Positions 1 to 64,000 of a stretch of 64,000 bases of DNA are shown here, one piece after another. This stretch comes from an uncultured Desulfobulbaceae bacterium (GTDB taxonomy: Bacteria; Desulfobacterota; Desulfobulbia; Desulfobulbales; Desulfocapsaceae). The notes beneath the pieces were generated by a model, which worked only from the letters and a program-made list of their open reading frames with translations, ran no database searches and was not told where the DNA came from. Position 1 is the first letter of the stretch; each line of letters starts with the position of its first letter. The DNA is taken from positions 1 to 64,000 of the forward strand of contig CALENA010000150.1 of the NCBI GenBank assembly GCA_937910875.1. The letters are read 5' to 3'. The position numbers were made by a program, and so were the translations under genes.

Positions 1-167
1 GTCGCCCCCCGCACGGGGGGCGTGGATTGAAACCAACTGACCGCAAGAATGTCTGTCGCCCCATGCGGGTCGCCCCCCGCACGGGGGGCGTGGATTGAAA
101 CAAGGCTGAAGCGAAACAAGAGCTGCTCGCCGTGGTCGCCCCCCGCACGGGGGGCGTGGATTGAAAC
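1..167 (+). CRISPR. Tail of a CRISPR array, type I-C-like repeat
   Basis: Three identical 33-bp repeats lie at 1-33, 69-101 and 135-167, separated by spacers of 35 bp (34-68) and 33 bp (102-134). Each repeat holds a C-run/G-run stem (CGCCCCCC / GGGGGGCG) and ends in ATTGAAAC, typical of subtype I-C repeats, so the array probably reads left to right and this is its distal end. The array is cut by the window edge; no cas gene is inside the window. No further repeat follows position 167. Confidence 0.95.
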
Positions 168-258
168 ACATTGGATACCCAAGAAGTTCTGCTGGTTGAT
201 TTTGTTGAAACTGGTGTTTTGTCAAAATCCTGCACCATCGCAGCCAGATTGAGAGAAT

Positions 259-1068
259 TTACGTTGACTTGGCTGGATCTGTTTCTCTTGAGATAATTTG
301 GCGCCCTTCAGATTTCGGCTGAGCTGTTTGAGGGTCTCGAGCCAGGGTCAAGATCACCTCGTTGGCGATCATCAGGCCGAAGATACCGGTGAGGGTGGGC
401 AGGCTGCCCAGGGTGTTGCGGGGTCTGCCCCGGTCGTGGCAGGGCGCGTCGGGTTCGGGGTGGACCGGGCCCTGGTAGGCGAAGTCAATTTCTTCCGTGG
501 AATAGACACAGCGGATGCCTCGTTCGATGCCGTTCTTTCTGAGCCGCTGACGCATGCGCCGGGCCAGGGGGCAGTTTTTGCTCTCCATCAGATCGCCGAT
601 CCGGATCTGGCCAGGGTCTGAGCGCAGGGCCGCCCCCATGGAAGAGATGACCGGGATTCCCCGGCGATGGGCCTCGGTCAGGAGTTGGACCTTGGGGCCC
701 AGTGAGTCGATGGCATCCACCAGGATTGTGGGCGCCGGGCTGAAAATCGTTGCCAGTGTCGCCTCATCGGCAAAGAGCTGGAGGGGCTCGACCCGGCACT
801 CTGGATTGATCGCCAGGACCCGTTCGGCCGCGACCTGGACCTTGGGGCGTCCCAGGGTGGTCTCCAGGGCCAGGATCTGGCGATTGATGTTCGAGGGTTG
901 GATGATGTCAAAGTCTACCAGACGCAGGGTGCCGATCCCGGCCCGGGCCAGGGCCTCGCAGCAATATCCTCCCACGGCCCCGAGGCCGACAATGGTGACC
1001 GAGGCCTGCTGAAGCCGGGCAAAGCCTTTATCGCCGAGATATGAGCGGATGCGCGAAAAGCGTGCCAT
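259..1068 (-). CDS. tcdA: tRNA threonylcarbamoyladenosine dehydratase (TcdA/CsdL)
   Basis: An E1-like, ThiF-fold ATP-dependent enzyme of 269 residues, the usual size of TcdA. This family cyclises t6A37 of ANN-decoding tRNAs. The N-terminal nucleotide-binding motif is GLGAVGGYCCEALARAG, followed by the acidic strand LVDFD and the conserved NRQ (SNINRQ). A C-terminal region carries GSLPTLTGIFGL, as in TcdA. I place the start at 1068 (MARFSRIR), preceded by AGGTG/GGGA, rather than at a further upstream in-frame ATG. The start overlaps the end of the TatD gene by about 40 bp, so the two are likely co-translated. Confidence 0.9.
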   Translation of the reverse strand: MARFSRIRSYLGDKGFARLQQASVTIVGLGAVGGYCCEALARAGIGTLRLVDFDIIQPSNINRQILALETTLGRPKVQVAAERVLAINPECRVEPLQLFADEATLATIFSPAPTILVDAIDSLGPKVQLLTEAHRRGIPVISSMGAALRSDPGQIRIGDLMESKNCPLARRMRQRLRKNGIERGIRCVYSTEEIDFAYQGPVHPEPDAPCHDRGRPRNTLGSLPTLTGIFGLMIANEVILTLARDPQTAQPKSEGRQIISRETDPAKST

Positions 1069-1819
1069 TGTCCCACACCTGTTGCCGGAATTGATCGTTG
1101 TCTGTACCCCGGATGGCCGCAACCAGGCGGTAGAGCCTGGGGATCAGGACCGGTTCATTGAGTGTTCCTTCTCCGGCCTCTGGGCAGAGGCTGCGGCGGA
1201 GCTGGTCCGGGCTGTCGGTCTCCAGGAGCAGCCGCTCGGCCGGGATGGCCCGGCAGCAGTTCCTCAGCCGGGGTTGTTCGGCCAGGCGGGCGCTGAAGGA
1301 GATATAGGCCCCTTGTTTCAGCAGGAGGTCCATGACCTCGGCTGAGCCGCCAAAGGAGTGGATCATCAGGGGGGGCAGTGTTGCCTTGACCCCCTTCAGG
1401 ATTTCCAGTAAACGGCCCCAGGCCTTCAGGCAGTGAATGGCCAGTGGCCGTCCCAGCTCCAGGGCCAGTTGCAGCTGCCTGACAAAGACCTGCTCCTGCC
1501 GGGCGAAATCAACCCCGCATTGGCGGTCAAGACCGATCTCTCCAATACCGACCTGGTGGTCTTTCAGCAGGTTGTACAGTTTTTCGTCCCAGTTTTCACT
1601 CACCCCTTCAGCCGCCCAGGGATGGATGCCCAGAAAGGGAATTACCTCTTGGTTGCCGGCTGCCAGGGCCAGGGTCTCGTCCCAGTCTTCCTCGCAGCTG
1701 CCGTTGCAGAAGAGTAATCCCACGCCCGCAGCCCGGGCACGTTCGATCACCAGTTTCTGCTGCCCCTGATAGCGTTTGTCCTGGAGATGGAGATGGCAGT
1801 CGATGAACGGTGCAGGCAT
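1028..1819 (-). CDS. TatD family metal-dependent hydrolase
   Basis: A 263-residue TIM-barrel amidohydrolase-type deoxyribonuclease. Metal-site motifs are visible in order: HLHL near the N terminus, GIHPW, GEIGLD, HC, MIHSF and LETDSP near the C terminus. Family members are 3'-5' exonucleases or DNases active in DNA repair; the substrate here cannot be assigned. The gene begins on the base after the stop of the ABC permease and overlaps tcdA downstream, consistent with a four-gene minus-strand operon of unrelated functions. Confidence 0.88.
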   Translation of the reverse strand: MPAPFIDCHLHLQDKRYQGQQKLVIERARAAGVGLLFCNGSCEEDWDETLALAAGNQEVIPFLGIHPWAAEGVSENWDEKLYNLLKDHQVGIGEIGLDRQCGVDFARQEQVFVRQLQLALELGRPLAIHCLKAWGRLLEILKGVKATLPPLMIHSFGGSAEVMDLLLKQGAYISFSARLAEQPRLRNCCRAIPAERLLLETDSPDQLRRSLCPEAGEGTLNEPVLIPRLYRLVAAIRGTDNDQFRQQVWDNGTLFAHPLISRR

Positions 1820-2863
1820 CTAATCGTTCCAGGAGAAGATCAGGGCGGCAATGGTCAGGAATATGATGGTAAAACCTGCCAGGGCCAGACACTCGACCTG
1901 GACCGCCATCAGGTCGGCACCCTCGCTCATGACCCGGCGAACCGCGTTCAGCAGGTGGGTCAGGGGAAAGAGCAGGGCGATTTTCTGAATCCAGACCGGC
2001 GAACCCTCCAGTGAGAACCAGACCTCGGAGAGAAACATCATGGGCCAGCTGATAAAGTTGAGCACCCCGCTGGTGAACTCTTCACTGGTCCCCCGGGCCG
2101 CCAGGACCAGTCCGATACTGCACAGGCTCAGGCCCCCCAGGAAGAAGAGGAAGAAGATCAGCAGGTAGCTGCCCTGGACCTGGAAATGGAAGATCAGGTC
2201 GGCCCCGAACCAGACAATGGTGGTGGTGAAAAGGAGGAGAAAGATCCGGGAGAGCATCTGGGCGCTCAGGTATTCCAGGGCCGTAAGCGGAGTGGCCTTG
2301 AGCCGTTTCAGGGTCCCGTTTTTGCGGTAGCGGACCACCACGTAGCCCACGCCCCAGAGGGCAGAAAACATCATGTTCATGGCCAGGATACCAGGGAAGA
2401 GCCAATCCAGGTAACGGCTCTGCTGTCCGTTGACCAGCTGGCGCAGGGGAAACTGATCAGCGGGGAGCAGGGCGGCCAGGAGCAGCTGCTCGGCCAGATA
2501 GCCGGTGGGCGACGAATCATTGATCCAGTAGCGGGGGCCCGGGGACGTGCGCTCGATAAGCAGATCGATCTTGTGGTGGCGTAGGCGCTCTTCGCCTCGT
2601 GCCTGATCAGAAAATTCGATGAACTCCAGATAGTTGCTCTCGAGAAATGTCTGGGGAATGGCCCCGGAGGTCTGTGCCTCAAGCAAAGGCACAGCCGGGA
2701 AGATTCCGACCTTGAAGGTCTGGTGGTCCCGATTACTGAAGATCAGGCCAAAGCCGAGAATGATCAGAAAGGGGAAGGCGAAATTCCAGCCAAAGGCGGC
2801 GCGATCGCGAAAAAATTCATGATTCCGGGCCTGAAACATGGCCCACATCCGTTTGAAGTTCAT
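1820..2863 (-). CDS. ABC-2 type transporter permease
   Basis: A 347-residue inner-membrane permease of the ABC-2 family. An N-terminal membrane segment (FAFPFLIILGFGLIF) precedes a large extracytoplasmic domain, then about five hydrophobic segments in the C-terminal half (for example MNMMFSALWGVGYVVV and YLLIFFLFFLGGLSL). This is the layout of one-subunit ABC-2 exporters such as NatB or DrrB. It starts 4 bp after the ATPase stop with a GAGG ribosome site, so both form one exporter. The substrate is unknown. Confidence 0.88.
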   Translation of the reverse strand: MNFKRMWAMFQARNHEFFRDRAAFGWNFAFPFLIILGFGLIFSNRDHQTFKVGIFPAVPLLEAQTSGAIPQTFLESNYLEFIEFSDQARGEERLRHHKIDLLIERTSPGPRYWINDSSPTGYLAEQLLLAALLPADQFPLRQLVNGQQSRYLDWLFPGILAMNMMFSALWGVGYVVVRYRKNGTLKRLKATPLTALEYLSAQMLSRIFLLLFTTTIVWFGADLIFHFQVQGSYLLIFFLFFLGGLSLCSIGLVLAARGTSEEFTSGVLNFISWPMMFLSEVWFSLEGSPVWIQKIALLFPLTHLLNAVRRVMSEGADLMAVQVECLALAGFTIIFLTIAALIFSWND

Positions 2864-2867
2864 GGCC

Positions 2868-3752
2868 TCAGTCTCGCAGTTTACGGCCGGTCAGGGCCAG
2901 GAAGACGTCTTCCAGGTTGGGGCTGTGGATGCTCATCTCACTCAGGTCCACATCCAGGTCGAGCAGGGTGTTCATGGCCTCATGCAATTCATTGACTTCG
3001 AGGATGACGCTGCTGTTGCGGGTGGTCCAGGGGAAGGGCAGGCGGTCCAGGTCCAGGTGCAGCGCGGAGGTGGGCAGGCGAATGGAGCTGCCGTGACAAT
3101 GGGTCTTGATCAGGCTGCTCGGGGTGTCCCAGGCAATGATCTTGCCCTGGTCCATGATCGCGATCTCATCGCAGAGATACTCGGCCTCTTCCATGGAGTG
3201 AGTGGTCAGGATAATGGTCTTTCCTTCCTTTTTGATCTGCTGGACAATTTCCCAGAGGTTACGGCGTGACTGGGGGTCAAGACCGGTGGAGGGCTCGTCA
3301 AGGAAGATCAGCTGCGGTCGGTTGATCAGGGCCAGGGCCAGCATCAAACGCTGGAGCTGGCCGCCGGAGAGCTGGTTGTTACGCCTGGCAAGCAGGGATT
3401 CGAGTTCGCAGCGGCTGATCAGGGTGGTGAGCTGCTCCGGTTTCTGATAGAGGCGGTGAAATGAGTCCAGGGTCTCAGCCACAGTGAGAAAGTTGAGGAG
3501 CGAGGTGTGCTGGAACTGGATGCCGATCTCCTCACGGAAGGAGAGGCTGCGGGGTTGGCCCTGGTAAAGGATCTCACCGCTGTCCGGGAGGATGATGTCT
3601 TCAACGATCTCGAGCGTTGTGGTCTTGCCCGCGCCGTTGGGGCCGAGCAGGCCGAAGCAGATGCCCTCGCGGACGGCGAACGAGACCCCATCTACGGCAG
3701 GCTCCCTCTTGAATTTTTTATGGAGCGCAATGATTTCAAGGATAGGTTTCAT
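2868..3752 (-). CDS. ABC-2 exporter ATP-binding protein
   Basis: A 294-residue ATPase partner of the permease at 1820-2863. Walker A is GPNGAGKTT, the signature is LSGGQLQRL, Walker B ends in LIFLDEPSTGLD, and the H-loop follows in TTHSMEEAE. The C-terminal extension ends with NLEDVFLALTGR, typical of the CcmA/NatA/DrrA group of multidrug or lipid exporters. I chose the start at 3752 (MKPILEI) because it aligns with the family; the open frame extends 25 codons upstream but encodes no family sequence. The start lacks a strong Shine-Dalgarno sequence. Confidence 0.88.
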   Translation of the reverse strand: MKPILEIIALHKKFKREPAVDGVSFAVREGICFGLLGPNGAGKTTTLEIVEDIILPDSGEILYQGQPRSLSFREEIGIQFQHTSLLNFLTVAETLDSFHRLYQKPEQLTTLISRCELESLLARRNNQLSGGQLQRLMLALALINRPQLIFLDEPSTGLDPQSRRNLWEIVQQIKKEGKTIILTTHSMEEAEYLCDEIAIMDQGKIIAWDTPSSLIKTHCHGSSIRLPTSALHLDLDRLPFPWTTRNSSVILEVNELHEAMNTLLDLDVDLSEMSIHSPNLEDVFLALTGRKLRD

Positions 3753-3805
3753 GGCTTTTTCTATACCACGAAGCGTAAGCCAGGGCAAAAAAGAAAAAAT
3801 TAATA

Positions 3806-3834
3806 TTGACTTGGCAATCTTTACCACCTATTAT
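3806..3834 (+). promoter_or_regulatory. Sigma70-type promoter of the redox-stress regulator
   Basis: TTGACT at 3806-3811 and TATTAT at 3829-3834 are separated by 17 bp, close to the sigma70 consensus. The promoter lies 31 bp before the regulator start and immediately precedes a Fur-type palindrome. Confidence 0.7.
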
Positions 3835-3850
3835 TGGTAATAATTATCAA
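3834..3850. promoter_or_regulatory. Fur/PerR-type operator palindrome
   Basis: The 17-bp sequence TTGGTAATAATTATCAA is a palindrome with one mismatched pair around a central A. It resembles the GATAAT-N-ATTATC core used by Fur-family repressors. It begins at the last base of the -10 box and would cover the transcription start, which fits autorepression by the adjacent PerR-like protein. Its recognition by that protein is inferred. Confidence 0.65.
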
Positions 3851-3864
3851 TTAAGGAGATGACC

Positions 3865-4494
3865 ATGCGGATGACAAATCAGCGGCTGATGATTCTTGAT
3901 GTTTTGCAGACCAGCAAGATCCATTTGACTGCCGATGAGGTTTATGAGCGGGTGCGGCGAGTCATGCCGCGGATCAGCCTGGGTACGGTCTACCGGAACC
4001 TTGATTTTCTGGCCGAGGCCGGTTTGATCTCCAAGCTTGACGTCAGCGGTCGCCAGAAGTGTTTTGAGGCCGAGGTCGGTGAGCATGAACACGTGGTCTG
4101 TGTTCGTTGTCGTCGGGTGGACAATCTGAATCTGGAGCAAAAAAAAAGAGATTACTCTTCTCATGAGATAATAGATGGGTATACTATAACAGGGTGCAGA
4201 GTTGAATTCTCAGGTCTCTGTCCCAGGTGTCAGCAATTAGAAAAGCAAGGAGAAACAGTTATGGGATGCGGATGTGGATGTAAGTCATCAGGATTAAACG
4301 AAGAGCAGAAAAAGGTTCTTGGCGCTATGGCCAGCTGTGCTGCCCCCTGCGGCAGCAAGGATATTGCCGCAGCCACGGGGCTGGAGAGCAAGACGGTCAG
4401 TGCCCAGATCTCCGCGCTCAAAAAAAACGGTTATGTGGACAGTCCGGTTCGCTGCAAGTATCAGATCACAGAGGTCGGTCGCAAGGCCCTTTGA
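3865..4494 (+). CDS. PerR/Fur-family regulator fused in frame to a C-terminal winged-helix-like domain
   Basis: A 209-residue protein in two parts. Residues 1-130 are a Fur-family repressor: the winged helix (TADEVYERV...ISLGTVYRNLDFLAEAG) precedes the dimer/metal domain with EHEHVVC and structural zinc pairs CVRC and CPRC. A typical Fur or PerR would end here. Instead the frame runs on through an internal ATG at 4261 into a Cys-rich stretch (MGCGCGCKSSG) and a helix-turn-helix-like domain (KDIAAATGLESKTVSAQISALKK). The start at 3865 has AAGGAG six bases upstream; ATG 3859 is too close to it. Position ahead of rubrerythrin suggests peroxide or iron sensing. Confidence 0.8.
   Translation: MRMTNQRLMILDVLQTSKIHLTADEVYERVRRVMPRISLGTVYRNLDFLAEAGLISKLDVSGRQKCFEAEVGEHEHVVCVRCRRVDNLNLEQKKRDYSSHEIIDGYTITGCRVEFSGLCPRCQQLEKQGETVMGCGCGCKSSGLNEEQKKVLGAMASCAAPCGSKDIAAATGLESKTVSAQISALKKNGYVDSPVRCKYQITEVGRKAL
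4261..4494 (+). CDS. Possible separate 77-aa Cys-rich HTH protein from an internal start
   Basis: The second half of the regulator frame has its own start signal: AAGGAG at 4247-4252 lies eight bases before ATG 4261. Translation from here gives a small winged-helix-like protein with an N-terminal CGCGC cluster plus Cys residues in ASCAAPCGS, suggesting metal or redox sensing. No stop codon separates it from the Fur part, so full-length and short forms might both be made. Production of the short form is an inference from the ribosome site. Confidence 0.5.
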   Translation: MGCGCGCKSSGLNEEQKKVLGAMASCAAPCGSKDIAAATGLESKTVSAQISALKKNGYVDSPVRCKYQITEVGRKAL

Positions 4495-4699
4495 TGGCGC
4501 GGTGACAACCCGGATCAAGGCGGTAGGCGAAGTGTGCATTCTGCCTCGAGTTGTAACTGTCCGGGGCAGGACTGCAGATGTGTCAAAGAGGCCTTTGCGT
4601 GAAAGTCATGCATTGGGGGCCCGAAGACAACGGCTCTGTTGTGCTGCGCTGGACAGATGCGGGAAATGAATATTTTAAACTGAAGGGAGTATTGAGATC

Positions 4700-5275
4700 A
4701 TGGTGTCAATTAAGGGGACTCAAACCGAAAAGAATCTTCTCATTGCCTTTGCTGGTGAGTCACAGGCGCGGAATCGCTATGTGTATTTTGCCAAACAGGC
4801 CATCAAGGACGGGTATGTGCAGATCGCAGCCATTTTTGAGCGGACTGCCGCTCAGGAGCAGGTTCATGCCAAGGCCCTGTTCAAATTTCTCGAGGGTGGC
4901 GATGTCCTGATTACCGCTGCCTATCCGGCAGGGACGATCGGCACGACCTTGGAAAATCTCCAGGCCGCAGCGGCCGGTGAACGGCATGAGCATGAATTCA
5001 TGTATCCCGAGTTTGCCGAGATGGCTCAGGTGGAAGGCTTTCCGTCTATAGCTGCGACCATGCGTGCCATTGCCGTGGCCGAAAAGCAGCATGATCGGAC
5101 CTACAGCGCCTTTATCGAGAATATCAGGAAGGAGAGGATCTTCAAGACTGAAAGCGTGGCGAGCTGGTACTGCTCCAAGTGCGGGTATCGGCATGAAGGC
5201 CATGCGGCGCCGGAAAAATGTCCGGCCTGTGCCCATTCATATAATTATTATGAGTTGCTGGCGGAAAACTGGTAA
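4700..5275 (+). CDS. rbr: Rubrerythrin (NADH peroxidase-type)
   Basis: A 191-residue rubrerythrin. The N-terminal four-helix diiron domain has the ligand patterns GESQARNRY, AAQEQVHAK, ERHEHEFMYPEF and AVAEKQHD. The C-terminal rubredoxin domain has CSKCGY and CPAC around an FeS4 site. It reduces hydrogen peroxide in the cytoplasm using electrons from rubredoxin. AAGGGAG precedes the start. It follows the PerR-like regulator by about 200 bp, the common perR-rbr arrangement of sulfate reducers. Confidence 0.95.
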   Translation: MVSIKGTQTEKNLLIAFAGESQARNRYVYFAKQAIKDGYVQIAAIFERTAAQEQVHAKALFKFLEGGDVLITAAYPAGTIGTTLENLQAAAAGERHEHEFMYPEFAEMAQVEGFPSIAATMRAIAVAEKQHDRTYSAFIENIRKERIFKTESVASWYCSKCGYRHEGHAAPEKCPACAHSYNYYELLAENW

Positions 5276-5285
5276 GAAGTGAGCC

Positions 5286-5361
5286 TTTTGCAGGATGAAG
5301 ATTTTCGTTCGGTATCAATCCATGTGAAAAAAATTTATCCCAGGGCATCTGATTGATATCC
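5286..5361 (+). repeat. Repeat family 2, copy A
   Basis: About 76 bp of intergenic DNA between rbr and the desulfoferrodoxin gene that recurs at 13572-13646. The shared core includes GATGAAGATTTTCGTTC, a TGTGAAAAA-run-TTTATC segment and CAGG...TGATTGATAT. No coding potential is conserved between the two copies. Confidence 0.75.
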
Positions 5362-5515
5362 CAAAGGATAAAATTTTGAGTATAGAGCAGAGATTGAGCG
5401 AAAAGATCAGTATGCAAGAGGCGCCAGAGACCGCGGTATTTGTTTGTGGATTCAGGGGCAGGGGGGCCTGTTTTTCCTGAAGCATGTTAATTGATCAAAA
5501 CCAGGAGGATGAATA

Positions 5516-5890
5516 ATGGCAAAGATGCTTGGTGTCTATAAATGTGAGATCTGTGGAAATGTGGTGGAAGTGGTCCATGCCGGTGGCGGCGATCTCAGCT
5601 GTTGCGGGGCGCCCATGGTCGAACTTGTTGAGAATACCGTGGATGCGGCCAAGGAAAAACATGTGCCGGTAATCACTCCGGTTGATGGCGGCTATAAGGT
5701 CGTTCTCGGCACTGTGGCCCATCCCATGGATGCGAAGCACTATATCGAGTGGATTGAACTGATTGCCGGGAATACCTGTTATCGTGAATTCTTGAAGCCC
5801 GGCGACGCTCCGCAGGCCGTCTTTGCCATTGATGCCGAAGATGTGACGGCCCGGGCGCACTGTAATCTGCATGGTCTGTGGAAGGCCTGA
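5516..5890 (+). CDS. dfx: Desulfoferrodoxin (superoxide reductase, two-iron-centre class)
   Basis: A 124-residue cytoplasmic superoxide reductase. The N-terminal desulforedoxin domain holds four Cys in [10 protein letters not shown] and LSCCGAPM (centre I). The catalytic domain has the centre II ligands: His in EKHVPVI, two His in [15 protein letters not shown], and Cys plus His in the C-terminal HCNLHGLWK. The Glu of the EKHVP loop is present. It reduces superoxide to peroxide, which rubrerythrin then removes. AGGAGG precedes the start. Confidence 0.95.
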
Positions 5891-6050
5891 GTTGACGCGG
5901 CGCCGGCTGTCAACGTCTGATGGATTCGTGGCAATTGCCGGGAGGCTGCTCAGTAGGGATTTAGGGACATGCGCCATGACGAAGTGAATCTGAGTGGTTA
6001 TGGTGCCATTCATTATGCGTTAATCTTATTGATTTTATGGAGAGATTTGG

Positions 6051-6209
6051 ATGAAAAAATATCGTTGTGATATCTGTGGCTATGTCTATGATCCTGAGGT
6101 CGGTGATCCTGCGGCTGGTGTCGAGCCAGGGACCGACTTTGACAGCCTGCCCGATGATTGGGAGTGCCCGATCTGCGGGGCGGGCAAGGACGATTTCAGC
6201 GAAGTCTGA
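6051..6209 (+). CDS. Rubredoxin
   Basis: A 52-residue protein with the two FeS4 motifs CDICGYVYD and [11 protein letters not shown] and the conserved DDWECP. Small electron carrier, here placed between desulfoferrodoxin and the flavodiiron protein, its usual electron donor context in sulfate reducers. AGAG (6041-6044) before the start provides a modest ribosome site. Confidence 0.93.
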
Positions 6210-6215
6210 TGGGTT

Positions 6216-6256
6216 TGGCCGGTCCCCTGGAAACCCTTGGGGCCGGCCATTTTTTT
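6216..6256 (+). terminator. Rho-independent terminator after rubredoxin
   Basis: A GC-rich stem of TGGCCGGTCCCC (6216-6227) with GGGGCCGGCCA (6239-6249) is followed by seven T residues. It begins seven bases after the rubredoxin stop and would separate it from the flavodiiron gene, whose start is 58 bp further on. Confidence 0.8.
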
Positions 6257-6313
6257 ATGAGGGGGTCGTGTGCCCTCTGTCGGGTATGAGAGAAAGAGCA
6301 GGAGGAAAGGACG

Positions 6314-7510
6314 TTGAATCCGATTAAATTGACTGACAAAATTTACTGGGTGGGGGCTGTTGACTGGGATGTCCGTGATTTTCATGGCTATTCCACAAAT
6401 CGAGGAACCACATATAACGCCTATCTGATCATGGATGAGAAGATCACCCTGATTGATACGGTCAAGAGTTCCATGAAGGCGGATCTGATCAGCCGGATCA
6501 GTGAGATCGTTGATCCCAAGAAGATCGATTATATTGTGGTCAATCATGTGGAGATGGATCATTCCGGTTCTCTGCCGGATATGATCGACCTGATCCAGCC
6601 TGAAAAAATCATCTGCTCAAAGATGGGCGAGAAGGCCCTGCGTCAGCATTTTCATCGGGATGACTGGCCCTATCAGATCGCGGTTCCAGGTGAGGACATC
6701 AGCCTGGGCAGCAAGACCCTCTCCTTTCTTGAGACCAGGATGCTGCACTGGCCCGATTCCATGTTCACCTATGTGGTTGAGGACAAGATCCTCTTTTCCA
6801 GTGATGCCTTTGGCATGCACCTGGCCACCAGCGAGCGCTTTGATGACGAGATCAGTCAGGCCGTGCTCATGGACGAAATGACCAAGTATTACGCCAATAT
6901 CCTGACATTGTACTCGCCTCTGGTCAGGAAATTGATTGCCAAGGTTCAGGAGATCGGCCTGGAAATCAAGATGATAGCCCCTGATCACGGGGTGGTGTGG
7001 CGCTCGAATCCGATGATGGCCATCGAGGCCTATGACCGCTGGAGTCGTAATGAGGGAAAGGGGAATGCCCTGATCATCTACGACACCATGTGGCATTCCA
7101 CCGAAAAGATGGCCAAAGAGGTGGCTGCCGGACTCCAGGATGAGGGCGTTTCGGTCAAGCTCCTGAATCTGCGGTATTGCCATCGCAGTGATGTGATGAG
7201 CGATGTCCTGGATGCCAGTGCTATTGTGCTCGGCTGTTCGACCCTGAACAATGGTCTTCTGCCGAGAATGGCCGGTTTTCTCATGTATATGCGCGGTCTG
7301 CGGCCCACCAACAAGATTGGCGCTGCCTTTGGTTCCTTTGGCTGGTCAGGTGAGGCGGTCAAACTGTTGAACGGGGCCATGGAGGAAATGAAGTTCGAGG
7401 TGGTGGATGAGGGGCTCAGGGTCAAGTATGTCCCTGAAAAGAGCGATCTCGGGGCCTGTGTCGAACTGGGCCGCAAGGTGGGCCAGGCCCTGAAGGCAAA
7501 CAGGGGCTGA
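6314..7510 (+). CDS. Flavodiiron protein, rubredoxin:oxygen oxidoreductase (FprA/Roo)
   Basis: A 398-residue type A flavodiiron protein. The N-terminal metallo-beta-lactamase domain carries the diiron motif HVEMDHSG and downstream ligands (SSDAFGMHLA, APDHGVVWR); the C-terminal flavodoxin domain begins LIIYDTMWHSTEKMA and contains GCSTLNNGLLP for FMN. It reduces O2 (or NO) to water with rubredoxin electrons in the cytoplasm. The start is a TTG at 6314, supported by AGGAGG and by alignment with family N termini (IYWVGAVDW). Confidence 0.95.
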   Translation: MNPIKLTDKIYWVGAVDWDVRDFHGYSTNRGTTYNAYLIMDEKITLIDTVKSSMKADLISRISEIVDPKKIDYIVVNHVEMDHSGSLPDMIDLIQPEKIICSKMGEKALRQHFHRDDWPYQIAVPGEDISLGSKTLSFLETRMLHWPDSMFTYVVEDKILFSSDAFGMHLATSERFDDEISQAVLMDEMTKYYANILTLYSPLVRKLIAKVQEIGLEIKMIAPDHGVVWRSNPMMAIEAYDRWSRNEGKGNALIIYDTMWHSTEKMAKEVAAGLQDEGVSVKLLNLRYCHRSDVMSDVLDASAIVLGCSTLNNGLLPRMAGFLMYMRGLRPTNKIGAAFGSFGWSGEAVKLLNGAMEEMKFEVVDEGLRVKYVPEKSDLGACVELGRKVGQALKANRG

Positions 7511-7607
7511 AGCCGCTTGCGTGTGGGTGGCAGGCCTTTATTGCGGGAAGAGGCAGATGTGTTTGGTCTGGTCTGTTTTCCGCTGATTTTTTGACCAGAG
7601 GAGTGTA

Positions 7608-7931
7608 ATGAAGATTCATATCGATAAAAATGTTGTTGAGTTTCTGCCGGAAACAGAGCAGGAAACGGCCTCGCTTGAGACCCTGTGGCGGGTGGTGGTT
7701 GATTGTGCCCATGAAAACAAGCGGTTGACGGCCATTGGTGAATATATCCCCATGAAGGAGAATCTGGCCCGGTTTGTTATTGAAGGTGTGGCCGGAGCGA
7801 CCACCTACAGCGCTGATCAGGCCGTGGAGGAGTGCACGGTGATCTGCAGCACCTGTAACAAGTACATGCAACTCAAAGGCGGCGATGCGATTCCCCTCTG
7901 TTGTGGACGGGTCATGGAGACTGCCGATTGA
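7608..7931 (+). CDS. Small Cys-rich protein of unknown function in the oxygen-defence island
   Basis: A 107-residue protein I do not recognise as a named family. The first 70 residues look globular; the C-terminal part has CTVICSTCNKYM and then LCCGRVM, a four-or-five Cys arrangement reminiscent of desulforedoxin or zinc-ribbon metal sites. GAGG precedes the ATG. Co-direction with the flavodiiron gene (about 100 bp gap) suggests a redox or metal-binding role, but that is context only. Confidence 0.7.
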   Translation: MKIHIDKNVVEFLPETEQETASLETLWRVVVDCAHENKRLTAIGEYIPMKENLARFVIEGVAGATTYSADQAVEECTVICSTCNKYMQLKGGDAIPLCCGRVMETAD

Positions 7932-7943
7932 TCTGTTGTTTAT

Positions 7944-8035
7944 CCGAAAGTTCATCTGAGACCATCACTGGCCATGCCGGAGGAATGAACGTTCATGGTT
8001 AGTTGTGGCTGGCCGTTCTGGTCCAGCCATACTGG
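7944..8035 (+). repeat. Dispersed two-hairpin element, copy 1
   Basis: 92-bp element between the small Cys-rich gene and the P-type ATPase. Module 1 is bounded by GAAAGTTC and GAACGTTC and contains CTGGCCATGCC; module 2 is TGGCTGG...CCAGCCA. It lies just before the terminator at 8051. Confidence 0.9.
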
Positions 8036-8050
8036 TTTATTGATTTGAGA

Positions 8051-8084
8051 AGCCTGTCGGTGTCTGCCGACGGGCTTTTTTTTT
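8051..8084 (+). terminator. Rho-independent terminator
   Basis: AGCCTGTCGG and CCGACGGGCT form a ten-base stem with one mismatch around TGTCTG, followed by a run of nine to ten T. It terminates transcription from the redox island before the ATPase gene. Confidence 0.88.
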
Positions 8085-8141
8085 GTCCGACTCTTGTGGA
8101 GTGAGGCGCTCTGGTCATATAATCAGGCAGGAGGAATAATA

Positions 8142-10799
8142 ATGGTGAAAAATTATTACCAGCAGACCGAAGAGGAATTGCTTCATGGGTTGGGCTCGAG
8201 TCGTTCCGGACTGACGGTTGCTGAGGCAACTGCCCGTCTGGCTCGTGATGGGGCCAACGAACTGGAGAGTGCGGCCCCGCTCAATCCCCTGCGTCTCTTT
8301 GTTGACCAGTTCAAGGATTTCATCATCTATATCCTGCTCTTTGCCGTTTTCTTTTCGCTGCTCATTGGCGAGTATGCCGATTCCATTCTGATCCTGATTA
8401 TCCTGCTGGCCAATGCCCTGATTGGTTTTTTTCAGGAGTTGAGCGCCCATCGGTCGCTGGCGGCCCTGAAGCGAATCAGCGCCTTGCAGGCTGTGGTGCT
8501 GCGGGATGGCCGCCGTCATCGGATAGCAGCCCGGGACCTGGTGGTCGGTGATCTGATTGTGGTTGAGGCAGGTGACAAGGTTCCGGCGGATGTTCGTCTG
8601 ATTGAGGCGGTTCGGCTCAAGGCGGAGGAGGCCTCGCTCACTGGCGAGTCGGTCCCGGTGGAAAAAATATTTGTTCCCTTGAGCGGCCAGGTTCAGCTCG
8701 GAGATCAGCATAACATGCTCTTTGCCACGACAGCGGTGGTGACTGGCAATGGTCTGGCCGTGGTCACGGCCATCGGCATGGAGACCGAGATCGGCAAGAT
8801 CAGCACTCTGATCAGTGCGGTCGCCGACGAAATGACGCCGCTCCAGTTGCGTCTGCGCCGTTTTGGACAGCGCCTGGGGCTGGTGATCATCGGGGTCTGT
8901 GTCGTGGTCTTTACGCTGCTGATCACCAAGGCCACTCTGGATCAGGGCCTGAACCGGGAGCTCTTTTTTTCTTTTCTGCTGATAGGAGTGAGCTTGGCCG
9001 TGGCCGCAGTGCCCACGGCCCTGCCGGCCGTGGTGACCATTGCCCTCAGTGTCGGGGTCAAACGCTTGCTGGCCCGGAAGGCCCTGGTCAGGCGTCTGCG
9101 TTCGGTGGAGACCCTGGGCAGTTGTGATGTGATCTGTACGGACAAGACCGGGACCTTGACTGAAAATCAGATGACTGTCCGCCATGGCTGGACCCTGGAC
9201 GGTGAAACAGCTCTGGGCGGTTCGGGGTATGCGCCCGAGGGGGAGGTCAGTGGGCATGTCGCCCCCCTGCTCTTCCATGCCGGGTTGATCTGTAATAATG
9301 CCACTCTGGAGGAAAAGGAAGGGCAGTGGCAGGTCCTGGGTGATCCCACCGAGGGGGCGCTGCTGGTCAGTGCCGCCAAGGCCGGGCAGGAGGCGGTAGT
9401 CAGGCGGGTCGACGAATTGCCCTTTGATTCGGATCGCAAGTTGATGAGTGTTCTGGTTCATGAGGAGGATGGCTCACAGGCCATGTATACCAAGGGGGCG
9501 CCTGATCAACTGCTGGCCTGTTGCGCCCGGGCCCTGCGCAATGGACAGGAAATACCCCTGACTGCTGAGACCCGACAGCTCATTGGTGCCGAAAATGACC
9601 GCTATGCCGGACAGGCCCTCCGGGTCCTGGGTTTTGCCCGCAGGGCTGTGGCAGGGCCTGAGGGATTTATCGAACAGGACCTGGTTTTTATCGGTCTCCA
9701 GGCCATGATTGATCCACCGCGCAAGGACGTTCACGAGTCCATCAGACGGACCCATGCCGCCGGAATTCGGGTGATCATGGCGACCGGCGATTATCAGGCC
9801 ACGGCCGCGGCCATTGGTCGGGAGATCGGGATCACGGGCAAGGTCTGCAGCGGCGAGCAGTTGGAGGCCATGGATCAGCAGCAACTGATAGCCGTTCTGG
9901 CCGATGGTACCAATATCTTTGCCCGGGTGGTGCCTGAGCACAAGCAGCGGATTGTCACCGCCTTGCAGGAGATGGGCCATGTGGTGGCCATGACCGGGGA
10001 TGGGGTCAATGATGCCCCGGCCCTGAAAAAGGCCAATATCGGCATTGCCGTGGGCAGCGGCACCGAGGTGGCCAAGGAGGCCTCGGACTTTGTCCTGCTC
10101 GATGACAGTTTCACGCACATTGTCAATGCCATCGAGGAGGGGCGTGGAATTTACGACAACATTCAGAAGTCGATCATGCTTTTGCTCTCCGGTAATCTGG
10201 GGGAGGTCCTGATCATCTTTACGGCTGTGCTGCTGGGACTGAACCTGCCGCTGACCGCCATCCTCCTTCTGTGGATCAACATGATCACCGATGGTGCCCC
10301 GGCCCTGGCCTTCAGTGTTGATCCCTATGGTCGGGACATCATGCTTCGTCGTCCCAAGTCGGCGGACGAGAGTATTCTGCCGCCGGCCAGGCTGCTGCTC
10401 CTGGGTTCCCTGGGCGTGGCCGGCACGGCTGTGGCCCTGGTCCTGTTCGTCCTGTTTGGTGGTCGGGAGACGGGCCCGGAATTGATCGTGGCCCAGACCA
10501 TGGTCTTCAACTTCGTGGTCCTGTATGAAACCGTTCTGATCTTTGTCATCCGCCGCGACTATCAGGTCCCCCTGTTCACCAACCCCTGGGTCTGGCTGGC
10601 CATGCTCTTTTCCATCGGTCTGCAGTTTGTTCTGATGTATAGCCCCCTGCATACCGTCTTCAAGATTGCCCCCCTGTCGTCGACCCAGTTAGCGGCACTG
10701 GCCCTGGCGTCCCTTTTCTTCTATCTCCTGGCTCGTCTTTACGGCCTGGTGCGTCATGTGATTGGCCGCAAGGAGGCCTCCTTGTCGGAGTCAGCTTGA
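8142..10799 (+). CDS. P2-type cation-transporting ATPase (Ca2+-ATPase-like) with altered TM4 motif
   Basis: An 885-residue P-type ATPase of the inner membrane. Visible in order: N-terminal cation ATPase domain, TM1-2, actuator motif LTGESVP, TM3-4, phosphorylation site DKTGTLT with Asp334, nucleotide site TKGAPDQ, hinge TGDGVNDAPALKKA, and six C-terminal membrane segments. TM5 has SGNLGEV and TM6 has NMITDGAPA, retaining the Asn/Glu and Asn/Asp cation ligands of calcium pumps. TM4 has VPTALP (residues 290-295) where Ca2+ pumps have VPEGLP, so one liganding Glu is missing. The ion is therefore uncertain. AGGAGG precedes ATG 8142. Confidence 0.88.
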   Translation: MVKNYYQQTEEELLHGLGSSRSGLTVAEATARLARDGANELESAAPLNPLRLFVDQFKDFIIYILLFAVFFSLLIGEYADSILILIILLANALIGFFQELSAHRSLAALKRISALQAVVLRDGRRHRIAARDLVVGDLIVVEAGDKVPADVRLIEAVRLKAEEASLTGESVPVEKIFVPLSGQVQLGDQHNMLFATTAVVTGNGLAVVTAIGMETEIGKISTLISAVADEMTPLQLRLRRFGQRLGLVIIGVCVVVFTLLITKATLDQGLNRELFFSFLLIGVSLAVAAVPTALPAVVTIALSVGVKRLLARKALVRRLRSVETLGSCDVICTDKTGTLTENQMTVRHGWTLDGETALGGSGYAPEGEVSGHVAPLLFHAGLICNNATLEEKEGQWQVLGDPTEGALLVSAAKAGQEAVVRRVDELPFDSDRKLMSVLVHEEDGSQAMYTKGAPDQLLACCARALRNGQEIPLTAETRQLIGAENDRYAGQALRVLGFARRAVAGPEGFIEQDLVFIGLQAMIDPPRKDVHESIRRTHAAGIRVIMATGDYQATAAAIGREIGITGKVCSGEQLEAMDQQQLIAVLADGTNIFARVVPEHKQRIVTALQEMGHVVAMTGDGVNDAPALKKANIGIAVGSGTEVAKEASDFVLLDDSFTHIVNAIEEGRGIYDNIQKSIMLLLSGNLGEVLIIFTAVLLGLNLPLTAILLLWINMITDGAPALAFSVDPYGRDIMLRRPKSADESILPPARLLLLGSLGVAGTAVALVLFVLFGGRETGPELIVAQTMVFNFVVLYETVLIFVIRRDYQVPLFTNPWVWLAMLFSIGLQFVLMYSPLHTVFKIAPLSSTQLAALALASLFFYLLARLYGLVRHVIGRKEASLSESA

Positions 10800-10862
10800 G
10801 ACTGGCCGAGTTTTGGCCAACTTGACCATGGTTGCTTCGTTTCTTAATGTTCCATTGTGAAA

Positions 10863-10874
10863 CAATCCGGATTG
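10863..10874. promoter_or_regulatory. Palindrome upstream of the sigma54-type promoter, possible activator site
   Basis: CAATCCGGATTG is a perfect 12-bp palindrome about 165 bp before the sigma54-like promoter at 11040, a typical distance for an enhancer-binding protein. A TTCCGATC motif is also repeated at about 10936 and 10955. The assignment is positional only. Confidence 0.3.
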
Positions 10875-11039
10875 GTTTGTGTTTCGTTCCCGGGTGCTGG
10901 CCCCTTAGCGCTGTTTTTTGACAGGCGTTGGTGTTTCCGATCGTTCCATAACGTTCCGATCTTGTTCCGGGGGCGGAGTGCCTGCTGTTGTGTGCTTAAC
11001 TGGCTGTTATTATTCGTTCAATCAAGATATTGCCCGCAC

Positions 11040-11055
11040 TGGCATGGTCATTGCT
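11040..11055 (+). promoter_or_regulatory. Sigma54-type (-24/-12) promoter
   Basis: TGGCATGGTCATTGCT matches the TGGCACG-N4-TTGC consensus at all but one position, with exact GG-N10-GC spacing. It lies 455 bp upstream of the CBS protein gene, so any transcript would have a long leader that includes repeat copy 2. The 711-bp gap 10800-11510 otherwise shows no convincing gene. Confidence 0.55.
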
Positions 11056-11301
11056 TTATGGGTCATGTTTCGCTGTTCAGGCTGATTACTGCAGGGTCGC
11101 AGTTCGTCTGGTCAAGATATTGGTCGCTTGGGCCTGAATAGCGGACAATTGTTTTGGGGGCGGGGCAATGTGATTCATATTGTTTCGTTTGAATTGTTTG
11201 TGTGATATGCTCGAAGGGATATGTCGATACGGGATGGTAATGGTGTTGATTGATCTGTTCACGGGGAAGAAAGCAAGAGGAGGGTTGGCGCGTTGTTGTA
11301 T

Positions 11302-11394
11302 GTGAGAATTTGCCTGAGACCCCGAATGATCATGCCGAAGGAACGAACGTTCATGGTCGGTTGCGGCAGGCCAATTTGGTCCAGCCATGCTGGT
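11302..11394 (+). repeat. Dispersed two-hairpin element, copy 2
   Basis: Diverged copy in the leader of the CBS-domain gene. Module 2 is well kept (GGCAGGCCAATTTGG then TCCAGCC); the left arm of module 1 has drifted (GAGAATTT for GAAAGTTC). Confidence 0.8.
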
Positions 11395-11509
11395 CAGGGA
11401 GTGGAAAAGAAGTTTTGTGTATTGTGGGGGGTAGAAGACAACTGCCCCAGCTCAGCCATTCCGTGCCGCAGGTCTGGGTCGTGGATGGCATGAATCAAGG
11501 AGAAAAAGT

Positions 11510-12037
11510 ATGACCGCAGAGACTCTGTTTTTAAAGGATTATATGATTCCGCTGGAGCGCTTTCCTCATATCAGTGAGGACAAGACTCTCAAGGATGCTG
11601 TTGCTACTGTTGGTTCATTTACCGCCGGTGAGCGGGGGCTGTTACGGTATACCTCTCTGCTGGTGGTGAATGAGAATAATCAGCTGACAGGTCAACTGAC
11701 CCTGCGCGATATCGTGAAAGGAATTGCCAGCGAGATCACTGAAATTGTCCAGATGAAAGATTATCAGGGCAAGGGAACAGATTTCCCGAATCTGGCCTTT
11801 CTCCTGGAAGACAAATTCTTCAAACAGTGCAGCCGTCAGTATGGCAAACAGGTCAAGGACTGCATGTCCAAGGTCGGGACCGCCATCCCTCTGGACACCC
11901 CGTTGTTAAAGGTGATGATGATTATGCTGGCCGGTAGTGAATGTGTCCTGCCGGTGGTCGATGGGGGTGAGGTGCTCGGCGTTATCCGTTTTGCCGAAAT
12001 CTTTACAGCCATTAATGGTCAGTGTGTCCGGGATTAA
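11510..12037 (+). CDS. CBS-domain pair protein
   Basis: A 175-residue soluble protein made of two CBS motifs: residues 8-75 (DYMIPLERFPHISEDKTLKDAV...LTGQLTLRDIVKGI) and 112-170 (VKDCMSKVGTAIPLDTPLLKVM...VLGVIRFAEIFTAI). CBS pairs bind adenine nucleotides and regulate transporters or enzymes. It precedes an SLC13 symporter by 25 bp and an NhaD antiporter further down, suggesting it senses energy state for this transport operon. GGAG precedes the start. Confidence 0.85.
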   Translation: MTAETLFLKDYMIPLERFPHISEDKTLKDAVATVGSFTAGERGLLRYTSLLVVNENNQLTGQLTLRDIVKGIASEITEIVQMKDYQGKGTDFPNLAFLLEDKFFKQCSRQYGKQVKDCMSKVGTAIPLDTPLLKVMMIMLAGSECVLPVVDGGEVLGVIRFAEIFTAINGQCVRD

Positions 12038-12062
12038 TGGAAAAGGAGACAAGAGGTCAATA

Positions 12063-13550
12063 ATGAGTGCACAAATCATAACTGTATCTGATTCAACAGA
12101 GCCGTTTGACTGGAAGCGGTATCTCTTTATGGGCATTGGTGTTGCCCTTTTTTTAATTGTTTATTATTGCCCACCGCTGCCGGATGCCATTGATCCGCTG
12201 GGTGAGCATTTTGTCCTCAGCAAGGAGGCCAAGGGGGCCATTGCCGTCTTCCTGCTGGCCGCCACCTGGTGGGTCTTTGAAGTTGTACCCATCGGGGTGA
12301 CCAGTCTGGCCATCGGTGTCCTTCAGGCCCTGTATCTGATCCGTGATCCCAAGGTGGCCTTCAAAGATTACATGGACCCCTCAGTTCTTTTCATCTTCGG
12401 GTCCATTGTCATCGGTATGGTCTTCACCAAGACCGGTCTGACCAAACGGATCGCCTACAAGATGCTCTCCATCGTCGGCGAGAGGACCAGCATGATCCTG
12501 CTGGGCTGCTTTGTCATGACTGCTGCCATGACGCATCTCATGGCCCATACCGCGGTGGCGGCAACCATGTTCCCTCTGCTCATGGCTATCCATTCCCTTT
12601 ACTCCGATGAAGATAAGCCCACCCAGTTTGGCAAGAGTATGTTCATCGGTATGGCCTATGTGGCCGGTGCCGGCTCCATTGTAACCCTGCTCGGGGCGGC
12701 CCGTGGTGCTGTGGCCCTTGGTTTTTACAAGGATATCACAAACGTTGATATCTCCTTCTTTGCCCTGACCACGTACATGGCCCCCATTGGCTGGCTCATG
12801 ACCTTTCTCCTCTGGGGATTCTTCATGCTGGCTCTGAAACCTGAGCGGGCAACGATTCCCGGCCTCAAGGCCAAGGCGACTCGGATGTATAGTGAACTCG
12901 GGGGCTGGTCAAGGAAAGAGATTCTGGCGGCCTCGATCATTTTCACCGCCGTTCTGGTCATTGCCCTGAAGAATTTTGTTCCGGCTCTGGCTGGTCTGCA
13001 CAAGACCGGCATCCTGCTCCTCTCTACCATCGCTTTTTTCATCGTTAATATCCTGACCGTTGAGGACCTGGAAGAGATTCCCTGGAATATCATCCTTCTC
13101 TTTGCCGGGGCCATGTCCATTGGTTTCTGCCTCTGGGATACGGGAGCTGCCAAGTGGATGGCGGTCAACTGGCTGATCCTGTTTCAGAACTCGGCGCCCA
13201 TCGTCTTTATTCTCGGGATGGCCTTTTTTGTCCTGATCATGACCAACTTCATCATGAACGTGGCTGCCATTGCCATCTCCCTGCCCGTGGCCCTGGTTGT
13301 GGCCCCGTACCTGAATGTGACCGGAGAGGTCATCCTCTACTCCTCGCTGGTCACGGCCGGTATGCCCTTTCTCACCCTGGTGGGAGCGGCTCCCAATGCC
13401 ATTGCCTATAACTCTAAACAGTTCACCTCTGCCGAATTTTTCAAATGGGGTATCCCAACCAGTGTCCTGCTGATGGCTGTGGTATGGCTGGCCGTGACGG
13501 TGGTCTGGCCGTTGATGGGGATGACGATTTTTGTGCCTCAGGCGATGTAA
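12063..13550 (+). CDS. SLC13/DASS family sodium-coupled anion symporter
   Basis: A 495-residue inner-membrane carrier with about 12 hydrophobic segments. It shows the DASS two-half layout; the N-terminal half has EVVPIGVTSLAIG and the C-terminal half has IMTNFIMNVAAIAISLPVAL and AAPNAIAYNS. Family members move dicarboxylates or sulfate with Na+. Substrate choice cannot be read here; in a sulfate reducer both are plausible. The start at 12063 is preceded by AGAGG. Likely co-transcribed with the CBS gene. Confidence 0.87.
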   Translation: MSAQIITVSDSTEPFDWKRYLFMGIGVALFLIVYYCPPLPDAIDPLGEHFVLSKEAKGAIAVFLLAATWWVFEVVPIGVTSLAIGVLQALYLIRDPKVAFKDYMDPSVLFIFGSIVIGMVFTKTGLTKRIAYKMLSIVGERTSMILLGCFVMTAAMTHLMAHTAVAATMFPLLMAIHSLYSDEDKPTQFGKSMFIGMAYVAGAGSIVTLLGAARGAVALGFYKDITNVDISFFALTTYMAPIGWLMTFLLWGFFMLALKPERATIPGLKAKATRMYSELGGWSRKEILAASIIFTAVLVIALKNFVPALAGLHKTGILLLSTIAFFIVNILTVEDLEEIPWNIILLFAGAMSIGFCLWDTGAAKWMAVNWLILFQNSAPIVFILGMAFFVLIMTNFIMNVAAIAISLPVALVVAPYLNVTGEVILYSSLVTAGMPFLTLVGAAPNAIAYNSKQFTSAEFFKWGIPTSVLLMAVVWLAVTVVWPLMGMTIFVPQAM

Positions 13551-13571
13551 AAAAGGGTAATATGACGAGTC

Positions 13572-13646
13572 TCTTGCAAGATGAAGATTTTCGTTCAAGA
13601 TCAAGGTCTGTGAAAAAATTTATCGCAGGTATTTGACTGATATTTC
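13572..13646 (+). repeat. Repeat family 2, copy B
   Basis: Partner of the copy at 5286-5361: GATGAAGATTTTCGTTC, TGTGAAAAAATTTATC and TTGACTGATAT are shared in the same order and spacing. It lies directly after the symporter stop and before its terminator. Confidence 0.75.
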
Positions 13647-13679
13647 AATGATAATTCAGAAGGCTTTGGTCTGTTTGTG

Positions 13680-13719
13680 AAACCGCCGGTTGTTCAGAGT
13701 GTCTGATGACCGGCGGTTT
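13680..13719 (+). terminator. Hairpin terminator after the symporter
   Basis: AAACCGCCGGT (13680-13690) and ACCGGCGGTTT (13709-13719) are perfect 11-bp arms, followed by GTTCTG. Probable terminator or attenuator between the symporter and nhaD. Confidence 0.65.
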
Positions 13720-13750
13720 GTTCTGTCTCATTTAAGCAAAAGGAAGAAAA

Positions 13751-15181
13751 ATGAAGAAAATCACCGGGATTGTTCTGTCCCTGCTGGGTGTCCTCTTTCT
13801 GCCGATGGTTGTGTGGGCCAGCGGTGGTGCGGGGAGCGAGCATCTGGATCTGACTAAAAGCTGGGTCGGCTATACCTCTCTTGCTATTTTTGTGGTGGCC
13901 TATCTGCTGGTCATGGCCGAAGAGTACACCCATCTGCGGAAATCAAAACCGGTCCTGCTGGCCGCTGGTCTGATCTGGGGGATTATTGCCTATCTGTATG
14001 CCAGTCACGGCTTGACCCATGCCGCAGAAGTGGCGGTGCGTCATAATATTCTCGAGTATGCCGAGTTGTTTCTCTTCCTCCTCGTGGCCATGACCTATAT
14101 CAACGCCATGGAGGAACGACAGATCTTTGAGGCCCTGCGGGTCCGGCTGGTCTGTGCCGGCTTTTCTTTCCGAAAACTGTTCTGGATCACTGGACTGCTT
14201 GCCTTTTTTATCTCACCGGTGGCCGACAACCTGACCACGGCCCTGCTCATGTGCGCGGTGGTCATGGCCATTGGCAAGGATAACGCGAAGTTTGTCACTC
14301 TGGCCTGTATCAATATCGTGGTCGGTGCCAATGCCGGTGGGGCCTTCAGCCCCTTTGGCGATATTACGACGCTTATGGTCTGGCAGAAGGGGATCGTCGA
14401 TTTCTGGACATTTTTTAATCTCTTCATCCCCTCGGTGGTCAACTGGTTTATCCCGGCCCTGATCATGAGCTTTGCCGTACCCAATATCAGCCCGGCCACC
14501 TGTGAGATCAATGTCAATATGAAACGTGGAGCCGTGGTGGTCATGGTGCTCTTCCTGATGACCATTGCCACTGCGGTCAGTTTCCATAATTTCCTCCATC
14601 TGCCCCCGATGATGGGCATGATGACCGGTCTCTCCTATCTCAAGATCTATGGCTATTATCTCAAGAAGACCCACAAAAACGGCCACGGTACAGGGGGCTT
14701 CGACGAGGGCAAGGCCGGGGAGCAGCTGGGTGATACGGTCCCGTTTGATATCTTCAGGAATATTGCCCGGGCCGAATGGGATACCCTGATGTTTTTCTAC
14801 GGGGTTATCCTCTGCGTTGGTGGTCTCGGGTTTATCGGTTACCTTGCTCTGGTCTCCCATACCATGTACGCCGGCTGGGGGGCGACGCCGGCCAATATCA
14901 TGGTTGGGATCCTCTCGGCCATTGTTGACAATATCCCGGTGATGTTTGCCGTGCTGACCATGATGCCTGAGATGTCCCAGGGCCAGTGGCTGCTGGTGAC
15001 CCTGACGGCCGGTGTTGGGGGCAGTCTGCTCTCCATCGGCTCGGCTGCCGGTGTGGCCCTTATGGGTCAGGCGCGGGGCATGTACACCTTTGGCGGCCAT
15101 CTCAAATGGACCCCGGTCATTGCCCTGGGCTATGCGGCCTCGATCTGGGTTCATTTCATGATCAATCGTTCCATGTTTTAA
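13751..15181 (+). CDS. nhaD: NhaD-type Na+/H+ antiporter
   Basis: A 476-residue ion transporter. A cleavable signal-like N terminus (MKKITGIVLSLLGVLFLPMVVWASG) precedes about 11 membrane segments. Characteristic NhaD motifs include SPVADNLTTALL, NIVVGANAGGAFSPFGDITTLMVWQ, and AIVDNIPVMFAVL with the second Asp-Asn pair. It exchanges sodium for protons at the inner membrane. It lies downstream of the Na+-coupled symporter, so sodium cycling is a sensible shared theme. AGGAAG precedes the start. Confidence 0.92.
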   Translation: MKKITGIVLSLLGVLFLPMVVWASGGAGSEHLDLTKSWVGYTSLAIFVVAYLLVMAEEYTHLRKSKPVLLAAGLIWGIIAYLYASHGLTHAAEVAVRHNILEYAELFLFLLVAMTYINAMEERQIFEALRVRLVCAGFSFRKLFWITGLLAFFISPVADNLTTALLMCAVVMAIGKDNAKFVTLACINIVVGANAGGAFSPFGDITTLMVWQKGIVDFWTFFNLFIPSVVNWFIPALIMSFAVPNISPATCEINVNMKRGAVVVMVLFLMTIATAVSFHNFLHLPPMMGMMTGLSYLKIYGYYLKKTHKNGHGTGGFDEGKAGEQLGDTVPFDIFRNIARAEWDTLMFFYGVILCVGGLGFIGYLALVSHTMYAGWGATPANIMVGILSAIVDNIPVMFAVLTMMPEMSQGQWLLVTLTAGVGGSLLSIGSAAGVALMGQARGMYTFGGHLKWTPVIALGYAASIWVHFMINRSMF

Positions 15182-15325
15182 TTTCTGACTTGCGGCTTTG
15201 GAAATGGTGGTGATAACACGTCCAGTGGTCGAGCTGCTGGCCTTTGCGTTTTGGTCATACTGTTGACATGGAACCACAACACGGTTGGGAGTTCTTTTTG
15301 CAAATTGTTCAGAGCAGGTAGGGGT

Positions 15326-16738
15326 GTGTCCGAACTCTCATTTTGCACACAGCTGACGTTTCAGGAGGTGGTGAACGGGATTCCCCATGGGGTGGCCGTG
15401 CTTGACACCAGGCTCTGTATCGTCGAGATGAATACCGCTCTGGAGCGCCTGACCGGCTATTCGTCTCAAGATGCCAGCGGGGTCTACGGCGATTTTATCT
15501 TTCGCAGTAGCCTGGGGCGCAAAGGTGAGTTGTTCCGTCAGGTCCTGGCCACGGGTGAGCCTGTGGTTGCCGAAGGCGATATCCTGACCATTCATCGCCG
15601 GAAGATCCCGATCCGCTTCACCATTTCGCCCTTGAGCAACCAGGAGCAGAAGCGGGTCGGACTGCTCCTGGTTCTGGAAGATATCTCCTTGCAGCAGACC
15701 AGTCCTGACGGTCGGGGAGGAGCGGGGAAGGATCATATCCTTGGTCACAGCAAGGAGATGCTGAAGGTCTTTGACCTTTTGCCGGTCATGGCCCAGACCG
15801 ATGCCTCAGTGTTGATTACCGGGGAAACCGGGACCGGTAAGGATATGATTGCCGAGGCCATCCACAAGCGATCCAAGCGGGCTCGGCACCCTTTTATCAA
15901 GATCAACTGCGGGGCCCTGCCCGAGGCCCTGCTGGAGTCTGAGCTCTTTGGTCATGTGCGTGGTGCATTCACCGGAGCGGTCAAGGATACCCCTGGGATG
16001 TTCCGGATGGCCCAGCATGGGACCATCTTCCTCACTGAGATCGGCGATTTGCCCCTGCAACTGCAGGTCAAACTCCTGTCGGTCCTCGATGACAAGGCCT
16101 TTTATCCGGTGGGCGGGACCAAAAAAATCCAGGTGGATGTCCGGGTGATTGCCGCCACTCATCGCGCTCTGAGGAGCCAGGTCGAGGCAGGAATTTTCCG
16201 GGAGGATCTCTTTTACCGACTGAATGTCCTCCGTCTGCACCTGCCGCCTCTGCGCGAGCGGGCCGGTGATCTGCGTCTGCTCTTTGATGCCTTTCTCCAT
16301 GAATTGAGCGGTCAGTTAAACAAGGGGATGACGGGCTGTGACCCCTCGGTCTTTGAGCTGCTCGAGACCTATGGTTTCCCCGGCAATGTCCGGGAATTAC
16401 GCAATATTGTTGAGTACTGCGTCAATATCTGTCAGGGGCACAAGATCAACCCGGAATGTCTGCCTGCCTATCTCTTTGTCCAGCCAGGTGAAGATCGGCA
16501 GCAGGAAGCCATGCAAGAGCCGGCCGTGGCCAGAAAAAGCAACTTGCCACCTCCCTCCCCGGGGAAGAAGGTGCTGGATCCAGTTACAACAGTTGGTTCC
16601 GGCTGGCGTGGGATTGAAAAAGAGATGATCCTCGACGCCATGAAAAAAACCGGCGGCAATCGTTCGCAGGCGGCCAAGATCCTGGGCTGGGGTCGGACCA
16701 CCCTGTGGCGGAAATTGACCCTGCATGGTCTGTCCTGA
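15326..16738 (+). CDS. PAS-AAA-Fis sigma54-dependent transcriptional activator
   Basis: About 470 residues from a GTG at 15326; the frame is open upstream to 15251 (TTG). Domains: PAS (NGIPHGVAVLDTRLCIVEMN), AAA+ with Walker A GETGTGKD (residues 166-173), the sigma54 contact loop GAFTGA (from 213), sensor and arginine-finger region (FREDLFYRLNVL), and a Fis-type helix-turn-helix (GGNRSQAAKILGWGRTTLWRK). Walker B reads FLTEIG rather than FLDEIG, so Thr237 replaces the usual Asp. It likely activates a -24/-12 promoter such as that at 11040. Confidence 0.88.
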   Translation: MSELSFCTQLTFQEVVNGIPHGVAVLDTRLCIVEMNTALERLTGYSSQDASGVYGDFIFRSSLGRKGELFRQVLATGEPVVAEGDILTIHRRKIPIRFTISPLSNQEQKRVGLLLVLEDISLQQTSPDGRGGAGKDHILGHSKEMLKVFDLLPVMAQTDASVLITGETGTGKDMIAEAIHKRSKRARHPFIKINCGALPEALLESELFGHVRGAFTGAVKDTPGMFRMAQHGTIFLTEIGDLPLQLQVKLLSVLDDKAFYPVGGTKKIQVDVRVIAATHRALRSQVEAGIFREDLFYRLNVLRLHLPPLRERAGDLRLLFDAFLHELSGQLNKGMTGCDPSVFELLETYGFPGNVRELRNIVEYCVNICQGHKINPECLPAYLFVQPGEDRQQEAMQEPAVARKSNLPPPSPGKKVLDPVTTVGSGWRGIEKEMILDAMKKTGGNRSQAAKILGWGRTTLWRKLTLHGLS

Positions 16739-16832
16739 TCAGTATGGCTGGCACAGAAAGGTCCCAGCCACAACAAACCATGAAAGTTCGCACCTTCGGC
16801 ATGGCCAATGATGGTCTCCGATGAACTTTCGG
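16739..16832 (-). repeat. Dispersed two-hairpin element, copy 3
   Basis: Minus-oriented copy that starts on the base after the activator stop. The module 2 stem TGGCTGG/CCAGCCA is intact although its loop has changed completely, supporting selection or retention of the hairpin. Confidence 0.88.
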
Positions 16833-16849
16833 ATTAAGGATATCCGGGA

Positions 16850-17215
16850 ATGAACGAGTCATCTGGAGTGATGAAAATTCTGGTTACTGTCGAGGATGAG
16901 GCCATTGCTGGTCGTTTTGATATGGTGACCGAGACGGTGATGGCTGTCTACCGCCAGGGTGAGCGTCAGGGCGCGCCCAAGACCTTCCTGGTCTCGCAGC
17001 CATCCGCCGAAGAACTGTGCCGATTGATCATGAAAGAAGAGGTCGGTGTTCTGGTCTGTGGCGGGATTGAGGAGCGACATCAGAAGTTTTTGTCCTGGAA
17101 AGGGGTCCGCGTCCTTGATGCGGTGATCGGGCCGTACGCCAAGGCCCTGGAACTGGCGGCCAGGGGGGAGTTGGAACCGGGAGTGATTCTGCCGGGCTCT
17201 CAGAAGACAGGGTAA
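16850..17215 (+). CDS. NifX/NifB-type (dinitrogenase FeMo-cofactor) domain protein, probable
   Basis: A 121-residue protein resembling the small alpha/beta domain of NifX/NafY: ILVTVEDEAIAGRFDM at the N terminus, a GVLVCGGIEERHQKFL core and VLDAVIGPYAKALE. Related free-standing domains are common in sulfate reducers without clear nitrogen-fixation links, and no nif gene lies here. AAGGA nine bases before ATG 16850 supports this start; MKILV at 16871 is an alternative. Role unknown, perhaps metal-cluster handling or sensing beside the signalling genes. Confidence 0.55.
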   Translation: MNESSGVMKILVTVEDEAIAGRFDMVTETVMAVYRQGERQGAPKTFLVSQPSAEELCRLIMKEEVGVLVCGGIEERHQKFLSWKGVRVLDAVIGPYAKALELAARGELEPGVILPGSQKTG

Positions 17216-17319
17216 GACAATCAGGTTGAGGCGGGCAGTCGGTTTTGATGACCGGGAGTAACAGGTCATTACCGGTTCGCTTCAAGTGGTGGGAAGTATT
17301 GGATGGAGCGGGAAGAAAA

Positions 17320-17682
17320 ATGCATCCGTCGCGAATTCTTATTATTGATCCGGACGTGGAACTGGCCGAAAACCTGATTCAGCGCCTTGTTGCAGGTGGG
17401 TATCGGGCTCTGGCGGTGGGTTCCGGTCAGGAGGGATTGGCCGTGGTCCTGGCTGAGCCGCCGGATGTTCTTCTGCTTGACGTGCAAATCCAGGATATGG
17501 ATGCCTTGGACGCCTTGGACCGACTCAGAGATCATGCGCCCCGGATGCGGATCATTTGCCTGATCGGCCATGGGGCCTCGGTGACCGGGATTGAGGCCAT
17601 GGAAGGCGGGGCCTTTGACTTCCTTGACAAGCCACTCGACGTGGGGCTGCTGCTGGAAAAGATTACGGCAGTGGTTCAGTAA
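17320..17682 (+). CDS. Stand-alone receiver-domain protein with altered switch residue
   Basis: A 120-residue CheY-like receiver. The phospho-acceptor Asp54 (LLLDVQ) and Lys104 (LDKPLD) are present, but the acidic pocket is reduced (IIDPD) and the conserved switch Thr/Ser is Ile82 (CLIGHGA where most have LTGHG). It may be phosphorylated yet signal differently. It ends the plus-strand cluster, next to a bidirectional terminator. GGAAG precedes ATG 17320. Confidence 0.85.
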   Translation: MHPSRILIIDPDVELAENLIQRLVAGGYRALAVGSGQEGLAVVLAEPPDVLLLDVQIQDMDALDALDRLRDHAPRMRIICLIGHGASVTGIEAMEGGAFDFLDKPLDVGLLLEKITAVVQ

Positions 17683-17711
17683 GGCAGATCAGGCTTATCA
17701 GAGTGTTGAAC

Positions 17712-17759
17712 ACAAAAGGCCTCATGTCCCGGTAACATACGGGGCATGAGGCCTTTTGT
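17712..17759. terminator. Bidirectional terminator between convergent receiver genes
   Basis: ACAAAAGGCCTCATG (17712-17726) and CATGAGGCCTTTTGT (17745-17759) are perfect 15-bp arms with A/T tracts on both sides, ideal for stopping transcription from either strand. Confidence 0.92.
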
Positions 17760-17783
17760 CTTTCAGGAGAAGGTCAGGGGCGC

Positions 17784-18212
17784 TTACCAGCCCTTACCGC
17801 CCATGATTTCCTTTATTTTCTTTTCTGTCTCTTCATTGACCAGGACCATTTTTTTGGCACTGGCCTTTTTGATCTTTTCGGTCAACGTGTCAATATCCGC
17901 CGGTTTTTCAAGGAGGTCCATGGCCCCGAGTTTCATGGCCTGGATTCCTTTTTCAACCGTTGCCTGACCAGTGAGCAGGATGACCTGGAGATTGGGATTT
18001 TTGGCCTTGATCATCTCCAGGGCCTCCAACCCATCCATGCCCGGCATCTGCAGATCCAGGACAATGGCGTCGAAGGACTTTTCCTCAATCAGATCAAGGG
18101 CGCCAGCGGCAGAGGTCGCCGTCGAGACGGTCATGTCACGGGAACGCATGCGTTCGGCCAGGGTTTCTACGAAATCTTTTTCATCATCGACAAGCAAAAT
18201 TCGTTCAGACAT
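17784..18212 (-). CDS. Receiver-domain response regulator
   Basis: A 142-residue receiver with acidic pocket DDE, phospho-acceptor in VLDLQMPGMDG, switch Thr in LLTGQA and Lys in EKPAD, all canonical. A lysine-rich helical tail (about 25 residues) replaces an output domain. It follows a histidine-kinase-like gene on the same strand, so it may serve in a phosphorelay. Confidence 0.9.
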   Translation of the reverse strand: MSERILLVDDEKDFVETLAERMRSRDMTVSTATSAAGALDLIEEKSFDAIVLDLQMPGMDGLEALEMIKAKNPNLQVILLTGQATVEKGIQAMKLGAMDLLEKPADIDTLTEKIKKASAKKMVLVNEETEKKIKEIMGGKGW

Positions 18213-18389
18213 ATGATTGCTCCTTCAGCAAATGGTTCAATTCAGGCCACCTTGGAAAATTGTCCTTTTGCCTGATTTCTACATTGCGGCAAAAGGAATA
18301 ATGACATCGGGTCAAATAGATATGGCAATTGTCGTCCTTGCCGCACTTTCTGCCCGAGCAAAATTTTTCATTGTTCAAAAGAGCCTTCG

Positions 18390-19055
18390 TCAGTTGCTGG
18401 TCGCTTGAGGCAGGGTCAGTGTCAGTTCGCCAACAGCTGAATCTATTGTAAGAGTAGATTGCAGGATAGTCAACAGATCAGTGTCTTGTGGGCTTGGAAA
18501 GATTGTTGATCTTTCCTCAAGTTGGCTCCCCAGCCCCTGGAAGCGGATGACGGCCTGATCTTTCCCGGCAATCACACTCAAGGTGATGGTTTTCTCTACC
18601 CCGGCCACATTCATGCTCATATCCAGGCAGCGCCAGATCAGGTTCTCCAGGAGAAAGGGACGGGTGGTGATGGTGAGCGGTTCGGAGGCCGGGACCAGCT
18701 TCAGTTGGATGACTCGGTTGGCAGCAAAACGGGTGGCCAGTTTGATGACCATGGCCAGGGTTGCATGAAGGTCGACCACGGTCAACGGTGTATCAGTTGA
18801 GTGGGCAAAGAGGTTCATGTTCTTGAGGATGGCGTCGGCCCGTTGCACCTGCCTGGTGATGTTGTCCGAGACCTTGGCCAGTCGTTCCGGGTCGATGTCC
18901 ATGCCTCGTTCAGACATCCGGCAGAAATCATTCAGTAAGCCCGCATTCTCATTGATGATTGCCAGGACATTCTTCAGTTCGTGGGAGATGGATGCCGACA
19001 TCTTGCCCATGAACTGGATGCCTTCCTCCCCCAAAGTCTGCCAGTGGTCAGCCAT
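18390..19055 (-). CDS. Histidine-kinase-like protein with degenerate ATPase domain
   Basis: A 221-residue cytoplasmic protein. It has a clear dimerisation/phospho-acceptor box (SASISHELKNVLAIINENAG, His25) but the expected N, G1 and G2 boxes of the catalytic domain are missing; the region reads LENLIWRCLDMSM and FQGLGSQLEE. It may be a phosphotransfer protein or pseudokinase acted on by the neighbouring full kinase. The start at 19055 has GGAGGT upstream; the longer open frame runs into repeat copy 4. Confidence 0.75.
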   Translation of the reverse strand: MADHWQTLGEEGIQFMGKMSASISHELKNVLAIINENAGLLNDFCRMSERGMDIDPERLAKVSDNITRQVQRADAILKNMNLFAHSTDTPLTVVDLHATLAMVIKLATRFAANRVIQLKLVPASEPLTITTRPFLLENLIWRCLDMSMNVAGVEKTITLSVIAGKDQAVIRFQGLGSQLEERSTIFPSPQDTDLLTILQSTLTIDSAVGELTLTLPQATSN

Positions 19056-19130
19056 GATACCTCCAGTACGAGTCGTTGAGTTGTATTGGCCGGAATGGCC
19101 CATGTTTTCAGCGGTCAGCCTTCCTTTTTC

Positions 19131-19221
19131 ATGAAAGTTCAGCAAAGACCATCATTGGCCATGCCGAAGGAACGAACGTTCGTGGTTGTTTGTGGTGAGC
19201 CATTTTGGTCCAGCCTACTGG
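19131..19221 (+). repeat. Dispersed two-hairpin element, copy 4
   Basis: Plus-oriented copy between the kinase-like gene and the receiver at 19294. Module 1 begins ATGAAAGTTC; module 2 is weakened (GTGAGCC...CCAGCC). Confidence 0.82.
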
Positions 19222-19293
19222 TGTGTCAGTGTTGGTGAGAGTGGACTGTGCCAGCGCGCGTGGCAGGGAGCCGGGGGGCCTGCTGCTGACCTG

Positions 19294-19653
19294 CTAACGA
19301 GCCAATGCCTCCTTGATCTTGCTGATCAGGATGTCAATGTTAACTGGTTTGATCAGGTAGCAGATGGTTCTGGTGTCGCTGGAACCGGAGCGAAAGTCCC
19401 TTTCAGAGCCATGGCCGGTCATGAAGATGTACTTGAGTTCCGGCCGGATCTTTTCCATTTCAGCCTGGAGCTCAAGTCCGCTGATCTTGGGCATCTTGAC
19501 GTCCAGGACAGCCAGGTCGTAGGCCTGATCCGTTACCTTGACCAGGGCCTCTTCACCGCTGCTGGTCCAGTCGGCCTCAATTCCGCGGATGGAAAGTCTC
19601 TCGGCAAGCGTGGAGACCAGTTCCTGTTCGTCATCGACCAGTAAGATATTCAT
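19294..19653 (-). CDS. Receiver-domain response regulator
   Basis: A 119-120 residue CheY-like receiver: DDE pocket, phospho-acceptor Asp in AVLDVKMP, switch Thr in FMTGHGS and Lys in IKPVN. No output domain. The start at 19653 is set by AAGGA seven bases upstream; an ATG two codons earlier abuts that site. The start overlaps the region just after the sensor kinase stop (19656), so the pair is very probably cognate. Confidence 0.9.
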   Translation of the reverse strand: MNILLVDDEQELVSTLAERLSIRGIEADWTSSGEEALVKVTDQAYDLAVLDVKMPKISGLELQAEMEKIRPELKYIFMTGHGSERDFRSGSSDTRTICYLIKPVNIDILISKIKEALAR

Positions 19654-19655
19654 GT

Positions 19656-21380
19656 TCATTCCTTTCTAGTGTGGTGCAGGGGAAGGGTGATCAGAAATTG
19701 AGTGCCGACACCGACCTCGCTTTCAACTTCGACCGTTGCACCCAGTTCCTGGATCAGCCCGTAGGTGATGGACAGGCCGAGACCGGTTCCGCCCTTTGTG
19801 GTTTTGGTGGAGAAAAAGGGCTCGTATATTTTTTTCAGATCGGCCTCGGGGATACCGGAGCCATCGTCTGTGACGCTGATCTTGATCATGTCCGAGTCGG
19901 CCGGTCTGGCCCGGACATCAAGGGTCCCGCCGTCCTGCATGGCCGCAAAGGCGTTGTTGATCAGATTCAGCAGGATCTGCTGGAGCTTGCCGCGGTCGGT
20001 TTCAAAGTCGGGGATGGTCTCGTCGACCCTGAGGTCAACGGTGATGCTTCTGTACTCTGCCTCCTTGGTCAGAAAACCGAGGACATCCTCGATGACCGCC
20101 CGGAGGTTGATCTTCTGGATAGTGACGTCCAGATGACGGGCAAATCCCAGAAGACGCTTGGTGATGCTGCCGCAGCGTTCAACCGAGGCCAGGATTGAAT
20201 CCAGGTGAACGATGAGTTTCTGGTCCTTTTTATACTCTTCCCGATAGGTGATGAGATCCTTGAGCAGCCCGGCCTTTTCATTGATGATGGCCAGGGGGTT
20301 GTTGATCTCATGGGCCACACCTGCAGAGAGGCGACCGATGGAGGCCAGGCGGCTGGTATGTTCCACCTCGCGCAGGGTCTGGGAGCGCCTCAGGTCGGCG
20401 GTGAATATCTGGGTCACCAGGTGGGTGGCGACAAAGTAGATGACCAGCAGGATACCAAACATGCCGATGGCAAGAAAGGTGATGATCACGATTCTGGTCT
20501 TGAGCCAGGGGGCCATGAGCACGGATTTCTGCTCGGTGATCATCAGGATGAACGGGGTGTCTTTCAGGTAGGCGTATCCGACGATAAAGCGTTCACCCGT
20601 TTTGTCAACGACTTCAATGACTCGGGTGTGTTCAGAGTATTCCGGAATCGGCAGTTCAATGGTGTCCATGACCTTTCCGTGTGACCGGGTCGGAGTCTGG
20701 AGTACGCCCTGGGAATTGATGAGAAAAACGTCACCGTTGCCGCCCGGTGTGACTTCCGAGAGCAACTGGTTGAAGCGCTCGGTGTCGACCGTGGCCCGGA
20801 AGACATAGTCATTGCCATCCAGTTGATACTTGATGGCAATGACCAGGTGAGGGGTGTCACGAAAGCCGCGGAAGACATTGCTGATGTAGATTCCCTTTTC
20901 CAGGACTTCCTGAAACCAGGCCTCACCGGCGTAATTCTGGTCCATCAGGTCGTAGGGGCCGCTATATCGAAACTGGTCTCCTGCTGTGGTGATCAGCCCA
21001 AGGTCGGTGAAGCCGCCGATGGTGGCGTTGAGATCCGTGAGCAGGACCTTGAAATGCTCCTGGTCAATGAGGATTTCAAAGGGGTGATGCTTGAGGACAA
21101 AGTCCAGGGCAGATTTGCGTTTGTCCAGAAAGAAGGAGACCGTGCGCCGACTGTTGGAGACCAGTCGGGCCGTGCGCAGATGAATCTCCTGTTCTGCATC
21201 ATAGCGGGTCACCATGTGGTCAAAGATAGCCAGAGAGATGAGCGGGCCCAGGGCCACGGCGACCAGAAGGATGACCCGCTTTCTCCACAGGGATCTGAAA
21301 TCAAAGAGGCTCTTGAACGGCCCTGATTTGGTGGACTGATGGTCCCAGAAAATCGGCTTGAACTGATTCAGAAATCCCAT
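19656..21380 (-). CDS. Membrane sensor histidine kinase with extracytoplasmic Cache-type domain
   Basis: A 574-residue kinase. TM1 at about residues 36-55, a periplasmic double-Cache-like sensor (about 60-295, with WFQEVLEKGIYISNVFRG and DVFLINSQGVL), TM2 at about 297-320, then a His-kinase core: acceptor VAHEINNPLAI (His357), N box LLNLINNAFAAM, G1 DDGSGIP, F box FEP-like YEPFFSTKTTKGGTGLGLS. NtrB-like catalytic region. All catalytic boxes look intact. It likely phosphorylates one or more of the receivers encoded around it. Confidence 0.92.
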   Translation of the reverse strand: MGFLNQFKPIFWDHQSTKSGPFKSLFDFRSLWRKRVILLVAVALGPLISLAIFDHMVTRYDAEQEIHLRTARLVSNSRRTVSFFLDKRKSALDFVLKHHPFEILIDQEHFKVLLTDLNATIGGFTDLGLITTAGDQFRYSGPYDLMDQNYAGEAWFQEVLEKGIYISNVFRGFRDTPHLVIAIKYQLDGNDYVFRATVDTERFNQLLSEVTPGGNGDVFLINSQGVLQTPTRSHGKVMDTIELPIPEYSEHTRVIEVVDKTGERFIVGYAYLKDTPFILMITEQKSVLMAPWLKTRIVIITFLAIGMFGILLVIYFVATHLVTQIFTADLRRSQTLREVEHTSRLASIGRLSAGVAHEINNPLAIINEKAGLLKDLITYREEYKKDQKLIVHLDSILASVERCGSITKRLLGFARHLDVTIQKINLRAVIEDVLGFLTKEAEYRSITVDLRVDETIPDFETDRGKLQQILLNLINNAFAAMQDGGTLDVRARPADSDMIKISVTDDGSGIPEADLKKIYEPFFSTKTTKGGTGLGLSITYGLIQELGATVEVESEVGVGTQFLITLPLHHTRKE

Positions 21381-21402
21381 AGAGGGAACCTGTCCTTTAT
21401 GT

Positions 21403-21494
21403 ATGAAAGTTCATCGATGACCATCCTTGGCCATGACGGAGTAACGAACTTTCATGGTTGGTTGTGGCTGGCTAATCTGGTCCAGCCATGCTGG
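21403..21494 (+). repeat. Dispersed two-hairpin element, copy 5
   Basis: Fills the gap between the sensor kinase start (21380) and the next stop codon (21495), ending exactly at the stop. Arms ATGAAAGTTC and GAACTTTCAT are perfectly complementary. Confidence 0.92.
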
Positions 21495-22724
21495 TCAGTT
21501 GACTGATTTTTGTTTGGCCTGCTGGACCTTCTGGTTGGCCTCCTCCAGGGTCCGGCTCAGCTTGTCGATATCAATCGGCTTATGCATATAGGCTATGGCG
21601 CCCAGTTCCATGCAGGTCTTGCGATCGGCCTCGGAGCCGTGTCCGGTGAGGATGATGACCTCAACCTCGGGATAGCTGGCCTTGACCCGGCGCAGGACCT
21701 CGATACCGTCAATCCCCGGCATCTTCAGATCAAGGACGATGACCTCGGGGCGATCTTGGGCGATCATCTTAAGGGCGGATTCACCATCCTCGGCCACTGC
21801 CGATCCCATGTCCCTGAGGGTCAGCCGTTCAGACAGGGTCTGGACAAATTCCCGTTCATCGTCAATGAGCAGGACCTTGGAGGGAACATCAAAGTTGTAT
21901 TTGCGGTAAATATCAGATTTGTGGAATCCTTTGCCGATCTCACTTTCCACCGATTCAACTCCGGATACCTGGCTGGCAATGGTCTTGAGCTCTTCTTTGA
22001 GGCGGCTCAGCATCAGGACATTCTTGTTGATGGTCAGGGAAATTTTTCCCCGGTTGGCCGCGACGTCAACGTTGTGTCCTTCCTTGGCCAGAGCCACTTC
22101 GACCTGGGCTGCGAGGAGGAAATCGGCTGCCCGTCTCTTGCTGGTGTCGGTGGGGGTGAGAATATCCTTGTTCAGGTACTCTTCGATCAGGACGGCCGCA
22201 TCTTTGACCGAGGTCTTGCTCATGGGGATAACCATGTCATAGAGCGACCGATCCCAGGGGTCTTCGGTGCTGTAGATGTTGTTGACCCAGTGGGCCCGTT
22301 CGCTGTCCAACTGGTTGATGACCTTGGTGGCCTCTTTTTCGCTCAGTCCCTGGTCTTCGTTGGCGACCTTGAGACGAAAGGGGGCATCACCCACCAGACA
22401 GACATTGAGGATGTGGGAGATGTCCCGGGGGACAAGCAGGCCCAGATAACCGGCAAAGAGCTGTTTGTGGCCGGAAAGAAGGTTGGCCATGGCCAGCTTG
22501 AGATAGGCCATGGCATGCTCTTTTTCATGGGTAAATTTGTTGAAGATGGAAGTCTGGGGCGTGAAGGCCGACTCGATTTTGGCACTGCTCAATCCCGAGA
22601 GTTTGCAGGCCTCGCTGATCAGATTGTTGTCGGTGACCAGGCGGTAGCCGGTCCGGTCCAGGACTTCCTTGACCACAGAGCTTCCATGACAAAAATCGCA
22701 GCTGAATATGGTGACGCAGGGCAT
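21495..22724 (-). CDS. Degenerate cytidylate-kinase-like domain fused to a receiver
   Basis: A 409-residue fusion. Residues 1-215 resemble the cytidylate-kinase-like family (ISEACKLSGLS, a DRTGYRLVTDNNL strand and helix, and a DPWDRSLYDMVI region), but the P-loop is broken: SCDFCHGSSVV has no Gly-Lys-Ser. A BON-like segment (about 225-265) follows, then a canonical receiver (283-400; LIDDE, Asp332 in VLDLKMPG, LTGHGS, HKPID). Probably a signalling protein that uses the kinase fold as a sensor. AAAGGAG precedes the start. It follows sulP by 31 bp. Confidence 0.82.
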   Translation of the reverse strand: MPCVTIFSCDFCHGSSVVKEVLDRTGYRLVTDNNLISEACKLSGLSSAKIESAFTPQTSIFNKFTHEKEHAMAYLKLAMANLLSGHKQLFAGYLGLLVPRDISHILNVCLVGDAPFRLKVANEDQGLSEKEATKVINQLDSERAHWVNNIYSTEDPWDRSLYDMVIPMSKTSVKDAAVLIEEYLNKDILTPTDTSKRRAADFLLAAQVEVALAKEGHNVDVAANRGKISLTINKNVLMLSRLKEELKTIASQVSGVESVESEIGKGFHKSDIYRKYNFDVPSKVLLIDDEREFVQTLSERLTLRDMGSAVAEDGESALKMIAQDRPEVIVLDLKMPGIDGIEVLRRVKASYPEVEVIILTGHGSEADRKTCMELGAIAYMHKPIDIDKLSRTLEEANQKVQQAKQKSVN

Positions 22725-22755
22725 ATGATTTCTCCTTTATGGAACGTTGATTCGC

Positions 22756-24906
22756 TTATTGCGGAAGATACTGGGTCAGGGGGCAGTTGCTACATCCCTC
22801 TTCAGGCAAATCAGAATGCTGATGGATTCTATAGATTATATCATTAACTGCCGTCTTACTGTCAGGATAAATATTTTCGCGGCCAATTTTGTCGTAGAGA
22901 TGGGTGCGGTGCATGACCCTGAGGACCGTATCCTTGACACTGCTGATACCGAAACCAAGTTTGGCGGCCCGCATCCGGTCAACCAGGAGGGCCAGGGCTT
23001 CTTCGCCCGAGGCGTCCATGTCATTGATGCCGCTGGCGTCCAGGAGGATGTGGCGCAGGTCCGGTTGCTCGGTCCTGAAACGGATGACCTGCTCGTCAAG
23101 GTAGCTGGCATTGGCAAAGAAGAGGGCACCGTCAAAGCGGACGACCGCGATGTGGCGACAGCCCTGGAGATGGTAATGCTCGGCACTCTTGAGAACCATA
23201 TCCTCGGAGAGGGAGAGTTTGGCCACCACCGGACGCATGGACTTGTAGAGGAATACACCCATGGACAGGGCCACACCGACCATGATTCCCTTGTCCAGAT
23301 GCGGGGCATAGGCCAGGGTGACCAGAAAGGTGATGATCGAGATGGCGCCGTCATACCACTGGGCCTTCCAGGCATGGACAAAACCGTGGGTGTTGACCAG
23401 GCCGATGACTGCCATCATGATGACTGCGGCCAGGACTGCCTGGGGCAGATGATAGAGGAGCGGGGTCAAAAAGAGCAGGGTGATGACCACCACGACACTG
23501 GTGATGACGCTTGAGACGCCGGAAATGGCGCCGGCCTGCAGGTTGACTGCCGAGCGGGAGAAGGAACCGGAACAGGCGTAACTGGAGCCGATGGAGCCCA
23601 GGATATTGGACAGACCCTGGCCGATCAACTCCTGGTTGGGGTCAAGTTTCTGGCCGGTCTTGGTGGCCATGGCCTTGGCAATGGCAATGGCCTCCATGAA
23701 GCCCAGGAGTGAGATGATGATCGCCGTGGGCAGCAGTTTGATAAACGAGTTAATGGACAGGTTGGGCATGGCGAATGTGGGCAGGCCCTCGGGGATCTTG
23801 CCGACTACGGCACCGCCGCCCATAAGGGGCAGATTGTCGCTCTTCAGGGGTGAGTTGCCGACCTTGAGCCGCCAGATCTTGCCGTCGGTGGTGACTCCAG
23901 CGGGCAGGGCGTCATGGCTGTAAAAGGTCAGTGAATCGCCGCTTCCGGCCGCTTCAAATTTGAGACCCCGCAGTTCCTTGCGCAGGAGATGGCTGTGCTC
24001 TTTGGCCGCATCCATCTGGCCGGTGAGCAGGTTGATCTTGTTTTTGGTCTCAATCAGGGTCAGAGAGGGGCCGTGGCCGCTTTTCTCATCCTTGATGAGG
24101 CGGTCAAGTTCCTTGTTGAGTACCGCCCGTTCGTTGCCCAGCTGGTTGATCTCGGCCACGGAGTGATTGAATTCTTCAACGGCATGATCCAGACCGCGCA
24201 GGTCAATGGCGCTGACCGGGACCTGAGCGTCTTTGTTGAAGCCACTGTAGTATGAGATCAGGGTACAGACGGCAACGGCCACCAGGACATTGGGAATCCG
24301 CGGGTTAATGCGTTTGAGGATGACCATGATTGCCACCGCGCCAACTCCAAAGGCCAGGGTCGGCAGGTGGGTGAAGTCCATGGCTGCCTGGACCACCCGA
24401 ATCATGGTGTCATAGTGGTGCGGGGCCTTGTCGACGTAAACGCCGAAGAATTTCGAGAACTGAGAAGAGGCAATGATGATCGCCGCTGCATTGGTAAAGC
24501 CGTTGACCACCGGATGGGAGAGAAAGTTGACCACCAGGCCCAGGCGCAGAACGCCCAGTGAAAACTGGAAGATACCAACGATCATGGCCAGGAGGATGGA
24601 GTAGGCAATGAACTCCGGACCTCCGGCTGTGGCCAGGGGCTCGAGCGAGGCGGCTGACATCAGCGAGACCACGGCCACAGGTCCGGTGGCCAGCTGACGA
24701 CTGGAGCCGAACAGGGCGGCAACCATCGGTGGCAGGAAGGCCGCGTAGAGGCCGTAATAGGCGGGCAGACCAGCCAGCTGGGCATAGGCCATGGACTGGG
24801 GGATCAGGACCAGGGCCACGGTCAGGCCGGCAATGGCGTCTGTGCGGAGCGTAGCGCCGTTGTACCCCTTGAACCAGGCAAGGAATGGAAAAATTTTCGT
24901 GAGCAT
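22756..24906 (-). CDS. SulP family anion permease with STAS domain and large insertion
   Basis: A 716-residue inner-membrane transporter. The N-terminal hallmark ALVLIPQSMAYAQLAGLP and the central GSYACSGSFSRSAVN motif identify SulP; a STAS domain occupies about residues 590-690 (VRFDGALFFANASYLDE, LLDASGINDMDASGEEAL). Between residues 224 and 362 there is a charged, helical, probably coiled-coil insertion absent from ordinary SulP proteins. Sulfate or bicarbonate are the usual substrates; sulfate uptake fits the organism. AAAGGTG precedes the start. Confidence 0.92.
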   Translation of the reverse strand: MLTKIFPFLAWFKGYNGATLRTDAIAGLTVALVLIPQSMAYAQLAGLPAYYGLYAAFLPPMVAALFGSSRQLATGPVAVVSLMSAASLEPLATAGGPEFIAYSILLAMIVGIFQFSLGVLRLGLVVNFLSHPVVNGFTNAAAIIIASSQFSKFFGVYVDKAPHHYDTMIRVVQAAMDFTHLPTLAFGVGAVAIMVILKRINPRIPNVLVAVAVCTLISYYSGFNKDAQVPVSAIDLRGLDHAVEEFNHSVAEINQLGNERAVLNKELDRLIKDEKSGHGPSLTLIETKNKINLLTGQMDAAKEHSHLLRKELRGLKFEAAGSGDSLTFYSHDALPAGVTTDGKIWRLKVGNSPLKSDNLPLMGGGAVVGKIPEGLPTFAMPNLSINSFIKLLPTAIIISLLGFMEAIAIAKAMATKTGQKLDPNQELIGQGLSNILGSIGSSYACSGSFSRSAVNLQAGAISGVSSVITSVVVVITLLFLTPLLYHLPQAVLAAVIMMAVIGLVNTHGFVHAWKAQWYDGAISIITFLVTLAYAPHLDKGIMVGVALSMGVFLYKSMRPVVAKLSLSEDMVLKSAEHYHLQGCRHIAVVRFDGALFFANASYLDEQVIRFRTEQPDLRHILLDASGINDMDASGEEALALLVDRMRAAKLGFGISSVKDTVLRVMHRTHLYDKIGRENIYPDSKTAVNDIIYRIHQHSDLPEEGCSNCPLTQYLPQ

Positions 24907-24925
24907 TAGATCACCTTTGTTAAAG

Positions 24926-25516
24926 TTATTTTTTCAACATCCTGCGGCAGGATGCGATGAGGTCGTTGTAGTGTGGCCCGTTCTGATAGATATGATAGGA
25001 GTAAAGGCGGACCATGCCGTCTACCAGGGTAAAGATGATCATAGCCATGGTCCTGGCAGGGAGATCGTCGATGGAACCATCTGCCTGACCCTGGACGATT
25101 CCCTGTTCGAAGACGGTAATCAGTGAGTCATAAATCTCCTCCAGGTGGCTTTTGCAGGCCGGATTGTTTTTTGCCAGGGTGTAGGGAAAGTGGCGGTGGA
25201 GGAGAAGGAAACGGTCTTCGAGGCGGTTCACCAGGGAAATGTAGAACGAGAGCAGATCTTCGATTTTCTCCAGGCCGGTCTGAAATTCTCTGCCGTCCAG
25301 ATAAGTGGAGAATTCGGCAATCAGCTCATTCTTGAAATTCTCCAGGACGGCAAGAAACAACTCCTCCTTGGTCTTGAAGTGATAAAAGATGGTGCCATCT
25401 GCAACACCAGCCTCTCTGGCAACCTCGCTCATGGAGGTGGTTCGGTAACCCTTTTGTGAAAAGAGCTGGGTAGCAGACTCAAGGATCGCTTCTTTTTTAC
25501 TCAGTTTTTTTTTCAT
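24926..25516 (-). CDS. TetR/AcrR family transcriptional regulator
   Basis: A 196-residue repressor. The N-terminal helix-turn-helix is canonical (ILESATQLFSQKGYRTTSMSEVAREAGVADGTIFYHFKTKEEL); the C-terminal ligand domain is not diagnostic. It lies 19 bp upstream of sulP on the same strand and downstream of the LolA/ABC outer-membrane cluster, a common partner of such regulators. A palindrome in its upstream region (25550-25563) is a plausible operator. Confidence 0.92.
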   Translation of the reverse strand: MKKKLSKKEAILESATQLFSQKGYRTTSMSEVAREAGVADGTIFYHFKTKEELFLAVLENFKNELIAEFSTYLDGREFQTGLEKIEDLLSFYISLVNRLEDRFLLLHRHFPYTLAKNNPACKSHLEEIYDSLITVFEQGIVQGQADGSIDDLPARTMAMIIFTLVDGMVRLYSYHIYQNGPHYNDLIASCRRMLKK

Positions 25517-25549
25517 TTATGGTCCGGTTCATCGGCTGTTCAGTTTTTA

Positions 25550-25563
25550 ACTGAGTAGTCAGT
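25550..25563. promoter_or_regulatory. Candidate TetR-type operator
   Basis: ACTGAGTAGTCAGT is a 14-bp imperfect palindrome, continued by another CAGTC, 34 bp before the TetR start. Similar ACTGACTACTCAGT-type sites are known for AcrR/TetR regulators. The rest of the gap 25517-25810 shows nothing else recognisable. Confidence 0.5.
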
Positions 25564-25810
25564 CAGTCTCTATACCCGGTTCTTTTGAGAGCGTCAAGGG
25601 GGGGCTGGGAATTTTTTGGGAAATGGATCAGCAGCAAAGCGGGGCGTGTTCTGGTTACCCTTGGTCAACAAAAGGCTGCAAGCGTTTTGTGGGCCGGGCC
25701 GGGCCAGATTGGCAGGATGCGGGTATGACAGTATCTTGAAAACCTGCCATCTGTTTTTTGGCAACAACAGGATGCTCCTGTTGTCATGCGAAAGAAAGGG
25801 ATCTGGCTGG

Positions 25811-27127
25811 TCAGAAGAAGTAGCGGAGGCGGATCTCCCCCTTGTTGTGAAACATCTTGCTGCCGAACTCGGTCAGGGCATCACCCTGGGTGAGCGACAG
25901 ACGGAGGCGCAGCTCCCAGTTGGTCCAGCCGGTGTAGGCCAGCTCCGGACTCAGGGACCAGCTCTCATCGTCGAGGTTGACGATGGCGGTCAGGCCGGGA
26001 GAGACGTAGAGGAGATCAAATGGCTCTTTCTGGGTCAGCTTGACGTAGAAATAATTCCGGCCCGGCTGAGCTCGACCATAGCCACGCTGACTGACCAGGT
26101 CGGCCTGGTCCAGCAGAGACTCGCTGCCGCTGGCCAGGAATTCGGTATAGCCATCCTGGATCAGGCTCAGAAATTGCGCCAGTTCACCTTCGCTGTAGCC
26201 GCCGCCGTTATGGAAGTATTCGATGATTGTCGTCAGGTCTGTTTCGTTCAGGTAGCGCAGGCCAAGAAGGGTTGAAAGGGCGGATCGTTCACGGCTGGCC
26301 AGGGTATTATTGTCTTGCAGGACCGACTGCTGGAGGGCAGGAATGTAAGCCAGTTCGCCGTGAATCTCGAAATTTGTGGCCAGGTTTCTTGAAAAATCAA
26401 TGCCGTAGCGACTGGATCGGCTGTCACCCTCAAAGAGCATCAGGTCGATATCGGTATCGCGGTAGAGGAGGTAGAGTTTGGCTGCCAGATTGACATGATT
26501 CTCCTCGCCAAAGTCCTCGTTGACACCCTGCCAGACCGGCAGGGCAACTCCAGTCAGGGCCATGGTCCGTAAGGGACCGTCCATGCTGCGGATCAGGTCG
26601 ACCTCAGCTCCGATGTAGCCTTCAAGGGCCTCTTCAGGGTTGTTGGCGTCTTTGGGCCGGTTGATAAGGCCTGCTGGATTCCAGGCATAGCCCTTGCCCC
26701 ATTTATACGATTTTTTCCCGGCCGTAATGCTGATTGACGGCGAAGGCTTGAGCTCAAGCGCGGCTTCGTAGATATCGGCCGTGTCGGCCCAGGCCAGCTG
26801 ATCCTGCTGGGCCGTGGCCGTGACAACCCAGTTGACGGTCATACTGTCACGGCTGTAGCGGCCATCCAGTTGCAGGGCCGTGCTCAGCCGCTCAAGATCC
26901 GCCCGAGGCTGGTCGTAAAGATTCAGTCTGGCCAGGGCCGAGTTCTGGCCAATGTCCATATGTTCGAATTTGATCTCGGCAAATCCGCCCCATTCCAGAG
27001 GTTTCTTTTCAAAGGCCGCAAGATCAAAGCTGAACTCATCACTACTTCTGGCTGCTGCCGGGTGTAACAGTCCAAGCAGGGTCAGGAGGGCAGCGGCCAG
27101 AGACAGGCGGGGAGCCAAAACAGTCAT
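25811..27127 (-). CDS. Outer-membrane beta-barrel protein, function unknown
   Basis: A 438-residue exported protein. A signal peptide (LAAALLTLLGLLHPAAARS) precedes alternating amphipathic strands and the chain ends in LRYFF, a terminal aromatic as in outer-membrane barrels. ITAGKKSYKWGKGYAWNP is a conserved-looking motif. It is encoded 5 bp after a LolA-like protein and the MacB-like ABC pair, suggesting it is part of an envelope lipid or lipoprotein trafficking unit. Confidence 0.75.
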   Translation of the reverse strand: MTVLAPRLSLAAALLTLLGLLHPAAARSSDEFSFDLAAFEKKPLEWGGFAEIKFEHMDIGQNSALARLNLYDQPRADLERLSTALQLDGRYSRDSMTVNWVVTATAQQDQLAWADTADIYEAALELKPSPSISITAGKKSYKWGKGYAWNPAGLINRPKDANNPEEALEGYIGAEVDLIRSMDGPLRTMALTGVALPVWQGVNEDFGEENHVNLAAKLYLLYRDTDIDLMLFEGDSRSSRYGIDFSRNLATNFEIHGELAYIPALQQSVLQDNNTLASRERSALSTLLGLRYLNETDLTTIIEYFHNGGGYSEGELAQFLSLIQDGYTEFLASGSESLLDQADLVSQRGYGRAQPGRNYFYVKLTQKEPFDLLYVSPGLTAIVNLDDESWSLSPELAYTGWTNWELRLRLSLTQGDALTEFGSKMFHNKGEIRLRYFF

Positions 27128-27132
27128 ATTCG

Positions 27133-27882
27133 TCAGCGCAGCTCCCCAATCCTGGACAGGTAGTTGAGGCTGAAGACCTCATCGGCCAATTCTTTTTTGG
27201 CAATCTTGGCCCAGAGCATGACCGAGCGATAATTCTTGTAGAGCGGGCTGTCGGTCTCAAGCATCGAGGGTCGGACCATGCCGTCACCAAAGTCCTTGAT
27301 CTTAGAGTAGTGCAGGGTTTTGATCAGCAAGCCGCTGGCCGCATAGCACTCAATGGTGGTGGGCAGAAGATTTTTTTTGTCGACGATCATCTTCAGGTTG
27401 TCATAGGCCACGGACGCGGTTTTGGCCTTGAGAGTCAGTGTGTAGGTCTCACCCTCGTCCATGATGTCAACTGCATTGTACTCCTGACCGTAATCCAGAC
27501 GGAGGATGTCGGAGTTGTTGAAGACTCCGCCCACCACCGATTGCAGGCTGGTGATCCGTAAGGGCTTACCTACGTTGGGGATGTAGAGCCACATGTTATC
27601 GTCCAGGCGCAGGGTGGCCCGCCCCTTTTCACTGGCCGGGTCGAGAAACAGGGCGACGACCTTGTTGGCCCCCTTCTTGACCGAGTAGAGGACAAACTCT
27701 TTCTGGGTCCCGTCAGGTTCGATATTGATCAGTTTGCGGTACATCTCATACGTTTCGGGCTGCATGTTCCGGTCCACCTGGCGGAGAATCTCGTTGCCGT
27801 CCACGGCCATTGCCGGAGAGAGGCTGAAGAGGACGGCGCAGCAGGCCGTAAGACTGAGGATGAGAGTTTGTGTGAATTTCAT
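27133..27882 (-). CDS. LolA-like outer-membrane lipoprotein-sorting protein
   Basis: A 249-residue periplasmic protein. Signal peptide MKFTQTLILSLTACCAVLFSLSPAMAVD, then an unclosed beta-barrel fold suggested by YEMYRKLINIEPDGTQKEFVLYS, WLYIPNVGKPLRI and VDKKNLLPTTIECY, typical of the sorting-protein family often found with MacB-type ABC genes. It may carry a hydrophobic ligand between the ABC complex and the outer membrane. GGGAAAC precedes the start at 27882. Confidence 0.8.
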   Translation of the reverse strand: MKFTQTLILSLTACCAVLFSLSPAMAVDGNEILRQVDRNMQPETYEMYRKLINIEPDGTQKEFVLYSVKKGANKVVALFLDPASEKGRATLRLDDNMWLYIPNVGKPLRITSLQSVVGGVFNNSDILRLDYGQEYNAVDIMDEGETYTLTLKAKTASVAYDNLKMIVDKKNLLPTTIECYAASGLLIKTLHYSKIKDFGDGMVRPSMLETDSPLYKNYRSVMLWAKIAKKELADEVFSLNYLSRIGELR

Positions 27883-27969
27883 GATTGTTTCCCAATGAAT
27901 ATAAATGAAATAACAGTACGTTCGCTTGTGGTTGATTATTGACGCCTTAGTGCCTGTTCCGGATACGGT

Positions 27970-28049
27970 CTCGGTCGGGAGTGGCCCTGCAGACGTCCTC
28001 GCTTTTCTGCGGTCGCTGCGAATTGTCTGCCAGGCCACTCCCGACCGAG
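27970..28049. repeat. Long intergenic inverted repeat
   Basis: CTCGGTCGGGAGTGGCC (27970-27986) and its exact complement (28033-28049) flank a second pairing of GCAGAC with GTCTGC, giving a hairpin of about 23 paired bases with a 30-nt loop. It lies between the permease stop and the LolA-like start on the minus strand. Nearby, 28110-28136 carries short TTTCTGACTTCTGA direct repeats. Confidence 0.75.
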
Positions 28050-28142
28050 CCCCGGCAAGGGCAGCCAAGGCTGGATGTATAAGTCTTACGGACTTGTGTT
28101 GATCTGTCCTCTGATTTCTGACTTCTGATTTCTGCCTTGTGG

Positions 28143-29387
28143 CTAAACGTGGCGCAGGGCATCGATCGGGTCCATATGCGAGGCCTTCCAGGCCGGCTGC
28201 AGACTGCCGAGGACCGCAATGCCAATGACGATCAGTGAGACGGCAATCACGTCACCTGCGGCAATGGTCGGGGTCAGGATGAGTCCAGTCTGGCGGCCGA
28301 AGTCAAAGCTGATCTGGGTGATGTTCATGATCGCAATGGAAGCGAGGCTGATGGACACCCCGATGGAGGTCCCCAGAAGGCCCAGAAGGAAGCCCTCGGT
28401 CAGGAACAGGGCCAGGATCTTGCTCGGAGAGGTGCCGATGGCGGCAATGGTCCCGATCTCGTTGATCCGTTCATAGACGGCCATGATCATGACGTTCATG
28501 ATACTCACCAGAACAATGGCCACCAGCATGATCTTGATAAAAAAGGTCATCAGGTCGATCATCCGGGCGATATTGAAAAAGGGTGAAATCTTCTCCCAAG
28601 TATGGACCTCAAAGACCGGTTTGTCCATCTTATTTTTGAACCCGGACAGGGTGGTCTCAAGCTGTTTGAAGACCGGTACCAGCTGGTCCAGTCCGGTGAG
28701 GCGGATGGCGATCTCGCTGATCTCCTGTTCTTCCATGCGGAGCAGGGTTCGGGCATCGGCAAGTCTGATATAGCCGTCACGGCCGCCCGGACCGGAAATA
28801 CTCTCCAGGATGCCGCGGACGGTAAAGGGCTGGCCATTGACCGAGCCGTCCTTGTTGGTGGCCACCAGGACAATGGAGTCACCGATTGTCACCTTCATGC
28901 CCTTGGCGATCAATTCCGGGACCAGGATCTCACCTGGATTCAGAAGTCCCTCTTTTTCACCGTCGAGGATGCGGTCGCCCAGGAGAGGTACTGTCTTCAG
29001 CTCCTGTTCAGGATCAATGGCATTGAGACGGATATTGGTGGTCTCGTTATAATTTGAAAACATGGCCCCGAACTTGATCCGCATGGAGTAGGCCTCAATG
29101 GCCTCGTTGCGGTCGAGGATCTCCGTGATTTTGCCCAACTGTTTGCCGGACAGATTCATGTTCAGGGGCAGATTGTCAATGGATGAAAGGTAGCCTTTGC
29201 GGTGGATCTGCAGATGGCCGAGCATGGAATCGGTGATCTGGCCGACCATCATCCCCTTGAACGAGCCTGAGACCGAGATAAAGAGGAGGACTGAGACCAC
29301 TCCCAGGGTGATCAGGGCCGAGGTCAGCAGGGTCCTTCTGAGGTAACGGCGCAGGTTCCGGGCCGCCATTTTGATAATATTGAGCAT
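28143..29387 (-). CDS. MacB/LolE-type ABC transporter permease
   Basis: A 414-residue permease with the four-TM MacB layout: TM1 (LLTSALITLGVVSVLLFI), a periplasmic domain of about 220 residues, and three C-terminal segments (FFIKIMLVAIVLVSIMNVMIMAVYER, GFLLGLLGTSIGVSISLASIA and AVSLIVIGIAVLGSLQPA). It acts with the ATPase at 29410 to drive periplasmic work or lipoprotein release. AAGGAG precedes the start at 29387. Confidence 0.9.
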   Translation of the reverse strand: MLNIIKMAARNLRRYLRRTLLTSALITLGVVSVLLFISVSGSFKGMMVGQITDSMLGHLQIHRKGYLSSIDNLPLNMNLSGKQLGKITEILDRNEAIEAYSMRIKFGAMFSNYNETTNIRLNAIDPEQELKTVPLLGDRILDGEKEGLLNPGEILVPELIAKGMKVTIGDSIVLVATNKDGSVNGQPFTVRGILESISGPGGRDGYIRLADARTLLRMEEQEISEIAIRLTGLDQLVPVFKQLETTLSGFKNKMDKPVFEVHTWEKISPFFNIARMIDLMTFFIKIMLVAIVLVSIMNVMIMAVYERINEIGTIAAIGTSPSKILALFLTEGFLLGLLGTSIGVSISLASIAIMNITQISFDFGRQTGLILTPTIAAGDVIAVSLIVIGIAVLGSLQPAWKASHMDPIDALRHV

Positions 29388-29409
29388 GGTTGTCTCCTTG
29401 GAGGCTGTG

Positions 29410-30084
29410 TCAGTTCGTGAATTGTCCGTCTTCGAGGGTGTAGACGATCTCGGCGTTTTCGACCACCTTGGGATCATGGGTAGAAAAGACAAAGGAGGTT
29501 GAAAATTCGTCGCGCATCTTTTTCATCAGGTCGATAATTTTAAAGGCGGTGACCCGGTCAAGATTGGCAGTGGGTTCATCGGCCAGGATCAGTTTGGCCT
29601 TGGAGGACAGGGCCCGGGCCACGGCGACCCGCTGTTTCTGGCCACCGGAGATCTGGCTGGGCAGTTTGTTGCCCTGGCCTTCCATGCCCACGGCCGTCAG
29701 CAGTTCCTCGACCCGTTGCCGTCGCTGTTCAGCAGGCCAGTTCTGGACCATTTGCAAGGGATATTCGATGTTTTCAAAGACGGTCAGGACAGGAATCAGG
29801 TTGAAGTCCTGGAAGATGAAACCGATATGATCGCCTCGGAATTTAGCCGAATCTTTAGATGAGATATGGGTGACGTCCTGACCGGTCACCACCAGGGAAC
29901 CGCTGGTGGGTGGATCGAGGCAGCCGATCATGTTCAGCAGCGTAGACTTGCCGCTGCCCGAGGGGCCGACAAAGGAGACAAAGGAAGCGGGTTTGATGGT
30001 GAAATCGACTCCGCGGATCGCCTTGACCTCGATGTCGCCGGAGACATAGGTCTTGGTCAGGTTTGTTGCTACGACTAAGGACAT
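29410..30084 (-). CDS. LolD/MacB-type ABC transporter ATPase
   Basis: A 224-residue ATPase: Walker A GPSGSGKST, Q-loop FQDFNLIPVLTVFENIEYPL, signature ISGGQKQRVAVARAL, Walker B LILADEPTANLD, H-loop FSTHDP. The ENIEYPL pattern is typical of the LolD/FtsE/MacB group. GGGAG precedes 30084; the longer open frame upstream only reads through repeat copy 6. Confidence 0.92.
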   Translation of the reverse strand: MSLVVATNLTKTYVSGDIEVKAIRGVDFTIKPASFVSFVGPSGSGKSTLLNMIGCLDPPTSGSLVVTGQDVTHISSKDSAKFRGDHIGFIFQDFNLIPVLTVFENIEYPLQMVQNWPAEQRRQRVEELLTAVGMEGQGNKLPSQISGGQKQRVAVARALSSKAKLILADEPTANLDRVTAFKIIDLMKKMRDEFSTSFVFSTHDPKVVENAEIVYTLEDGQFTN

Positions 30085-30180
30085 GGAATTCTCCCGATAA
30101 ATGGTGGAATACTCCCAGGCATGGAGTTGAGATTGACTCGCCTCACTCTCTGGAACGATAACAGGTTGTAACGGTCCAAC

Positions 30181-30273
30181 GGCAGCGTGTCTGGACCACA
30201 TGAGCCAGCCACAACCACCCATGAAAGTTCGCACCTTCGGCATGGCCAGTCATGGTCTCCGATGAACTTTCAT
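30181..30273 (-). repeat. Dispersed two-hairpin element, copy 6
   Basis: Minus-oriented copy in the 404-bp gap between the ABC ATPase and aconitase. ATGAAAGTTC and GAACTTTCAT arms are perfect; module 2 has CCAGACA for CCAGCCA. Confidence 0.88.
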
Positions 30274-30438
30274 ATAAATGCTGATAATTCTCGCTGTTCG
30301 CTTTGATGAATGCAAGCAGAATTTGTGCCAGTCAGGTGAATTTCGGTCGAACTCAGGATTGACGGGACATGCGGCGGATGGCAGGGGGATGGGTGAAAGT
30401 GGCTGGAGCGAGCGGGTGGAACTTTTTTCCCCGACAAC

Positions 30439-30477
30439 CCTGCCCGTCCTGGGTAATAATGACCCAGGACGGACAGG
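30439..30477 (-). terminator. Hairpin after aconitase
   Basis: CCTGCCCGTCCTGGG and CCCAGGACGGACAGG pair across 9 nt, eleven bases after the aconitase stop. The stem is strong but no U-run follows on the minus strand, so termination is probable rather than certain. Confidence 0.55.
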
Positions 30478-30488
30478 AAGATAGAAGC

Positions 30489-32759
30489 TCAGCTTTGACC
30501 GAGGAAGTTCAGGGCAGAACCGGCCTTGAACCAGTCGATCTGTTCGTGGTTCAGCGAGTGGCTGAGGACGATCTGCTCTTTGCCTCCATCCAGGTGGTGG
30601 AAGATGCCGGTCAGTTTGCTGCCCGGGGCCAGTTTGGAAAGACCCATGATGTCAACCAGGTCACCCTCCTGGACCAGGTCATAATCGGCCGGATCGCTGA
30701 AGGTCAGGGGCAGCATACCCTGTTTCTTGAGATTGGTCTCATGGATGCGGGCAAAACTGCGGGTGATGACCACCCGGCCACCCATATGGCGCGGGCTCAT
30801 GGCCGCATGCTCACGAGATGAGCCTTCGCCGTAGTTGGCATCACCCACGGCCAGCCAGTTGTCGCCCCGGGTCAGATAGGCCCGGGCGATCTCGCTGAAC
30901 CCTTGGGTTGCCCCAGTCAGCTGATTGATGCCCTGACCGGTCTCGCCGCTGAAGGCGTTGGTGGCGCCGCTGAACATGTTGTCGGAGATGTGGTCGAGAT
31001 GACCACGGAAGCGGAGCCAGGGGCCGGCCGGTGAAATATGGTCGGTGGTGCACTTGCCCCTGGCCTTCAAAAGCAGGCGCAGACCGATCAGGTCCTGGCC
31101 GTCCCAGGGGGCAAAGGGGGTGAGCAGGGCCAGACGTTCAGAGTCAGGGGACACCTGGACTGAGACTGCGCTTCGCTCCTCGACCTGCGGCAGCAGACCC
31201 TGGTCATCGCGAATCAGGCCATTTTTCGGGACCTCGGCCACGTTTCCGGGCGCGGTCAGGAGAAAGGTGGAGCCATCACTGCCGGTGATTGGTGTGGTGT
31301 AGGGATTGAGTGTGAAGTCACCGAACAGGGCATAGGCCAGGCAGGTTTCGGGGCTGGCGATAAAGCCACAGGTCCCGGCATTGCCGTCGTTGCGTTTGGG
31401 AAAGTTGCGGTTATAGGAGGTGATGATCGAGTTGGCAAAGCCCGGTTCGATGTCCTGCCGTTTCCACTGACCGATACAGGGGCCGCAGGCATTGGCCAGG
31501 ACCGTGGCGCCGATGGCCTCGAGGCTGGCCAGCTGGCCGTCGCGCTCGATGGTGGCCCTGACCTGCTCCGAGCCCGGGGTGATCAGCATCGGGATCTTCA
31601 GTTTTGCTCCGTGGGCGGAGATCTGTTCGGCCATGGCCGCGATCCGGCCCATATCCTCATAGGAGGAGTTGGTGCAGGAGCCCACCAGGGCATAGGTGAC
31701 ATTAGCAGGAAAGCCCCCTTCTTCGATGTGGGCCTTCATGTTGGCCACGGTGGAGGCTCGGTCCGGTGAGTGGGGACCGACCACGTGCGGCTCCAGGGTG
31801 GAGAGATCGATGTCGATCACCTGGTCGTAGTATTTCTCGGGGCTGGCCAGGACCTCGGGATCTGCGGCCAGAAGATGGGCGTATTGTTCGGCAAGATCAG
31901 CGGCATCACTTCGCCCGCAGGCCCGCAGGTAGGCGGCCATGTGGGTGTCATAGGGGAAGGTCGAGGTGGTGGCACCCAGTTCGGCCCCCATGTTGCAGAT
32001 GGTGGCCTTGCCCGTACAGGAGAGTGTGGCCGCGCCATCACCAAAGTACTCAAAGACCCGGTTGGTGCCGCCGGCCGTGGTCAGCATCCCCAGGAGCATG
32101 AGGATGACGTCTTTGGGGGCGGCCCAGCCCTGGAGGCTGCCGCTCAGACGGACGCCGACGAATTTCGGATGAAGGACTTCCCAGGGCATGCCGACCATCA
32201 CATCCACGGCATCTGCCCCACCCACGCCCGAAGCAAAGGCCCCGATCCCGCCGGCATTGGGTGTGTGTGAGTCGGTACCCAGCATCATCAGGCCGGGGAA
32301 GCCGTACTGTTCCATGACCACCTGATGGATGATGCCCGCGCCCGGCAGCCAGCAGCCAAAACCGTAACGCTGTGAAGCTGAGGCCAGGAAGTCGTAGACC
32401 TCCCGGTTCTCTTCCCGGGCCAGGCGCAGGTCGTTGTTGGCCCCCTGCTGGGCCCGGATCAGATGATCGCAGTGAACCGTGACCGGGACGGCGGCCTCGT
32501 CTTTTTCAGCCAGCATGAACTGAAGAATGGCCATCTGGGCGGTGGCGTCCTGCAGGGCGATCCGGTCCGGCCGGGTCTTGATATAGGAGACACCGGCAGT
32601 CAGTTCTGCAGTCTCCGGGGCGTCCAGATGACCATAGATGATCTTCTCGCCGTAGGTCAGGGGGCGGCCCAGGCGTTGGCGGACTATGGCCAGATTGGCC
32701 TCCATCTTCTGGTATGTGCCTTCAATGAACTCGGGGGTGGAATCAACAAAATTCTGCAT
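30489..32759 (-). CDS. Aconitate hydratase
   Basis: A 756-residue aconitase of the mitochondrial-type (AcnA-like short) class, converting citrate and isocitrate in the cytoplasm. Cluster-binding Cys are in VGSCTNSS and NACGPCIGQW; other active-site segments include TVHCDHL, GTDSHTPNAGG, the swivelling-domain GRCTTDH-like KCTTDHISPAG and GSSREHAA. AAGGAG lies before ATG 32759; the open frame upstream encodes nothing conserved. No citrate synthase or isocitrate dehydrogenase lies nearby. Confidence 0.95.
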   Translation of the reverse strand: MQNFVDSTPEFIEGTYQKMEANLAIVRQRLGRPLTYGEKIIYGHLDAPETAELTAGVSYIKTRPDRIALQDATAQMAILQFMLAEKDEAAVPVTVHCDHLIRAQQGANNDLRLAREENREVYDFLASASQRYGFGCWLPGAGIIHQVVMEQYGFPGLMMLGTDSHTPNAGGIGAFASGVGGADAVDVMVGMPWEVLHPKFVGVRLSGSLQGWAAPKDVILMLLGMLTTAGGTNRVFEYFGDGAATLSCTGKATICNMGAELGATTSTFPYDTHMAAYLRACGRSDAADLAEQYAHLLAADPEVLASPEKYYDQVIDIDLSTLEPHVVGPHSPDRASTVANMKAHIEEGGFPANVTYALVGSCTNSSYEDMGRIAAMAEQISAHGAKLKIPMLITPGSEQVRATIERDGQLASLEAIGATVLANACGPCIGQWKRQDIEPGFANSIITSYNRNFPKRNDGNAGTCGFIASPETCLAYALFGDFTLNPYTTPITGSDGSTFLLTAPGNVAEVPKNGLIRDDQGLLPQVEERSAVSVQVSPDSERLALLTPFAPWDGQDLIGLRLLLKARGKCTTDHISPAGPWLRFRGHLDHISDNMFSGATNAFSGETGQGINQLTGATQGFSEIARAYLTRGDNWLAVGDANYGEGSSREHAAMSPRHMGGRVVITRSFARIHETNLKKQGMLPLTFSDPADYDLVQEGDLVDIMGLSKLAPGSKLTGIFHHLDGGKEQIVLSHSLNHEQIDWFKAGSALNFLGQS

Positions 32760-32928
32760 GGGGGCTCCTTGGCAGGAATCAGGTTTGCGGCGGCTGCAGG
32801 CCGGCCCTGGTATGGATTGAAAAATTGATAAAAAAGAAGGACTGTTCCGAAAAATAAAGGGGATAATGGCCAGAAAATAGCAAATTGACAGACTGAAGAC
32901 AACCGGAAAAGAGTGGCAGTGACGAGAT

Positions 32929-34392
32929 TCAGCTGAGTCTTGTCCGCTCTTTTCGGATCTTTTTTTGTTCGTACATCTGCTGATCGGCCTGAGAGAGCAG
33001 CTGGTCAAAGGTGCAGGGATTCTCGGGCTGGTAGCGGGCCAGACCCAGGCTGATCTCCAGGCGATAGGGGTGTGGATTCTGCTCGTTGAACTGATTGAGC
33101 TGGTGCTCGAGTTTGCTCAGGACAGACTCTTCCGGGTCTGTTCCGATGGATGAGGTGAGCAGGACCACGAATTCATCACCGCCCAGACGGGCAATGAGAT
33201 CGCCCTGGCGGAAGGTGTTTTTCAGCAGGGTTGCGGTGGCGATCAGGGCCTGGTCCCCGGTCTCATGACCCTGTAGGTCGTTGATGGCCTTCATGTTGTC
33301 GAGATCGGCGTAGAGCAGGAGCAGGGGGCTGTTGTTGCGTTCGGCGATGGCCAGCTGGGCCCGGCCCTGGGAGAAGAAACCGCGGCGGTTGAGCAGCCCG
33401 GTCAACTCGTCGCTGATGATCATTTCCCGCAGTCGGGCCTCCATCTTTTTGCGTTCCGAGATATTGCGGAAAATGCCGCGGGTGGAGATCAGCCGGTTGT
33501 TGCTGAGTCGGCAGTTGATGTTGCCTTCCACGGGAATTTTCTCCCCGGATTTGCTGCAGAAGGCCGTCCCGACCGAGCGGCTCTCCTGGCCGAGACACAG
33601 GCGTTGGAACTCGCTCAGGCAATGCTCCTTTTCTTCCGGATGGATGATGTCGAAGACCGAGCGGCCCACGGCCTCTTCGGCGTGATACCCCAGGGTCTGC
33701 TGCCAGGCCTGGTTGACATAGATGAGCCGGCCGTCACCACCGGTGATCTGGATCAGGTCCAGTGAGTTGTCAAACAGGTCGTGGAAGCGTTCTTCTGATT
33801 CCTGCAGTTTCTTGACCGACCTGGCATTGTGCAGGGCCAGGGCAGCCTGATTGGCCAGGCCGGTGTAGAGGTCTGTTTCTGCCTGACTGAAATGGCGCAG
33901 TTCCAGGGTATGTCCGATCAGAATCCCGATGACCTCGCCTTCAATGATCATCGGGACGGCCAGGGCTGAACGGATATTCAGATCCCATATCACCTGGGGG
34001 ACAGAAAAGCGAGTCTCGCAGCTAAAGTCTGCCACGCTTGCCGGCTCCTGTTTTTTGGCCGTGTAAGTGGCCAGGCCCTGGCCTTCTTTCAGGGAGAATC
34101 CGTCCATGGAGTACTGCGGAAAACCAAGGTAGTCTTGTTGAATCAAAGAGTTTTGTTTTTCTGAGACCAGGAGCAGGCTGGAAAAATCAAAGGTCAGGAG
34201 GGCCTTGGCATGGGTGACAATGACCCGGTGCAGGGCCTTGATGTCAGTGGTGGTTGTGATGGCGCGTGCGACCTTGAACATCTCTTCCAGGCCACGGCAA
34301 TAACGCTGTTGCGCCTCATTGATGGCCATGAGCGACGAGTCGTCACAGGGTGAAGTTGCCTGGGCTGTCTTCTGGGAAGTTGATTCGTACAT
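32929..34392 (-). CDS. GAF-PAS-GGDEF diguanylate cyclase
   Basis: A 487-residue cytoplasmic signalling protein. Residues about 35-190 form a GAF domain (ALHRVIVTHAKALLTFDFSSLLLV...IGILIGHT), 200-320 a PAS domain (LFDNSLDLIQITGGDGRLIYVNQAW), and 330-480 a GGDEF domain with an intact active loop RLGGDEF and the substrate region DNMKAINDLQGHETGD. It should make cyclic di-GMP. The upstream signal is unknown. No strong ribosome site precedes ATG 34392. Confidence 0.92.
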   Translation of the reverse strand: MYESTSQKTAQATSPCDDSSLMAINEAQQRYCRGLEEMFKVARAITTTTDIKALHRVIVTHAKALLTFDFSSLLLVSEKQNSLIQQDYLGFPQYSMDGFSLKEGQGLATYTAKKQEPASVADFSCETRFSVPQVIWDLNIRSALAVPMIIEGEVIGILIGHTLELRHFSQAETDLYTGLANQAALALHNARSVKKLQESEERFHDLFDNSLDLIQITGGDGRLIYVNQAWQQTLGYHAEEAVGRSVFDIIHPEEKEHCLSEFQRLCLGQESRSVGTAFCSKSGEKIPVEGNINCRLSNNRLISTRGIFRNISERKKMEARLREMIISDELTGLLNRRGFFSQGRAQLAIAERNNSPLLLLYADLDNMKAINDLQGHETGDQALIATATLLKNTFRQGDLIARLGGDEFVVLLTSSIGTDPEESVLSKLEHQLNQFNEQNPHPYRLEISLGLARYQPENPCTFDQLLSQADQQMYEQKKIRKERTRLS

Positions 34393-34558
34393 GTGAATTA
34401 TTGGTAATTGGTGATTAGGAGTTATTCCTGAATCTTGTAAACTGCACGACTCGGTTTTGCAAGTTTTTTATCAATTCTGGTCGGGAGGGCAGGAGATGAC
34501 CGCTGCTTGCCTGAAGACTTGTTGAAGACCCATGGCGAACTGTGTGAATCCTGGTCGG

Positions 34559-34891
34559 TCAGGAGCGGATCATCTCCTCATCGACCATCCGGTCGATAAA
34601 GTCGAGGACAAACTGGCGCTGGATCGGGCTGGCATGGGCAATACAGTCGCAGTGGAGGTTGGACTCGCTCCGAACCAGAAACTCGAAGCAGACCGCCTCC
34701 TTGCTCACCTCAACCCCGAGATAGAAGGGGCCGCACTCGTCATGGCCCTGCTGTTTTTCGCTGTACAGATCCGGTGGAATAACTATCCAGTAGAGGCCGA
34801 TCATCGGCCCATGTTTGAGGGTTCGCTTGAGATAGGAGTCGATATTGTCGCGCTCCATGGGAGAGAGGTCGTCGATGACAAACTGGCGCAT
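34559..34891 (-). CDS. Conserved-looking hypothetical protein
   Basis: A 110-residue protein without a domain I recognise. It starts MRQFVIDDLSPMERDNIDSY; an alternative ATG 17 codons upstream (34942) gives 127 residues. Moderately acidic, with CGPFYLGVEV and three Cys near the C terminus. No signal peptide or membrane segment. Neither start has a good ribosome site. Confidence 0.65.
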   Translation of the reverse strand: MRQFVIDDLSPMERDNIDSYLKRTLKHGPMIGLYWIVIPPDLYSEKQQGHDECGPFYLGVEVSKEAVCFEFLVRSESNLHCDCIAHASPIQRQFVLDFIDRMVDEEMIRS

Positions 34892-35060
34892 AAGAGTCAA
34901 TGAATGTAGAGGGTGAATCGGAAAGAGAGCCTGGTGGGGCATTGAATAACTGCGCCGGTAACTCCCTGTCTATATACTAACAGAACCCCTGAACAACGAT
35001 GCCCGGTTGGGTTAGGGTCGGGAATGGCAAAGGGTAGATGTCCGAATGGTTGTGCTGTGA

Positions 35061-36374
35061 TCAGAGATAGGTTGCGGCCATTCCGGAGAGCGGACTGCGT
35101 TCACTCTTGCTCAGGGTCACGTGGCCGTAAATCTCCTGGCCCTTGAGGCGGTCGACAATATAGCTCAGACCGTTGGATGATGAGTCGAGATAGGGATTGT
35201 CGATCTGTTCGGGATCGCCGGTCAAGATCATCTTGGTGTTCTCGCCGGCCCGGGAGATGATGGTCTTGACCTCGTGCGGGGTCAGGTTCTGGGCCTCATC
35301 AACAATGACAAATTGATCCGGGATTGACCGGCCGCGAATATAGGTCAGGGCCTCGAGCTCAATCATCTGATTTTTGATCAGTTGATTGACCCGACCCTGA
35401 ATGCTGCCCTCTTCGGCCTTGTGTCCGTCTTTCATCAGGTAGGTCAGGTTGTCGAAGATCGGTTGCATCCAGAGATTGAGTTTTTCATCTTTTGTCCCGG
35501 GGAGATAGCCGATGTCTTTGCCCATGGGAATGATCGGTCGTGAGACCAGGAGCTTTTCGTAGCTCTCCTTGTTCAAGACCAGCTCCAGTCCGGCTGCCAG
35601 TGCCAGCAGGGTCTTGCCGGTCCCGGCCGTGCCGATCAGGGTGACCAGGGCAATGGTCGGGTCCATGAGCAGTTCCAGGGCCATGCGCTGTTCTTTGGAG
35701 CGGGGTCGGATATGCCAGGCGGAATCAAAGGTCGGATTGAGTTGGGTCAGGGTGTGGTCGGCCGTAATCCGACCTATGCCGCTGTGTTTGGGGTTGCTCG
35801 CATCCTTGAGCAGGATGAACTCATTGATGCGAAAATTGAATTGATCATCAACCAGCTGTTTTTCCCGATGGAAGAGATCGATCTGCTCGGCACTGACCTC
35901 CTGCTCACTCCAGCCCCGGTAGAGGTCATCAAAATTGGACTTCTGCTGCTCAAAATCCATGACTTGGATCCCCAGGGCATCCCCCTTGAGCCGGGCGTTG
36001 ATGTCCTTGGAGACGAAGATCACCTTTTTCTTCTCCAGGTGCAGGGTGTTGGCCACTGCCAGGATGCCGTTGTCGGCAATGCCCATGTCCATGCAGGACC
36101 CGGGCATGTCCTTTTTTTCGACGATGATCCTCAGGGTCCCGCCGTTGTCCATGATAACCCCATCCTTGAGGCTGCCGCGGGTGCGCAGGGCGTCAAGCTG
36201 GCGGATGGCGTGGCGGGCGTTGCGGCCCAGCTCATCGTTGTGACGTTTGAAGCCGTCGAGTTCCTCGATGACGGTCATGGGCAGAATGACGATGTTATCG
36301 TCAAAGGAGGCGAAGGCGTCGGCGTTGTGGAGGATGACGTTGGTATCAAGGACAAAGTATTTGGGTTCGCTCAT
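35061..36374 (-). CDS. PIN-PhoH fusion ATPase/ribonuclease (PhoH2-like)
   Basis: A 437-residue protein. The N-terminal PIN nuclease domain (FVLDTNVILHNADAF...ADNGILAVANTL...VSKDINARLKG) keeps the acidic residues of the metal site. The C-terminal PhoH ATPase has Walker A GTAGTGKT, DEAQNLTPHEVKT and GDPEQIDNPYLD. PhoH2 proteins are RNA-unwinding ribonucleases sometimes tied to toxin control. Here it stands beside an M24 peptidase gene. Confidence 0.93.
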   Translation of the reverse strand: MSEPKYFVLDTNVILHNADAFASFDDNIVILPMTVIEELDGFKRHNDELGRNARHAIRQLDALRTRGSLKDGVIMDNGGTLRIIVEKKDMPGSCMDMGIADNGILAVANTLHLEKKKVIFVSKDINARLKGDALGIQVMDFEQQKSNFDDLYRGWSEQEVSAEQIDLFHREKQLVDDQFNFRINEFILLKDASNPKHSGIGRITADHTLTQLNPTFDSAWHIRPRSKEQRMALELLMDPTIALVTLIGTAGTGKTLLALAAGLELVLNKESYEKLLVSRPIIPMGKDIGYLPGTKDEKLNLWMQPIFDNLTYLMKDGHKAEEGSIQGRVNQLIKNQMIELEALTYIRGRSIPDQFVIVDEAQNLTPHEVKTIISRAGENTKMILTGDPEQIDNPYLDSSSNGLSYIVDRLKGQEIYGHVTLSKSERSPLSGMAATYL

Positions 36375-36438
36375 GAGGGGTTCCGTTTGCTTTGATGTAT
36401 TGAAGCGTTGAATTGATGAAAAGGCTGTTCTGGGCAGA

Positions 36439-37536
36439 TCAGAGGTCAAGTCCGGTCTGGTCCCTGTTCAGGAGTTCGCAGCCATCCTCGCGGATGACGA
36501 CCATGTTTTCCAGACGGACACCGCCCCAATCCGGAAGATAGATGCCTGGCTCGACGGTGACTACCATGCCTGCTCGCAGGTGGCACCTGTTTCGGGCAGA
36601 GAGGCGTGGTTCTTCATGAACGGCCAGACCCACCCCGTGGCCCAGGGCATGGCCAAAGGAGTCGCCGTACCCCCCATGGGTGATGATCTTTCGGGCTGCG
36701 CGGTCGACTGTCGCAGCCGGGACTCCGGCTCGGATTTCGGCCATGGCCGCCAGCTGAGCTGTGCGAACCAGGCGGTGAATTTTGAGGTATTTCTCACTTG
36801 CCGGGCCCAGGGAAAACGTCCGGGTCATGTCTGAACAGTAGCCATCCAGAATCAGCCCCATGTCGATCATGAGCGGATCCTCATTGGTGATAACTGCCCG
36901 GCTCGGGACGGCATGCGGCAGGGCGCTGTTGGGACCGCTGGCAACGATGGTTGCAAAGCTCGGACCTTCAGCGCCCTGGAGGCGCATCTCGTTTTCAATG
37001 GCCAGGGCGACTTCGATTTCGCTCAGTCCCGGCGCGAGGGTCTGCCGGATCTGCTGAAAGACCTTCTCGTTCAGGGCCACGGCGTCCCGGATACGATTGA
37101 TCTCATCTTCATCTTTGATCAGGCGCAGAGCCTCAACCCAGCCGCTCAACGGTTGCAGATTGATGCCCAGTCTGTCGGTCAGTTCGCTGAGTTTCAGGGC
37201 GGAGGCATGCAGGGTGTAATGACTCTCAAAGGCCAGACGCCAGATCCCCAGATCGGGCAGGAGCTGGCCGAGCAGCTTGAGCAGGCCCTTGGGGTAGAGC
37301 TCGACCCGGCACGCTTTGGCCTCGGCTGTGGCCTGCTGCTGAAAGCGGAAATCGGTGAGCAGCCAGGGGTCCTGGCGGGCCGGAATCAGCAGGTGGCCTG
37401 AACTCTCGCTGATGGAATGGTCAGGTGCGCTGTAGCCCGAGAGATAGCGGCGGTTTTCAGGTTGGCTGACCAGGATGGCATCCAGATGGTTGCGTCGAAG
37501 TCTGGCCTGGATGGTGCGGATGCGTTGCTCGGTCAT
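36439..37536 (-). CDS. M24 family Xaa-Pro aminopeptidase
   Basis: A 365-residue creatinase-fold peptidase that removes residues ahead of proline. The N-terminal domain contains VSQPENRRYLSGYS; the catalytic domain has metal ligands in MIDMGLILDGYCSDMTRTF, GHALGHGVGLAVHEEP, VVTVEPGIYLPDWGGVRLENM. The start at 37536 (MTEQRIRTI) fits the family; its ribosome site is weak. Confidence 0.92.
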   Translation of the reverse strand: MTEQRIRTIQARLRRNHLDAILVSQPENRRYLSGYSAPDHSISESSGHLLIPARQDPWLLTDFRFQQQATAEAKACRVELYPKGLLKLLGQLLPDLGIWRLAFESHYTLHASALKLSELTDRLGINLQPLSGWVEALRLIKDEDEINRIRDAVALNEKVFQQIRQTLAPGLSEIEVALAIENEMRLQGAEGPSFATIVASGPNSALPHAVPSRAVITNEDPLMIDMGLILDGYCSDMTRTFSLGPASEKYLKIHRLVRTAQLAAMAEIRAGVPAATVDRAARKIITHGGYGDSFGHALGHGVGLAVHEEPRLSARNRCHLRAGMVVTVEPGIYLPDWGGVRLENMVVIREDGCELLNRDQTGLDL

Positions 37537-37566
37537 GGGATCAGAAAAGAAAGCAGAACATTTTAT

Positions 37567-37658
37567 CCGAAAGCTCATCGAAGACCATCATTGGCCATGC
37601 AGGAGGAACGAACGTTCATGGTTGGGTGTGGTTGGCCAATTTGGTCCAGCCATGCTGG
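37567..37658 (+). repeat. Dispersed two-hairpin element, copy 7
   Basis: Occupies the gap between the M24 peptidase start and the stop codon at 37660, ending one base before it. Module 2 has a T in place of C (TGGTTGG/CCAGCCA), a change that keeps pairing as G-U in RNA. Confidence 0.9.
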
Positions 37659-37659
37659 T

Positions 37660-38247
37660 TTATTTGAAGTGCTGGCCGAGCAGTTCTTTGCGCTGATCCA
37701 GGGCTTGGCCGTATTGGCTGTTGAGGCTGTTCAGCATCTTGGACCATTCGGCCTGGAATTGTGGATGGAGCGCCGGGTTCATGCCCATGGGATCACCATC
37801 CAGTCCGGCCTGATCGCCGCCTTTCTTTTCCATCTGTCCCCGGATCGCGTCCTCCAGTTGTTGTCGCATCTGTTGTTTGTGGTCGCCGTATTGTTCGAGG
37901 ATCTGCTGAAGTTCAGTGCAGATTGCGGTCATGTCGCCAGTGTGTTGTTTCATGTCCAGAAGCCCCTGCATGGCCAGCAGGCTGCTGGCCAAAAGCATTT
38001 CATCGCGGGGAAGGACGATGTTGCGCAGCAGGATTTTTGCCGTTCCGCGGCGGATGCTCATCTGGTGGGCTGGGTTCTGTTCTTTCAGGGCCTGCCCCAG
38101 GTCTTTGATTTCGTGGTTCATGTAGCGGGCGGCCAGCCGCATTCCGCTCTCTTCATGGTTGTCATCGGCCGGTGTGACACTTGTCTTGGCCGCAATTCGG
38201 GCGGCCCGTTCCATGACCATTTCCATGGTGCTCTTGATTTCTGCCAT
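37660..38247 (-). CDS. Hypothetical protein, helical
   Basis: A 195-residue soluble, mostly helical protein rich in Gln, Met and Lys, beginning MAEIKSTMEMVMERAARIAAK. No catalytic motif is visible. Such MAEIKS-starting proteins occur in several deltaproteobacteria, but I cannot name a function. The start at 38247 fits that N terminus; upstream frame is nonconserved. Confidence 0.7.
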   Translation of the reverse strand: MAEIKSTMEMVMERAARIAAKTSVTPADDNHEESGMRLAARYMNHEIKDLGQALKEQNPAHQMSIRRGTAKILLRNIVLPRDEMLLASSLLAMQGLLDMKQHTGDMTAICTELQQILEQYGDHKQQMRQQLEDAIRGQMEKKGGDQAGLDGDPMGMNPALHPQFQAEWSKMLNSLNSQYGQALDQRKELLGQHFK

Positions 38248-38444
38248 TGTTTCTGATCCTGATCGTATTGAAGGGGGACGTGTAACACTCACGGTGAGAG
38301 TCCAATAAAAAAATCTGGTCAACAGGCCGCCTGAGCCGAGTCGACCAGGATTCAGACTGAACCATACTTTGAATCAGGCTGGTTTCTCGTTTTGGTAGAA
38401 AATACCCCAGCAGGCCCGGGAGCGCAAAGAGAAATTTCAGCTGT

Positions 38445-38984
38445 TTAGCGCGGCCTGGCCAACTCCAGGGTCCAGTAGGTCCCGTAATAGGAGGCATCGT
38501 TACTGGCACAACCTGCCCCGATCTCGGTAAACAGGGGGCTCATGATATTGCGACAGTGTCCCTCACTGCCCAGCCAGCCATTGATTATTTCACTGATTTG
38601 AGTCTGACCGGCGCCGATATTTTCGCCGAGGGCCGCTGGTTCGTATCCGGCGGCCTCGACCCGGGTGAGAGCATCGAGGCCGTCGGAGCCGATATGGCTG
38701 GAGAAGTCATGGCTGGCCATGTCCTGGGAGTGGCCGATGGCGGCAATGGCCAGAAGGGTGTTCCAGGTCACGGGCAGGGTCGCGCTATAGTTGATGTTGC
38801 CGCATGTTCGGGCCTGGGCCCGGGCCTCGTTGATCAGTGTGGTCATGCTGGCCTGGATGGAGGTGGGACAGTCTTTGCCACTGTTCGTGATGATGTTGAT
38901 GGTGTCGTCTGCGCTGCAGGCCGACTGAACAAGTGGCAGGCTGAGGGCGAGCAGAACCAGAAGGGCAATGGGAGATCTCTTCAT
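38445..38984 (-). CDS. Secreted CAP-superfamily (SCP/PR1-like) protein
   Basis: A 179-residue exported protein. Signal peptide LIALLVLLALSLPLVQSACSAD-like, then a CAP domain: LINEARAQARTCG, WNTLLAIAAIGHSQDMAS, the HDFSSHIGSDG metal/active motif, and GENIGAGQTQISEIINGWLGSEGHCRNIM. The Cys in the signal-end region could also act as a lipobox (LVQSAC). CAP proteins act outside the cytoplasm, role unknown. Start placed at MKRSP (38984). Confidence 0.85.
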   Translation of the reverse strand: MKRSPIALLVLLALSLPLVQSACSADDTINIITNSGKDCPTSIQASMTTLINEARAQARTCGNINYSATLPVTWNTLLAIAAIGHSQDMASHDFSSHIGSDGLDALTRVEAAGYEPAALGENIGAGQTQISEIINGWLGSEGHCRNIMSPLFTEIGAGCASNDASYYGTYWTLELARPR

Positions 38985-39027
38985 GACGTTCTCTTTCGTG
39001 ATTGTTGCTGGGTCTGTCATGGCATGA

Positions 39028-39501
39028 TTACCGGTTGTCTACATTTTCCTGATGACGGCAGGGAGAGCCCTCGGGTGAAGAAAAGGGGGAGACGGTGATC
39101 ACGCTCTGCTCCGGCTCCCAGATGGTCCCAAGGGTTTTTTTGGAATACCAGACCCCGGCGGACTGGCCATCCGGAGTGATGAGAAGACCGCCGCTGTGGG
39201 TGCAGGTCGGGGTTTCTCCAATCTTGAACCAGAATAACCAGTCGCGAAATTGCTGCTCGTTCAGATCGATGGGCGTCCAGATCTCGGAGCGCAGACGGTA
39301 GGGCTGGCGAAGCCCGATGATCGCCTCGGGGTGGACCCGAGAACCCATGGTGTAATAGGTGTGCTCTGCAGGGATCTGGCCGGAGTCAAAGATGTCTTGA
39401 ATCGTCGGGTCGCTTGCCAGGCGCCCGGTGGGGGGCAGGTCCGCACAGGCGCCCAGGAGCAGGGTCAGGAACAGGGAGAGGGACAGGAGAATGTGGGCCA
39501 T
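39028..39501 (-). CDS. Hypothetical lipoprotein
   Basis: A 157-residue protein with an N-terminal signal and lipobox (LFLTLLLGAC), so likely anchored in the envelope. The mature part is not recognised; it contains IWTPIDLNEQQFRDWLFWF and GLLITPDGQSAGVWYS. It lies between rsmB and the CAP-superfamily gene on the same strand, with 20 bp to rsmB. Confidence 0.72.
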   Translation of the reverse strand: MAHILLSLSLFLTLLLGACADLPPTGRLASDPTIQDIFDSGQIPAEHTYYTMGSRVHPEAIIGLRQPYRLRSEIWTPIDLNEQQFRDWLFWFKIGETPTCTHSGGLLITPDGQSAGVWYSKKTLGTIWEPEQSVITVSPFSSPEGSPCRHQENVDNR

Positions 39502-39521
39502 GGTGGGTTCCTTGGATGATG

Positions 39522-40970
39522 TTATGATCGGTTTTGGTTGCGGACCAGGCGGGCGGCGAAAAAACCGTCAGTCCCCTGGTCCGGGGTCGGGGCGAAAAAA
39601 GGCCCTTGAATCAGTGGGCTGGCCGTTGACGGAAGGTGCGAGGCGCAGTCACTCAGTTGAAAGTTTGGTTGTCTGGCCAGGAACAGATCGATCACCTCCT
39701 GGTTTTCTTCGGGTTCCAGAGAACAGGTGGCATAGACCAGGATTCCTTGAGGGGCAAGCAGACCTGCGGCCAGGGTCAGGATTTCGAGCTGGGTTTCCTG
39801 GTAGCGTTTGAGCTCTGATTCCAGACGGTTCCAGCGGATGTCCGGCTGGCGGCCAATGACCCCTGTTCCGGAGCAGGGCGCGTCAATGAGGATGCCGTCA
39901 AATGGCCGTGGGGCCTGGCTACTGAACTCCTGGAGGGTGCCAGGAAAGGGGCTGAGTGGATAATCTGGGTGGAGGCGTTCAAGGTTGGCCTGGAATTTTT
40001 TGCGACGTCCGGCCTCAGGTTCCACGGCCTGGAGTCGGGCCTCGTCTGCAGGATTCTGATGACCAGCGTTTCGGCAGGCGGTCAGGAGTTGGCTGGTCTT
40101 GCCGCCCAGTCCGGCACAGCCGTCAAGATAGCTCCCGCCCGGTAGAAGAGGGGCCATGAGGTGGACTGCCAGTTGGGCGGCCTCGCCCTGGACCTGGAAA
40201 AATCCCTGCTCAAAGCCGGGCAGGCTCTCGATTCGACCGCTGAATCCGTCCAGGATGAGACTGTCGGGGCTGTAGCGGCCATCGCGAATGGTCAGCCCTG
40301 TCAACTCGAGTTGGTGGCGCAGTTGAGCACGGCTGCAGCGACCAATGTTGACCTGAAGGACCAGGGGTTGCTGTTGGTTGTTGGCCTGGCAGATCTCCTC
40401 CATCCGTTCTTGTCCATAGCGGTTGGACCAGCGGTGAGTAAGCCAGGGCGGATGATTGAGAAAGGGATGAGAGAGAGTGTCACCATCATCGGGTGTCGGG
40501 AGTTCGGCCCGCTGCCGCACCGCGTTTCTCAGGATGCCGTTGACCAGGCCCTGGAGTTGTTTGGGGAGTCGGGCCGCCTGCAGGGCCTTGACTGCCTCAT
40601 TGACCGCAGCCGAATCGGGTATCCGGTCGAGAAAGATAATTTGGTAGAGGCCAATCAGGAGGGTCTGGCGGACAAAGGGTTTGAGCCGGGACAGGGGCTG
40701 ACGGCAGAACTGTTGAAGCAGAGTCTCCAGATACTCCTGCTGGCGCAGGACTCCGTAGATCATGTTCATGGCCAGTTGCCGGTCGTTGGGCGCCAGGGCG
40801 CAGACCTCGGCCACTTCGTCCAGGATGAGGGTGACGGGTTCCCGTCGCTGCCGGCGGCGGCACAGGACCTCGGCAGCGGCGTAGCGGGACGAACGGGGTG
40901 CTTTGGCGGCTTGAGTTGTCAAGGGTGTGTCTTTGCGTGCAATGGGTGATCTCATTGGCCGGATGGCCAT
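39522..40970 (-). CDS. rsmB: 16S rRNA (cytosine-967 C5)-methyltransferase RsmB
   Basis: A 482-residue rRNA methyltransferase. The N-terminal NusB-like domain (RYAAAEVLCRRRQ...LNRQLAMNMIYGVLRQ-like) precedes a Rossmann SAM domain with SYLDGCAGLGGKTSQL, DAPCSGTGVIGRQPDIRW and YATCSLEPEENQEVI; both catalytic Cys (in APCSGTG and ATCS) are present. Full length and standard for RsmB/Sun. Confidence 0.92.
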   Translation of the reverse strand: MAIRPMRSPIARKDTPLTTQAAKAPRSSRYAAAEVLCRRRQRREPVTLILDEVAEVCALAPNDRQLAMNMIYGVLRQQEYLETLLQQFCRQPLSRLKPFVRQTLLIGLYQIIFLDRIPDSAAVNEAVKALQAARLPKQLQGLVNGILRNAVRQRAELPTPDDGDTLSHPFLNHPPWLTHRWSNRYGQERMEEICQANNQQQPLVLQVNIGRCSRAQLRHQLELTGLTIRDGRYSPDSLILDGFSGRIESLPGFEQGFFQVQGEAAQLAVHLMAPLLPGGSYLDGCAGLGGKTSQLLTACRNAGHQNPADEARLQAVEPEAGRRKKFQANLERLHPDYPLSPFPGTLQEFSSQAPRPFDGILIDAPCSGTGVIGRQPDIRWNRLESELKRYQETQLEILTLAAGLLAPQGILVYATCSLEPEENQEVIDLFLARQPNFQLSDCASHLPSTASPLIQGPFFAPTPDQGTDGFFAARLVRNQNRS

Positions 40971-41148
40971 GGATTTGAATTTAAATACTCTCAGTAGCTA
41001 CCTTAGCAAGGATTAAAAGGAGAATCATTCTTTTTCTGGACATGGCCAAGGGGACTTGATACAATTTTTTGTTGAGTAAGGAGACTGGACAGGCAGGGTC
41101 GCTTGATGATATCCTTGCAGATAGTGTAATGAACAGATGAGGAGTATG

Positions 41149-41559
41149 ATGATACGATATGGATGGAACGGCATGTGTTGCCTGATTGTTGTGAGTGTGT
41201 TTGTCTTTGCCGTGCCTGCTGTTGAGGCCGCTGGTGATCAGCCAGGGGCCTGGCAGAAGGCCGGGCAGGAGATGGGTGAGGCGGCCAGAGCCGTGGGTGA
41301 GGCCGGCAAGGAGTCATCGCTGACGATCTGGGAGAAGACCAAAGAGGTGAGCGCCGAGACCTGGGATAAGACCAAGGACGTTGGTGCGACGGTCAAGGAG
41401 AAAAGTGTCGAGGTCGGCGAAGAGGCTGCGAACAAGACCCGGGAGGGTACCGGCAGTCTCTGGCAGCGAACCCGTGAGGGTGCAATCAAGTGGTGGCAGA
41501 AGGGTCGTGAAAAAATCCATGAGATGACCGGGCCTGAACAGGGCACAGCAGAAAAATAG
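41149..41559 (+). CDS. Exported protein with amphipathic helical (LEA-like) repeats
   Basis: About 136 residues. A signal peptide (CLIVVSVFVFAVPAVEAAG) is followed by a run of 11-residue-like amphipathic repeats with WEKTKEVSAETWDKTKDVG and WQRTREGAIKWWQKGREK, rich in Lys, Glu and Trp. This pattern resembles late-embryogenesis-abundant or apolipoprotein-type helices; a role in envelope stress is only a guess. AGGAG before ATG 41149 favours this start over ATG 41137. Confidence 0.68.
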   Translation: MIRYGWNGMCCLIVVSVFVFAVPAVEAAGDQPGAWQKAGQEMGEAARAVGEAGKESSLTIWEKTKEVSAETWDKTKDVGATVKEKSVEVGEEAANKTREGTGSLWQRTREGAIKWWQKGREKIHEMTGPEQGTAEK

Positions 41560-41664
41560 AGGGATGTCCCGAGGGGCGTGGCAACGGGTTCAGGGCTGAG
41601 GTCTGCATGACTACTCTGATGAGCGGGTATCTGCAGGGCGCAGAGGGTTGAGGAAGGGGACGGT

Positions 41665-42081
41665 ATGGCGCATCAGATACAGTTACTCGATAATAATCAG
41701 GGGATACTGAGGACGTTCAGCGGCACGGTAACGGCTGCTGAATTCCTGGCCTCGGTGGAAGAGGTGCTGACCACGCGGGAGGCGATCAGCAGGTACCGTT
41801 ACAGTCTGCTTGATTTCATGGCGGTGGATGAGGTGGATGTTGCGATTGAAGATGTGAAAGATGTGCTGAAACTGAACCAGGAGACCGACGGAATCATGCC
41901 CCATCTGGTGGTGGCCATCTGTGGCACCAGCGACGTTGTCTTTGGGCTGGCGCGGATGTGGGAGGCCTATGCCGAGAGCCTGAGCTGGAAGACGGGCGTT
42001 TTCAGGCAACGGGCGCAGGCTGAAGAATGGATTCGGGAACAGATGAAACAGCTCTATGATCTGGAGGTGGGTTTTGGCTGA
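41665..42081 (+). CDS. Hypothetical STAS/SpoIIAA-like small protein
   Basis: A 138-residue soluble protein. The beta-alpha pattern (ILRTFSGTVTAAEFLASVEEVL, RYRYSLLDFMAVDEVDV, HLVVAICGTSDVVFGLARMWEAYAE) resembles SpoIIAA-like STAS proteins, which bind nucleotides or partner proteins, but identity is low by eye. AAGGGG precedes the start. It ends before a strong terminator. Confidence 0.6.
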   Translation: MAHQIQLLDNNQGILRTFSGTVTAAEFLASVEEVLTTREAISRYRYSLLDFMAVDEVDVAIEDVKDVLKLNQETDGIMPHLVVAICGTSDVVFGLARMWEAYAESLSWKTGVFRQRAQAEEWIREQMKQLYDLEVGFG

Positions 42082-42120
42082 ACTCCTACAGATAGCACTG
42101 GGAGTGGTGCTTTTCGATAA

Positions 42121-42158
42121 AAAAGGCCGGGTCTGGATTCATCCAGACCCGGCCTTTT
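42121..42158. terminator. Bidirectional terminator
   Basis: AAAAGGCCGGGTCTGGAT and ATCCAGACCCGGCCTTTT form an 18-bp perfect stem with a two-base loop between the convergent genes ending at 42081 and 42184. Confidence 0.93.
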
Positions 42159-42183
42159 GGTGTTCTTGGCTGCAGGTTATTGT

Positions 42184-43179
42184 TTATGATGCCTGTTCCA
42201 CGGCCACGGCCACAGAGACAGTGGCGCCAACCATGGGGTTGTTGCCCATGCCGATCAGCCCCATCATCTCCACGTGGGCCGGGACGGAAGAGGAACCGGC
42301 GAACTGGGCATCGGAGTGCATCCGGCCCATGGTGTCGGTCATGCCGTAGGAGGCGGGGCCTGCGCCCATGTTGTCAGGGTGCAGAGTCCGGCCGGTGCCG
42401 CCGCCCGAAGCCACGGAGAAGTAACGCTTGCCCTGCTGAACGCATTCCTTCTTATAGGTGCCGGCCACCGGGTGCTGGAAGCGGGTGGGGTTGGTGGAGT
42501 TGCCGGTGATGGAGACATCGACGCCTTCCAGGTGGTTGATGGCCACTCCTTCCCGCACATCATCGGCCCCGTAGCAGTTGACCTTGCTGCGCTCACCCTT
42601 TGAGTAGGCCTTTTTCTTCACCACGGTGAGTTCGCTGCGGATGTAGTCATATTGGGTTTCCACATGGGTGAAGCCGTTGATGCGTGAGATGATGTGGGCC
42701 GCATCTTTGCCCAGACCGTTGAGAATGACCCGGAGTGGTTCCGTGCGCACCCGGTTGGCTGAACGGGCAATGCCGATGGCGCCTTCGGCCGCGGCAAAGG
42801 ATTCGTGTCCGGCAATAAAGGCAAAACACCTGGTCTCTTCCCGCAGGAGCATGGAGCCCAGATTTCCGTGTCCGATGCCCACCTGACGGTGATCGGCCAC
42901 AGAGCCTGGGATGCAGAAGGCCTGCAGCCCTTCGCCCAAGGTGGCGGCGATGTCAACGGCCTTGGTCTGTCCCTTCTTGATGGCAATGGCTGCACCCAAG
43001 GTATAGGCCCAGCAGGCGTTTTCGAAACAGATGGGCTGCACACCGCGCACGATCGCGGCCACATCGACCCCGTAGTCGCTACAGACGTTCTTGGCCTCGT
43101 CCAGATCTTTCATCCCGTATTTTTCCAGAACCGGCGTGATCTGCTCGATCCGCCGCTCGTAGCTTTCAAATAATGCCAT
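42184..43179 (-). CDS. GGGtGRT family protein
   Basis: A 331-residue protein carrying the family-defining ASGGGTGRTLHPDNMG motif, plus GHGNLGSMLLREETRCFAFIAGHESFAAAEGA. The biochemical function is undefined. These proteins are commonly encoded next to an iron-sulfur scaffold-like partner, as here (11-bp gap to the NifU-like gene). Conserved Cys residues (NVCSDYG, PICFENACW, NCYGADD) hint at cluster or metal binding. Confidence 0.85.
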   Translation of the reverse strand: MALFESYERRIEQITPVLEKYGMKDLDEAKNVCSDYGVDVAAIVRGVQPICFENACWAYTLGAAIAIKKGQTKAVDIAATLGEGLQAFCIPGSVADHRQVGIGHGNLGSMLLREETRCFAFIAGHESFAAAEGAIGIARSANRVRTEPLRVILNGLGKDAAHIISRINGFTHVETQYDYIRSELTVVKKKAYSKGERSKVNCYGADDVREGVAINHLEGVDVSITGNSTNPTRFQHPVAGTYKKECVQQGKRYFSVASGGGTGRTLHPDNMGAGPASYGMTDTMGRMHSDAQFAGSSSVPAHVEMMGLIGMGNNPMVGATVSVAVAVEQAS

Positions 43180-43190
43180 GGCGATTCTCC

Positions 43191-43883
43191 CTATTCCTTG
43201 CGCGGATCAATGGTTTTGACTGCATCATCAAAGCGGCCGTATGTGCCGGTGGCGTTGACCAGGGCCAGGGCCGGAGCCTCACCTTTTTTGATGGCCTCCA
43301 TCATGCGCCCCAGGTGGACAAAACGGTAGCCGATGATCTCGTTATCACTGTCCAGACCCAGTTCCATGATATAGCCCTCGGTCACATCCAGATACCGGGG
43401 ACCCTTGGCCCGGGTGCCATAGGTGGTACCGACCACTGAACGCAATCCCTTGCCCAGATCCTCAAGACCGGCACCGATGGGCAGGCCACCCTCGGAAAAG
43501 GCGGTCTGGCTGCGGCCGTAGACGATCTGCAGGAAGAGCTCGCGCATGGCCGTATTGATGGCATCGCAGACCAGATCGGTATTCATGGCCTCAAGAATGG
43601 TCTTGCCGGGCAGGATTTCCGAGGCCATGGCCGCTGAATGGGTCATGCCGGTGCAGCCGATGGTCTCGATCAGGGCCTCTTCGATGATTCCGTCCTTGAT
43701 GTTGAGGGTGAGCTTGCAGGCCCCCTGATGTGGGGCGCACCAGCCGATGCCGTGGGTCAGGCCCTTGATGTCCTTGATTTCTCGGGCCTGGGTCCAGCCG
43801 CCCTCCTGCGGGATGGGAGACGGGCCGTGGTTGGTCCCCTGGGCCACAGGACACATCTCTTGTACTTCTGAAGAGTATTGCAT
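43191..43883 (-). CDS. Iron-sulfur scaffold-like (NifU/IscU-fold) protein, partner of GGGtGRT
   Basis: A 230-residue protein with an IscU-like core: GWCAPHQGACKLTLNIKDGIIEEA, IGCTGMTHSAAMASEI and DLVCDAINTAMRELFLQIVYG. Three Cys around positions matching scaffold ligands are present, with a further N-terminal Cys. Likely binds or delivers an Fe-S or metal cluster with the downstream GGGtGRT protein. AAGGAG precedes 43883; the longer open frame is not conserved. Confidence 0.82.
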   Translation of the reverse strand: MQYSSEVQEMCPVAQGTNHGPSPIPQEGGWTQAREIKDIKGLTHGIGWCAPHQGACKLTLNIKDGIIEEALIETIGCTGMTHSAAMASEILPGKTILEAMNTDLVCDAINTAMRELFLQIVYGRSQTAFSEGGLPIGAGLEDLGKGLRSVVGTTYGTRAKGPRYLDVTEGYIMELGLDSDNEIIGYRFVHLGRMMEAIKKGEAPALALVNATGTYGRFDDAVKTIDPRKE

Positions 43884-44058
43884 GTTCTGCTCCTTGCTGA
43901 AAATGAACGGGGAATCTCCCCGCATCGTGATGATGGATCTCTTTGCCGAAAGTAAATTGAACGGGCGAATATAGTTACCACAAAATGGGAATCTGGGACA
44001 GGGAAAAGGACAGGGCGAGGCCTGGCTGCAGATGACCCTGTGCTTGCTCAATATTAAT

Positions 44059-44150
44059 ATGAGAGTTCATGGGAGACCATAACTGGCCATGCTGGAGTAA
44101 CGAACTTTTATGGTTTGTTGTGGCTGGCCATTTTGATCCAGCCATGCTGG
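44059..44150 (+). repeat. Dispersed two-hairpin element, copy 8
   Basis: Copy in the 579-bp gap between the NifU-like start and the methyltransferase stop. Module 2: TGGCTGG...CCAGCCA; left arm GAGAGTTC. Confidence 0.88.
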
Positions 44151-44297
44151 TGAGTTGGTCGTTCTGGCCTCTGTTCTGTGATTGAAAATTTTTCCTTGGG
44201 ATTTTGACGAGTGAACAGGGGGGGCACGTAACGTGGGGCTTGAACAAACAGCTCGTCGAGATTTTCAAATACAGGTTTATGGGGGTGAGCTTGGCCC

Positions 44298-44404
44298 GGC
44301 AGGAGCAGGAAGGTCCCTGTCCAGCTACGATTCGCCCGAAACATGAACGACGTTTCGTCGCCCATGTTTCAGATACGCCGGTCAGGGACCTTCCTGCTCC
44401 TGCC
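44298..44404. repeat. 107-nt near-continuous hairpin
   Basis: A 22-bp perfect inverted repeat (44298-44319 with 44383-44404) encloses further nested pairs: GAAACATG with CATGTTTC, and CGACG with CGTCG around a TTT loop at 44348-44360. The whole forms one long stem. It is non-coding and 58 bp past the methyltransferase stop. It could encode a structured RNA or be a mobile palindromic element. Confidence 0.85.
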
Positions 44405-44462
44405 TCTTTCCATTTCTGGTCATCAGATAAATAAATTTTTGGTTAGAGACATCAGTGAAGAG

Positions 44463-45113
44463 TTATATTTTTTCAGAGTCTTCTGGCCTCTTTTCTCCGG
44501 TCAGGAGAAAGATGGGGAAGGTGCGTGAATTACCGGCCTTGTCTTTTTTGATGATCTGATGAACTTCCCGGGTCTGGGCCTTTTGGAGACCAGAAGAGGT
44601 GACCAGATGGATCAGCTGGTGGCTGTCAAAACCGTGATGCTTCACACCCTGGACTTCGGAGCTGTGAAATGAGCCGTCCTCGGTCTCAAGGTCGGCCACG
44701 GCCAGAAGGCCGCCGGGCCTCAGCATCTCCACAAAGCGTTGCAGGACGAGTTGGTTGTGTTCGATGTGGTGCAGGGTCATGGAGCAGAAGATCAGGTCGA
44801 AGCGGTCGGCACAGGTTTCCTGGCTCAGGTCCAGGTGGATCGGGGTGACGTTGCTGATCTGTTCGCGCTTGATCTTCTCCTGCAGGGTCTTGAGCATCCC
44901 CTCTGAGGTGTCGGCTGCTGTGAGGTGAGCCAGACGTGGAGCCAGGGGCAGGCCCACCAGGCCGGTGCCACAGCCGTACTCCAGTGCTTTCATCTCCCGG
45001 TTCAGGGGGAGTGTGCCAATGGCCTGACTGATGGCGTGGGCCAGTTGCACCCGCATCTGTTTTTTGTCCCAGTCCTGGGCTGCCTGGTCAAAGTGATTGT
45101 TTTGTGTGTCCAT
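44463..45113 (-). CDS. Class I SAM-dependent methyltransferase
   Basis: A 216-residue methyltransferase: motif I LEYGCGTGLVGLPLA, the acidic DTSEGML, motif LDLSQETCADRFDLIFCSMTLHHIEH and a LRPGGLLAVADLETEDGSFHS strand. It resembles the UbiE/small-molecule methyltransferase type; substrate not assignable. 87 bp separate it from the upstream metalloprotease, so they may share a transcript. Confidence 0.88.
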   Translation of the reverse strand: MDTQNNHFDQAAQDWDKKQMRVQLAHAISQAIGTLPLNREMKALEYGCGTGLVGLPLAPRLAHLTAADTSEGMLKTLQEKIKREQISNVTPIHLDLSQETCADRFDLIFCSMTLHHIEHNQLVLQRFVEMLRPGGLLAVADLETEDGSFHSSEVQGVKHHGFDSHQLIHLVTSSGLQKAQTREVHQIIKKDKAGNSRTFPIFLLTGEKRPEDSEKI

Positions 45114-45200
45114 GGCGTGTGATGAGTGTTGTTCTTGAGGTGAGTGAACTGAGGATGATGGTTTGAATTATCTTGGGTCGTGATTGCCCAGTCCCCAGCC

Positions 45201-48119
45201 TCACAGATCGCTGATTCTGTCAAACAGCTTGCCGTCGTCCTCGATCCTGCTGCGGTTGCCGATGATGGTCCGGTGGCCCTGTTCAATCATCTGGCTCAGG
45301 GCCGGGGCAAAGCTCCTGAGATCAGCGCTGGTGGTGCTGATGATCTCGTCGATCTGCTGCTGTTTGTCTGTGGCCGTAATGCCGCTCAGGTATTCGTTGC
45401 GGGCCGTGGCTCCACGCCCGGACGGCCCCTGGTGGGGAGTGAAGTTGCCATAGGTGCCGATGATCAGCTGTTCCAGGACCTGCGGGTCGAGATCCAGCCG
45501 GGCCACGGCTGCCGGGACGGACTGGTAGCTGTCATAGGTCTTGCGGACCTGGGGATCGCGATAGCTGACAAAGGCCAGGTTGCCACTGATGTGGCTGAAC
45601 TGGATAAAGCAGCCGTACGCCCCGCCCATCTGCCGGACCGTATTCCACAGAAAGTCACGACTGAGATAGGTCTTGAGGACCTCGAACTGGCCGCGGTAGC
45701 CCTGGCCTTCAGGAAAGACATTGCCGGCCAGGACCGCGAAGACCACCTCGGCAGAGCTGATCAGGGCCTCGTGTCGGGCCAGCCCCTCGATGGCGACTGT
45801 CTGCGGGAGAAGGGGATGCTGGCCCAGGGCCTCAACCAGGCAATTGCCGTGGTTGGCAAAACGGGAGACCTGTTTCTGGTCGGCGGTGATGCCTAACACC
45901 AGATTGGCGCGGTTGAAGATAAGAGCGGCCATTTCCTGCAGGGCGGCCAGGAATTCCTCCTCCTGGGCGGCATAGTCACGGGCCAGTTGCAGTTCCTTGC
46001 GGTAGTTGGTGACCCCGGCGGTCAACTCGTTATGAATTCCCGACTGGCTCAGGTGGGCAAAGGCCAGGGCCGTGGCCAGGTTGTAGCCCTCGCTCTGGGC
46101 GTTGTGCTCCGACCAGGCACATTCGCGGAGTACAATCTCGCGGATGCGGGTGCGGTCGTCCAGGGCCGGACTGCTGAAGACCTCGGCCATGAGTTGCAGG
46201 GCCTGCTCCTGATATTCGGGCAGACATTTCATGTGGAACCAGAGGATCGGGCGGGTGCTCTTTGGGTTCCGGGCCTGGGTGTAGTTGTTGAGGTCGTGCG
46301 AGAAGTCACCGGTACAGATCCCAAGCTCGCGGGCAAACCGGCGGTAGTCTTTTCCGCGGGTACCGACCTCGGTGATGATGGTGGCAAACAGATTGACATA
46401 GGGCAGGAGCCGGGCCGGGACTCCGGAAAGGTCAAACCCCATGTCCACGTAAGAGATCTGCTCGGTGGGCAGGTCATTCACCAGGACTTCCACTCCAAAG
46501 ATCGAGGTCGGGGTGACTGTGTGAACGCTGATCCGGCGTTCAAGGTCGGCGAGTGTCAGCCGGGGGAGCAGGGCCAGGGTCTTGCTGCTGTTGGGTGCCT
46601 GTTGCGCGGCCATCATTTCCTGGGTGCGGTGGATCAGGGCCTGTCGTCCGTTGTTGTCAAGGGCTGCGGCGTGGGCCTGGAGACGCTGCTCTTCAGTGGC
46701 CCTGGTCTTGGCCCCCTTGTCCGGGTCCGGGCTCAGGGTCACCACCACCGTGGCCTGGTTGTTCAGGAGATAGTCGCGGATCAGGGTCTCGAAGAAGTTT
46801 TCTTCCAGGGCCTTGTGGCGGATGGAGCGGAAGAGCGGTTCCAGATTCAGGGATTCGAAGGGGTCGGTGTCGTATTTGAAGGCGGGCATGAGCCGACCGA
46901 TGAGATCAAGGCCGCGCTGGGCCCGGCTGGCCTCCTCGCGCAGGGCGAACTCGAACTTGTTGAGTTCGGAGAGCAGCAGTTCGCGGTCGAGTCCCTCTTC
47001 GATCATGCTGGTGAGGGCCTTCTGGTACAGGGCCAGGAACTGGTCGCGATGTTCCGGTTCGCTCCCCACCAGGTAGGTGATCATGAAGGTCTTGGCGCTT
47101 GAGGTCGAAAGATATAGGCCACCAAAATCCTTGCACAGGCCGCTGCTGATAATGGTGTTTTTGAGCGGCGAGGCGTCGGAGTTGAAGAGGATATTGGCGA
47201 TCACCTGGAAGGCGGCATTTTCTTCGCGTCTGTCCACGGTCGAGACCCGGGAGCCCACGGCCAGAAAGGTCTTTTCCTTTAAATCTGAAGAGTCAACCCC
47301 GTAGCAATCTTTGATGTACTGGATCTGATGCGTCTCTTCCCCAGGTTCGGTCAGGGCCCGTTGACGGGCCTCGGGAAAGCGGCTGAGGAATTTGTCGTGC
47401 AGCAGGTTTAACTCGTCGGCCAGTGGCGCGTTGCCGTAGAGGAAAAACACGGCGTTGGAGGGGTGATAATGCTGGGCGTGAAAGGCGCAGAAGGCCTCGT
47501 GGTTCAGGTCCGGAATCCGTTCAGGGTCGCCACCGGACTCGTGGGCATAGGTGGAGCCAGGCATCAGAGCCGCGAAGATGTGGTGGAAGAGGAGGCGGGT
47601 GGGGTTGGAAAAGGCACCCTTCATCTCATTGTAGACCACGCCCTGGAACTGGAGGGGTGCGTCTGCGGACTCCTGGTGATAATGCCAGCCCTCCTGTTCA
47701 AAGGTTGCACGGCTGAGCAGGGGGTTGAGGGTGACGTCACAATAGACGTCCATGATGTTGTAATATTCCTTGAGATTACGGGTGGCAAAGGGATAGTAGG
47801 TGACATCCGAGCCGGTCATGGCGTTGAGGAAGGTCATCAGCCCGCCCTTGTTGATTTCGCCGAAGACATCCTTGACCGGATACTTCTGCGACCCCATGAG
47901 CACCGAATGTTCGAGGATGTGGGCCACGCCGGTGGAGTCGGTGGGGATGGTGTGAAAGGCCACGGCAAAGGTCTTGTTGCTGTCCTGGTTCTTGATCGCC
48001 ACCACAGGGCAGCCCAGGAGTGCATGTTCCAGGAGCAGGACATCAGAGTCGATTTCGTTGATGTGTTCCTGGCGCTTGAGGGTGTATGTCTCGGGGATGC
48101 TGGTTGGATTCATGGTCAT
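45201..48119 (-). CDS. M16C family metalloprotease (presequence-protease-like)
   Basis: A 972-residue protease with two pairs of M16 domains. The inverted zinc motif HILEH (in GVAHILEHSVLMGSQKYPVKD) is followed by the distal Glu in YNEMKGAFS. Similarity to presequence protease/Cym1, which degrade short unstructured peptides, is clear in LMTFLNAMTGSDVTYYPFATRN. No signal peptide, so cytoplasmic. Its ATG overlaps the dtd stop by ATGA, indicating translational coupling; an ATG two codons on (48113) is the alternative. Confidence 0.92.
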   Translation of the reverse strand: MTMNPTSIPETYTLKRQEHINEIDSDVLLLEHALLGCPVVAIKNQDSNKTFAVAFHTIPTDSTGVAHILEHSVLMGSQKYPVKDVFGEINKGGLMTFLNAMTGSDVTYYPFATRNLKEYYNIMDVYCDVTLNPLLSRATFEQEGWHYHQESADAPLQFQGVVYNEMKGAFSNPTRLLFHHIFAALMPGSTYAHESGGDPERIPDLNHEAFCAFHAQHYHPSNAVFFLYGNAPLADELNLLHDKFLSRFPEARQRALTEPGEETHQIQYIKDCYGVDSSDLKEKTFLAVGSRVSTVDRREENAAFQVIANILFNSDASPLKNTIISSGLCKDFGGLYLSTSSAKTFMITYLVGSEPEHRDQFLALYQKALTSMIEEGLDRELLLSELNKFEFALREEASRAQRGLDLIGRLMPAFKYDTDPFESLNLEPLFRSIRHKALEENFFETLIRDYLLNNQATVVVTLSPDPDKGAKTRATEEQRLQAHAAALDNNGRQALIHRTQEMMAAQQAPNSSKTLALLPRLTLADLERRISVHTVTPTSIFGVEVLVNDLPTEQISYVDMGFDLSGVPARLLPYVNLFATIITEVGTRGKDYRRFARELGICTGDFSHDLNNYTQARNPKSTRPILWFHMKCLPEYQEQALQLMAEVFSSPALDDRTRIREIVLRECAWSEHNAQSEGYNLATALAFAHLSQSGIHNELTAGVTNYRKELQLARDYAAQEEEFLAALQEMAALIFNRANLVLGITADQKQVSRFANHGNCLVEALGQHPLLPQTVAIEGLARHEALISSAEVVFAVLAGNVFPEGQGYRGQFEVLKTYLSRDFLWNTVRQMGGAYGCFIQFSHISGNLAFVSYRDPQVRKTYDSYQSVPAAVARLDLDPQVLEQLIIGTYGNFTPHQGPSGRGATARNEYLSGITATDKQQQIDEIISTTSADLRSFAPALSQMIEQGHRTIIGNRSRIEDDGKLFDRISDL

Positions 48120-48592
48120 GGTTGTGAGGGGTCGGGTTGAGGGTGCCGTGAGTCAAGGATGAGAGTGACGGGTCCATCGTTGATGAGTTCCACCTCCATG
48201 TGTGCCTGGAAGCGGCCGCCAGCGCAGGGGACGCCCCGTTGTCTGGTCTGGTCGATAAACTGCAGGTAAAATTGTTTGGCCTGGTCCGGCGGTGCCGCCT
48301 CGGAAAAACCAGGTCGCCTTCCCTTGCGGCAGTCCCCGTAGAGAGTGAACTGAGAGACTACCAGCATCTGGTTGCCATGGGCCATGGTGTCCAGCAGAGA
48401 GCGGTTCATCTTGCCCTCGTGATCCTCAAAGATCCGCAGGTTGCAGGTCTTGTCCACCAGCCAGTTCAGATCGTCTTCCTGGTCGTCCTTGTGAACGCCG
48501 AGCAGGACCAGGAGGCCCGGGCCAATACTGCTGATGAGTTCCTGGTCAACGCGGACCCGGGCGCGGTTGACCCGCTGGATAACTGCACGCAT
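48116..48592 (-). CDS. dtd: D-aminoacyl-tRNA deacylase
   Basis: A 158-residue Dtd: MRAVIQRVNRARV N terminus, LVVSQFTLYGDCRKGRRPGFSEAAPP and the cross-subunit GVPCAGGRFQAHMEVELINDGPVTLIL motif with Gly-Pro pair. It removes D-amino acids from tRNA. The C terminus is extended by about ten residues (RHPQPDPSQP). Start at 48592; upstream frame reads repeat copy 9. Confidence 0.93.
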   Translation of the reverse strand: MRAVIQRVNRARVRVDQELISSIGPGLLVLLGVHKDDQEDDLNWLVDKTCNLRIFEDHEGKMNRSLLDTMAHGNQMLVVSQFTLYGDCRKGRRPGFSEAAPPDQAKQFYLQFIDQTRQRGVPCAGGRFQAHMEVELINDGPVTLILDSRHPQPDPSQP

Positions 48593-48651
48593 AAATAGGG
48601 GGGGTGAAAGGCTTACTGAGGTTGCTCTGCAGGTTAAAAATATCTCACGAA

Positions 48652-48742
48652 CCAGCATGGCTGGACCAGGCTGGCCTGCTGCAACCAGCCATGGAAATCC
48701 AAAACTTCGGCGTGGCCGGCTGTGATCTCCAATGAATTTCAT
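48652..48742 (-). repeat. Dispersed two-hairpin element, copy 9
   Basis: The most diverged copy. Left arm GAAATTC and right arm GGATTTC differ from the consensus together, partly preserving pairing (GAAAT/ATTTC). Confidence 0.78.
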
Positions 48743-48797
48743 ATAAGGACGCAGGGTAAACTCTTTTTACAAAATCCGCTTGGTTTTTTGGATGTGA

Positions 48798-48831
48798 CAG
48801 TGATACACTGGAGTGTGACAGTGTATCACTG
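48798..48831. promoter_or_regulatory. Double palindromic operator-like site
   Basis: CAGTGATACACTG (48798-48810) and CAGTGTATCACTG (48819-48831) are exact complements of each other, and each half is itself a CAGTG-N3-CACTG palindrome, spaced 21 bp centre to centre. Two helical turns apart, they suit cooperative binding of a dimeric repressor ahead of the cytochrome gene. Confidence 0.65.
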
Positions 48832-48867
48832 TATTAAGGAGATTCCCATGAACCAGGAGGTTGACTG

Positions 48868-49281
48868 ATGCGTTGGATAACGATGACAGTGGCGATGGCT
48901 ATGGTATTGGTGTGGGGGGTTACGACCGGGGTTCAGGCCAGGCCGACAAAACGATTAGATCCCGGGACCCAGCAATGCCGGGTGCTTGACCAGGGGTCCT
49001 TGGACTGGGAGAGTGAGCCGTGGGGCATGGGCGGGATCAAGTTCCGCGAACTCTGCCAGAGCTGTCACGCCAGTGGCAATGACAAGGGTCTGGTCTTTAT
49101 CCAGCGTGAGTCGCGGACTTCCGAGGGCTGGAATCGGGTTTTTGCCAATAGCTCGGTCAAGTGTGCCCGGGATGGCTCCTGGGACAGTCTGAGCCAGGAA
49201 GATCGACTTCTGGTCAATGATTATCTGTACCGGAATGGTTCCTGGACCTATAATCCCAACGATGCCGATTCCTGCGGCTGA
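48868..49281 (+). CDS. Exported monohaem cytochrome c-like protein
   Basis: A 137-residue protein with a signal peptide (MAMVLVWGVTTGVQARP) and one CXXCH haem motif (LCQSCH). Two more Cys lie near the C terminus (VKCARDG, DADSCG) and a Trp-rich C-terminal half. Axial Met is not obvious. Probably a periplasmic electron carrier or a redox sensor. AGGAGG precedes the start. Confidence 0.82.
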   Translation: MRWITMTVAMAMVLVWGVTTGVQARPTKRLDPGTQQCRVLDQGSLDWESEPWGMGGIKFRELCQSCHASGNDKGLVFIQRESRTSEGWNRVFANSSVKCARDGSWDSLSQEDRLLVNDYLYRNGSWTYNPNDADSCG

Positions 49282-49425
49282 TAAGCCCTGATTGCTCCCG
49301 GTCGGGAGAAAAAGAAAGGATTCAGGTTGTTTTTTTAAAGGTGTTGCCAGTGGCCACGGGGCTGTGTCGGGCCCTGCGGATCGGGTCGTGAAACTGATCA
49401 GTGCCTGTTGCTGATCGGCACAGAA

Positions 49426-49470
49426 CATAAAAGGGGAGGTGCCGTATCTGGCGGAATCTCCCCTTTTATG
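49426..49470. terminator. Bidirectional terminator
   Basis: CATAAAAGGGGAG (49426-49438) and CTCCCCTTTTATG (49458-49470) are perfect 13-bp arms between the convergent cytochrome and MerR genes. Confidence 0.88.
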
Positions 49471-49495
49471 CGTATGGCAGGTTGGTGGTCGATGT

Positions 49496-49861
49496 TCAGG
49501 CGGCCAGGTCAGCCGCATGTCGCTTGAAGGGGATGATTCGGCTGACTTTCCTGGGTGCCAGGTCGTTGGACAGCAGTGCCGAACAATGTTGGCGTTTTTC
49601 AAAGGGACAGTCGGTGATGTTCCAGCAGGGTGTGTAGTTGAGCAGTTTTTTGATGGCGGGGATGGAGACCCCGTGGGTGTGGACCATTTCGCGCAGGCAG
49701 CTGATCCATTCCAGGTCGTTCGTGGTGAAGGCGGACCATCGGCCTTTGCGTGCCGGGGTAAGCAGTCCTGCCTCCTCGTAGATGCGGAGAGTGCGGGGGT
49801 GGATATCGAGCATTTTGGCTGCGATCCCGGAAGAGAAGATGGCTGTGTCGGTGCTGTGCAT
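49496..49861 (-). CDS. MerR-type regulator, module copy A
   Basis: A 121-residue MerR-family regulator: SGIAAKMLDIHPRTLRIYEEAGLLTPARKGRWSAFTTNDLEWISCLREM is the winged helix, followed by a short dimer helix and a C-terminal CWNITDCPFEKRQHC Cys cluster that could bind metal or a redox cofactor. It is the third gene of a three-gene set repeated at 52013-53915; the two MerR proteins are close relatives but clearly diverged (for example WSAFTTNDLEW versus WRYFTMDDLKW). Confidence 0.88.
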   Translation of the reverse strand: MHSTDTAIFSSGIAAKMLDIHPRTLRIYEEAGLLTPARKGRWSAFTTNDLEWISCLREMVHTHGVSIPAIKKLLNYTPCWNITDCPFEKRQHCSALLSNDLAPRKVSRIIPFKRHAADLAA

Positions 49862-49934
49862 GGCGGTCCTCGCGTGCTGAATCGAAACTCTTGCTCAGGT
49901 CTGGTTTGTCAGGTTTTTGGTCGGCGTCTGCGGC

Positions 49935-51116
49935 TCAGTGGTTGTTGTGGCTATCAAAGGCCTTGCCAAAAAAGCGCTCGCCCAGAAGAAATCCCAGTCC
50001 CAGGACTCCGATGCCGCCGACAACCAGCGAAAATTCAGCAGCTGAGGGCACGTAGGAGAGATAGGTAGGCAGGTCGTCATAGCCGAGATAGATGGGGACG
50101 ATCTCGCCTGCGGCAACCAGATTGAAGCGGGAGAAGAACTGGCCGATCAGGACCATCAGGGCGGCAGTGGACATGGCCTGGATAGAGTGCATTCTGGAGA
50201 TCATCAGCAGGGCAAAGGGAAGGGCCAGGCCGATACCGATCTCAAAGATCCAGAAGGTGATGGAGAGAGGGCCGTTGATCAGAGATCGGGCGGCCAGGAT
50301 GGTTTCTTCTGAGCCGCACAGGGCATTGATGAATTTCCAGGCCGTGGCAATACCGATCAGGAAGAGCGTCAGGCCCATGATCTTCCCGGCAGCCTGCATG
50401 CCCTCAAAGGTCGTCTGGTTCATTTTTGTGCGACGCAGCAGGTGGGCGCTGAAGGTGAAAACGATGATGGCGGATGCTCCGGAGAGGAATGCACTTGCCA
50501 GGAAGAAGATGGGCAGCTGGGAGCCGTACCAGAAGGGGCGTGAGCCCAGTGAGGCAAAGACAGCGCCCAGGTTGCTGTTGGCGGAGGCCTCAGCCACGGC
50601 GCCCATGACGCCAAGGACGATAGCTGCAGAATACTTCTTGGTCAGGATCAGGTAAAATTCAACGAACATGAAGCCGACGGCCATGCCGTACAGGGTCCCC
50701 ATCCACCAGATATTCGAGGTGAGGTTGGGGAAGAAGATGTTGCCGATGGGCATGCGCCAGGGATTTTCAATTTCAAGGCCGATGACGGTAAAGGCCCCCA
50801 TGATGGCGACGATGGACAGCCAGACCATCCGGTTTCCCAGAGGGGCCAGCTTGTTGCCGCCGAAGATATGGCTGATGGCGGCCAGCAGACAGAGGCCGGT
50901 GGAGATGATGGCAAAAAAGGCGTAGGTGCCGATGAGCATGCCCCAGGGCATCTCGCGGGTATTGGCAAAGGCGTGATGGTGTCCGATGGCCTGGGCGTAG
51001 ATGCCGCCTGCCACGCCGATAAGAATGAAGCCGGCCATCAGCAGCATGAGCTTGCTGACAAGGGGTGTGGCAATCTCGGGTTCGGCGGATGTGGCGAGTG
51101 AGAAGTTGTTGGCCAT
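49935..51116 (-). CDS. NrfD/PsrC-like quinol-interacting membrane protein, module copy A
   Basis: A 393-residue integral membrane protein with about 9-10 hydrophobic segments, resembling NrfD/PsrC subunits of quinone-linked oxidoreductases (MPWGMLIGTYAFFAIISTGLC, FGGNKLAPLGNRM, NPWRMPIGN). No iron-sulfur or catalytic partner subunit is encoded beside it, only a 79-aa membrane protein and a MerR regulator. GGAG lies before ATG 51116; the open frame upstream is not coding. Very similar at the DNA level to copy B between about 50500 and 50960. Confidence 0.85.
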   Translation of the reverse strand: MANNFSLATSAEPEIATPLVSKLMLLMAGFILIGVAGGIYAQAIGHHHAFANTREMPWGMLIGTYAFFAIISTGLCLLAAISHIFGGNKLAPLGNRMVWLSIVAIMGAFTVIGLEIENPWRMPIGNIFFPNLTSNIWWMGTLYGMAVGFMFVEFYLILTKKYSAAIVLGVMGAVAEASANSNLGAVFASLGSRPFWYGSQLPIFFLASAFLSGASAIIVFTFSAHLLRRTKMNQTTFEGMQAAGKIMGLTLFLIGIATAWKFINALCGSEETILAARSLINGPLSITFWIFEIGIGLALPFALLMISRMHSIQAMSTAALMVLIGQFFSRFNLVAAGEIVPIYLGYDDLPTYLSYVPSAAEFSLVVGGIGVLGLGFLLGERFFGKAFDSHNNH

Positions 51117-51156
51117 GATGTGCTCCGGGTCGATCTGGTGGGTGTGGAAAAAGAGA

Positions 51157-51396
51157 TCAATTGGTGTGATTGCTTTTGATTTTCTGGGTAGCGGCCTCGG
51201 GCTCGGGCATTTCGCCCTGGTTCTGACGGAGGTTGCAGATGGCGATGACTGCGATGGGAGCGGCCAGGGGGCCAAGGAGCATGAACAGTGCCAGGGCCAC
51301 GATCAGGAAGAAGCCGTCGCTGATGATGCTGGCGTTGGTGTGAAGAAAGTTGCGAATGGTCAGAGGCTGGGTTGTGGTGGCGGTTTGTGCGGTCAT
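51157..51396 (-). CDS. 79-aa membrane protein, module copy A
   Basis: A small protein with one or two hydrophobic segments (SDGFFLIVALALFMLLGPLAAPIAVIAI), a Thr-rich N terminus and a hydrophilic C terminus (NLRQNQGEMPEPEAATQK). Function unknown; likely a subunit or assembly partner of the NrfD-like protein 40 bp downstream. CAGGAGA precedes the start. Upstream leader holds a CGGCG/CGCCG hairpin conserved in copy B. Confidence 0.8.
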   Translation of the reverse strand: MTAQTATTTQPLTIRNFLHTNASIISDGFFLIVALALFMLLGPLAAPIAVIAICNLRQNQGEMPEPEAATQKIKSNHTN

Positions 51397-51525
51397 GGCG
51401 TTCTCCTGGGTCGTATCGGCGTTTGAGGCGCCGTTTGTCTTTGTCTTCCATGTAGCAAGGGGTGTGCCATATTGCCGGATGGATGGTTCTCTGTGTTGGT
51501 TTATGGCCTATCAGGCTGAAATCAA

Positions 51526-51559
51526 ATGAGTATATAATTGTATATCAGAGTGTCAGGTG
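51526..51559 (-). promoter_or_regulatory. Candidate promoter of module copy A
   Basis: On the minus strand, CTGACA and TATACT are 16 bp apart about 130 bp ahead of the 79-aa gene. The spacer includes ATATACAATTATAT, a near-palindrome. The location is suggestive only. Confidence 0.4.
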
Positions 51560-51633
51560 GCAGTTACCAGATATTTGATATAGGATTTTTCAGCAGAAGG
51601 GCGCAAGGCGAGCCATTAGACCGTGGGGGCAGG

Positions 51634-51827
51634 GGCCCATTGTGCGTCCTTGTTGTGGTTTGCATGGTCGTCTTTGTGTAAGACAACTAGATGATTTTGT
51701 TCAGGACAATGGCAGAAGAGATCTGCTGGGGTTCAGGGGCAGGTGAGGTGGGCGGCCAGCTGGATTTCGGGCTTGCCGTCGAATGCCTTGGGGGAAGATT
51801 CGGGAGATGTGGGCGCATGATGCGCCC
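51634..51827. promoter_or_regulatory. Two GGCGCA/TGCGCC palindromes between the modules
   Basis: GGGCGCATGATGCGCCC at 51811-51827 is a perfect 17-bp palindrome; GGCCCATTGTGCGTCC at 51634 is a weaker relative. Both match the motif seen upstream of copy B. The gap 51397-52012 otherwise has a terminator at 51944 and no convincing gene. Confidence 0.5.
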
Positions 51828-51943
51828 ATGGTTTGTCGGCGGGCTCTGGAGGAGTTGCGGTAAAGCGGTGTTTACAGATGGTTGAGTCTGTGGATTGATG
51901 GGATGCCCGGCAGGGATTCGTTCCGGTCAGGGTGGAGGCTCAG

Positions 51944-51990
51944 CAGCAAAAGGAGGCGTGGTCGACAGACGGCTGCACCTCCTTTTGCTG
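51944..51990 (-). terminator. Hairpin terminator after module copy B
   Basis: CAGCAAAAGGAGG (51944-51956) and CCTCCTTTTGCTG (51978-51990) are perfect 13-bp arms, 22 bp past the MerR copy B stop. Confidence 0.75.
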
Positions 51991-52012
51991 TTTCCATAAA
52001 CTGGCTTGGTAA

Positions 52013-52378
52013 TCAGGCGGCCAGGTCAGCCACATGCCGCCTTAAGGGAATTACCCGGCTGATTTTTTTGGGCACCAGGCTGTTGGAGAGAAAGGCTGAG
52101 CAGCGTTGGCGTTTTTCAAAGGGACAGTCGGTGATGTTCCAGCAGGGTGTGTATTTGAGCAGTTTTTTGATGGCGGCGATGGAGACCCCGTGGGTGTGGA
52201 TCATTTCGCGCAGGCAGCTGACCCATTTCAGGTCGTCCATGGTGAAGTAGCGCCAGCGGCCTTTGCGTGCCGGGGTGATCAATCCTTCTTCTTCGTAGAT
52301 GCGGAGGGTGCGGGGGTGAATGTCGAGCATCTCGGCAGCGATTCCAATAGTGAAGATGGCTTTGTCGTCCGTGTACAT
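52013..52378 (-). CDS. MerR-type regulator, module copy B
   Basis: A 121-residue paralogue of the regulator at 49496 with the same layout: TIGIAAEMLDIHPRTLRIYEEEGLITPARKGRWRYF and a C-terminal CWNITDCPFEKRQRC cluster. Start at 52378 (MYTDDKA) has GAGG upstream; the open frame continues further but with no conserved sequence. It is the last gene of the second operon copy. Confidence 0.88.
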   Translation of the reverse strand: MYTDDKAIFTIGIAAEMLDIHPRTLRIYEEEGLITPARKGRWRYFTMDDLKWVSCLREMIHTHGVSIAAIKKLLKYTPCWNITDCPFEKRQRCSAFLSNSLVPKKISRVIPLRRHVADLAA

Positions 52379-52449
52379 GTCAGGCCTCGTCTTGTGTGCC
52401 CGGACTCCTTGTGAGCCCGGGCGTATTTTTGTAGAGCGAATGTTCGTGA

Positions 52450-53631
52450 TCAATGGTGTCCGTTAGTCTCAAAGGCTTTGCCGAAGAAGCGTTCGCCCAG
52501 GAGGAAGCCCAGTCCGAGGACTCCGATGCCGCCGATGACCAGGGAGAATTCCGCGGCTGAGGGCATGTAGGAGAGGTAGGTGGGCAGGTCGTCAAAGCCG
52601 CGGTAGATGGGAACGATCTGGCCTGCGGCAACCAGGTCGAAGCGGGAGAAGAACTGGCCGACCAGGACCATCAGAGCGGCAGTGGACATGGCCTGGACTG
52701 AGCGCATTCTGGTGATCATCAGCAGGGCAAAGGGCAGGACCAGGCCGATGGTGATTTCAAAGATCCAGAAATTGATGGCCAAGGGCCCGTTGAGCAGTGC
52801 CTGGGCGGCCAGGATGGTCTCTTCTGAGCCGCACAGGGCGTTGATGAATTTCCAGGAGGTGGCGATGGAGACCAGGAAGAGCATCAGGGCCATGATCTTA
52901 CCGGCAGTCTGCATGCCTTCGAAGGTTGTTTTGTCCATTTCTGTCCGGCGCAGAACGTTGGCATAGTGAGTGAAGATGATAATGGCGGCAGCCCCGGAGA
53001 GGAACGCGCATCCCAGGAAGAAGATGGGCAGCTGGGAGCCGTACCAGAAGGGGCGTGAGCCCAGTGAGGCAAAGACAGCGCCCAGGTTGCTGTTGGCGGA
53101 GGCCTCAGCCACGGCGCCCATGACGCCAAGGACGATAGCTGCAGAATACTTCTTGGTCAGGATCAGGTAAAATTCAACGAACATGAAGCCGACGGCCATG
53201 CCGTACAGGGTCCCCATCCACCAGATATTCGAGGTGAGGTTGGGGAAGAAGATGTTGCCGATGGGCATGCGCCAGGGATTTTCAATTTCAAGGCCGATGA
53301 CGGTAAAGGCCCCCATGATGGCGACGATGGACAGCCAGACCATCCGGTTGCCTAGAGGGGCCAGTTTGTTGCCGCCGAAGATATGGCTGATGGCGGCCAG
53401 CAGGCAGAGACCGGTGGAGATGATGGCAAAAAAGGCGTAGGTGCCGATAAGCATGCCCCAGGGCATATCGCGGGTATTGGCAAAGGCGTGATGGTGTCCG
53501 ATGGCCTGGGCATAGATGCCGCCTGCCACTCCGATCAGGATGAAGCCGGCCATCAGCAGCATGAGCTTGTTGACAAGGGGGGTGGCGATGCGGGGTTCGG
53601 CAGTTGCAGTGAGCGAGAAATTTTTGGTCAT
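52450..53631 (-). CDS. NrfD/PsrC-like membrane protein, module copy B
   Basis: 393 residues, same length as copy A. The N terminus starts MTKNFSLTATAEPRIATPLV. Residues in the middle of the protein are identical to copy A over long runs, while the ends differ more, so recent duplication or gene conversion is likely. TTGGAGT precedes ATG 53631. No catalytic partner is nearby. Confidence 0.85.
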   Translation of the reverse strand: MTKNFSLTATAEPRIATPLVNKLMLLMAGFILIGVAGGIYAQAIGHHHAFANTRDMPWGMLIGTYAFFAIISTGLCLLAAISHIFGGNKLAPLGNRMVWLSIVAIMGAFTVIGLEIENPWRMPIGNIFFPNLTSNIWWMGTLYGMAVGFMFVEFYLILTKKYSAAIVLGVMGAVAEASANSNLGAVFASLGSRPFWYGSQLPIFFLGCAFLSGAAAIIIFTHYANVLRRTEMDKTTFEGMQTAGKIMALMLFLVSIATSWKFINALCGSEETILAAQALLNGPLAINFWIFEITIGLVLPFALLMITRMRSVQAMSTAALMVLVGQFFSRFDLVAAGQIVPIYRGFDDLPTYLSYMPSAAEFSLVIGGIGVLGLGFLLGERFFGKAFETNGHH

Positions 53632-53675
53632 GGTGTACTCCAAGTTAATATGGCGGTAGGCAAAGAGTGACTTGA

Positions 53676-53915
53676 TCAATTGGTGTGATTGCTTTTGATT
53701 TTCTGGGTTGCGACCTCGGGCTCGGGCATTTCGCCCTGGTTCTGACGGAGGTTGTAGATGGCGATGACTGCGATGGGAGCGGCCAGGGGGCCAAGGAGCA
53801 TGAATAGTGTCAGGGCCACGATCAGGAAGAAGCCGTCGCTGATGATGCTGGCGTTGGTGTGAAAAAAGTTGCGAATGGTCAGAGACTGGGTTGTGGTGGC
53901 AGTTTGTGCGGTCAT
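53676..53915 (-). CDS. 79-aa membrane protein, module copy B
   Basis: Near-identical to the copy A protein: differences include QSLTIRNFF for QPLTIRNFL and AIYNLRQ for AICNLRQ. Same start context (GGAGAACGCC) and same upstream leader. It opens the second operon copy. Confidence 0.82.
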   Translation of the reverse strand: MTAQTATTTQSLTIRNFFHTNASIISDGFFLIVALTLFMLLGPLAAPIAVIAIYNLRQNQGEMPEPEVATQKIKSNHTN

Positions 53916-54111
53916 GGCGTTCTCCTTGGTCGTGTCGGCGTTTGAGGCGCCGTTTGTCTTTGTCTTCCATGTAGCAAGAGGTGTGCCATGTTCTGTTGTT
54001 CTGGCTGATGTGTAGCTGTGTTTTGTGGTAACGTTTTGAACTGTCGTGAAAAAATATATTGCAAGCTGGTATGTTCAAGGTTTATTGCTAAAAATTTAGT
54101 TCAAAACATCT

Positions 54112-54176
54112 CCCCTCTATGGCGCATTGTACGCCTTAAGGGGGAGACGAGTAGGGCGCACAATGCGCCATAGGGG
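54112..54176. promoter_or_regulatory. Inverted repeat holding two GGCGCA/TGCGCC palindromes
   Basis: TATGGCGCATTGT (54118-54130) and ACAATGCGCCATA (54160-54172) are exact complements, extended by CCCC/GGGG. Each arm is itself a palindromic site (GGCGCA..TGCGCC-like). Lies 200 bp upstream of module copy B. The surrounding 53916-54646 gap has no convincing gene. Confidence 0.6.
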
Positions 54177-54484
54177 TCTGCCGCTATTGATCTTACTGAA
54201 TAAACGTTGTTAATATAATATATGGCGGTCATTTTCAGCGGAAAATGTTACCGATTATGACCGTGGAAGATGATAATTTGTTGGGGTGTAAAAAGTTGTA
54301 AATCCTTGTGTGGCGGGGTGTTGTGGTGTGTGAGGACTTGTGTTGCGCCTTTTGTCCAGGGCGTGCTGCCGGGTGAGTCTGCAAATGGGGTCGGGGTGAG
54401 TTTGTGGTTGTGTGGCTTTGTTTGGTAGTATGTTGTTTTTACAGTATTTTGTGTGAGAATGTCGTTGCGGCTGCTGGACATGTG

Positions 54485-54643
54485 GGCGTATTACGCGCCT
54501 GAGGCAGGAGTTGATTTGTCAGTCAAACTGTGCGGGGTGTCGTATTTGGCTCTTGTTGAGCTGGAAGGGCTGAGGTGTCTTTGTTGCCTGAGGAAGGGGC
54601 TGGGAATGGGGTGTCTTGGAGGGTGACGGGCGTGTTGTGCGCC
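54485..54643. promoter_or_regulatory. Two further GGCG...GCGCC motif sites
   Basis: GGCGTATTACGCGCC at 54485-54499 and GGCGTGTTGTGCGCC at 54629-54643 match the same 15-bp motif at 12-13 positions. The second is just past the stop of the following minus-strand gene. Confidence 0.35.
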
Positions 54644-54646
54644 GAG

Positions 54647-55384
54647 CTATGGAGCGATCTTCAAATCCTTCAGATCCTTCAGGTCGAAATCGGGCTGCTG
54701 GTCAGCGGCCTCATTGATCAGGGCCTTGAGCTGGTCCTTGATGTCACGGCTGGGGGGGATGGCCTGCAGGAGGGGGAGCAGTTTTTCAACGGGATTGGGT
54801 GGGGTCAGGCGCATTCGGTCCTGTATCGCCTCTGCGCCCCCCTGGTTTGGCGGAGTCGCCAGGAGGCCGCCGGAATCACCATCCATGTTTCGTAAAAAGA
54901 GCATGATCCCGCTGATGTCGTTTTTTCGGTAGAAGAGTTCAATCTCTTCCTTGATGGTCTCCTGGTCCAGGGCCAGGGCTGTGAAGCGTTCCCTGTACTC
55001 ATTGATGTCGGTTTCCAGGGAATCATAGAGAAACAGAAACAAGTTGCGCAGCCGCCATTTGCGGGTCAGTCCGGGGAAATCAAAACCGCTCAGGACCCGT
55101 TGGCGGATGGTGGGTGACTGGTTGACATAGGGATCGTGGAACAGGGTCTCGCCGAGTCCGGTGAGGAGAAAGAAGCGTTGAATAAGGGCTTCATCCCGAA
55201 GAAGCACGTAGATACGGATGAGTTCCAGGCCAATGGTCTTTTCAAGCTTCAGGGCCTGGTTGATGATGTTTTGCTGATAGTGAGAGGTGTCTTCCTCGAT
55301 GATTCTGCGGAAGCCGAAATAGCGATCAGCAATCTCTTTTTTTACCTCAAAGGCAAGAAGTTTGTTAAGATCTTCCATGGTCAT
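54647..55384 (-). CDS. Hypothetical protein
   Basis: About 245 residues, helical, with no signal peptide or membrane segment. The first 160 residues (LNKLLAFEVKKEIADRYFGFRRIIEEDTSHY...KTIGLELIRIYVLLRDEALIQRFFLLTG) look like a conserved core; the rest is Pro/Asp-rich. I do not recognise a family. Start set at MTMEDLNK (55384); ATG 55378 and 55411 are alternatives. It is divergent from dnaG. Confidence 0.68.
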   Translation of the reverse strand: MTMEDLNKLLAFEVKKEIADRYFGFRRIIEEDTSHYQQNIINQALKLEKTIGLELIRIYVLLRDEALIQRFFLLTGLGETLFHDPYVNQSPTIRQRVLSGFDFPGLTRKWRLRNLFLFLYDSLETDINEYRERFTALALDQETIKEEIELFYRKNDISGIMLFLRNMDGDSGGLLATPPNQGGAEAIQDRMRLTPPNPVEKLLPLLQAIPPSRDIKDQLKALINEAADQQPDFDLKDLKDLKIAP

Positions 55385-55670
55385 GGGTAAGAGGTTGAAG
55401 TGGTCGGGCAACCGGGGTGGTGCAGCGCGTGGAGGTGACCTGGTTGTATGATCTCAGTATAGCCTTTCCGCGTTCGGGATGCATCTTTCTTTTGCAGGTC
55501 TCCAGCGCAAGACAAAAATCGGTGCGTTCTGCCTCGAACAGCGACAGTCAGGCAGTGGGGCAGTCGGGCGCGAGAGGCCCGCGGACTGCATAAAACCAGC
55601 TCTCCGGGCCAGCCGCTGACCAAGGCAGATGTGGCAGTGCCCAACAGCTACTTTTTTAGGGGTCCAGGTG

Positions 55671-57491
55671 GGACAGAACGATACATTTGAAGAGATCAAA
55701 GATCGGGTCAAAGATGGTTCGGACATTGTCCGTATCATTGGCGAAACGGTGGAGCTGAAAAAGGCCGGGGCCCGCTATCTGGGGCTTTGTCCCTTTCATG
55801 GGGAGAAGACGCCTTCGTTTTCGGTCCATCCGGGCCAGCAGTTTTTCCATTGTTTCGGCTGTGGCGAATCGGGTGACGTTTTTTCGTTTATGATGAAGTA
55901 TCACAGCCTGGATTTTCCGGCGGCCTTGAAGGAGCTGGCCCGGCGGGCCCAGATCGAGCTGCCTGAACGGACATCGTCTCCGGCCCAGCAGGAACGGGAT
56001 CGGCAACGTGTGGCCATGTTTGCGGTAAATCTTGAGGCCGCAGGTCTTTTCCGGACCTGTCTGCTTCAGTCTCCCGGGGCCGCGCGTGCCCGTCTTTATC
56101 TGAAAGAGCGGGGTATCCCGGAGGCGATTCAGGAGCGTTTTCAAATCGGTTATGCCCCGGCAGTTGAAGAGGCCGGCTGGAATTTTATCGGGACCCGGTT
56201 GAAAGGTGAGCAGCTGAAGGCGGCCGAGGCCACCGGGCTTCTGGTCAGGAAGGAGCAGGGGGGGAGCTATGACCGTTTTCGTGATCGGATCGTCTTTCCG
56301 CTTTATGATCTGCGGGGCCGGGTGGTCGGTTTTGGCGGTCGGATCGTCGGCGAAGGTCAGCCTAAATATCTCAACTCCCCCGAAAGTCTGGTTTTTGATA
56401 AAAGTTCTACTCTGCTGGGTCTCTTTCAGCAACGCGATGAAATCCGGACGCGAGGCCGGGTCGTCCTGGTGGAGGGCAATTTTGATTGTGTCTCCCTGGT
56501 GGTTCATGGTTGTCCCAATGTCGTGGCTCCACTGGGCACGGCCCTGACCCGGCAGCAACTCGGGTTGTTGAAGCGATTCTCCGACGAGGTGATTCTCCTC
56601 TTTGATGGTGATGTTGCCGGTGTCAAGGCGGCGCGTCGTGCCGTGCCCCTTTTTCTGGCAGAGCAGATCAAAGGGCGGGTGGCCCTGCTTCCCGAGGGCC
56701 ATGATCCGGATACCTTTGTTCGTGAGTTGGGGCGGGCTCGGCTGGATGATCTGCTGGATGCGGCCGTGGAGTTGCCGGAGTTTGCCCTTGAGCAATTGGT
56801 GGCTGAGCATGGTCTGACCCTGGATGGCAAGAGTCGGATTATGGAGGAACTTCGGCCTCTGGTCCAGGCAGCGGCCTCAGAGCTCCAGCGTTCAGTCGTG
56901 ATCGCCCATTTCAGCGAGCGGCTCGGGGTGGAGCAGCGGCAGTTGGCGGATCTGTTGAAGGGGGCGCGGTCTCAGGCCCCCGTCCCTTCAGAGGTGCCGG
57001 TGTTCCGGGCCAAGGGGCGTGAGGAGCGGCTCGAGCCCATGTCTTCTGTTCAGAAGCGGCTGGTGAGCCATATGGTATTGTATCCACAGGCCCTGGCCCG
57101 GCTCGAACAGGCCGGGGTGCGGGAGATGGTGGCCGGGACCATGGGTGAGGTCCTGTTGCTCCAGTTGCAGGCCCTGCAGGCAGGGGCGGGTGAGGTCGAG
57201 CCTGAAGATCTCCTTGCGGCCCTGCCGGAGGGGGCGGAACGCCGCTATGTCTCGGAAGTGCTTCTGGCCGCGTCAGGCATTGAAGACTCGTTGATCTCGG
57301 AGGCCGGACCGGAAGAGGAATTGGCCGAGATTTTGCTCTGGCTCGAACGGGAGCGATTGCAGATTTGTTCCCGGCAGTTGATTGCGGAGATTGCCCGGGC
57401 CGAGCGGGAGCGGGATATGGGGCGTCTTGCAGTTTTGCTCAAGCAAAAACAAGAAGTTGAAAGTCGAATGCGCGGTCAGGGCCCTGTTTGA
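55671..57491 (+). CDS. dnaG: DNA primase
   Basis: About 606 residues from GTG 55671 (AGGGG upstream; GQNDTFEEIKDRV); ATG 55629 is an alternative, giving 620. Domains: N-terminal zinc finger (LCPFHGEKTPSF ... FHCFGCGESGDV), TOPRIM core with VEGNFDCVSLV, FDGDVAGVKAARR and HDPDTFVRE, and a C-terminal helicase-binding region. It makes RNA primers in replication. It is followed by rpoD, the macromolecular-synthesis order, though rpsU is absent. Confidence 0.93.
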   Translation, partial: GQNDTFEEIKDRVKDGSDIVRIIGETVELKKAGARYLGLCPFHGEKTPSFSVHPGQQFFHCFGCGESGDVFSFMMKYHSLDFPAALKELARRAQIELPERTSSPAQQERDRQRVAMFAVNLEAAGLFRTCLLQSPGAARARLYLKERGIPEAIQERFQIGYAPAVEEAGWNFIGTRLKGEQLKAAEATGLLVRKEQGGSYDRFRDRIVFPLYDLRGRVVGFGGRIVGEGQPKYLNSPESLVFDKSSTLLGLFQQRDEIRTRGRVVLVEGNFDCVSLVVHGCPNVVAPLGTALTRQQLGLLKRFSDEVILLFDGDVAGVKAARRAVPLFLAEQIKGRVALLPEGHDPDTFVRELGRARLDDLLDAAVELPEFALEQLVAEHGLTLDGKSRIMEELRPLVQAAASELQRSVVIAHFSERLGVEQRQLADLLKGARSQAPVPSEVPVFRAKGREERLEPMSSVQKRLVSHMVLYPQALARLEQAGVREMVAGTMGEVLLLQLQALQAGAGEVEPEDLLAALPEGAERRYVSEVLLAASGIEDSLISEAGPEEELAEILLWLERERLQICSRQLIAEIARAERERDMGRLAVLLKQKQEVESRMRGQGPV

Positions 57492-57532
57492 GGCAGGTGA
57501 GGGGAATGTTTGTACGAAACTATAATAAGTTG

Positions 57533-57560
57533 TTGATAAAAATATTTTTATTGGTATATT
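57533..57560 (+). promoter_or_regulatory. Promoter ahead of rpoD with an AT palindrome in the spacer
   Basis: TTGATA (57533-57538) and TATATT (57555-57560) are 16 bp apart, 68 bp upstream of rpoD. A perfect 16-bp palindrome ATAAAAATATTTTTAT covers 57536-57551 inside the spacer. Confidence 0.55.
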
Positions 57561-57628
57561 TTCTGTGATCATACGATTTTTCTTTGTGGAATTCACAAAA
57601 GACGCTTTTGGATGGGAGAAAGGAATTG

Positions 57629-59290
57629 ATGTCTGGCCCCAAACACAATGGTGATGGAGTGAATAGTTCCCCTCAGAAGAGCAAGCAGGATCAATCCGGG
57701 AAAGATGATGCCCTGATCATGGATCTCACCGGTCTCTTTGATGTCAACAGCGAAGGTGGTTTCGGCTCAGAGGGTGATGAGGTCCTGGCCAATGGAACGC
57801 TTCTGGTCGATGATCTGGGAGATGACTGCGAGCTCGATGAAGGTGTCTCTGGTGGTTCCGGTCGAGGGATAGCCCGCAGTGGTACAGGCCAGGGAGATCA
57901 TTCCATCGATCCCATGAGTATTTACCTGCGTGAGATGGGCACGCTTGATCTTTTGAGTCATGAGGATGAGCTGAAACTGGCAAGGTCCATGGAGGCTGGA
58001 CACCAGCAGATTCAGCGCGCCGTCCTTGCCACCCCTCTGGCCCTTCTGGCCCTGAATGAGCTTGCCGAGCAACTCAACTCCGGTGCAATTAAAATCAATC
58101 AGGTTCTCAGGGGGTTTTCTGAAAACACCCCGGCGGCCTTTGAAAATAAACAGGAGTGGTTTCTGGAGCAAATTGCCGAGGCCCAGGTCCTGGAAGGCGA
58201 GCGGGAAGGTTTCAGGCAGCAACTTCTGGCCTCTGAGTATCAGTCTGTTGAGGCGGATCGTTATTATAACCAGATTCTGGAGTTGGGAGTCCAGGTGGCC
58301 GCTCTTTTTGCCGACGAGCTGGTCTGTCCCCGCTGTATTAATGGGATTGCCTGTAATCTGATTGACCTGGAAAAGCGATTCAGTCAGGTGCGCAGCCAGG
58401 TCGTCCGCGATCATAAACAGGTTGTGGCGGAACAGGGGGGGCTGGAATTCAGTCCGGCCGAGATTGACCGGCGGATCGGCCGGGAGATGCGAGAGGCCCT
58501 GGGGTTTGGCTTTCATGCCCTGGAGGTGACTCTGAAAGAGGTGACCATGGGGCGTGAGCAGGTCAAGCAGGCCCGTGAGTCTCTGGTTCGGGCCAATCTC
58601 CGCCTGGTGATTGCCGTTTCCAAGAAGTTTATCAATCGCGGTCTTCAGTTCCCTGATCTGATCCAGGAGGGGAATATCGGCCTGATGAAGGCCGTGGAAA
58701 AATTCGATTATCACCGGGGGTATAAGTTCAGCACCTATGCCACCTGGTGGATTCGTCAGTCGATTACCCGTGGGATTGCTGATCAGGGGCGAACCATTCG
58801 TCTGCCTGTGCACATGATCGAGACCATCAATCGCCTGTTGCGGGTCTCCAAGGATTTTGCCCGGGATGAAAATCGGGAGCCGACCCCCGAGGAGATGGCC
58901 GATCATCTGGGCACCGATGTGGAGAAGGTCAAGGCGGCTCTGAAAACGGCCCGTGACGCCATCTCTCTTGACACCCCTGTGGGTGACGAGGACGACACCT
59001 TTCTAGCTGACTTTATTGAAGATTGTGCTCAGGTCGGACCCGATGAGGCCTCCATGGTCGAGAGTCTCAAGGAATGTCTCCATAACGTCATGGATGCCCT
59101 GACGCCCCGCGAGGCCAAAGTCTTGCGGATGCGCTACGGCATTGACGTGGCCTGCGATCATACCCTGGAGGAGGTCGGGAAGTGTTTTGCCGTCACCCGG
59201 GAGCGAATTCGTCAGATTGAGGCCCAGGCCATTCGCAAGCTCAAACATCCCTCCCGTATCGAAGAGTTGCGCGATTTTATGGTCGACTGA
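57629..59290 (+). CDS. rpoD: RNA polymerase primary sigma factor RpoD (sigma70)
   Basis: 553 residues. An acidic N-terminal stretch of about 90 residues stands where region 1.1 would be. Region 1.2 is [25 protein letters not shown]; a nonconserved region with [15 protein letters not shown] follows. Regions 2.1-2.4 ([38 protein letters not shown]...[14 protein letters not shown]), 3 and 4 ([43 protein letters not shown]) are standard. AAAGGA precedes ATG 57629. Recognises -35/-10 promoters. Confidence 0.95.
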
Positions 59291-59367
59291 ACTGTTTTCC
59301 CCCTCCCTCTTTTCTTTTTTCGTAACTATCCACCGTAATTGCTGGAAACGGGCGTTTACCCGGAACC

Positions 59368-59500
59368 GTAACTGTTTAGCAGTGCCGCAGATGCGCGAAA
59401 GAGGTCTGCGAAGTGTACTGATCAGTACATGAGCAGGCCGATGACAGCTAAGCGAGCCTTGCGAGACTGCGAAGCAGCTGTGGTGCTACTGGACAGTTAC
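59368..59500. mobile_element. MITE-like palindromic element
   Basis: About 133 bp bounded by GTAACTGT and ACAGTTAC inverted ends that extend imperfectly for about 23 bp. Inside are a GCGCGAAAGAGGTCTGCGAAG / TTGCGAGACTGCGAAG pair and a perfect GTACTGATCAGTAC palindrome (59415-59428). No transposase. Lies in the 497-bp gap between rpoD and dprA, which otherwise holds nothing I recognise. Confidence 0.6.
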
Positions 59501-59787
59501 CTTTTTTCTTTATCTGGTTGTCGGGGCCTCGATCTGGACCGTCAGGTCATCGTGTTTCCATTGTCCTTGCCCCGCAGTTATTTTTCCGGTATCATTTTGT
59601 TATCTCCTCTGTTGCAGTTCGCCGCCGTCAGTCGTTATGAGCTGTATAACCTTATCAACTGGGCGGTTTTGAACAAGAGGGCGCCGCTGTCATTCCGCGC
59701 GCCTGGTTTGTGACGTCTTTCCCGAGTCTTGGTGTCCCTGCCTGCGTGGTCTTCTTGCTGCCCGGGTGATTTTAACAAGGATTTTAT

Positions 59788-60888
59788 ATGACCAACTCCC
59801 TTGACTGGTTGACTCTGAGTCTGGTGCCGGGGCTTGGTCTGGCCGGATATTGGCGTCTGCTTCAGACCTTTGGAGATCCGGGCGCGGCGCTGCGGGCGAC
59901 TCCAGCGGAGCGTGCCAGGGTTCCGGGGCTTCGGGCCGAGGTCCTGGCGAGTCTGGCCCATGCAGACCCTTTTCGTATTGAGGCTGAGCAGGAACTGGTC
60001 CGGTTGCAGGCCATGGGGGCTGGTCTTTTGGTTCATGACGCCCCCGGTTATCCTGACCTGCTGCGCCAGACCTTTCAGCCGCCGCCGCTTCTCTTTGCCC
60101 AGGGGCGGCTGGAGTTCTTGAATTGCAATGCAGTGGCCATGGTCGGGTCCAGGGCGGCCACCAGTTATGGGCTCCGGATTGCTGAAACCCTTGCGGCCGG
60201 TCTCTCTGCGGCCGGTGTGGTTGTGGTCTCGGGCCTGGCCCTGGGGATCGACGCCGCGGCGCATCGGGGGGCACTGCACGCAGGTGGTGGCACCATTGGT
60301 GTGCTCGGCTGCGGTCTGGATGTGGTCTATCCTCAGCTGAACAAAAAACTCTATGACCAGATTCGCGAGAAAGGTGTCCTGGTCAGTGAATATCCATTGG
60401 GAACGCGGCCGGACGCCTTTCGTTTTCCGGCCCGTAATCGAATTATTGCCGGACTCAGCCGTGGGGTGATTGTGGTGGAGGCCGCCCGTAAGTCCGGCTC
60501 GCTGATCACGGCCGAGATGGCGCTTGATCAGGGTAGGGAGGTCTTTGCTGTCCCCGGGCAGATCGATTCATTCAAGAGCGTCGGCACCCATTGGCTGTTG
60601 CAGCAGGGGGCCAAGCTGGTTCATTCTCTTGATGATATCCTGGAGGAGCTCTCGGGAGTTGTTCACCCGCTTGCCGGTGAGACCAGGGCAGTAGACATCT
60701 GCGCGGTTGACCTTGAGCCTGAGGCTGCGGCCTTGCTGGCCCGGATCGAACCCTATGTCATGGGTCGGGATGAATTGATTGCCGCCTCAGGTCTTGGTGC
60801 TGCCCGGGTGGCCGAGTTGCTGCTCCTGTTGGAGTTGGACGGTCTGGTGGAAATTGTGCCGGGGGGCGGTCTGCGCCGTGTGTCATGA
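59788..60888 (+). CDS. dprA: DNA processing protein DprA (Smf)
   Basis: A 366-residue DprA. N-terminal SAM-like helices precede a Rossmann fold with MVGSRAATSYGLRIA, VVSGLALGIDAAAHRGAL, VLGCGLDVVYP, EYPLGTRPDAFRFPARNRIIAGLSRGVIVVEA and GREVFAVPG. A winged-helix C-terminal domain (LIAASGLGAARVAELLLLLELDGLVE) completes it. It loads RecA onto incoming single-stranded DNA. AAGGA precedes the start. Confidence 0.94.
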   Translation: MTNSLDWLTLSLVPGLGLAGYWRLLQTFGDPGAALRATPAERARVPGLRAEVLASLAHADPFRIEAEQELVRLQAMGAGLLVHDAPGYPDLLRQTFQPPPLLFAQGRLEFLNCNAVAMVGSRAATSYGLRIAETLAAGLSAAGVVVVSGLALGIDAAAHRGALHAGGGTIGVLGCGLDVVYPQLNKKLYDQIREKGVLVSEYPLGTRPDAFRFPARNRIIAGLSRGVIVVEAARKSGSLITAEMALDQGREVFAVPGQIDSFKSVGTHWLLQQGAKLVHSLDDILEELSGVVHPLAGETRAVDICAVDLEPEAAALLARIEPYVMGRDELIAASGLGAARVAELLLLLELDGLVEIVPGGGLRRVS

Positions 60889-61012
60889 GCATTTTCCCTG
60901 TGGCCAGGCTGCTGGTTTTTTTGCTAAGAGAGATCATGCAGTAGGCTGGGCGCCCTGGGGCAGAGATGTGTGGCGGTGTGCAGTAACGTGGAAGGATTAT
61001 TATGCCATTTAC

Positions 61013-61104
61013 CCGAAAGTTCATCGGAGGCCATGACTGGCCATGCCGAAGTGACGAGCTTTCATGGTTGGTTATGGCTGGCCAATTTGGTCCAGCCAAG
61101 CTGG
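61013..61104 (+). repeat. Dispersed two-hairpin element, copy 10
   Basis: Ends 22 bp before the rpe start. CCGAAAGTTC/GAGCTTTC arms and TGGCTGGCCAATTTGG then CCAGCCA; its last base abuts the rpe ribosome site region. Confidence 0.9.
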
Positions 61105-61126
61105 TTATGAAGAGAGGAACGAGTTG

Positions 61127-61810
61127 ATGCAGGAAATACAGTTTGCACCGTCGATCTTGTCGGCAGATTTTGGACGGCTGGCAGAGGAGATCAGGGCCGT
61201 GGATGAGGCCGGGGCCGAGGTGATTCATGTGGATGTCATGGATGGCCATTTTGTTCCTAATATCACGATCGGACCACTGGTGGCGGCTGCCGCGCGTCGG
61301 GCCACCAAAAAGGTGATTGACGTCCATTTGATGATCACCGATCCTGATGATTATATTGAGGCCTTTGCTCAGGCCGGTGCCGATTGGATTACGGTGCATG
61401 TGGAAAACAGTGTTCATCTGCACCGGACCATTTCCCGGATCAAAGAACTGGGCTGCAAGGCCGGTGTGGTTCTGAATCCAGCCACGCCTCTCACCTCTCT
61501 CGATTTTATCCTGGCCGATGTGGATCTGGTGATGCTGATGAGTGTCAATCCGGGATTTGGCGGCCAATCCTTTATCCCCTCGACCCTGGACAAGATCCGT
61601 GGTCTGAAGGGCTGGATCGAACGCCTGGGCCTGCCCATCGGTATTGAGGTGGATGGCGGGATTTCACCAGCGACAATCTATGAGGTGGCCAAAGCCGGGG
61701 CAAACATCTTTGTGGCTGGTTCTGCTGTGTATGGTCAGACGGATTATGGTGCGGTTTTGACCGAGATGCGGACCCTGGCCGAGGCCGGGCGTGCCGATAG
61801 AACTTGCTGA
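61127..61810 (+). CDS. rpe: Ribulose-phosphate 3-epimerase
   Basis: A 227-residue TIM-barrel enzyme interconverting ribulose-5-phosphate and xylulose-5-phosphate. Motifs: FAPSILSADFGRLAEE, HVDVMDGHFVPNITIGP, DVHLMITDPD, NPATPL, LMSVNPGFGGQSFIP and EVDGGIS with phosphate loop VAGSAVYG. ATG 61127 (preceded by AGAGG) is chosen over an upstream frame that reads the repeat. Followed 12 bp later by pgi. Confidence 0.95.
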   Translation: MQEIQFAPSILSADFGRLAEEIRAVDEAGAEVIHVDVMDGHFVPNITIGPLVAAAARRATKKVIDVHLMITDPDDYIEAFAQAGADWITVHVENSVHLHRTISRIKELGCKAGVVLNPATPLTSLDFILADVDLVMLMSVNPGFGGQSFIPSTLDKIRGLKGWIERLGLPIGIEVDGGISPATIYEVAKAGANIFVAGSAVYGQTDYGAVLTEMRTLAEAGRADRTC

Positions 61811-61822
61811 GCGGGAGCGGTG

Positions 61823-63448
61823 ATGGGCAGCTTTCACTCTCTGATCACGGCTCCGGCCCATGGGGATCTGTCGCGTCTGGCCCTGTCACCCTATGACCTG
61901 ACTCCAGATGGAGCGCTGACAGCGAATCGGTTGCGTCGTTATCGGGTCTCGGCTCTCGGCTTTGATCTCTTTTACGGGATGGAGCGGCTTGATGACGAAG
62001 TGCTTGCTGCTCTTGCGCGTCTGGCCGGTCAATGCGGTCTGGTTGAGCAGTTCCGGGCCATGCGTCGGGGCGCGATCATCAACCGGATTGAAAAGTATCC
62101 CTCTGAGAATCGTCAGGTCCTTCATACGGCCTGTCGCGATCTCTTTGACCAGCCGGCGGCTGAGCCCGGGGCCTCTGCAACGGCTGCGGTTGAGCTTGAA
62201 AAGCTGCACCATTTTCTGGCGGACCTGGAACAGGGACTGTTGCTGAATGAGCAGGGCCAGCCCTTTGATACCTTGATTCAGGTAGGGATAGGAGGTTCTG
62301 ATCTTGGACCGCGGGCGGTGTTTGAGGCCCTGCGGGCCTACAGCCTTCCCGCACGTGAGGTCTGTTTTATCGCCAACGTTGATCCTGATGACGCGGCCGC
62401 GGTCCTCTCCCGGGTCAATCTGGCCACCACCCTGGTCAACGTGGTTTCCAAGAGCGGTTCGACCCTGGAGACCGCCACCAATGAGGCCCTGGTGCGGGCG
62501 GCTCTGGTTCGCAAGGGTCTGGATCCAGCCCGCCATTGTCTCTGTGTGACCGGGGTGGGTAGCCCCATGGATAATCCGGCCCGATATCTCCGCTCGTTTT
62601 ACATGACTGAGAGTGTCGGTGGCCGGTTCAGCGCCACGTCCATGGTTGGCCTGGTGGCCCTGGGTTTTGCTCTTGGCTTTGAGCAGGTCATGGAATTTCT
62701 CCGCGGGGCCGCTGAGATGGACTGTCTGGCAGAGGAGGCTGATCCGCAGAAGAATCCGGCCCTGCTCCTGGCCCTGATCGGTATCTGGAACCACAATTAC
62801 CTCGGCTGTTCAACACTGGCTGTGCTGCCTTACGCTCAGGCCCTGCACCGATTTCCGGCCCATCTCCAGCAATGCGACATGGAGTCCAACGGGAAGTCCG
62901 TGAGGCGCAATGGCGAGCAGGTGACGATCCAGACCGGGCCGGTGGTCTGGGGGGAACCTGGAACCAATGGCCAGCACGCCTTTTATCAGCTCCTTCATCA
63001 GGGGACTGAGATCGTGCCGATCGAATTTATCGGTTTCCGTCACAGTCAGTATGGGGTTGATCTGGAGTGCGAGGGTAGCAGCTCCCAGGAAAAGCTGGTT
63101 GCTAATCTTCTGGCCCAGTCTCTGGCACTGGCCGTGGGGCGCGCAAGTGACAATCCGAACCGGGCCTTTCAGGGAAACAGACCCAGTCTGCTCCTGCTGG
63201 GTGAGCGGCTGACGCCACATGCCATGGGGACCCTGCTGGCCCTTTACGAGGCCAAGATTGTCTTTCAGGGCTTTTGCTGGGATGTTAATTCCTTTGATCA
63301 GGAAGGGGTTCAGCTGGGAAAGGTTCTGGCAGCCGAGATTCTGACCTGCATGCGGGGGGGGGCTGGAGAGGCAGGCGAGACCAGAGGGATCAGCGGGGAA
63401 TATGTCCTGCTGGCTGGAATGGCGCGAAAGGACGCCTTTATAAAATGA
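61823..63448 (+). CDS. pgi: Glucose-6-phosphate isomerase
   Basis: A 541-residue isomerase of the PGI family. Motifs: GIGGSDLGPRAV, VVSKSGSTLETATN, GGRFSATSMVGLVALGF, DMESNGKSV, GTNGQHAFYQLLHQG and the C-terminal YEAKIVFQGFCWDVNSFDQEGVQLGK. It links glucose-6-phosphate and fructose-6-phosphate in the cytoplasm. The start at ATG 61823 has GGGAG upstream; a GTG three bases earlier is possible. Two-gene unit with rpe. Confidence 0.95.
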   Translation: MGSFHSLITAPAHGDLSRLALSPYDLTPDGALTANRLRRYRVSALGFDLFYGMERLDDEVLAALARLAGQCGLVEQFRAMRRGAIINRIEKYPSENRQVLHTACRDLFDQPAAEPGASATAAVELEKLHHFLADLEQGLLLNEQGQPFDTLIQVGIGGSDLGPRAVFEALRAYSLPAREVCFIANVDPDDAAAVLSRVNLATTLVNVVSKSGSTLETATNEALVRAALVRKGLDPARHCLCVTGVGSPMDNPARYLRSFYMTESVGGRFSATSMVGLVALGFALGFEQVMEFLRGAAEMDCLAEEADPQKNPALLLALIGIWNHNYLGCSTLAVLPYAQALHRFPAHLQQCDMESNGKSVRRNGEQVTIQTGPVVWGEPGTNGQHAFYQLLHQGTEIVPIEFIGFRHSQYGVDLECEGSSSQEKLVANLLAQSLALAVGRASDNPNRAFQGNRPSLLLLGERLTPHAMGTLLALYEAKIVFQGFCWDVNSFDQEGVQLGKVLAAEILTCMRGGAGEAGETRGISGEYVLLAGMARKDAFIK

Positions 63449-63489
63449 ATAGATGTTCATTTCTGAGGGTTTTGCGGGTCTGTTTTTTG

Positions 63490-63518
63490 TTGACAAAGGA
63501 AAGCTACAGCGATATTGT
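63490..63518 (+). promoter_or_regulatory. Promoter upstream of dsrA
   Basis: TTGACA (63490-63495) and TATTGT (63513-63518) have 17-bp spacing, about 210 bp before dsrA, giving a long leader. Confidence 0.6.
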
Positions 63519-63571
63519 CGATCGCTGAATGACAATTCAATGGTGTATTGTTTTAAGAAAGAGTTCTGCAC

Positions 63572-63596
63572 AAAAGAGTCACTGAAAGTGACTTTT
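63572..63596 (+). terminator. Terminator-like hairpin in the dsrA leader
   Basis: AAAAGAGTCAC / GTGACTTTT form a short stem (GTCAC/GTGAC core) with flanking A and T tracts. It could end pgi transcripts or act as an attenuator in the dsr leader. The stem is only five to six GC-containing pairs. Confidence 0.4.
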
Positions 63597-63729
63597 GGAG
63601 AAACCAGAGAAACATTGGTTTTTTGTTCGATTGGGTTATCGCTCCGCAGCAGGTTCGGAGACAGAAGCTGTTGATACGTAAATTCTGGTAAAGGTTGTAG
63701 TTTAATCGTAATTTAAAGGAGGAACATTC

Positions 63730-64000
63730 ATGGCAAAGCATGACACACCCATGTTGGATGAGCTTGAGAAAGGCCCGTGGCCGAGCTTCGTTACCGACAT
63801 CAAGCGTCAGGCCGAGACAAAGCCCGAGTGCTGGGACATTCTTGGTCAACTCGAGCTGTCTTTTAGGGACAAAATCACCCATTGGAAGCACGGTGGTATC
63901 GTAGGTGTCTTTGGTTACGGCGGCGGTATCGTTGGTCGTTACTCAGATGTCCCGAAACAGTTCCCCGGGGTTGAGCATTTTCATACCATTCGTATCAACC
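63730..64000 (+). CDS. dsrA: Dissimilatory sulfite reductase alpha subunit, 5' part
   Basis: The first 90 residues of DsrA, cut by the window edge. [20 protein letters not shown] opens it and [41 protein letters not shown] matches the DsrA N-terminal domain. It is the core enzyme of sulfate respiration, reducing sulfite with siroheme in the cytoplasm; DsrB should follow. AAAGGAGG six bases before ATG is an excellent ribosome site. Confidence 0.95.

Follow-up and report, generated by a model that had tools for sequence, protein, structure and literature searches.

Does a gene that joins a PerR-like repressor in frame to a second DNA-binding domain yield one protein or two? The question arises in the window, the whole stretch of 64,000 nucleotides that was analysed, from an uncultured Desulfobulbaceae bacterium. 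A sequence-only reading of this DNA had suggested that one gene may give two regulators. That suggestion gains support from an internal ribosome site that is kept among relatives and from selection at its synonymous site, and from these we infer both products. Comparative sequence evidence indicates that in many sulfur-cycling bacteria the fused gene very probably makes two regulators, the long fusion and a short free protein. One transcript giving two regulators is the best overall explanation and a likely one. The gene comprises the following features.

3859..4494, + strand: PerR-wHTH fusion gene, encoding 211 aa (start at ATG 3859) or 209 aa (start at ATG 3865)
3853..3858, + strand: AAGGAG, ribosome site of the full-length protein
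3865..4242, + strand: PerR/Fur domain with both CXXC pairs inside it (profile, structure and alignment evidence)
4243..4287, + strand: low-confidence, probably flexible linker that contains the internal start (pLDDT below 50 at residues 129-141)
4247..4252, + strand: AAGGAG, internal ribosome site, 8 nt before ATG 4261
4261..4494, + strand: putative free product, 77 aa, a Cys-rich winged helix (comparative evidence, fold model)

The first claims about the coding region stand: the reading frame continues without a stop after the second CXXC (CPRC) into the second domain, and the ATG of the Cys-rich domain does follow an AAGGAG at the proposed distance. Pfam profiles place FUR (PF01475, 3e-27) at residues 3-117 of the window protein and the ArsR-type HTH_5 (PF01022, 1.4e-7, above its cut-off) at residues 152-195. 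For the full-length protein, ATG 3859 directly abuts its AAGGAG, while ATG 3865 is spaced 6 nt from it; because of this spacing, ATG 3865 appears better placed as the main start in the window, with ATG 3859 as a possible alternative. The sister species of the same genus (G001) starts at the 3865 position. For the 17 relatives in alignment A1, script-chosen starts fall at the 3859 position in 12, at the 3865 position in 3 and further upstream in 2.

Upstream of the gene lie three further elements.

3806..3834, + strand: sigma70-type promoter TTGACT-17 nt-TATTAT, assigned by consensus match
3833..3851, + strand: Fur/PerR-like palindrome ATTGGTAATAATTATCAAT, 19 bp, over the expected transcription start
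3812..3826, + strand: second, weaker match to TGNTAATNATTANCA (2 mismatches) over the promoter spacer, which may be chance

Both earlier observations on this region, a good sigma70 promoter and a Fur-like palindrome over its start region, are borne out: the promoter matches the consensus at 10/12 positions, and the palindrome core TGGTAATAATTATCA at 3835-3849 fits TGNTAATNATTANCA with 0 mismatches. Matches to TGNTAATNATTANCA with at most 2 mismatches number 4 in the 64-kb window versus 0.59 expected. The sister species G001 keeps 17 of the 19 letters of the window palindrome. Conservation across the wider set is not uniform, with at least 14/19 matches at 40 of 68 loci in family f1 and 24 of 56 in family f12; the mean score over all loci is 13.7, versus 11.3 for shuffled sequence.

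The PerR half has its best profile match in 2fe3 and its best Foldseek match in 3f8n. With Bacillus subtilis PerR (PDB 2FE3/3F8N) it has in common both CXXC pairs, whose four structural-zinc cysteines are each present in 68/68 aligned rows, and the equivalents of the regulatory ligands, which we take to be numbered H37, D85, H91 and H93. At these positions the 68 rows carry H in 68, D in 66 or E in 2 (the window protein has E), H in 68 and H in 68, respectively. The operator-like palindrome over the window promoter is a further likeness. The window family differs in its added C-terminal winged helix, in its scores below the cut-offs of curated PerR equivalogs (94 vs 200 bits for NF047406, and 91.7 vs 180 bits) and in the equivalent of D104, which is mostly N (N in 60/68 rows, D in 8/68, gapless alignment). 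Because of this substitution, peroxide sensing by the PerR half is not certain. The adjoining position is D or E in 67/68 rows, and a possible alternative ligand may lie there.

Structural modelling of the fused protein from a 68-row alignment (mean pLDDT 84.9, pTM 0.52) gives a Fur fold, a low-confidence linker at residues 129-141 that holds Met133 (counted from ATG 3865), and a complete winged helix. Modelled alone, the winged-helix domain (wHTH) is also a complete fold, with a pLDDT of 90.7. Its Foldseek hits reach a TM (query) of 0.86 to BpsR (6PCO) and 0.83 to MosR (4FX0), with a best E of 1.6e-3 and thus no Foldseek match at 0.001 or better. The modelled fold resembles MarR and ArsR proteins, but the wHTH is only 68-77 aa long and lacks their dimerisation helices, its 68 residues holding the six winged-helix elements only; DNA binding by the lone domain is uncertain because these helices are absent. 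No single Pfam family covers the wHTH across the 36 members scanned. An assignment to the CRISPR protein Csa3 (cas_HTH, 1e-7, 31.6 bits vs a cut-off of 60.2) was rejected as generic winged-helix similarity. The wing cysteine is present in 67 of 68 rows, the second loop cysteine in 63 and the first loop cysteine in 26, and these residues would suit a redox or metal role.

Whether orthologues are split or fused was a question already raised with the two-product idea, and both states exist. The 128 loci of the order with the junction read comprise 81 in-frame fusions, 43 pairs of adjacent separate genes and 4 that show no wHTH. Searches of 58 and 97 genomes supplied 51 of these loci; the other 77 came from a search across the order, in which 126 of 257 genomes matched at 1e-40. 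Family f12 has 56 fused loci out of 58 and 2 without the wHTH, while family f1 has 25 fused, 43 split and 2 without it. The four loci without a wHTH are G118 (where the contig ends), G149, G080 and G192; genome-wide, the domain has no match in G149 and G080 and one weak match elsewhere in G192. Outside the 128 are a split f12 locus found later (G129), three f1 genomes with a Fur orthologue and no wHTH in the stretch (G009, G011, G017), and 14 loci with a wHTH and no Fur match nearby, two of which (L065 and L080) start close to the end of a contig.

In 21 of the 43 split pairs the two genes overlap, the second starting one base ahead of the stop of the first (ATGA; TTGA in G022). On the protein tree, which uses 122 of 124 rows (G175 and G026 are left out here and in the count of the Shine-Dalgarno glycine codon), the fused or split state requires eight changes, seven of them forced by well-supported branches. 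Within genus g5, the split copy L013 has a run of seven A near the junction and the fused L005 a run of eight; slippage in this run could thus turn one state into the other. Of 155 named loci, the best 80 comprise 38 fused, 30 adjacent, 10 solo and 2 cut copies. Isolates with the fused form include Desulfobulbus rhabdoformis DSM 8777, Desulfogranum japonicum and Desulfogranum marinum, with a linker GGAG and ATG in 3/3; Desulfoprunum benzoelyticum, Desulfofustis glycolicus and Desulforhopalus singaporensis are split. Candidatus Desulfatifera sulfidica (JACNLK010000094.1) has a fused gene with the internal site present.

The internal start is kept to an extent that points to selection. A strong Shine-Dalgarno sequence (anti-Shine-Dalgarno duplex of -7 kcal/mol or better) precedes an in-frame linker ATG or GTG in 62 of the 81 fused genes, and 38 of the 43 split genes pass the same cut when TTG is also allowed. 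Among the 71 fused genes with a linker ATG or GTG, these 62 compare with 31.9 expected when the seven upstream codons are recoded synonymously, a test that counts genomes rather than independent events and from which the script left out G157 (80 of 81 used). A tree-aware comparison of glycine columns is the stronger test. The glycine codon within the Shine-Dalgarno sequence is GGA in 64/66 rows and GGG in 2/66, and its third base changes twice on the tree, versus 20-38 times at eight further glycine columns in these genes, which use all four codons. This difference is strong evidence that the internal ribosome site and second start are under selection in the fused genes. Elsewhere in the 81 genes, a comparable Shine-Dalgarno sequence precedes only 5/144 in-frame ATGs, 6/282 in-frame GTGs and 8/482 ATGs in other frames, versus 62/71 linker starts.

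The sequence-only reading had named orthologues that never carry the internal site as evidence against itself; the site is instead found in two families, in fused and split genes. Below the -7 cut-off are 19 of the 81 fused genes: G135 (-6.9), three of genus g51 (-6.2), G096 (-5.4), G150, G125 and 12 of genera g55 and g56. In a third family, f27, outside the 81, L272 is fused and has AAAGGAGG and an ATG, and the fused L274 has neither GGAG nor ATG between the linker cysteine and the wHTH.

The 12 genes of the sister genera g55 (L134-L137) and g56 (L130, L110, L121, L138, L126, L128, L111, L131) have no recognisable internal start: a linker ATG or GTG with a Shine-Dalgarno sequence is absent in 12/12. 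An additional wHTH copy that would compensate for the missing start was considered and rejected, as each of the 12 genomes has a single match at 1e-6, the fused one. Because that start is missing there, the free wHTH seems dispensable in these two genera, which suggests that the chimera alone can suffice. These genera, which manage without an internal site or another copy, also lend some weight to the view that only the fused protein is made anywhere and that the internal ribosome site is left over from a split ancestor. Fitting the same view, G125 and G150 keep the ATG although their Shine-Dalgarno sequence is gone, and the split relatives have the same site. A leftover should, however, decay like the other glycine columns, and the near absence of third-base changes at the Shine-Dalgarno glycine makes this explanation unlikely.

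Another proposal, and quite an unlikely one, derives the free wHTH from a separate short transcript that would begin at a promoter inside perR.

4158..4185, + strand: possible internal promoter TTCTCA-16-TATACT, of a kind that does not exceed background in the set of 81 fused genes

Its letters are identical in G001 and read TTCACA-16-TATATT in G005. Over the 81 fused genes, however, the best internal score averages 7.7, close to the 7.5 of shuffled sequences, and a general internal promoter was rejected on these scores. Such a transcript could not dispense with the internal ribosome site and would thus add to the one-transcript reading rather than replace it.

That the motif makes ribosomes pause, and so aids folding of the PerR domain ahead of the wHTH, instead of acting as a start, is very unlikely. 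Five of the eight g56 genes do retain GGAG with no ATG or GTG after it at the usual place, as a pause would allow. Against this, GGAG stands at a fixed distance from the start, exactly 8 nt in 55 of the 62 fused and 35 of the 42 split genes that have GGAG, and of the ATGs lying 4-11 nt downstream of a GGAG in the linkers of fused genes, 59/59 are in the common frame. The same geometry occurs in the split genes, where the motif must serve as a start, and the mRNA around the internal start is open (mean -2.8 vs -7.25 kcal/mol elsewhere, 71 genes).

That faulty assembly or sequencing produced the fusion, through a missing stop that the sequence-only reading had wished to see ruled out, is scarcely credible and was rejected for the clade: the window does have a run of nine A at 4139-4147, and the split G033 has seven A near the junction where its fused relative G005 has eight, among other differences, but the second CXXC and the wHTH are both in frame in the window, 81 loci are fused, nine of these sit in genomes of one or two contigs, and named isolates and the sister species are fused as well.

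The one-transcript reading, which these comparisons favour, can be set out as a sequence of events. perR and the next gene, which encodes a small Cys-rich winged-helix regulator, would have come to form one frame with no stop codon separating them, and the second gene would have kept its own ribosome site and start in use after the fusion. A single transcript would arise from the sigma70 promoter, overlapped by the PerR-type operator and presumably subject to autorepression. Ribosomes starting at ATG 3865 (or 3859) would make the PerR-wHTH chimera of 209-211 aa, and those entering at the AAGGAG before ATG 4261 would make the free wHTH of 77 aa. The PerR half may sense peroxide through its metal site and repress the promoter. 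The wHTH may act at the linked rubrerythrin, AhpC, desulfoferrodoxin and flavodiiron genes, alone or carried by the PerR dimer. A PerR dimer of the chimera would bring two winged helices to DNA, and the free winged helix might bind by itself, form a pair with a different protein, or act as a competitor. A more tentative idea, which we consider possible and somewhat doubtful, is that the stop codon is an evolutionary dial beside a fixed start: it would set the ratio of tethered to free wHTH, as opposite or competing regulators at one oxidative-stress operon, with one clade, perhaps cable bacteria, fused-only.

Gene context connects the wHTH with the peroxide response. In the window, the fused gene is followed in order by four genes.

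4700..5275, + strand: rubrerythrin gene (PF02915, 2.7e-30)
5516..5890, + strand: desulfoferrodoxin (superoxide reductase) gene (PF01880, 2.1e-18)
6051..6209, + strand: rubredoxin gene (PF00301, 1.4e-24)
6314..7510, + strand: flavodiiron gene of the rubredoxin:oxygen oxidoreductase type (PF19583 and PF00258)

Among the best 80 of 155 named loci, 36 of 38 fused copies have a desulfoferrodoxin gene no more than 3.5 kb away, vs 7 of 30 adjacent ones, counts that come from related genomes and include contigs that end early. In a phylum-wide draw, the wHTH is found at 1e-6 in 67 of 395 genomes. The 50 phylum loci read, two of them from one genome, include 24 with a separate perR upstream and rubrerythrin downstream, 9 that are fused and 12 of a shorter wHTH branch. 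Solo wHTH genes precede an AhpC-type peroxiredoxin gene in several loci, read by eye from machine-called ORFs that are mostly spurious, with two of the AhpC readings confirmed by Pfam. Three of the ten solo loci among the best 80 named ones have this arrangement as well. At L214 the wHTH lies between an ABC gene and ahpC, with no perR match. From these solo and separate loci it follows that the wHTH exists as a gene in its own right, as yet unnamed, in peroxide-response neighbourhoods, and its position there suggests that it regulates the neighbouring genes.

Part of this picture is already known, namely internal in-frame initiation and PerR operons with rbr and roo. Rodionov 2004 (PMC545781) predicted perR-rbr(-roo) operons in delta-proteobacteria and gave a Geobacter candidate operator, ATTGCAATAAAgTACCAAc, which overlaps a candidate -10 element and resembles the window palindrome by eye. 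The linkage of perR to rubrerythrin and roo is common to both; in contrast to the arrangement described here, that account of the operons mentions neither a fusion nor a winged-helix gene lying between perR and rbr, and the word "winged" has 0 occurrences in the main text. According to PMC11899642, Cas11b is a second protein made by internal in-frame initiation, so that, as proposed here, an internal start frees part of a protein as its own product. The present case differs from the Cas11b described there in that it concerns a pair of regulators, with a stop codon repeatedly gained and lost beside a stable internal start. Searches of open-licence papers found no description of the PerR-wHTH fusion or of its winged helix.

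Such a fused gene is easily taken as one protein. The synonymous-site comparison indicates that in dozens of species a fused transcription factor very probably still releases the second domain separately, as a free protein, and it brings out an unnamed winged-helix regulator beside the peroxide-response genes of anaerobes. The natural series of split genes, fused genes with the start and fused genes without it makes the value of fusing two regulators testable.

The wHTH family also has a relative in an unexpected place. PscE (PDB 7UEB, chain E) gives a profile match over 53 of 59 residues to alignment A2, the wHTH of window 4288-4491, at an E of 9e-10. PscE is described as a small helix-turn-helix subunit of the green sulfur bacterial reaction-centre supercomplex, with 59 residues modelled, and the terms winged, DNA-binding and transcription have 0 occurrences in the main text of that report (PMC9529944). 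As reported there, this sequence relative of the wHTH family differs in being found in a membrane complex. Either a regulator fold may have been recruited to the photosystem, or the identity assigned to the density may deserve a second look.

The shorter wHTH branch, whose members end in SPKRCYY or alike (L275, L276, L280-L287, L289, L290), comes from other families of the phylum and looks nearer to PscE by eye; at these 12 of the 50 phylum loci, no perR, rbr or other sought neighbour lies beside it. In the window, a Cys-containing ORF of 107 aa with no Pfam match follows the flavodiiron gene at 7608-7931. It recurs in the same cluster in L164, L187, L214, L232 and L241; in L208 and L077 it lies a short way downstream of a solo wHTH gene. 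At the window edge (1-168), a 33-base repeat, GTCGCCCCCCGCACGGGGGGCGTGGATTGAAAC, is present in three copies and is probably the end of a CRISPR array.

Follow-up and report, generated by a model that had tools for sequence, protein, structure and literature searches.

It was found that the window, which is the whole 64-kb stretch of DNA analysed here, carries two tandem units on the minus strand, each with a gene for a 79-aa membrane protein, a gene for an NrfD-like protein of 393 aa, and a gene for a MerR-type regulator of 121 aa. I hold with moderate confidence that the pair represents extra, diverged membrane halves of a putative quinol:cytochrome c oxidoreductase of the NrfCD/CbcSTU kind, which would be co-regulated and would share their partners in trans. 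Extra membrane parts are the most likely reading, favored over a new two-protein machine, because the units of relatives usually adjoin genes for Fe-S and cytochrome partners and because this genome keeps the Fe-S gene elsewhere.

The original prediction had described a tandem duplication with the same gene order and equal protein lengths in both units, and translation and alignment bore this out. The copy A unit spans positions 49496-51396 and the copy B unit spans positions 52013-53915, copy B being first in the order of transcription (Table 1). Judging from the sequence, all three genes of each unit are real genes, since the dN/dS value of NrfD between the copies is 0.23 and the trio is kept together in relatives.

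Table 1. Coordinates of the features of the two tandem units in the window
Feature	Position	Strand	Basis or remark
Copy B 79-aa membrane protein	53676..53915	-	Family alignment
Copy B NrfD-like membrane subunit, 393 aa	52450..53631	-	Profile match and structure prediction
Copy B MerR, HspR-like, ancestral-like copy	52013..52378	-	Profile match, alignment
Copy A 79-aa membrane protein	51157..51396	-	96.7% nucleotide identity to copy B
Copy A NrfD-like membrane subunit, 393 aa, E115 and R330 kept	49935..51116	-	Profile match, alignment
Copy A MerR without R43/Y44 and near-invariant T10/I11	49496..49861	-	Alignment
Copy B sigma-54 (-24/-12) promoter TGGCACACCTCTTGCT	53973..53988	-	Perfect match; position conserved in relatives
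Copy A sigma-54 promoter TGGCACACCCCTTGCT	51454..51469	-	Perfect match
Copy B proximal activator-type palindrome, 1 mismatch	54121..54135	-	147 nt upstream of sigma-54 site
Copy B second activator-type palindrome GGCGCATTGTGCGCC, 0 mismatches	54155..54169	-	181 nt upstream of sigma-54 site
Copy A activator-type palindrome, 1 mismatch	51634..51648	-	179 nt upstream of sigma-54 site
Copy A distal activator-type palindrome, 0 mismatches	51812..51826	-	357 nt upstream of sigma-54 site
Identical 337-nt tract, copy A side	50498..50834	-	Nucleotide alignment; putative gene-conversion tract
Identical 337-nt tract, copy B side	53013..53349	-	Nucleotide alignment; partner of 50498..50834

The predicted NrfD-like identity agrees with the profile search, in which the scores against Pfam PF03916 were 83.8-89.2 bits (cut-off, 25.8). 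A closer identity as HmcC or DsrP was rejected, since the window NrfD scored 38.8 bits against the HmcC equivalog and 23.2 bits against the DsrP equivalog, under the curated NCBIfam cut-offs of 550 and 350, respectively. A structure model built from 55 relatives (pLDDT 86) has an ActC-like fold with two four-helix bundles as in ActC/PsrC (Foldseek E values of 1e-8 to 1e-10 to ActC chains). The predicted fold resembles ActC of alternative complex III (6f0k, 6btm, and 6lod) with TM scores of 0.81-0.82, the value for 6f0k_C and 6lod_C being 0.82, although ActC belongs to a large multi-subunit complex and shares only 17-19% identity with the window NrfD. The key residues are also aligned. Calisto and Pereira highlighted a quinone protonation residue and a mid-membrane arginine (PMC8076601). 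In both copies, R330 aligns with Arg395 of ActC, the mid-membrane arginine gate, and E115 aligns with His139, the quinone protonation residue, the latter in a weak segment of the alignment; both residues are invariant. NrfD A has lost no family-invariant residue.

The 79-aa protein, which probably has one transmembrane helix, matched no Pfam or NCBIfam model. It belongs to a family conserved in relatives with the pattern ...EGFWF...LF..LGPF.A...EPE..., and the family alignment has a ...SE.FWF...LF..LGPF.A... stretch and an acidic end. The gene lies before NrfD in relatives, or after MerR in one clade. The MerR proteins exceed the PF13411 cut-off. Their best NCBIfam match was the MerR-type repressor HspR (NF047375), and membership in that family was rejected at 48.6 bits versus a cut-off of 105. 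Unlike HspR, the window MerR has an extra pattern of four cysteines, which are invariant (C55, C79, C85, and C93), three of them C-terminal. In the structure model examined for this cysteine cluster, residues 91-121 have a pLDDT below 50. MerR A lacks R43 and Y44 of the DNA-binding domain, both present in all 47 other homologues compared, and also lacks the near-invariant T10/I11.

Are such units orphans in other genomes? A scan of bacterial genomes yielded 79 loci, mostly in records labelled Desulfobulbales or Deltaproteobacteria. The usual locus has genes for a multi-PAS sigma-54 activator, a divergent Fe-S protein, a c7-type cytochrome, the 79-aa protein, NrfD, and MerR, and one or two NrfD-MerR pairs of a second type are often added. 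Cultured relatives in which the locus is intact include Desulforhopalus singaporensis (L039) and Desulfobulbus elongatus (L054). The Fe-S protein has a Tat-type N-terminus and several 4Fe-4S motifs. Partners were sought within 3.5 kb upstream of the 69 type-1 NrfD genes having at least 3 kb of upstream sequence; both an Fe-S gene and a cytochrome gene were found for 51 of them, a cytochrome gene alone for one, and neither for 17. Because of these 17 cases, some type-1 NrfDs of relatives may use other partners. In a survey of 58 related genomes, with type-1 NrfD taken as 51% identity or more, the Fe-S gene was present in all 31 genomes having a type-1 NrfD. The original prediction had proposed a self-contained quinone unit of two membrane proteins, to be given up if the 79-aa protein and NrfD occurred elsewhere with standard catalytic partners. 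They do occur with Fe-S and cytochrome c partners, in the 51 of 69 testable cases in relatives, and the proposal was not supported.

The genome of the window, that of a relative of marine sulfate reducers, is assembled into 192 contigs. It has three type-1 units, namely the window pair and one on contig C143, whose end falls just upstream of the 79-aa gene. On contig C112, an Fe-S gene with 88% identity to its counterpart in Candidatus Desulfatifera sulfidica, the sister species, is cut by the contig end after 113 residues and is adjoined by a gene for a multi-PAS activator of the Sigma54_activat kind (58% identity). Since a locus of the sister species (L008) carries the Fe-S, cytochrome, small, NrfD, and MerR genes in one piece, C112, the gap, and C143 are probably one locus. 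No match to the c7 cytochrome of relatives was found in the genome, and the cytochrome gene is assumed to lie within the assembly gap between C112 and C143. Thus, the predicted absence of partners stands beside the window pair, where no Fe-S, multiheme, or molybdopterin gene was seen, but not genome-wide. A gene for a 137-aa monoheme-like protein lies after copy A. This protein was rejected as the missing partner; among the matches listed, its homologues lie in many relatives on contigs other than those of the NrfD units, and such a gene would not fit into the sister locus.

Each unit of the window is preceded by a sigma-54 site with GG/GC -24/-12 elements at fixed spacing. These are the only two perfect matches in the 64 kb, and their position relative to the 79-aa gene is the same in both units. 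Across 1.08 Mb of loci, 43 of the 62 sites are upstream of NrfD; the total in shuffled sequence was 8-18. Palindromes with the consensus GRCGCAYNRTGCGYC were also found at matching distances before both copies; the window has four of them, all upstream of the two units, versus 0.14 expected. A palindrome expected near -145 of copy A (51600-51614) is degraded, with three mismatches. Visual comparison of the regions of copy A, copy B, and two sister-species loci (L007 and L008) gave the consensus, and thus these four are not independent evidence, which comes from the other 36 relatives. In 38 relatives, 57 palindromes lie in 19 kb of upstream sequence versus 37 in 500 kb elsewhere (3.0 versus 0.07 per kb), and they often form pairs with a spacing of about 34 bp, at around -180/-147 or -170/-135. 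The C143 unit is preceded by a weaker pair (-178/-147), with two mismatches in each palindrome. Because each unit has a sigma-54 promoter and palindromes at matching distances, conserved in relatives, the window duplicates look like members of one regulon. The C112 activator may bind the upstream palindromes, as their co-occurrence suggests. The intergenic region between the Fe-S gene and the activator gene has neither a palindrome nor a sigma-54 site, and nothing there visibly places the Fe-S gene in this regulon. A different palindrome, AATGAATNNNNATTCATT, was rejected as a MerR operator; it lies 5′ of the Fe-S gene in some relatives and is absent from the C112 intergenic region. It had been predicted that each unit has its own regulator. 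A MerR gene is indeed present in each, but with these promoters and palindromes before each copy, MerR seems to be only part of the control.

The nucleotide identity between the copies is 96.7% for the 79-aa gene, 89.5% for NrfD, and 84.2% for MerR, in line with the larger MerR difference that had been predicted. In 60-nt steps along the alignment, most of the 79-aa gene is about 95-97% identical and the stretch separating it from NrfD 70-79%; within NrfD, identity is 92-100% for the first half and 68-93% for the second, with parts at 68-73%. A near-identical middle of NrfD had been predicted (50500-50960 and 53015-53475), which is close to the exact run of 337 nt in Table 1. In this tract, the synonymous sites are identical too. 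There are no synonymous differences in the middle of NrfD versus a dS of 0.5 in its 3′ part, which is the pattern of a recent gene conversion. The identical tract within more diverged DNA points to conversion rather than selection at the protein level, because such selection alone would not preserve synonymous sites. Taking the sister species as the sole outgroup places 24 amino acid changes of MerR on copy A and one on copy B (three unplaced), and those of NrfD are also skewed to copy A. By these counts, copy A appears to diverge faster than copy B. In a tree, copy B is grouped with the orphan of the sister species (support 98/62) and copy A lies outside, all three being near the C143/L008 type. 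Synonymous distances disagree between segments on duplication versus species split because of the identical tract, and conversion together with unequal rates makes the date of the duplication uncertain.

It may be asked whether copy A is simply a decaying duplicate, its NrfD refreshed from copy B by gene conversion while its regulator degenerates. The skewed MerR changes with the loss of R43 and Y44, the degraded activator palindrome, and the 337-nt tract would fit this account, which I regard as a minority possibility. However, all three reading frames are intact, the sigma-54 site is perfect, and NrfD A keeps every family-invariant residue, with the dN/dS given above. An assembly artefact from two strains is far less probable still. 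The genome is fragmented, the sister species has a single unit at the locus, and an exact 337-nt repeat is difficult for short-read assemblers; on the other hand, the coding sequences of the two copies are 3-16% different, their upstream regions are distinct and each contain a promoter and palindromes, and copy A is followed by an additional gene. A plain assembly duplicate, which the original prediction had named as another ground for withdrawal, is likewise unlikely since the copies and both flanks differ. The assembler could nevertheless have swapped the pairing of the 5′ and 3′ halves across the exact repeat.

If both copies are genuine, with whom do they work? The window units might work alone, as a quinone or proton device of two membrane proteins without an Fe-S partner. 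In agreement with this, the pair has no visible partner gene beside it, 17 of the 69 units in relatives also lack a local Fe-S gene, and a single orphan unit (L007) persists in the sister species at the position of the window pair, between the same neighbors, indicating that the orphan state is stable. I nevertheless judge such a device improbable, as the Fe-S gene accompanies this NrfD in all related genomes that have it and the window proteins keep the quinone-site and gate residues of Fe-S-partnered NrfD subunits. A little more doubtful is the version in which the duplicated orphan units are Fe-S-free, quinone-linked devices of the 79-aa protein and NrfD, with NrfD serving as a lone quinone/proton module or as a sensor informing the Cys-rich MerR. 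Another possibility is pairing with Fe-S proteins other than that of C112, for example those encoded beside further NrfD genes on contigs C10 and C126. The genome does have these other NrfD-family complexes with Fe-S proteins of their own, but they also have their own NrfD subunits, and the nearest relatives of the window NrfDs are of the Fe-S-linked C143/L008 type; this pairing is similarly doubtful.

In the preferred reading as extra membrane halves, the NrfD-like protein would exchange electrons with the quinone pool and perhaps move protons, the direction of flow being putative, while the 79-aa protein would serve as an accessory subunit in the membrane. Electrons would be carried in the periplasm by the Fe-S protein and the c7-type cytochrome, encoded once at the separate locus split across C112 and C143, and I infer that the window NrfDs share them in trans. 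The PAS-type activator encoded beside the Fe-S gene would turn on all three membrane units via the sigma-54 promoters by binding the upstream palindromes. The Cys-rich MerR of each unit may add a second control of the redox or thiol type, the signal being presumed.

CbcSTU (Cbc4) of Geobacter, a menaquinol:ferricytochrome c oxidoreductase, consists of a c-type cytochrome, an Fe-S protein, and a membrane subunit (PMC11434368). The same three kinds of subunit occur here, the likeness being by kind of subunit. Unlike CbcSTU, the membrane protein here belongs to a separate sigma-54 unit with the 79-aa protein and MerR, and this unit is duplicated away from the Fe-S and cytochrome genes. Ohc of Desulfovibrio (ohcBAC) combines Fe-S, multiheme cytochrome, and membrane subunits under sigma-54 control with a divergent activator gene, DVU3142 (PMC4641369), and thus resembles the present system in the control of such a complex and in the divergent activator. 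In contrast, OhcC is described as a haem b membrane protein, and neither MerR nor a 79-aa protein is in that description (PMC4641369). SirCD of Shewanella is a quinol dehydrogenase of Fe-S and NrfD/PsrC-type subunits able to feed several pathways (PMC11434368, PMC8524038). The Fe-S and NrfD/PsrC-type pairing is alike, but no c7 cytochrome, MerR, or duplication is in the descriptions in these two papers.

The analysis suggests a modular complex in Desulfobulbales in which the gene for the membrane subunit, together with those for a conserved 79-aa partner and a Cys-rich MerR, forms a sigma-54 unit that is under separate control and has been duplicated repeatedly. The arrangement is common in the Desulfobulbales NrfD family; a limited literature search found no description of it, and no link between NrfD and MerR in Desulfobulb* was found in the collection searched. 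If the partners are shared, quinone coupling could be tuned by exchanging the membrane subunit that works with a single electron carrier. Direct predictions follow from the regulon logic of activator, palindromes, and promoters. At another locus (L019), the unit is also tandemly repeated with 2684 nt identical, which is possibly an assembly effect.

In the HspR-like MerR family, C55, C79, C85, and C93 (numbering of P0006, window 52013-52378) are invariant. Since all four cysteines are invariant, the sequences suggest that these regulators may sense Fe-S, a metal, or thiols. No described family of HspR-like MerR proteins with four such cysteines was identified. The palindrome AATGAATNNNNATTCATT, which precedes the gene for the Tat-type Fe-S protein in several Desulfobulbus and Desulfocapsa loci, is possibly a MerR operator.

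Features in the window and in related loci
Feature	Location	Strand	Remarks
137-aa protein	48868-49281	+	signal-like N-terminus, one CxxCH heme motif
Second sigma-54 activator	15353-16471	+	42% sequence similarity to the NrfD-linked multi-PAS type
AATGAATNNNNATTCATT near match	63444		1 mismatch
AATGAATNNNNATTCATT palindrome	L048, L058, L060, L066, L068, L069, L071, L073, L077, L078, L082		upstream of Fe-S gene
Tandem unit	L019, 5057-7740 and 8619-11302		

The type-1 (the kind of copies A and B) and type-2 NrfD-MerR genes of L061, L062, L064, L079, and L080 have no local Fe-S gene, and adjoin a gene whose start, judged by eye, seems to resemble aldehyde ferredoxin oxidoreductase.

The gene for the 137-aa protein and copy A are convergent. 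The protein has no Pfam match. It has a paralogue (48%) on C41, another contig of the same genome, and 18 of 58 related genomes encode a homologue; the sister species' locus lacks the gene.

A second instance of the tandem 79-aa/NrfD/MerR unit was found in L019, a relative's locus. Its two copies are identical over 2684 nt, representing either an assembly artefact or a recent duplication.
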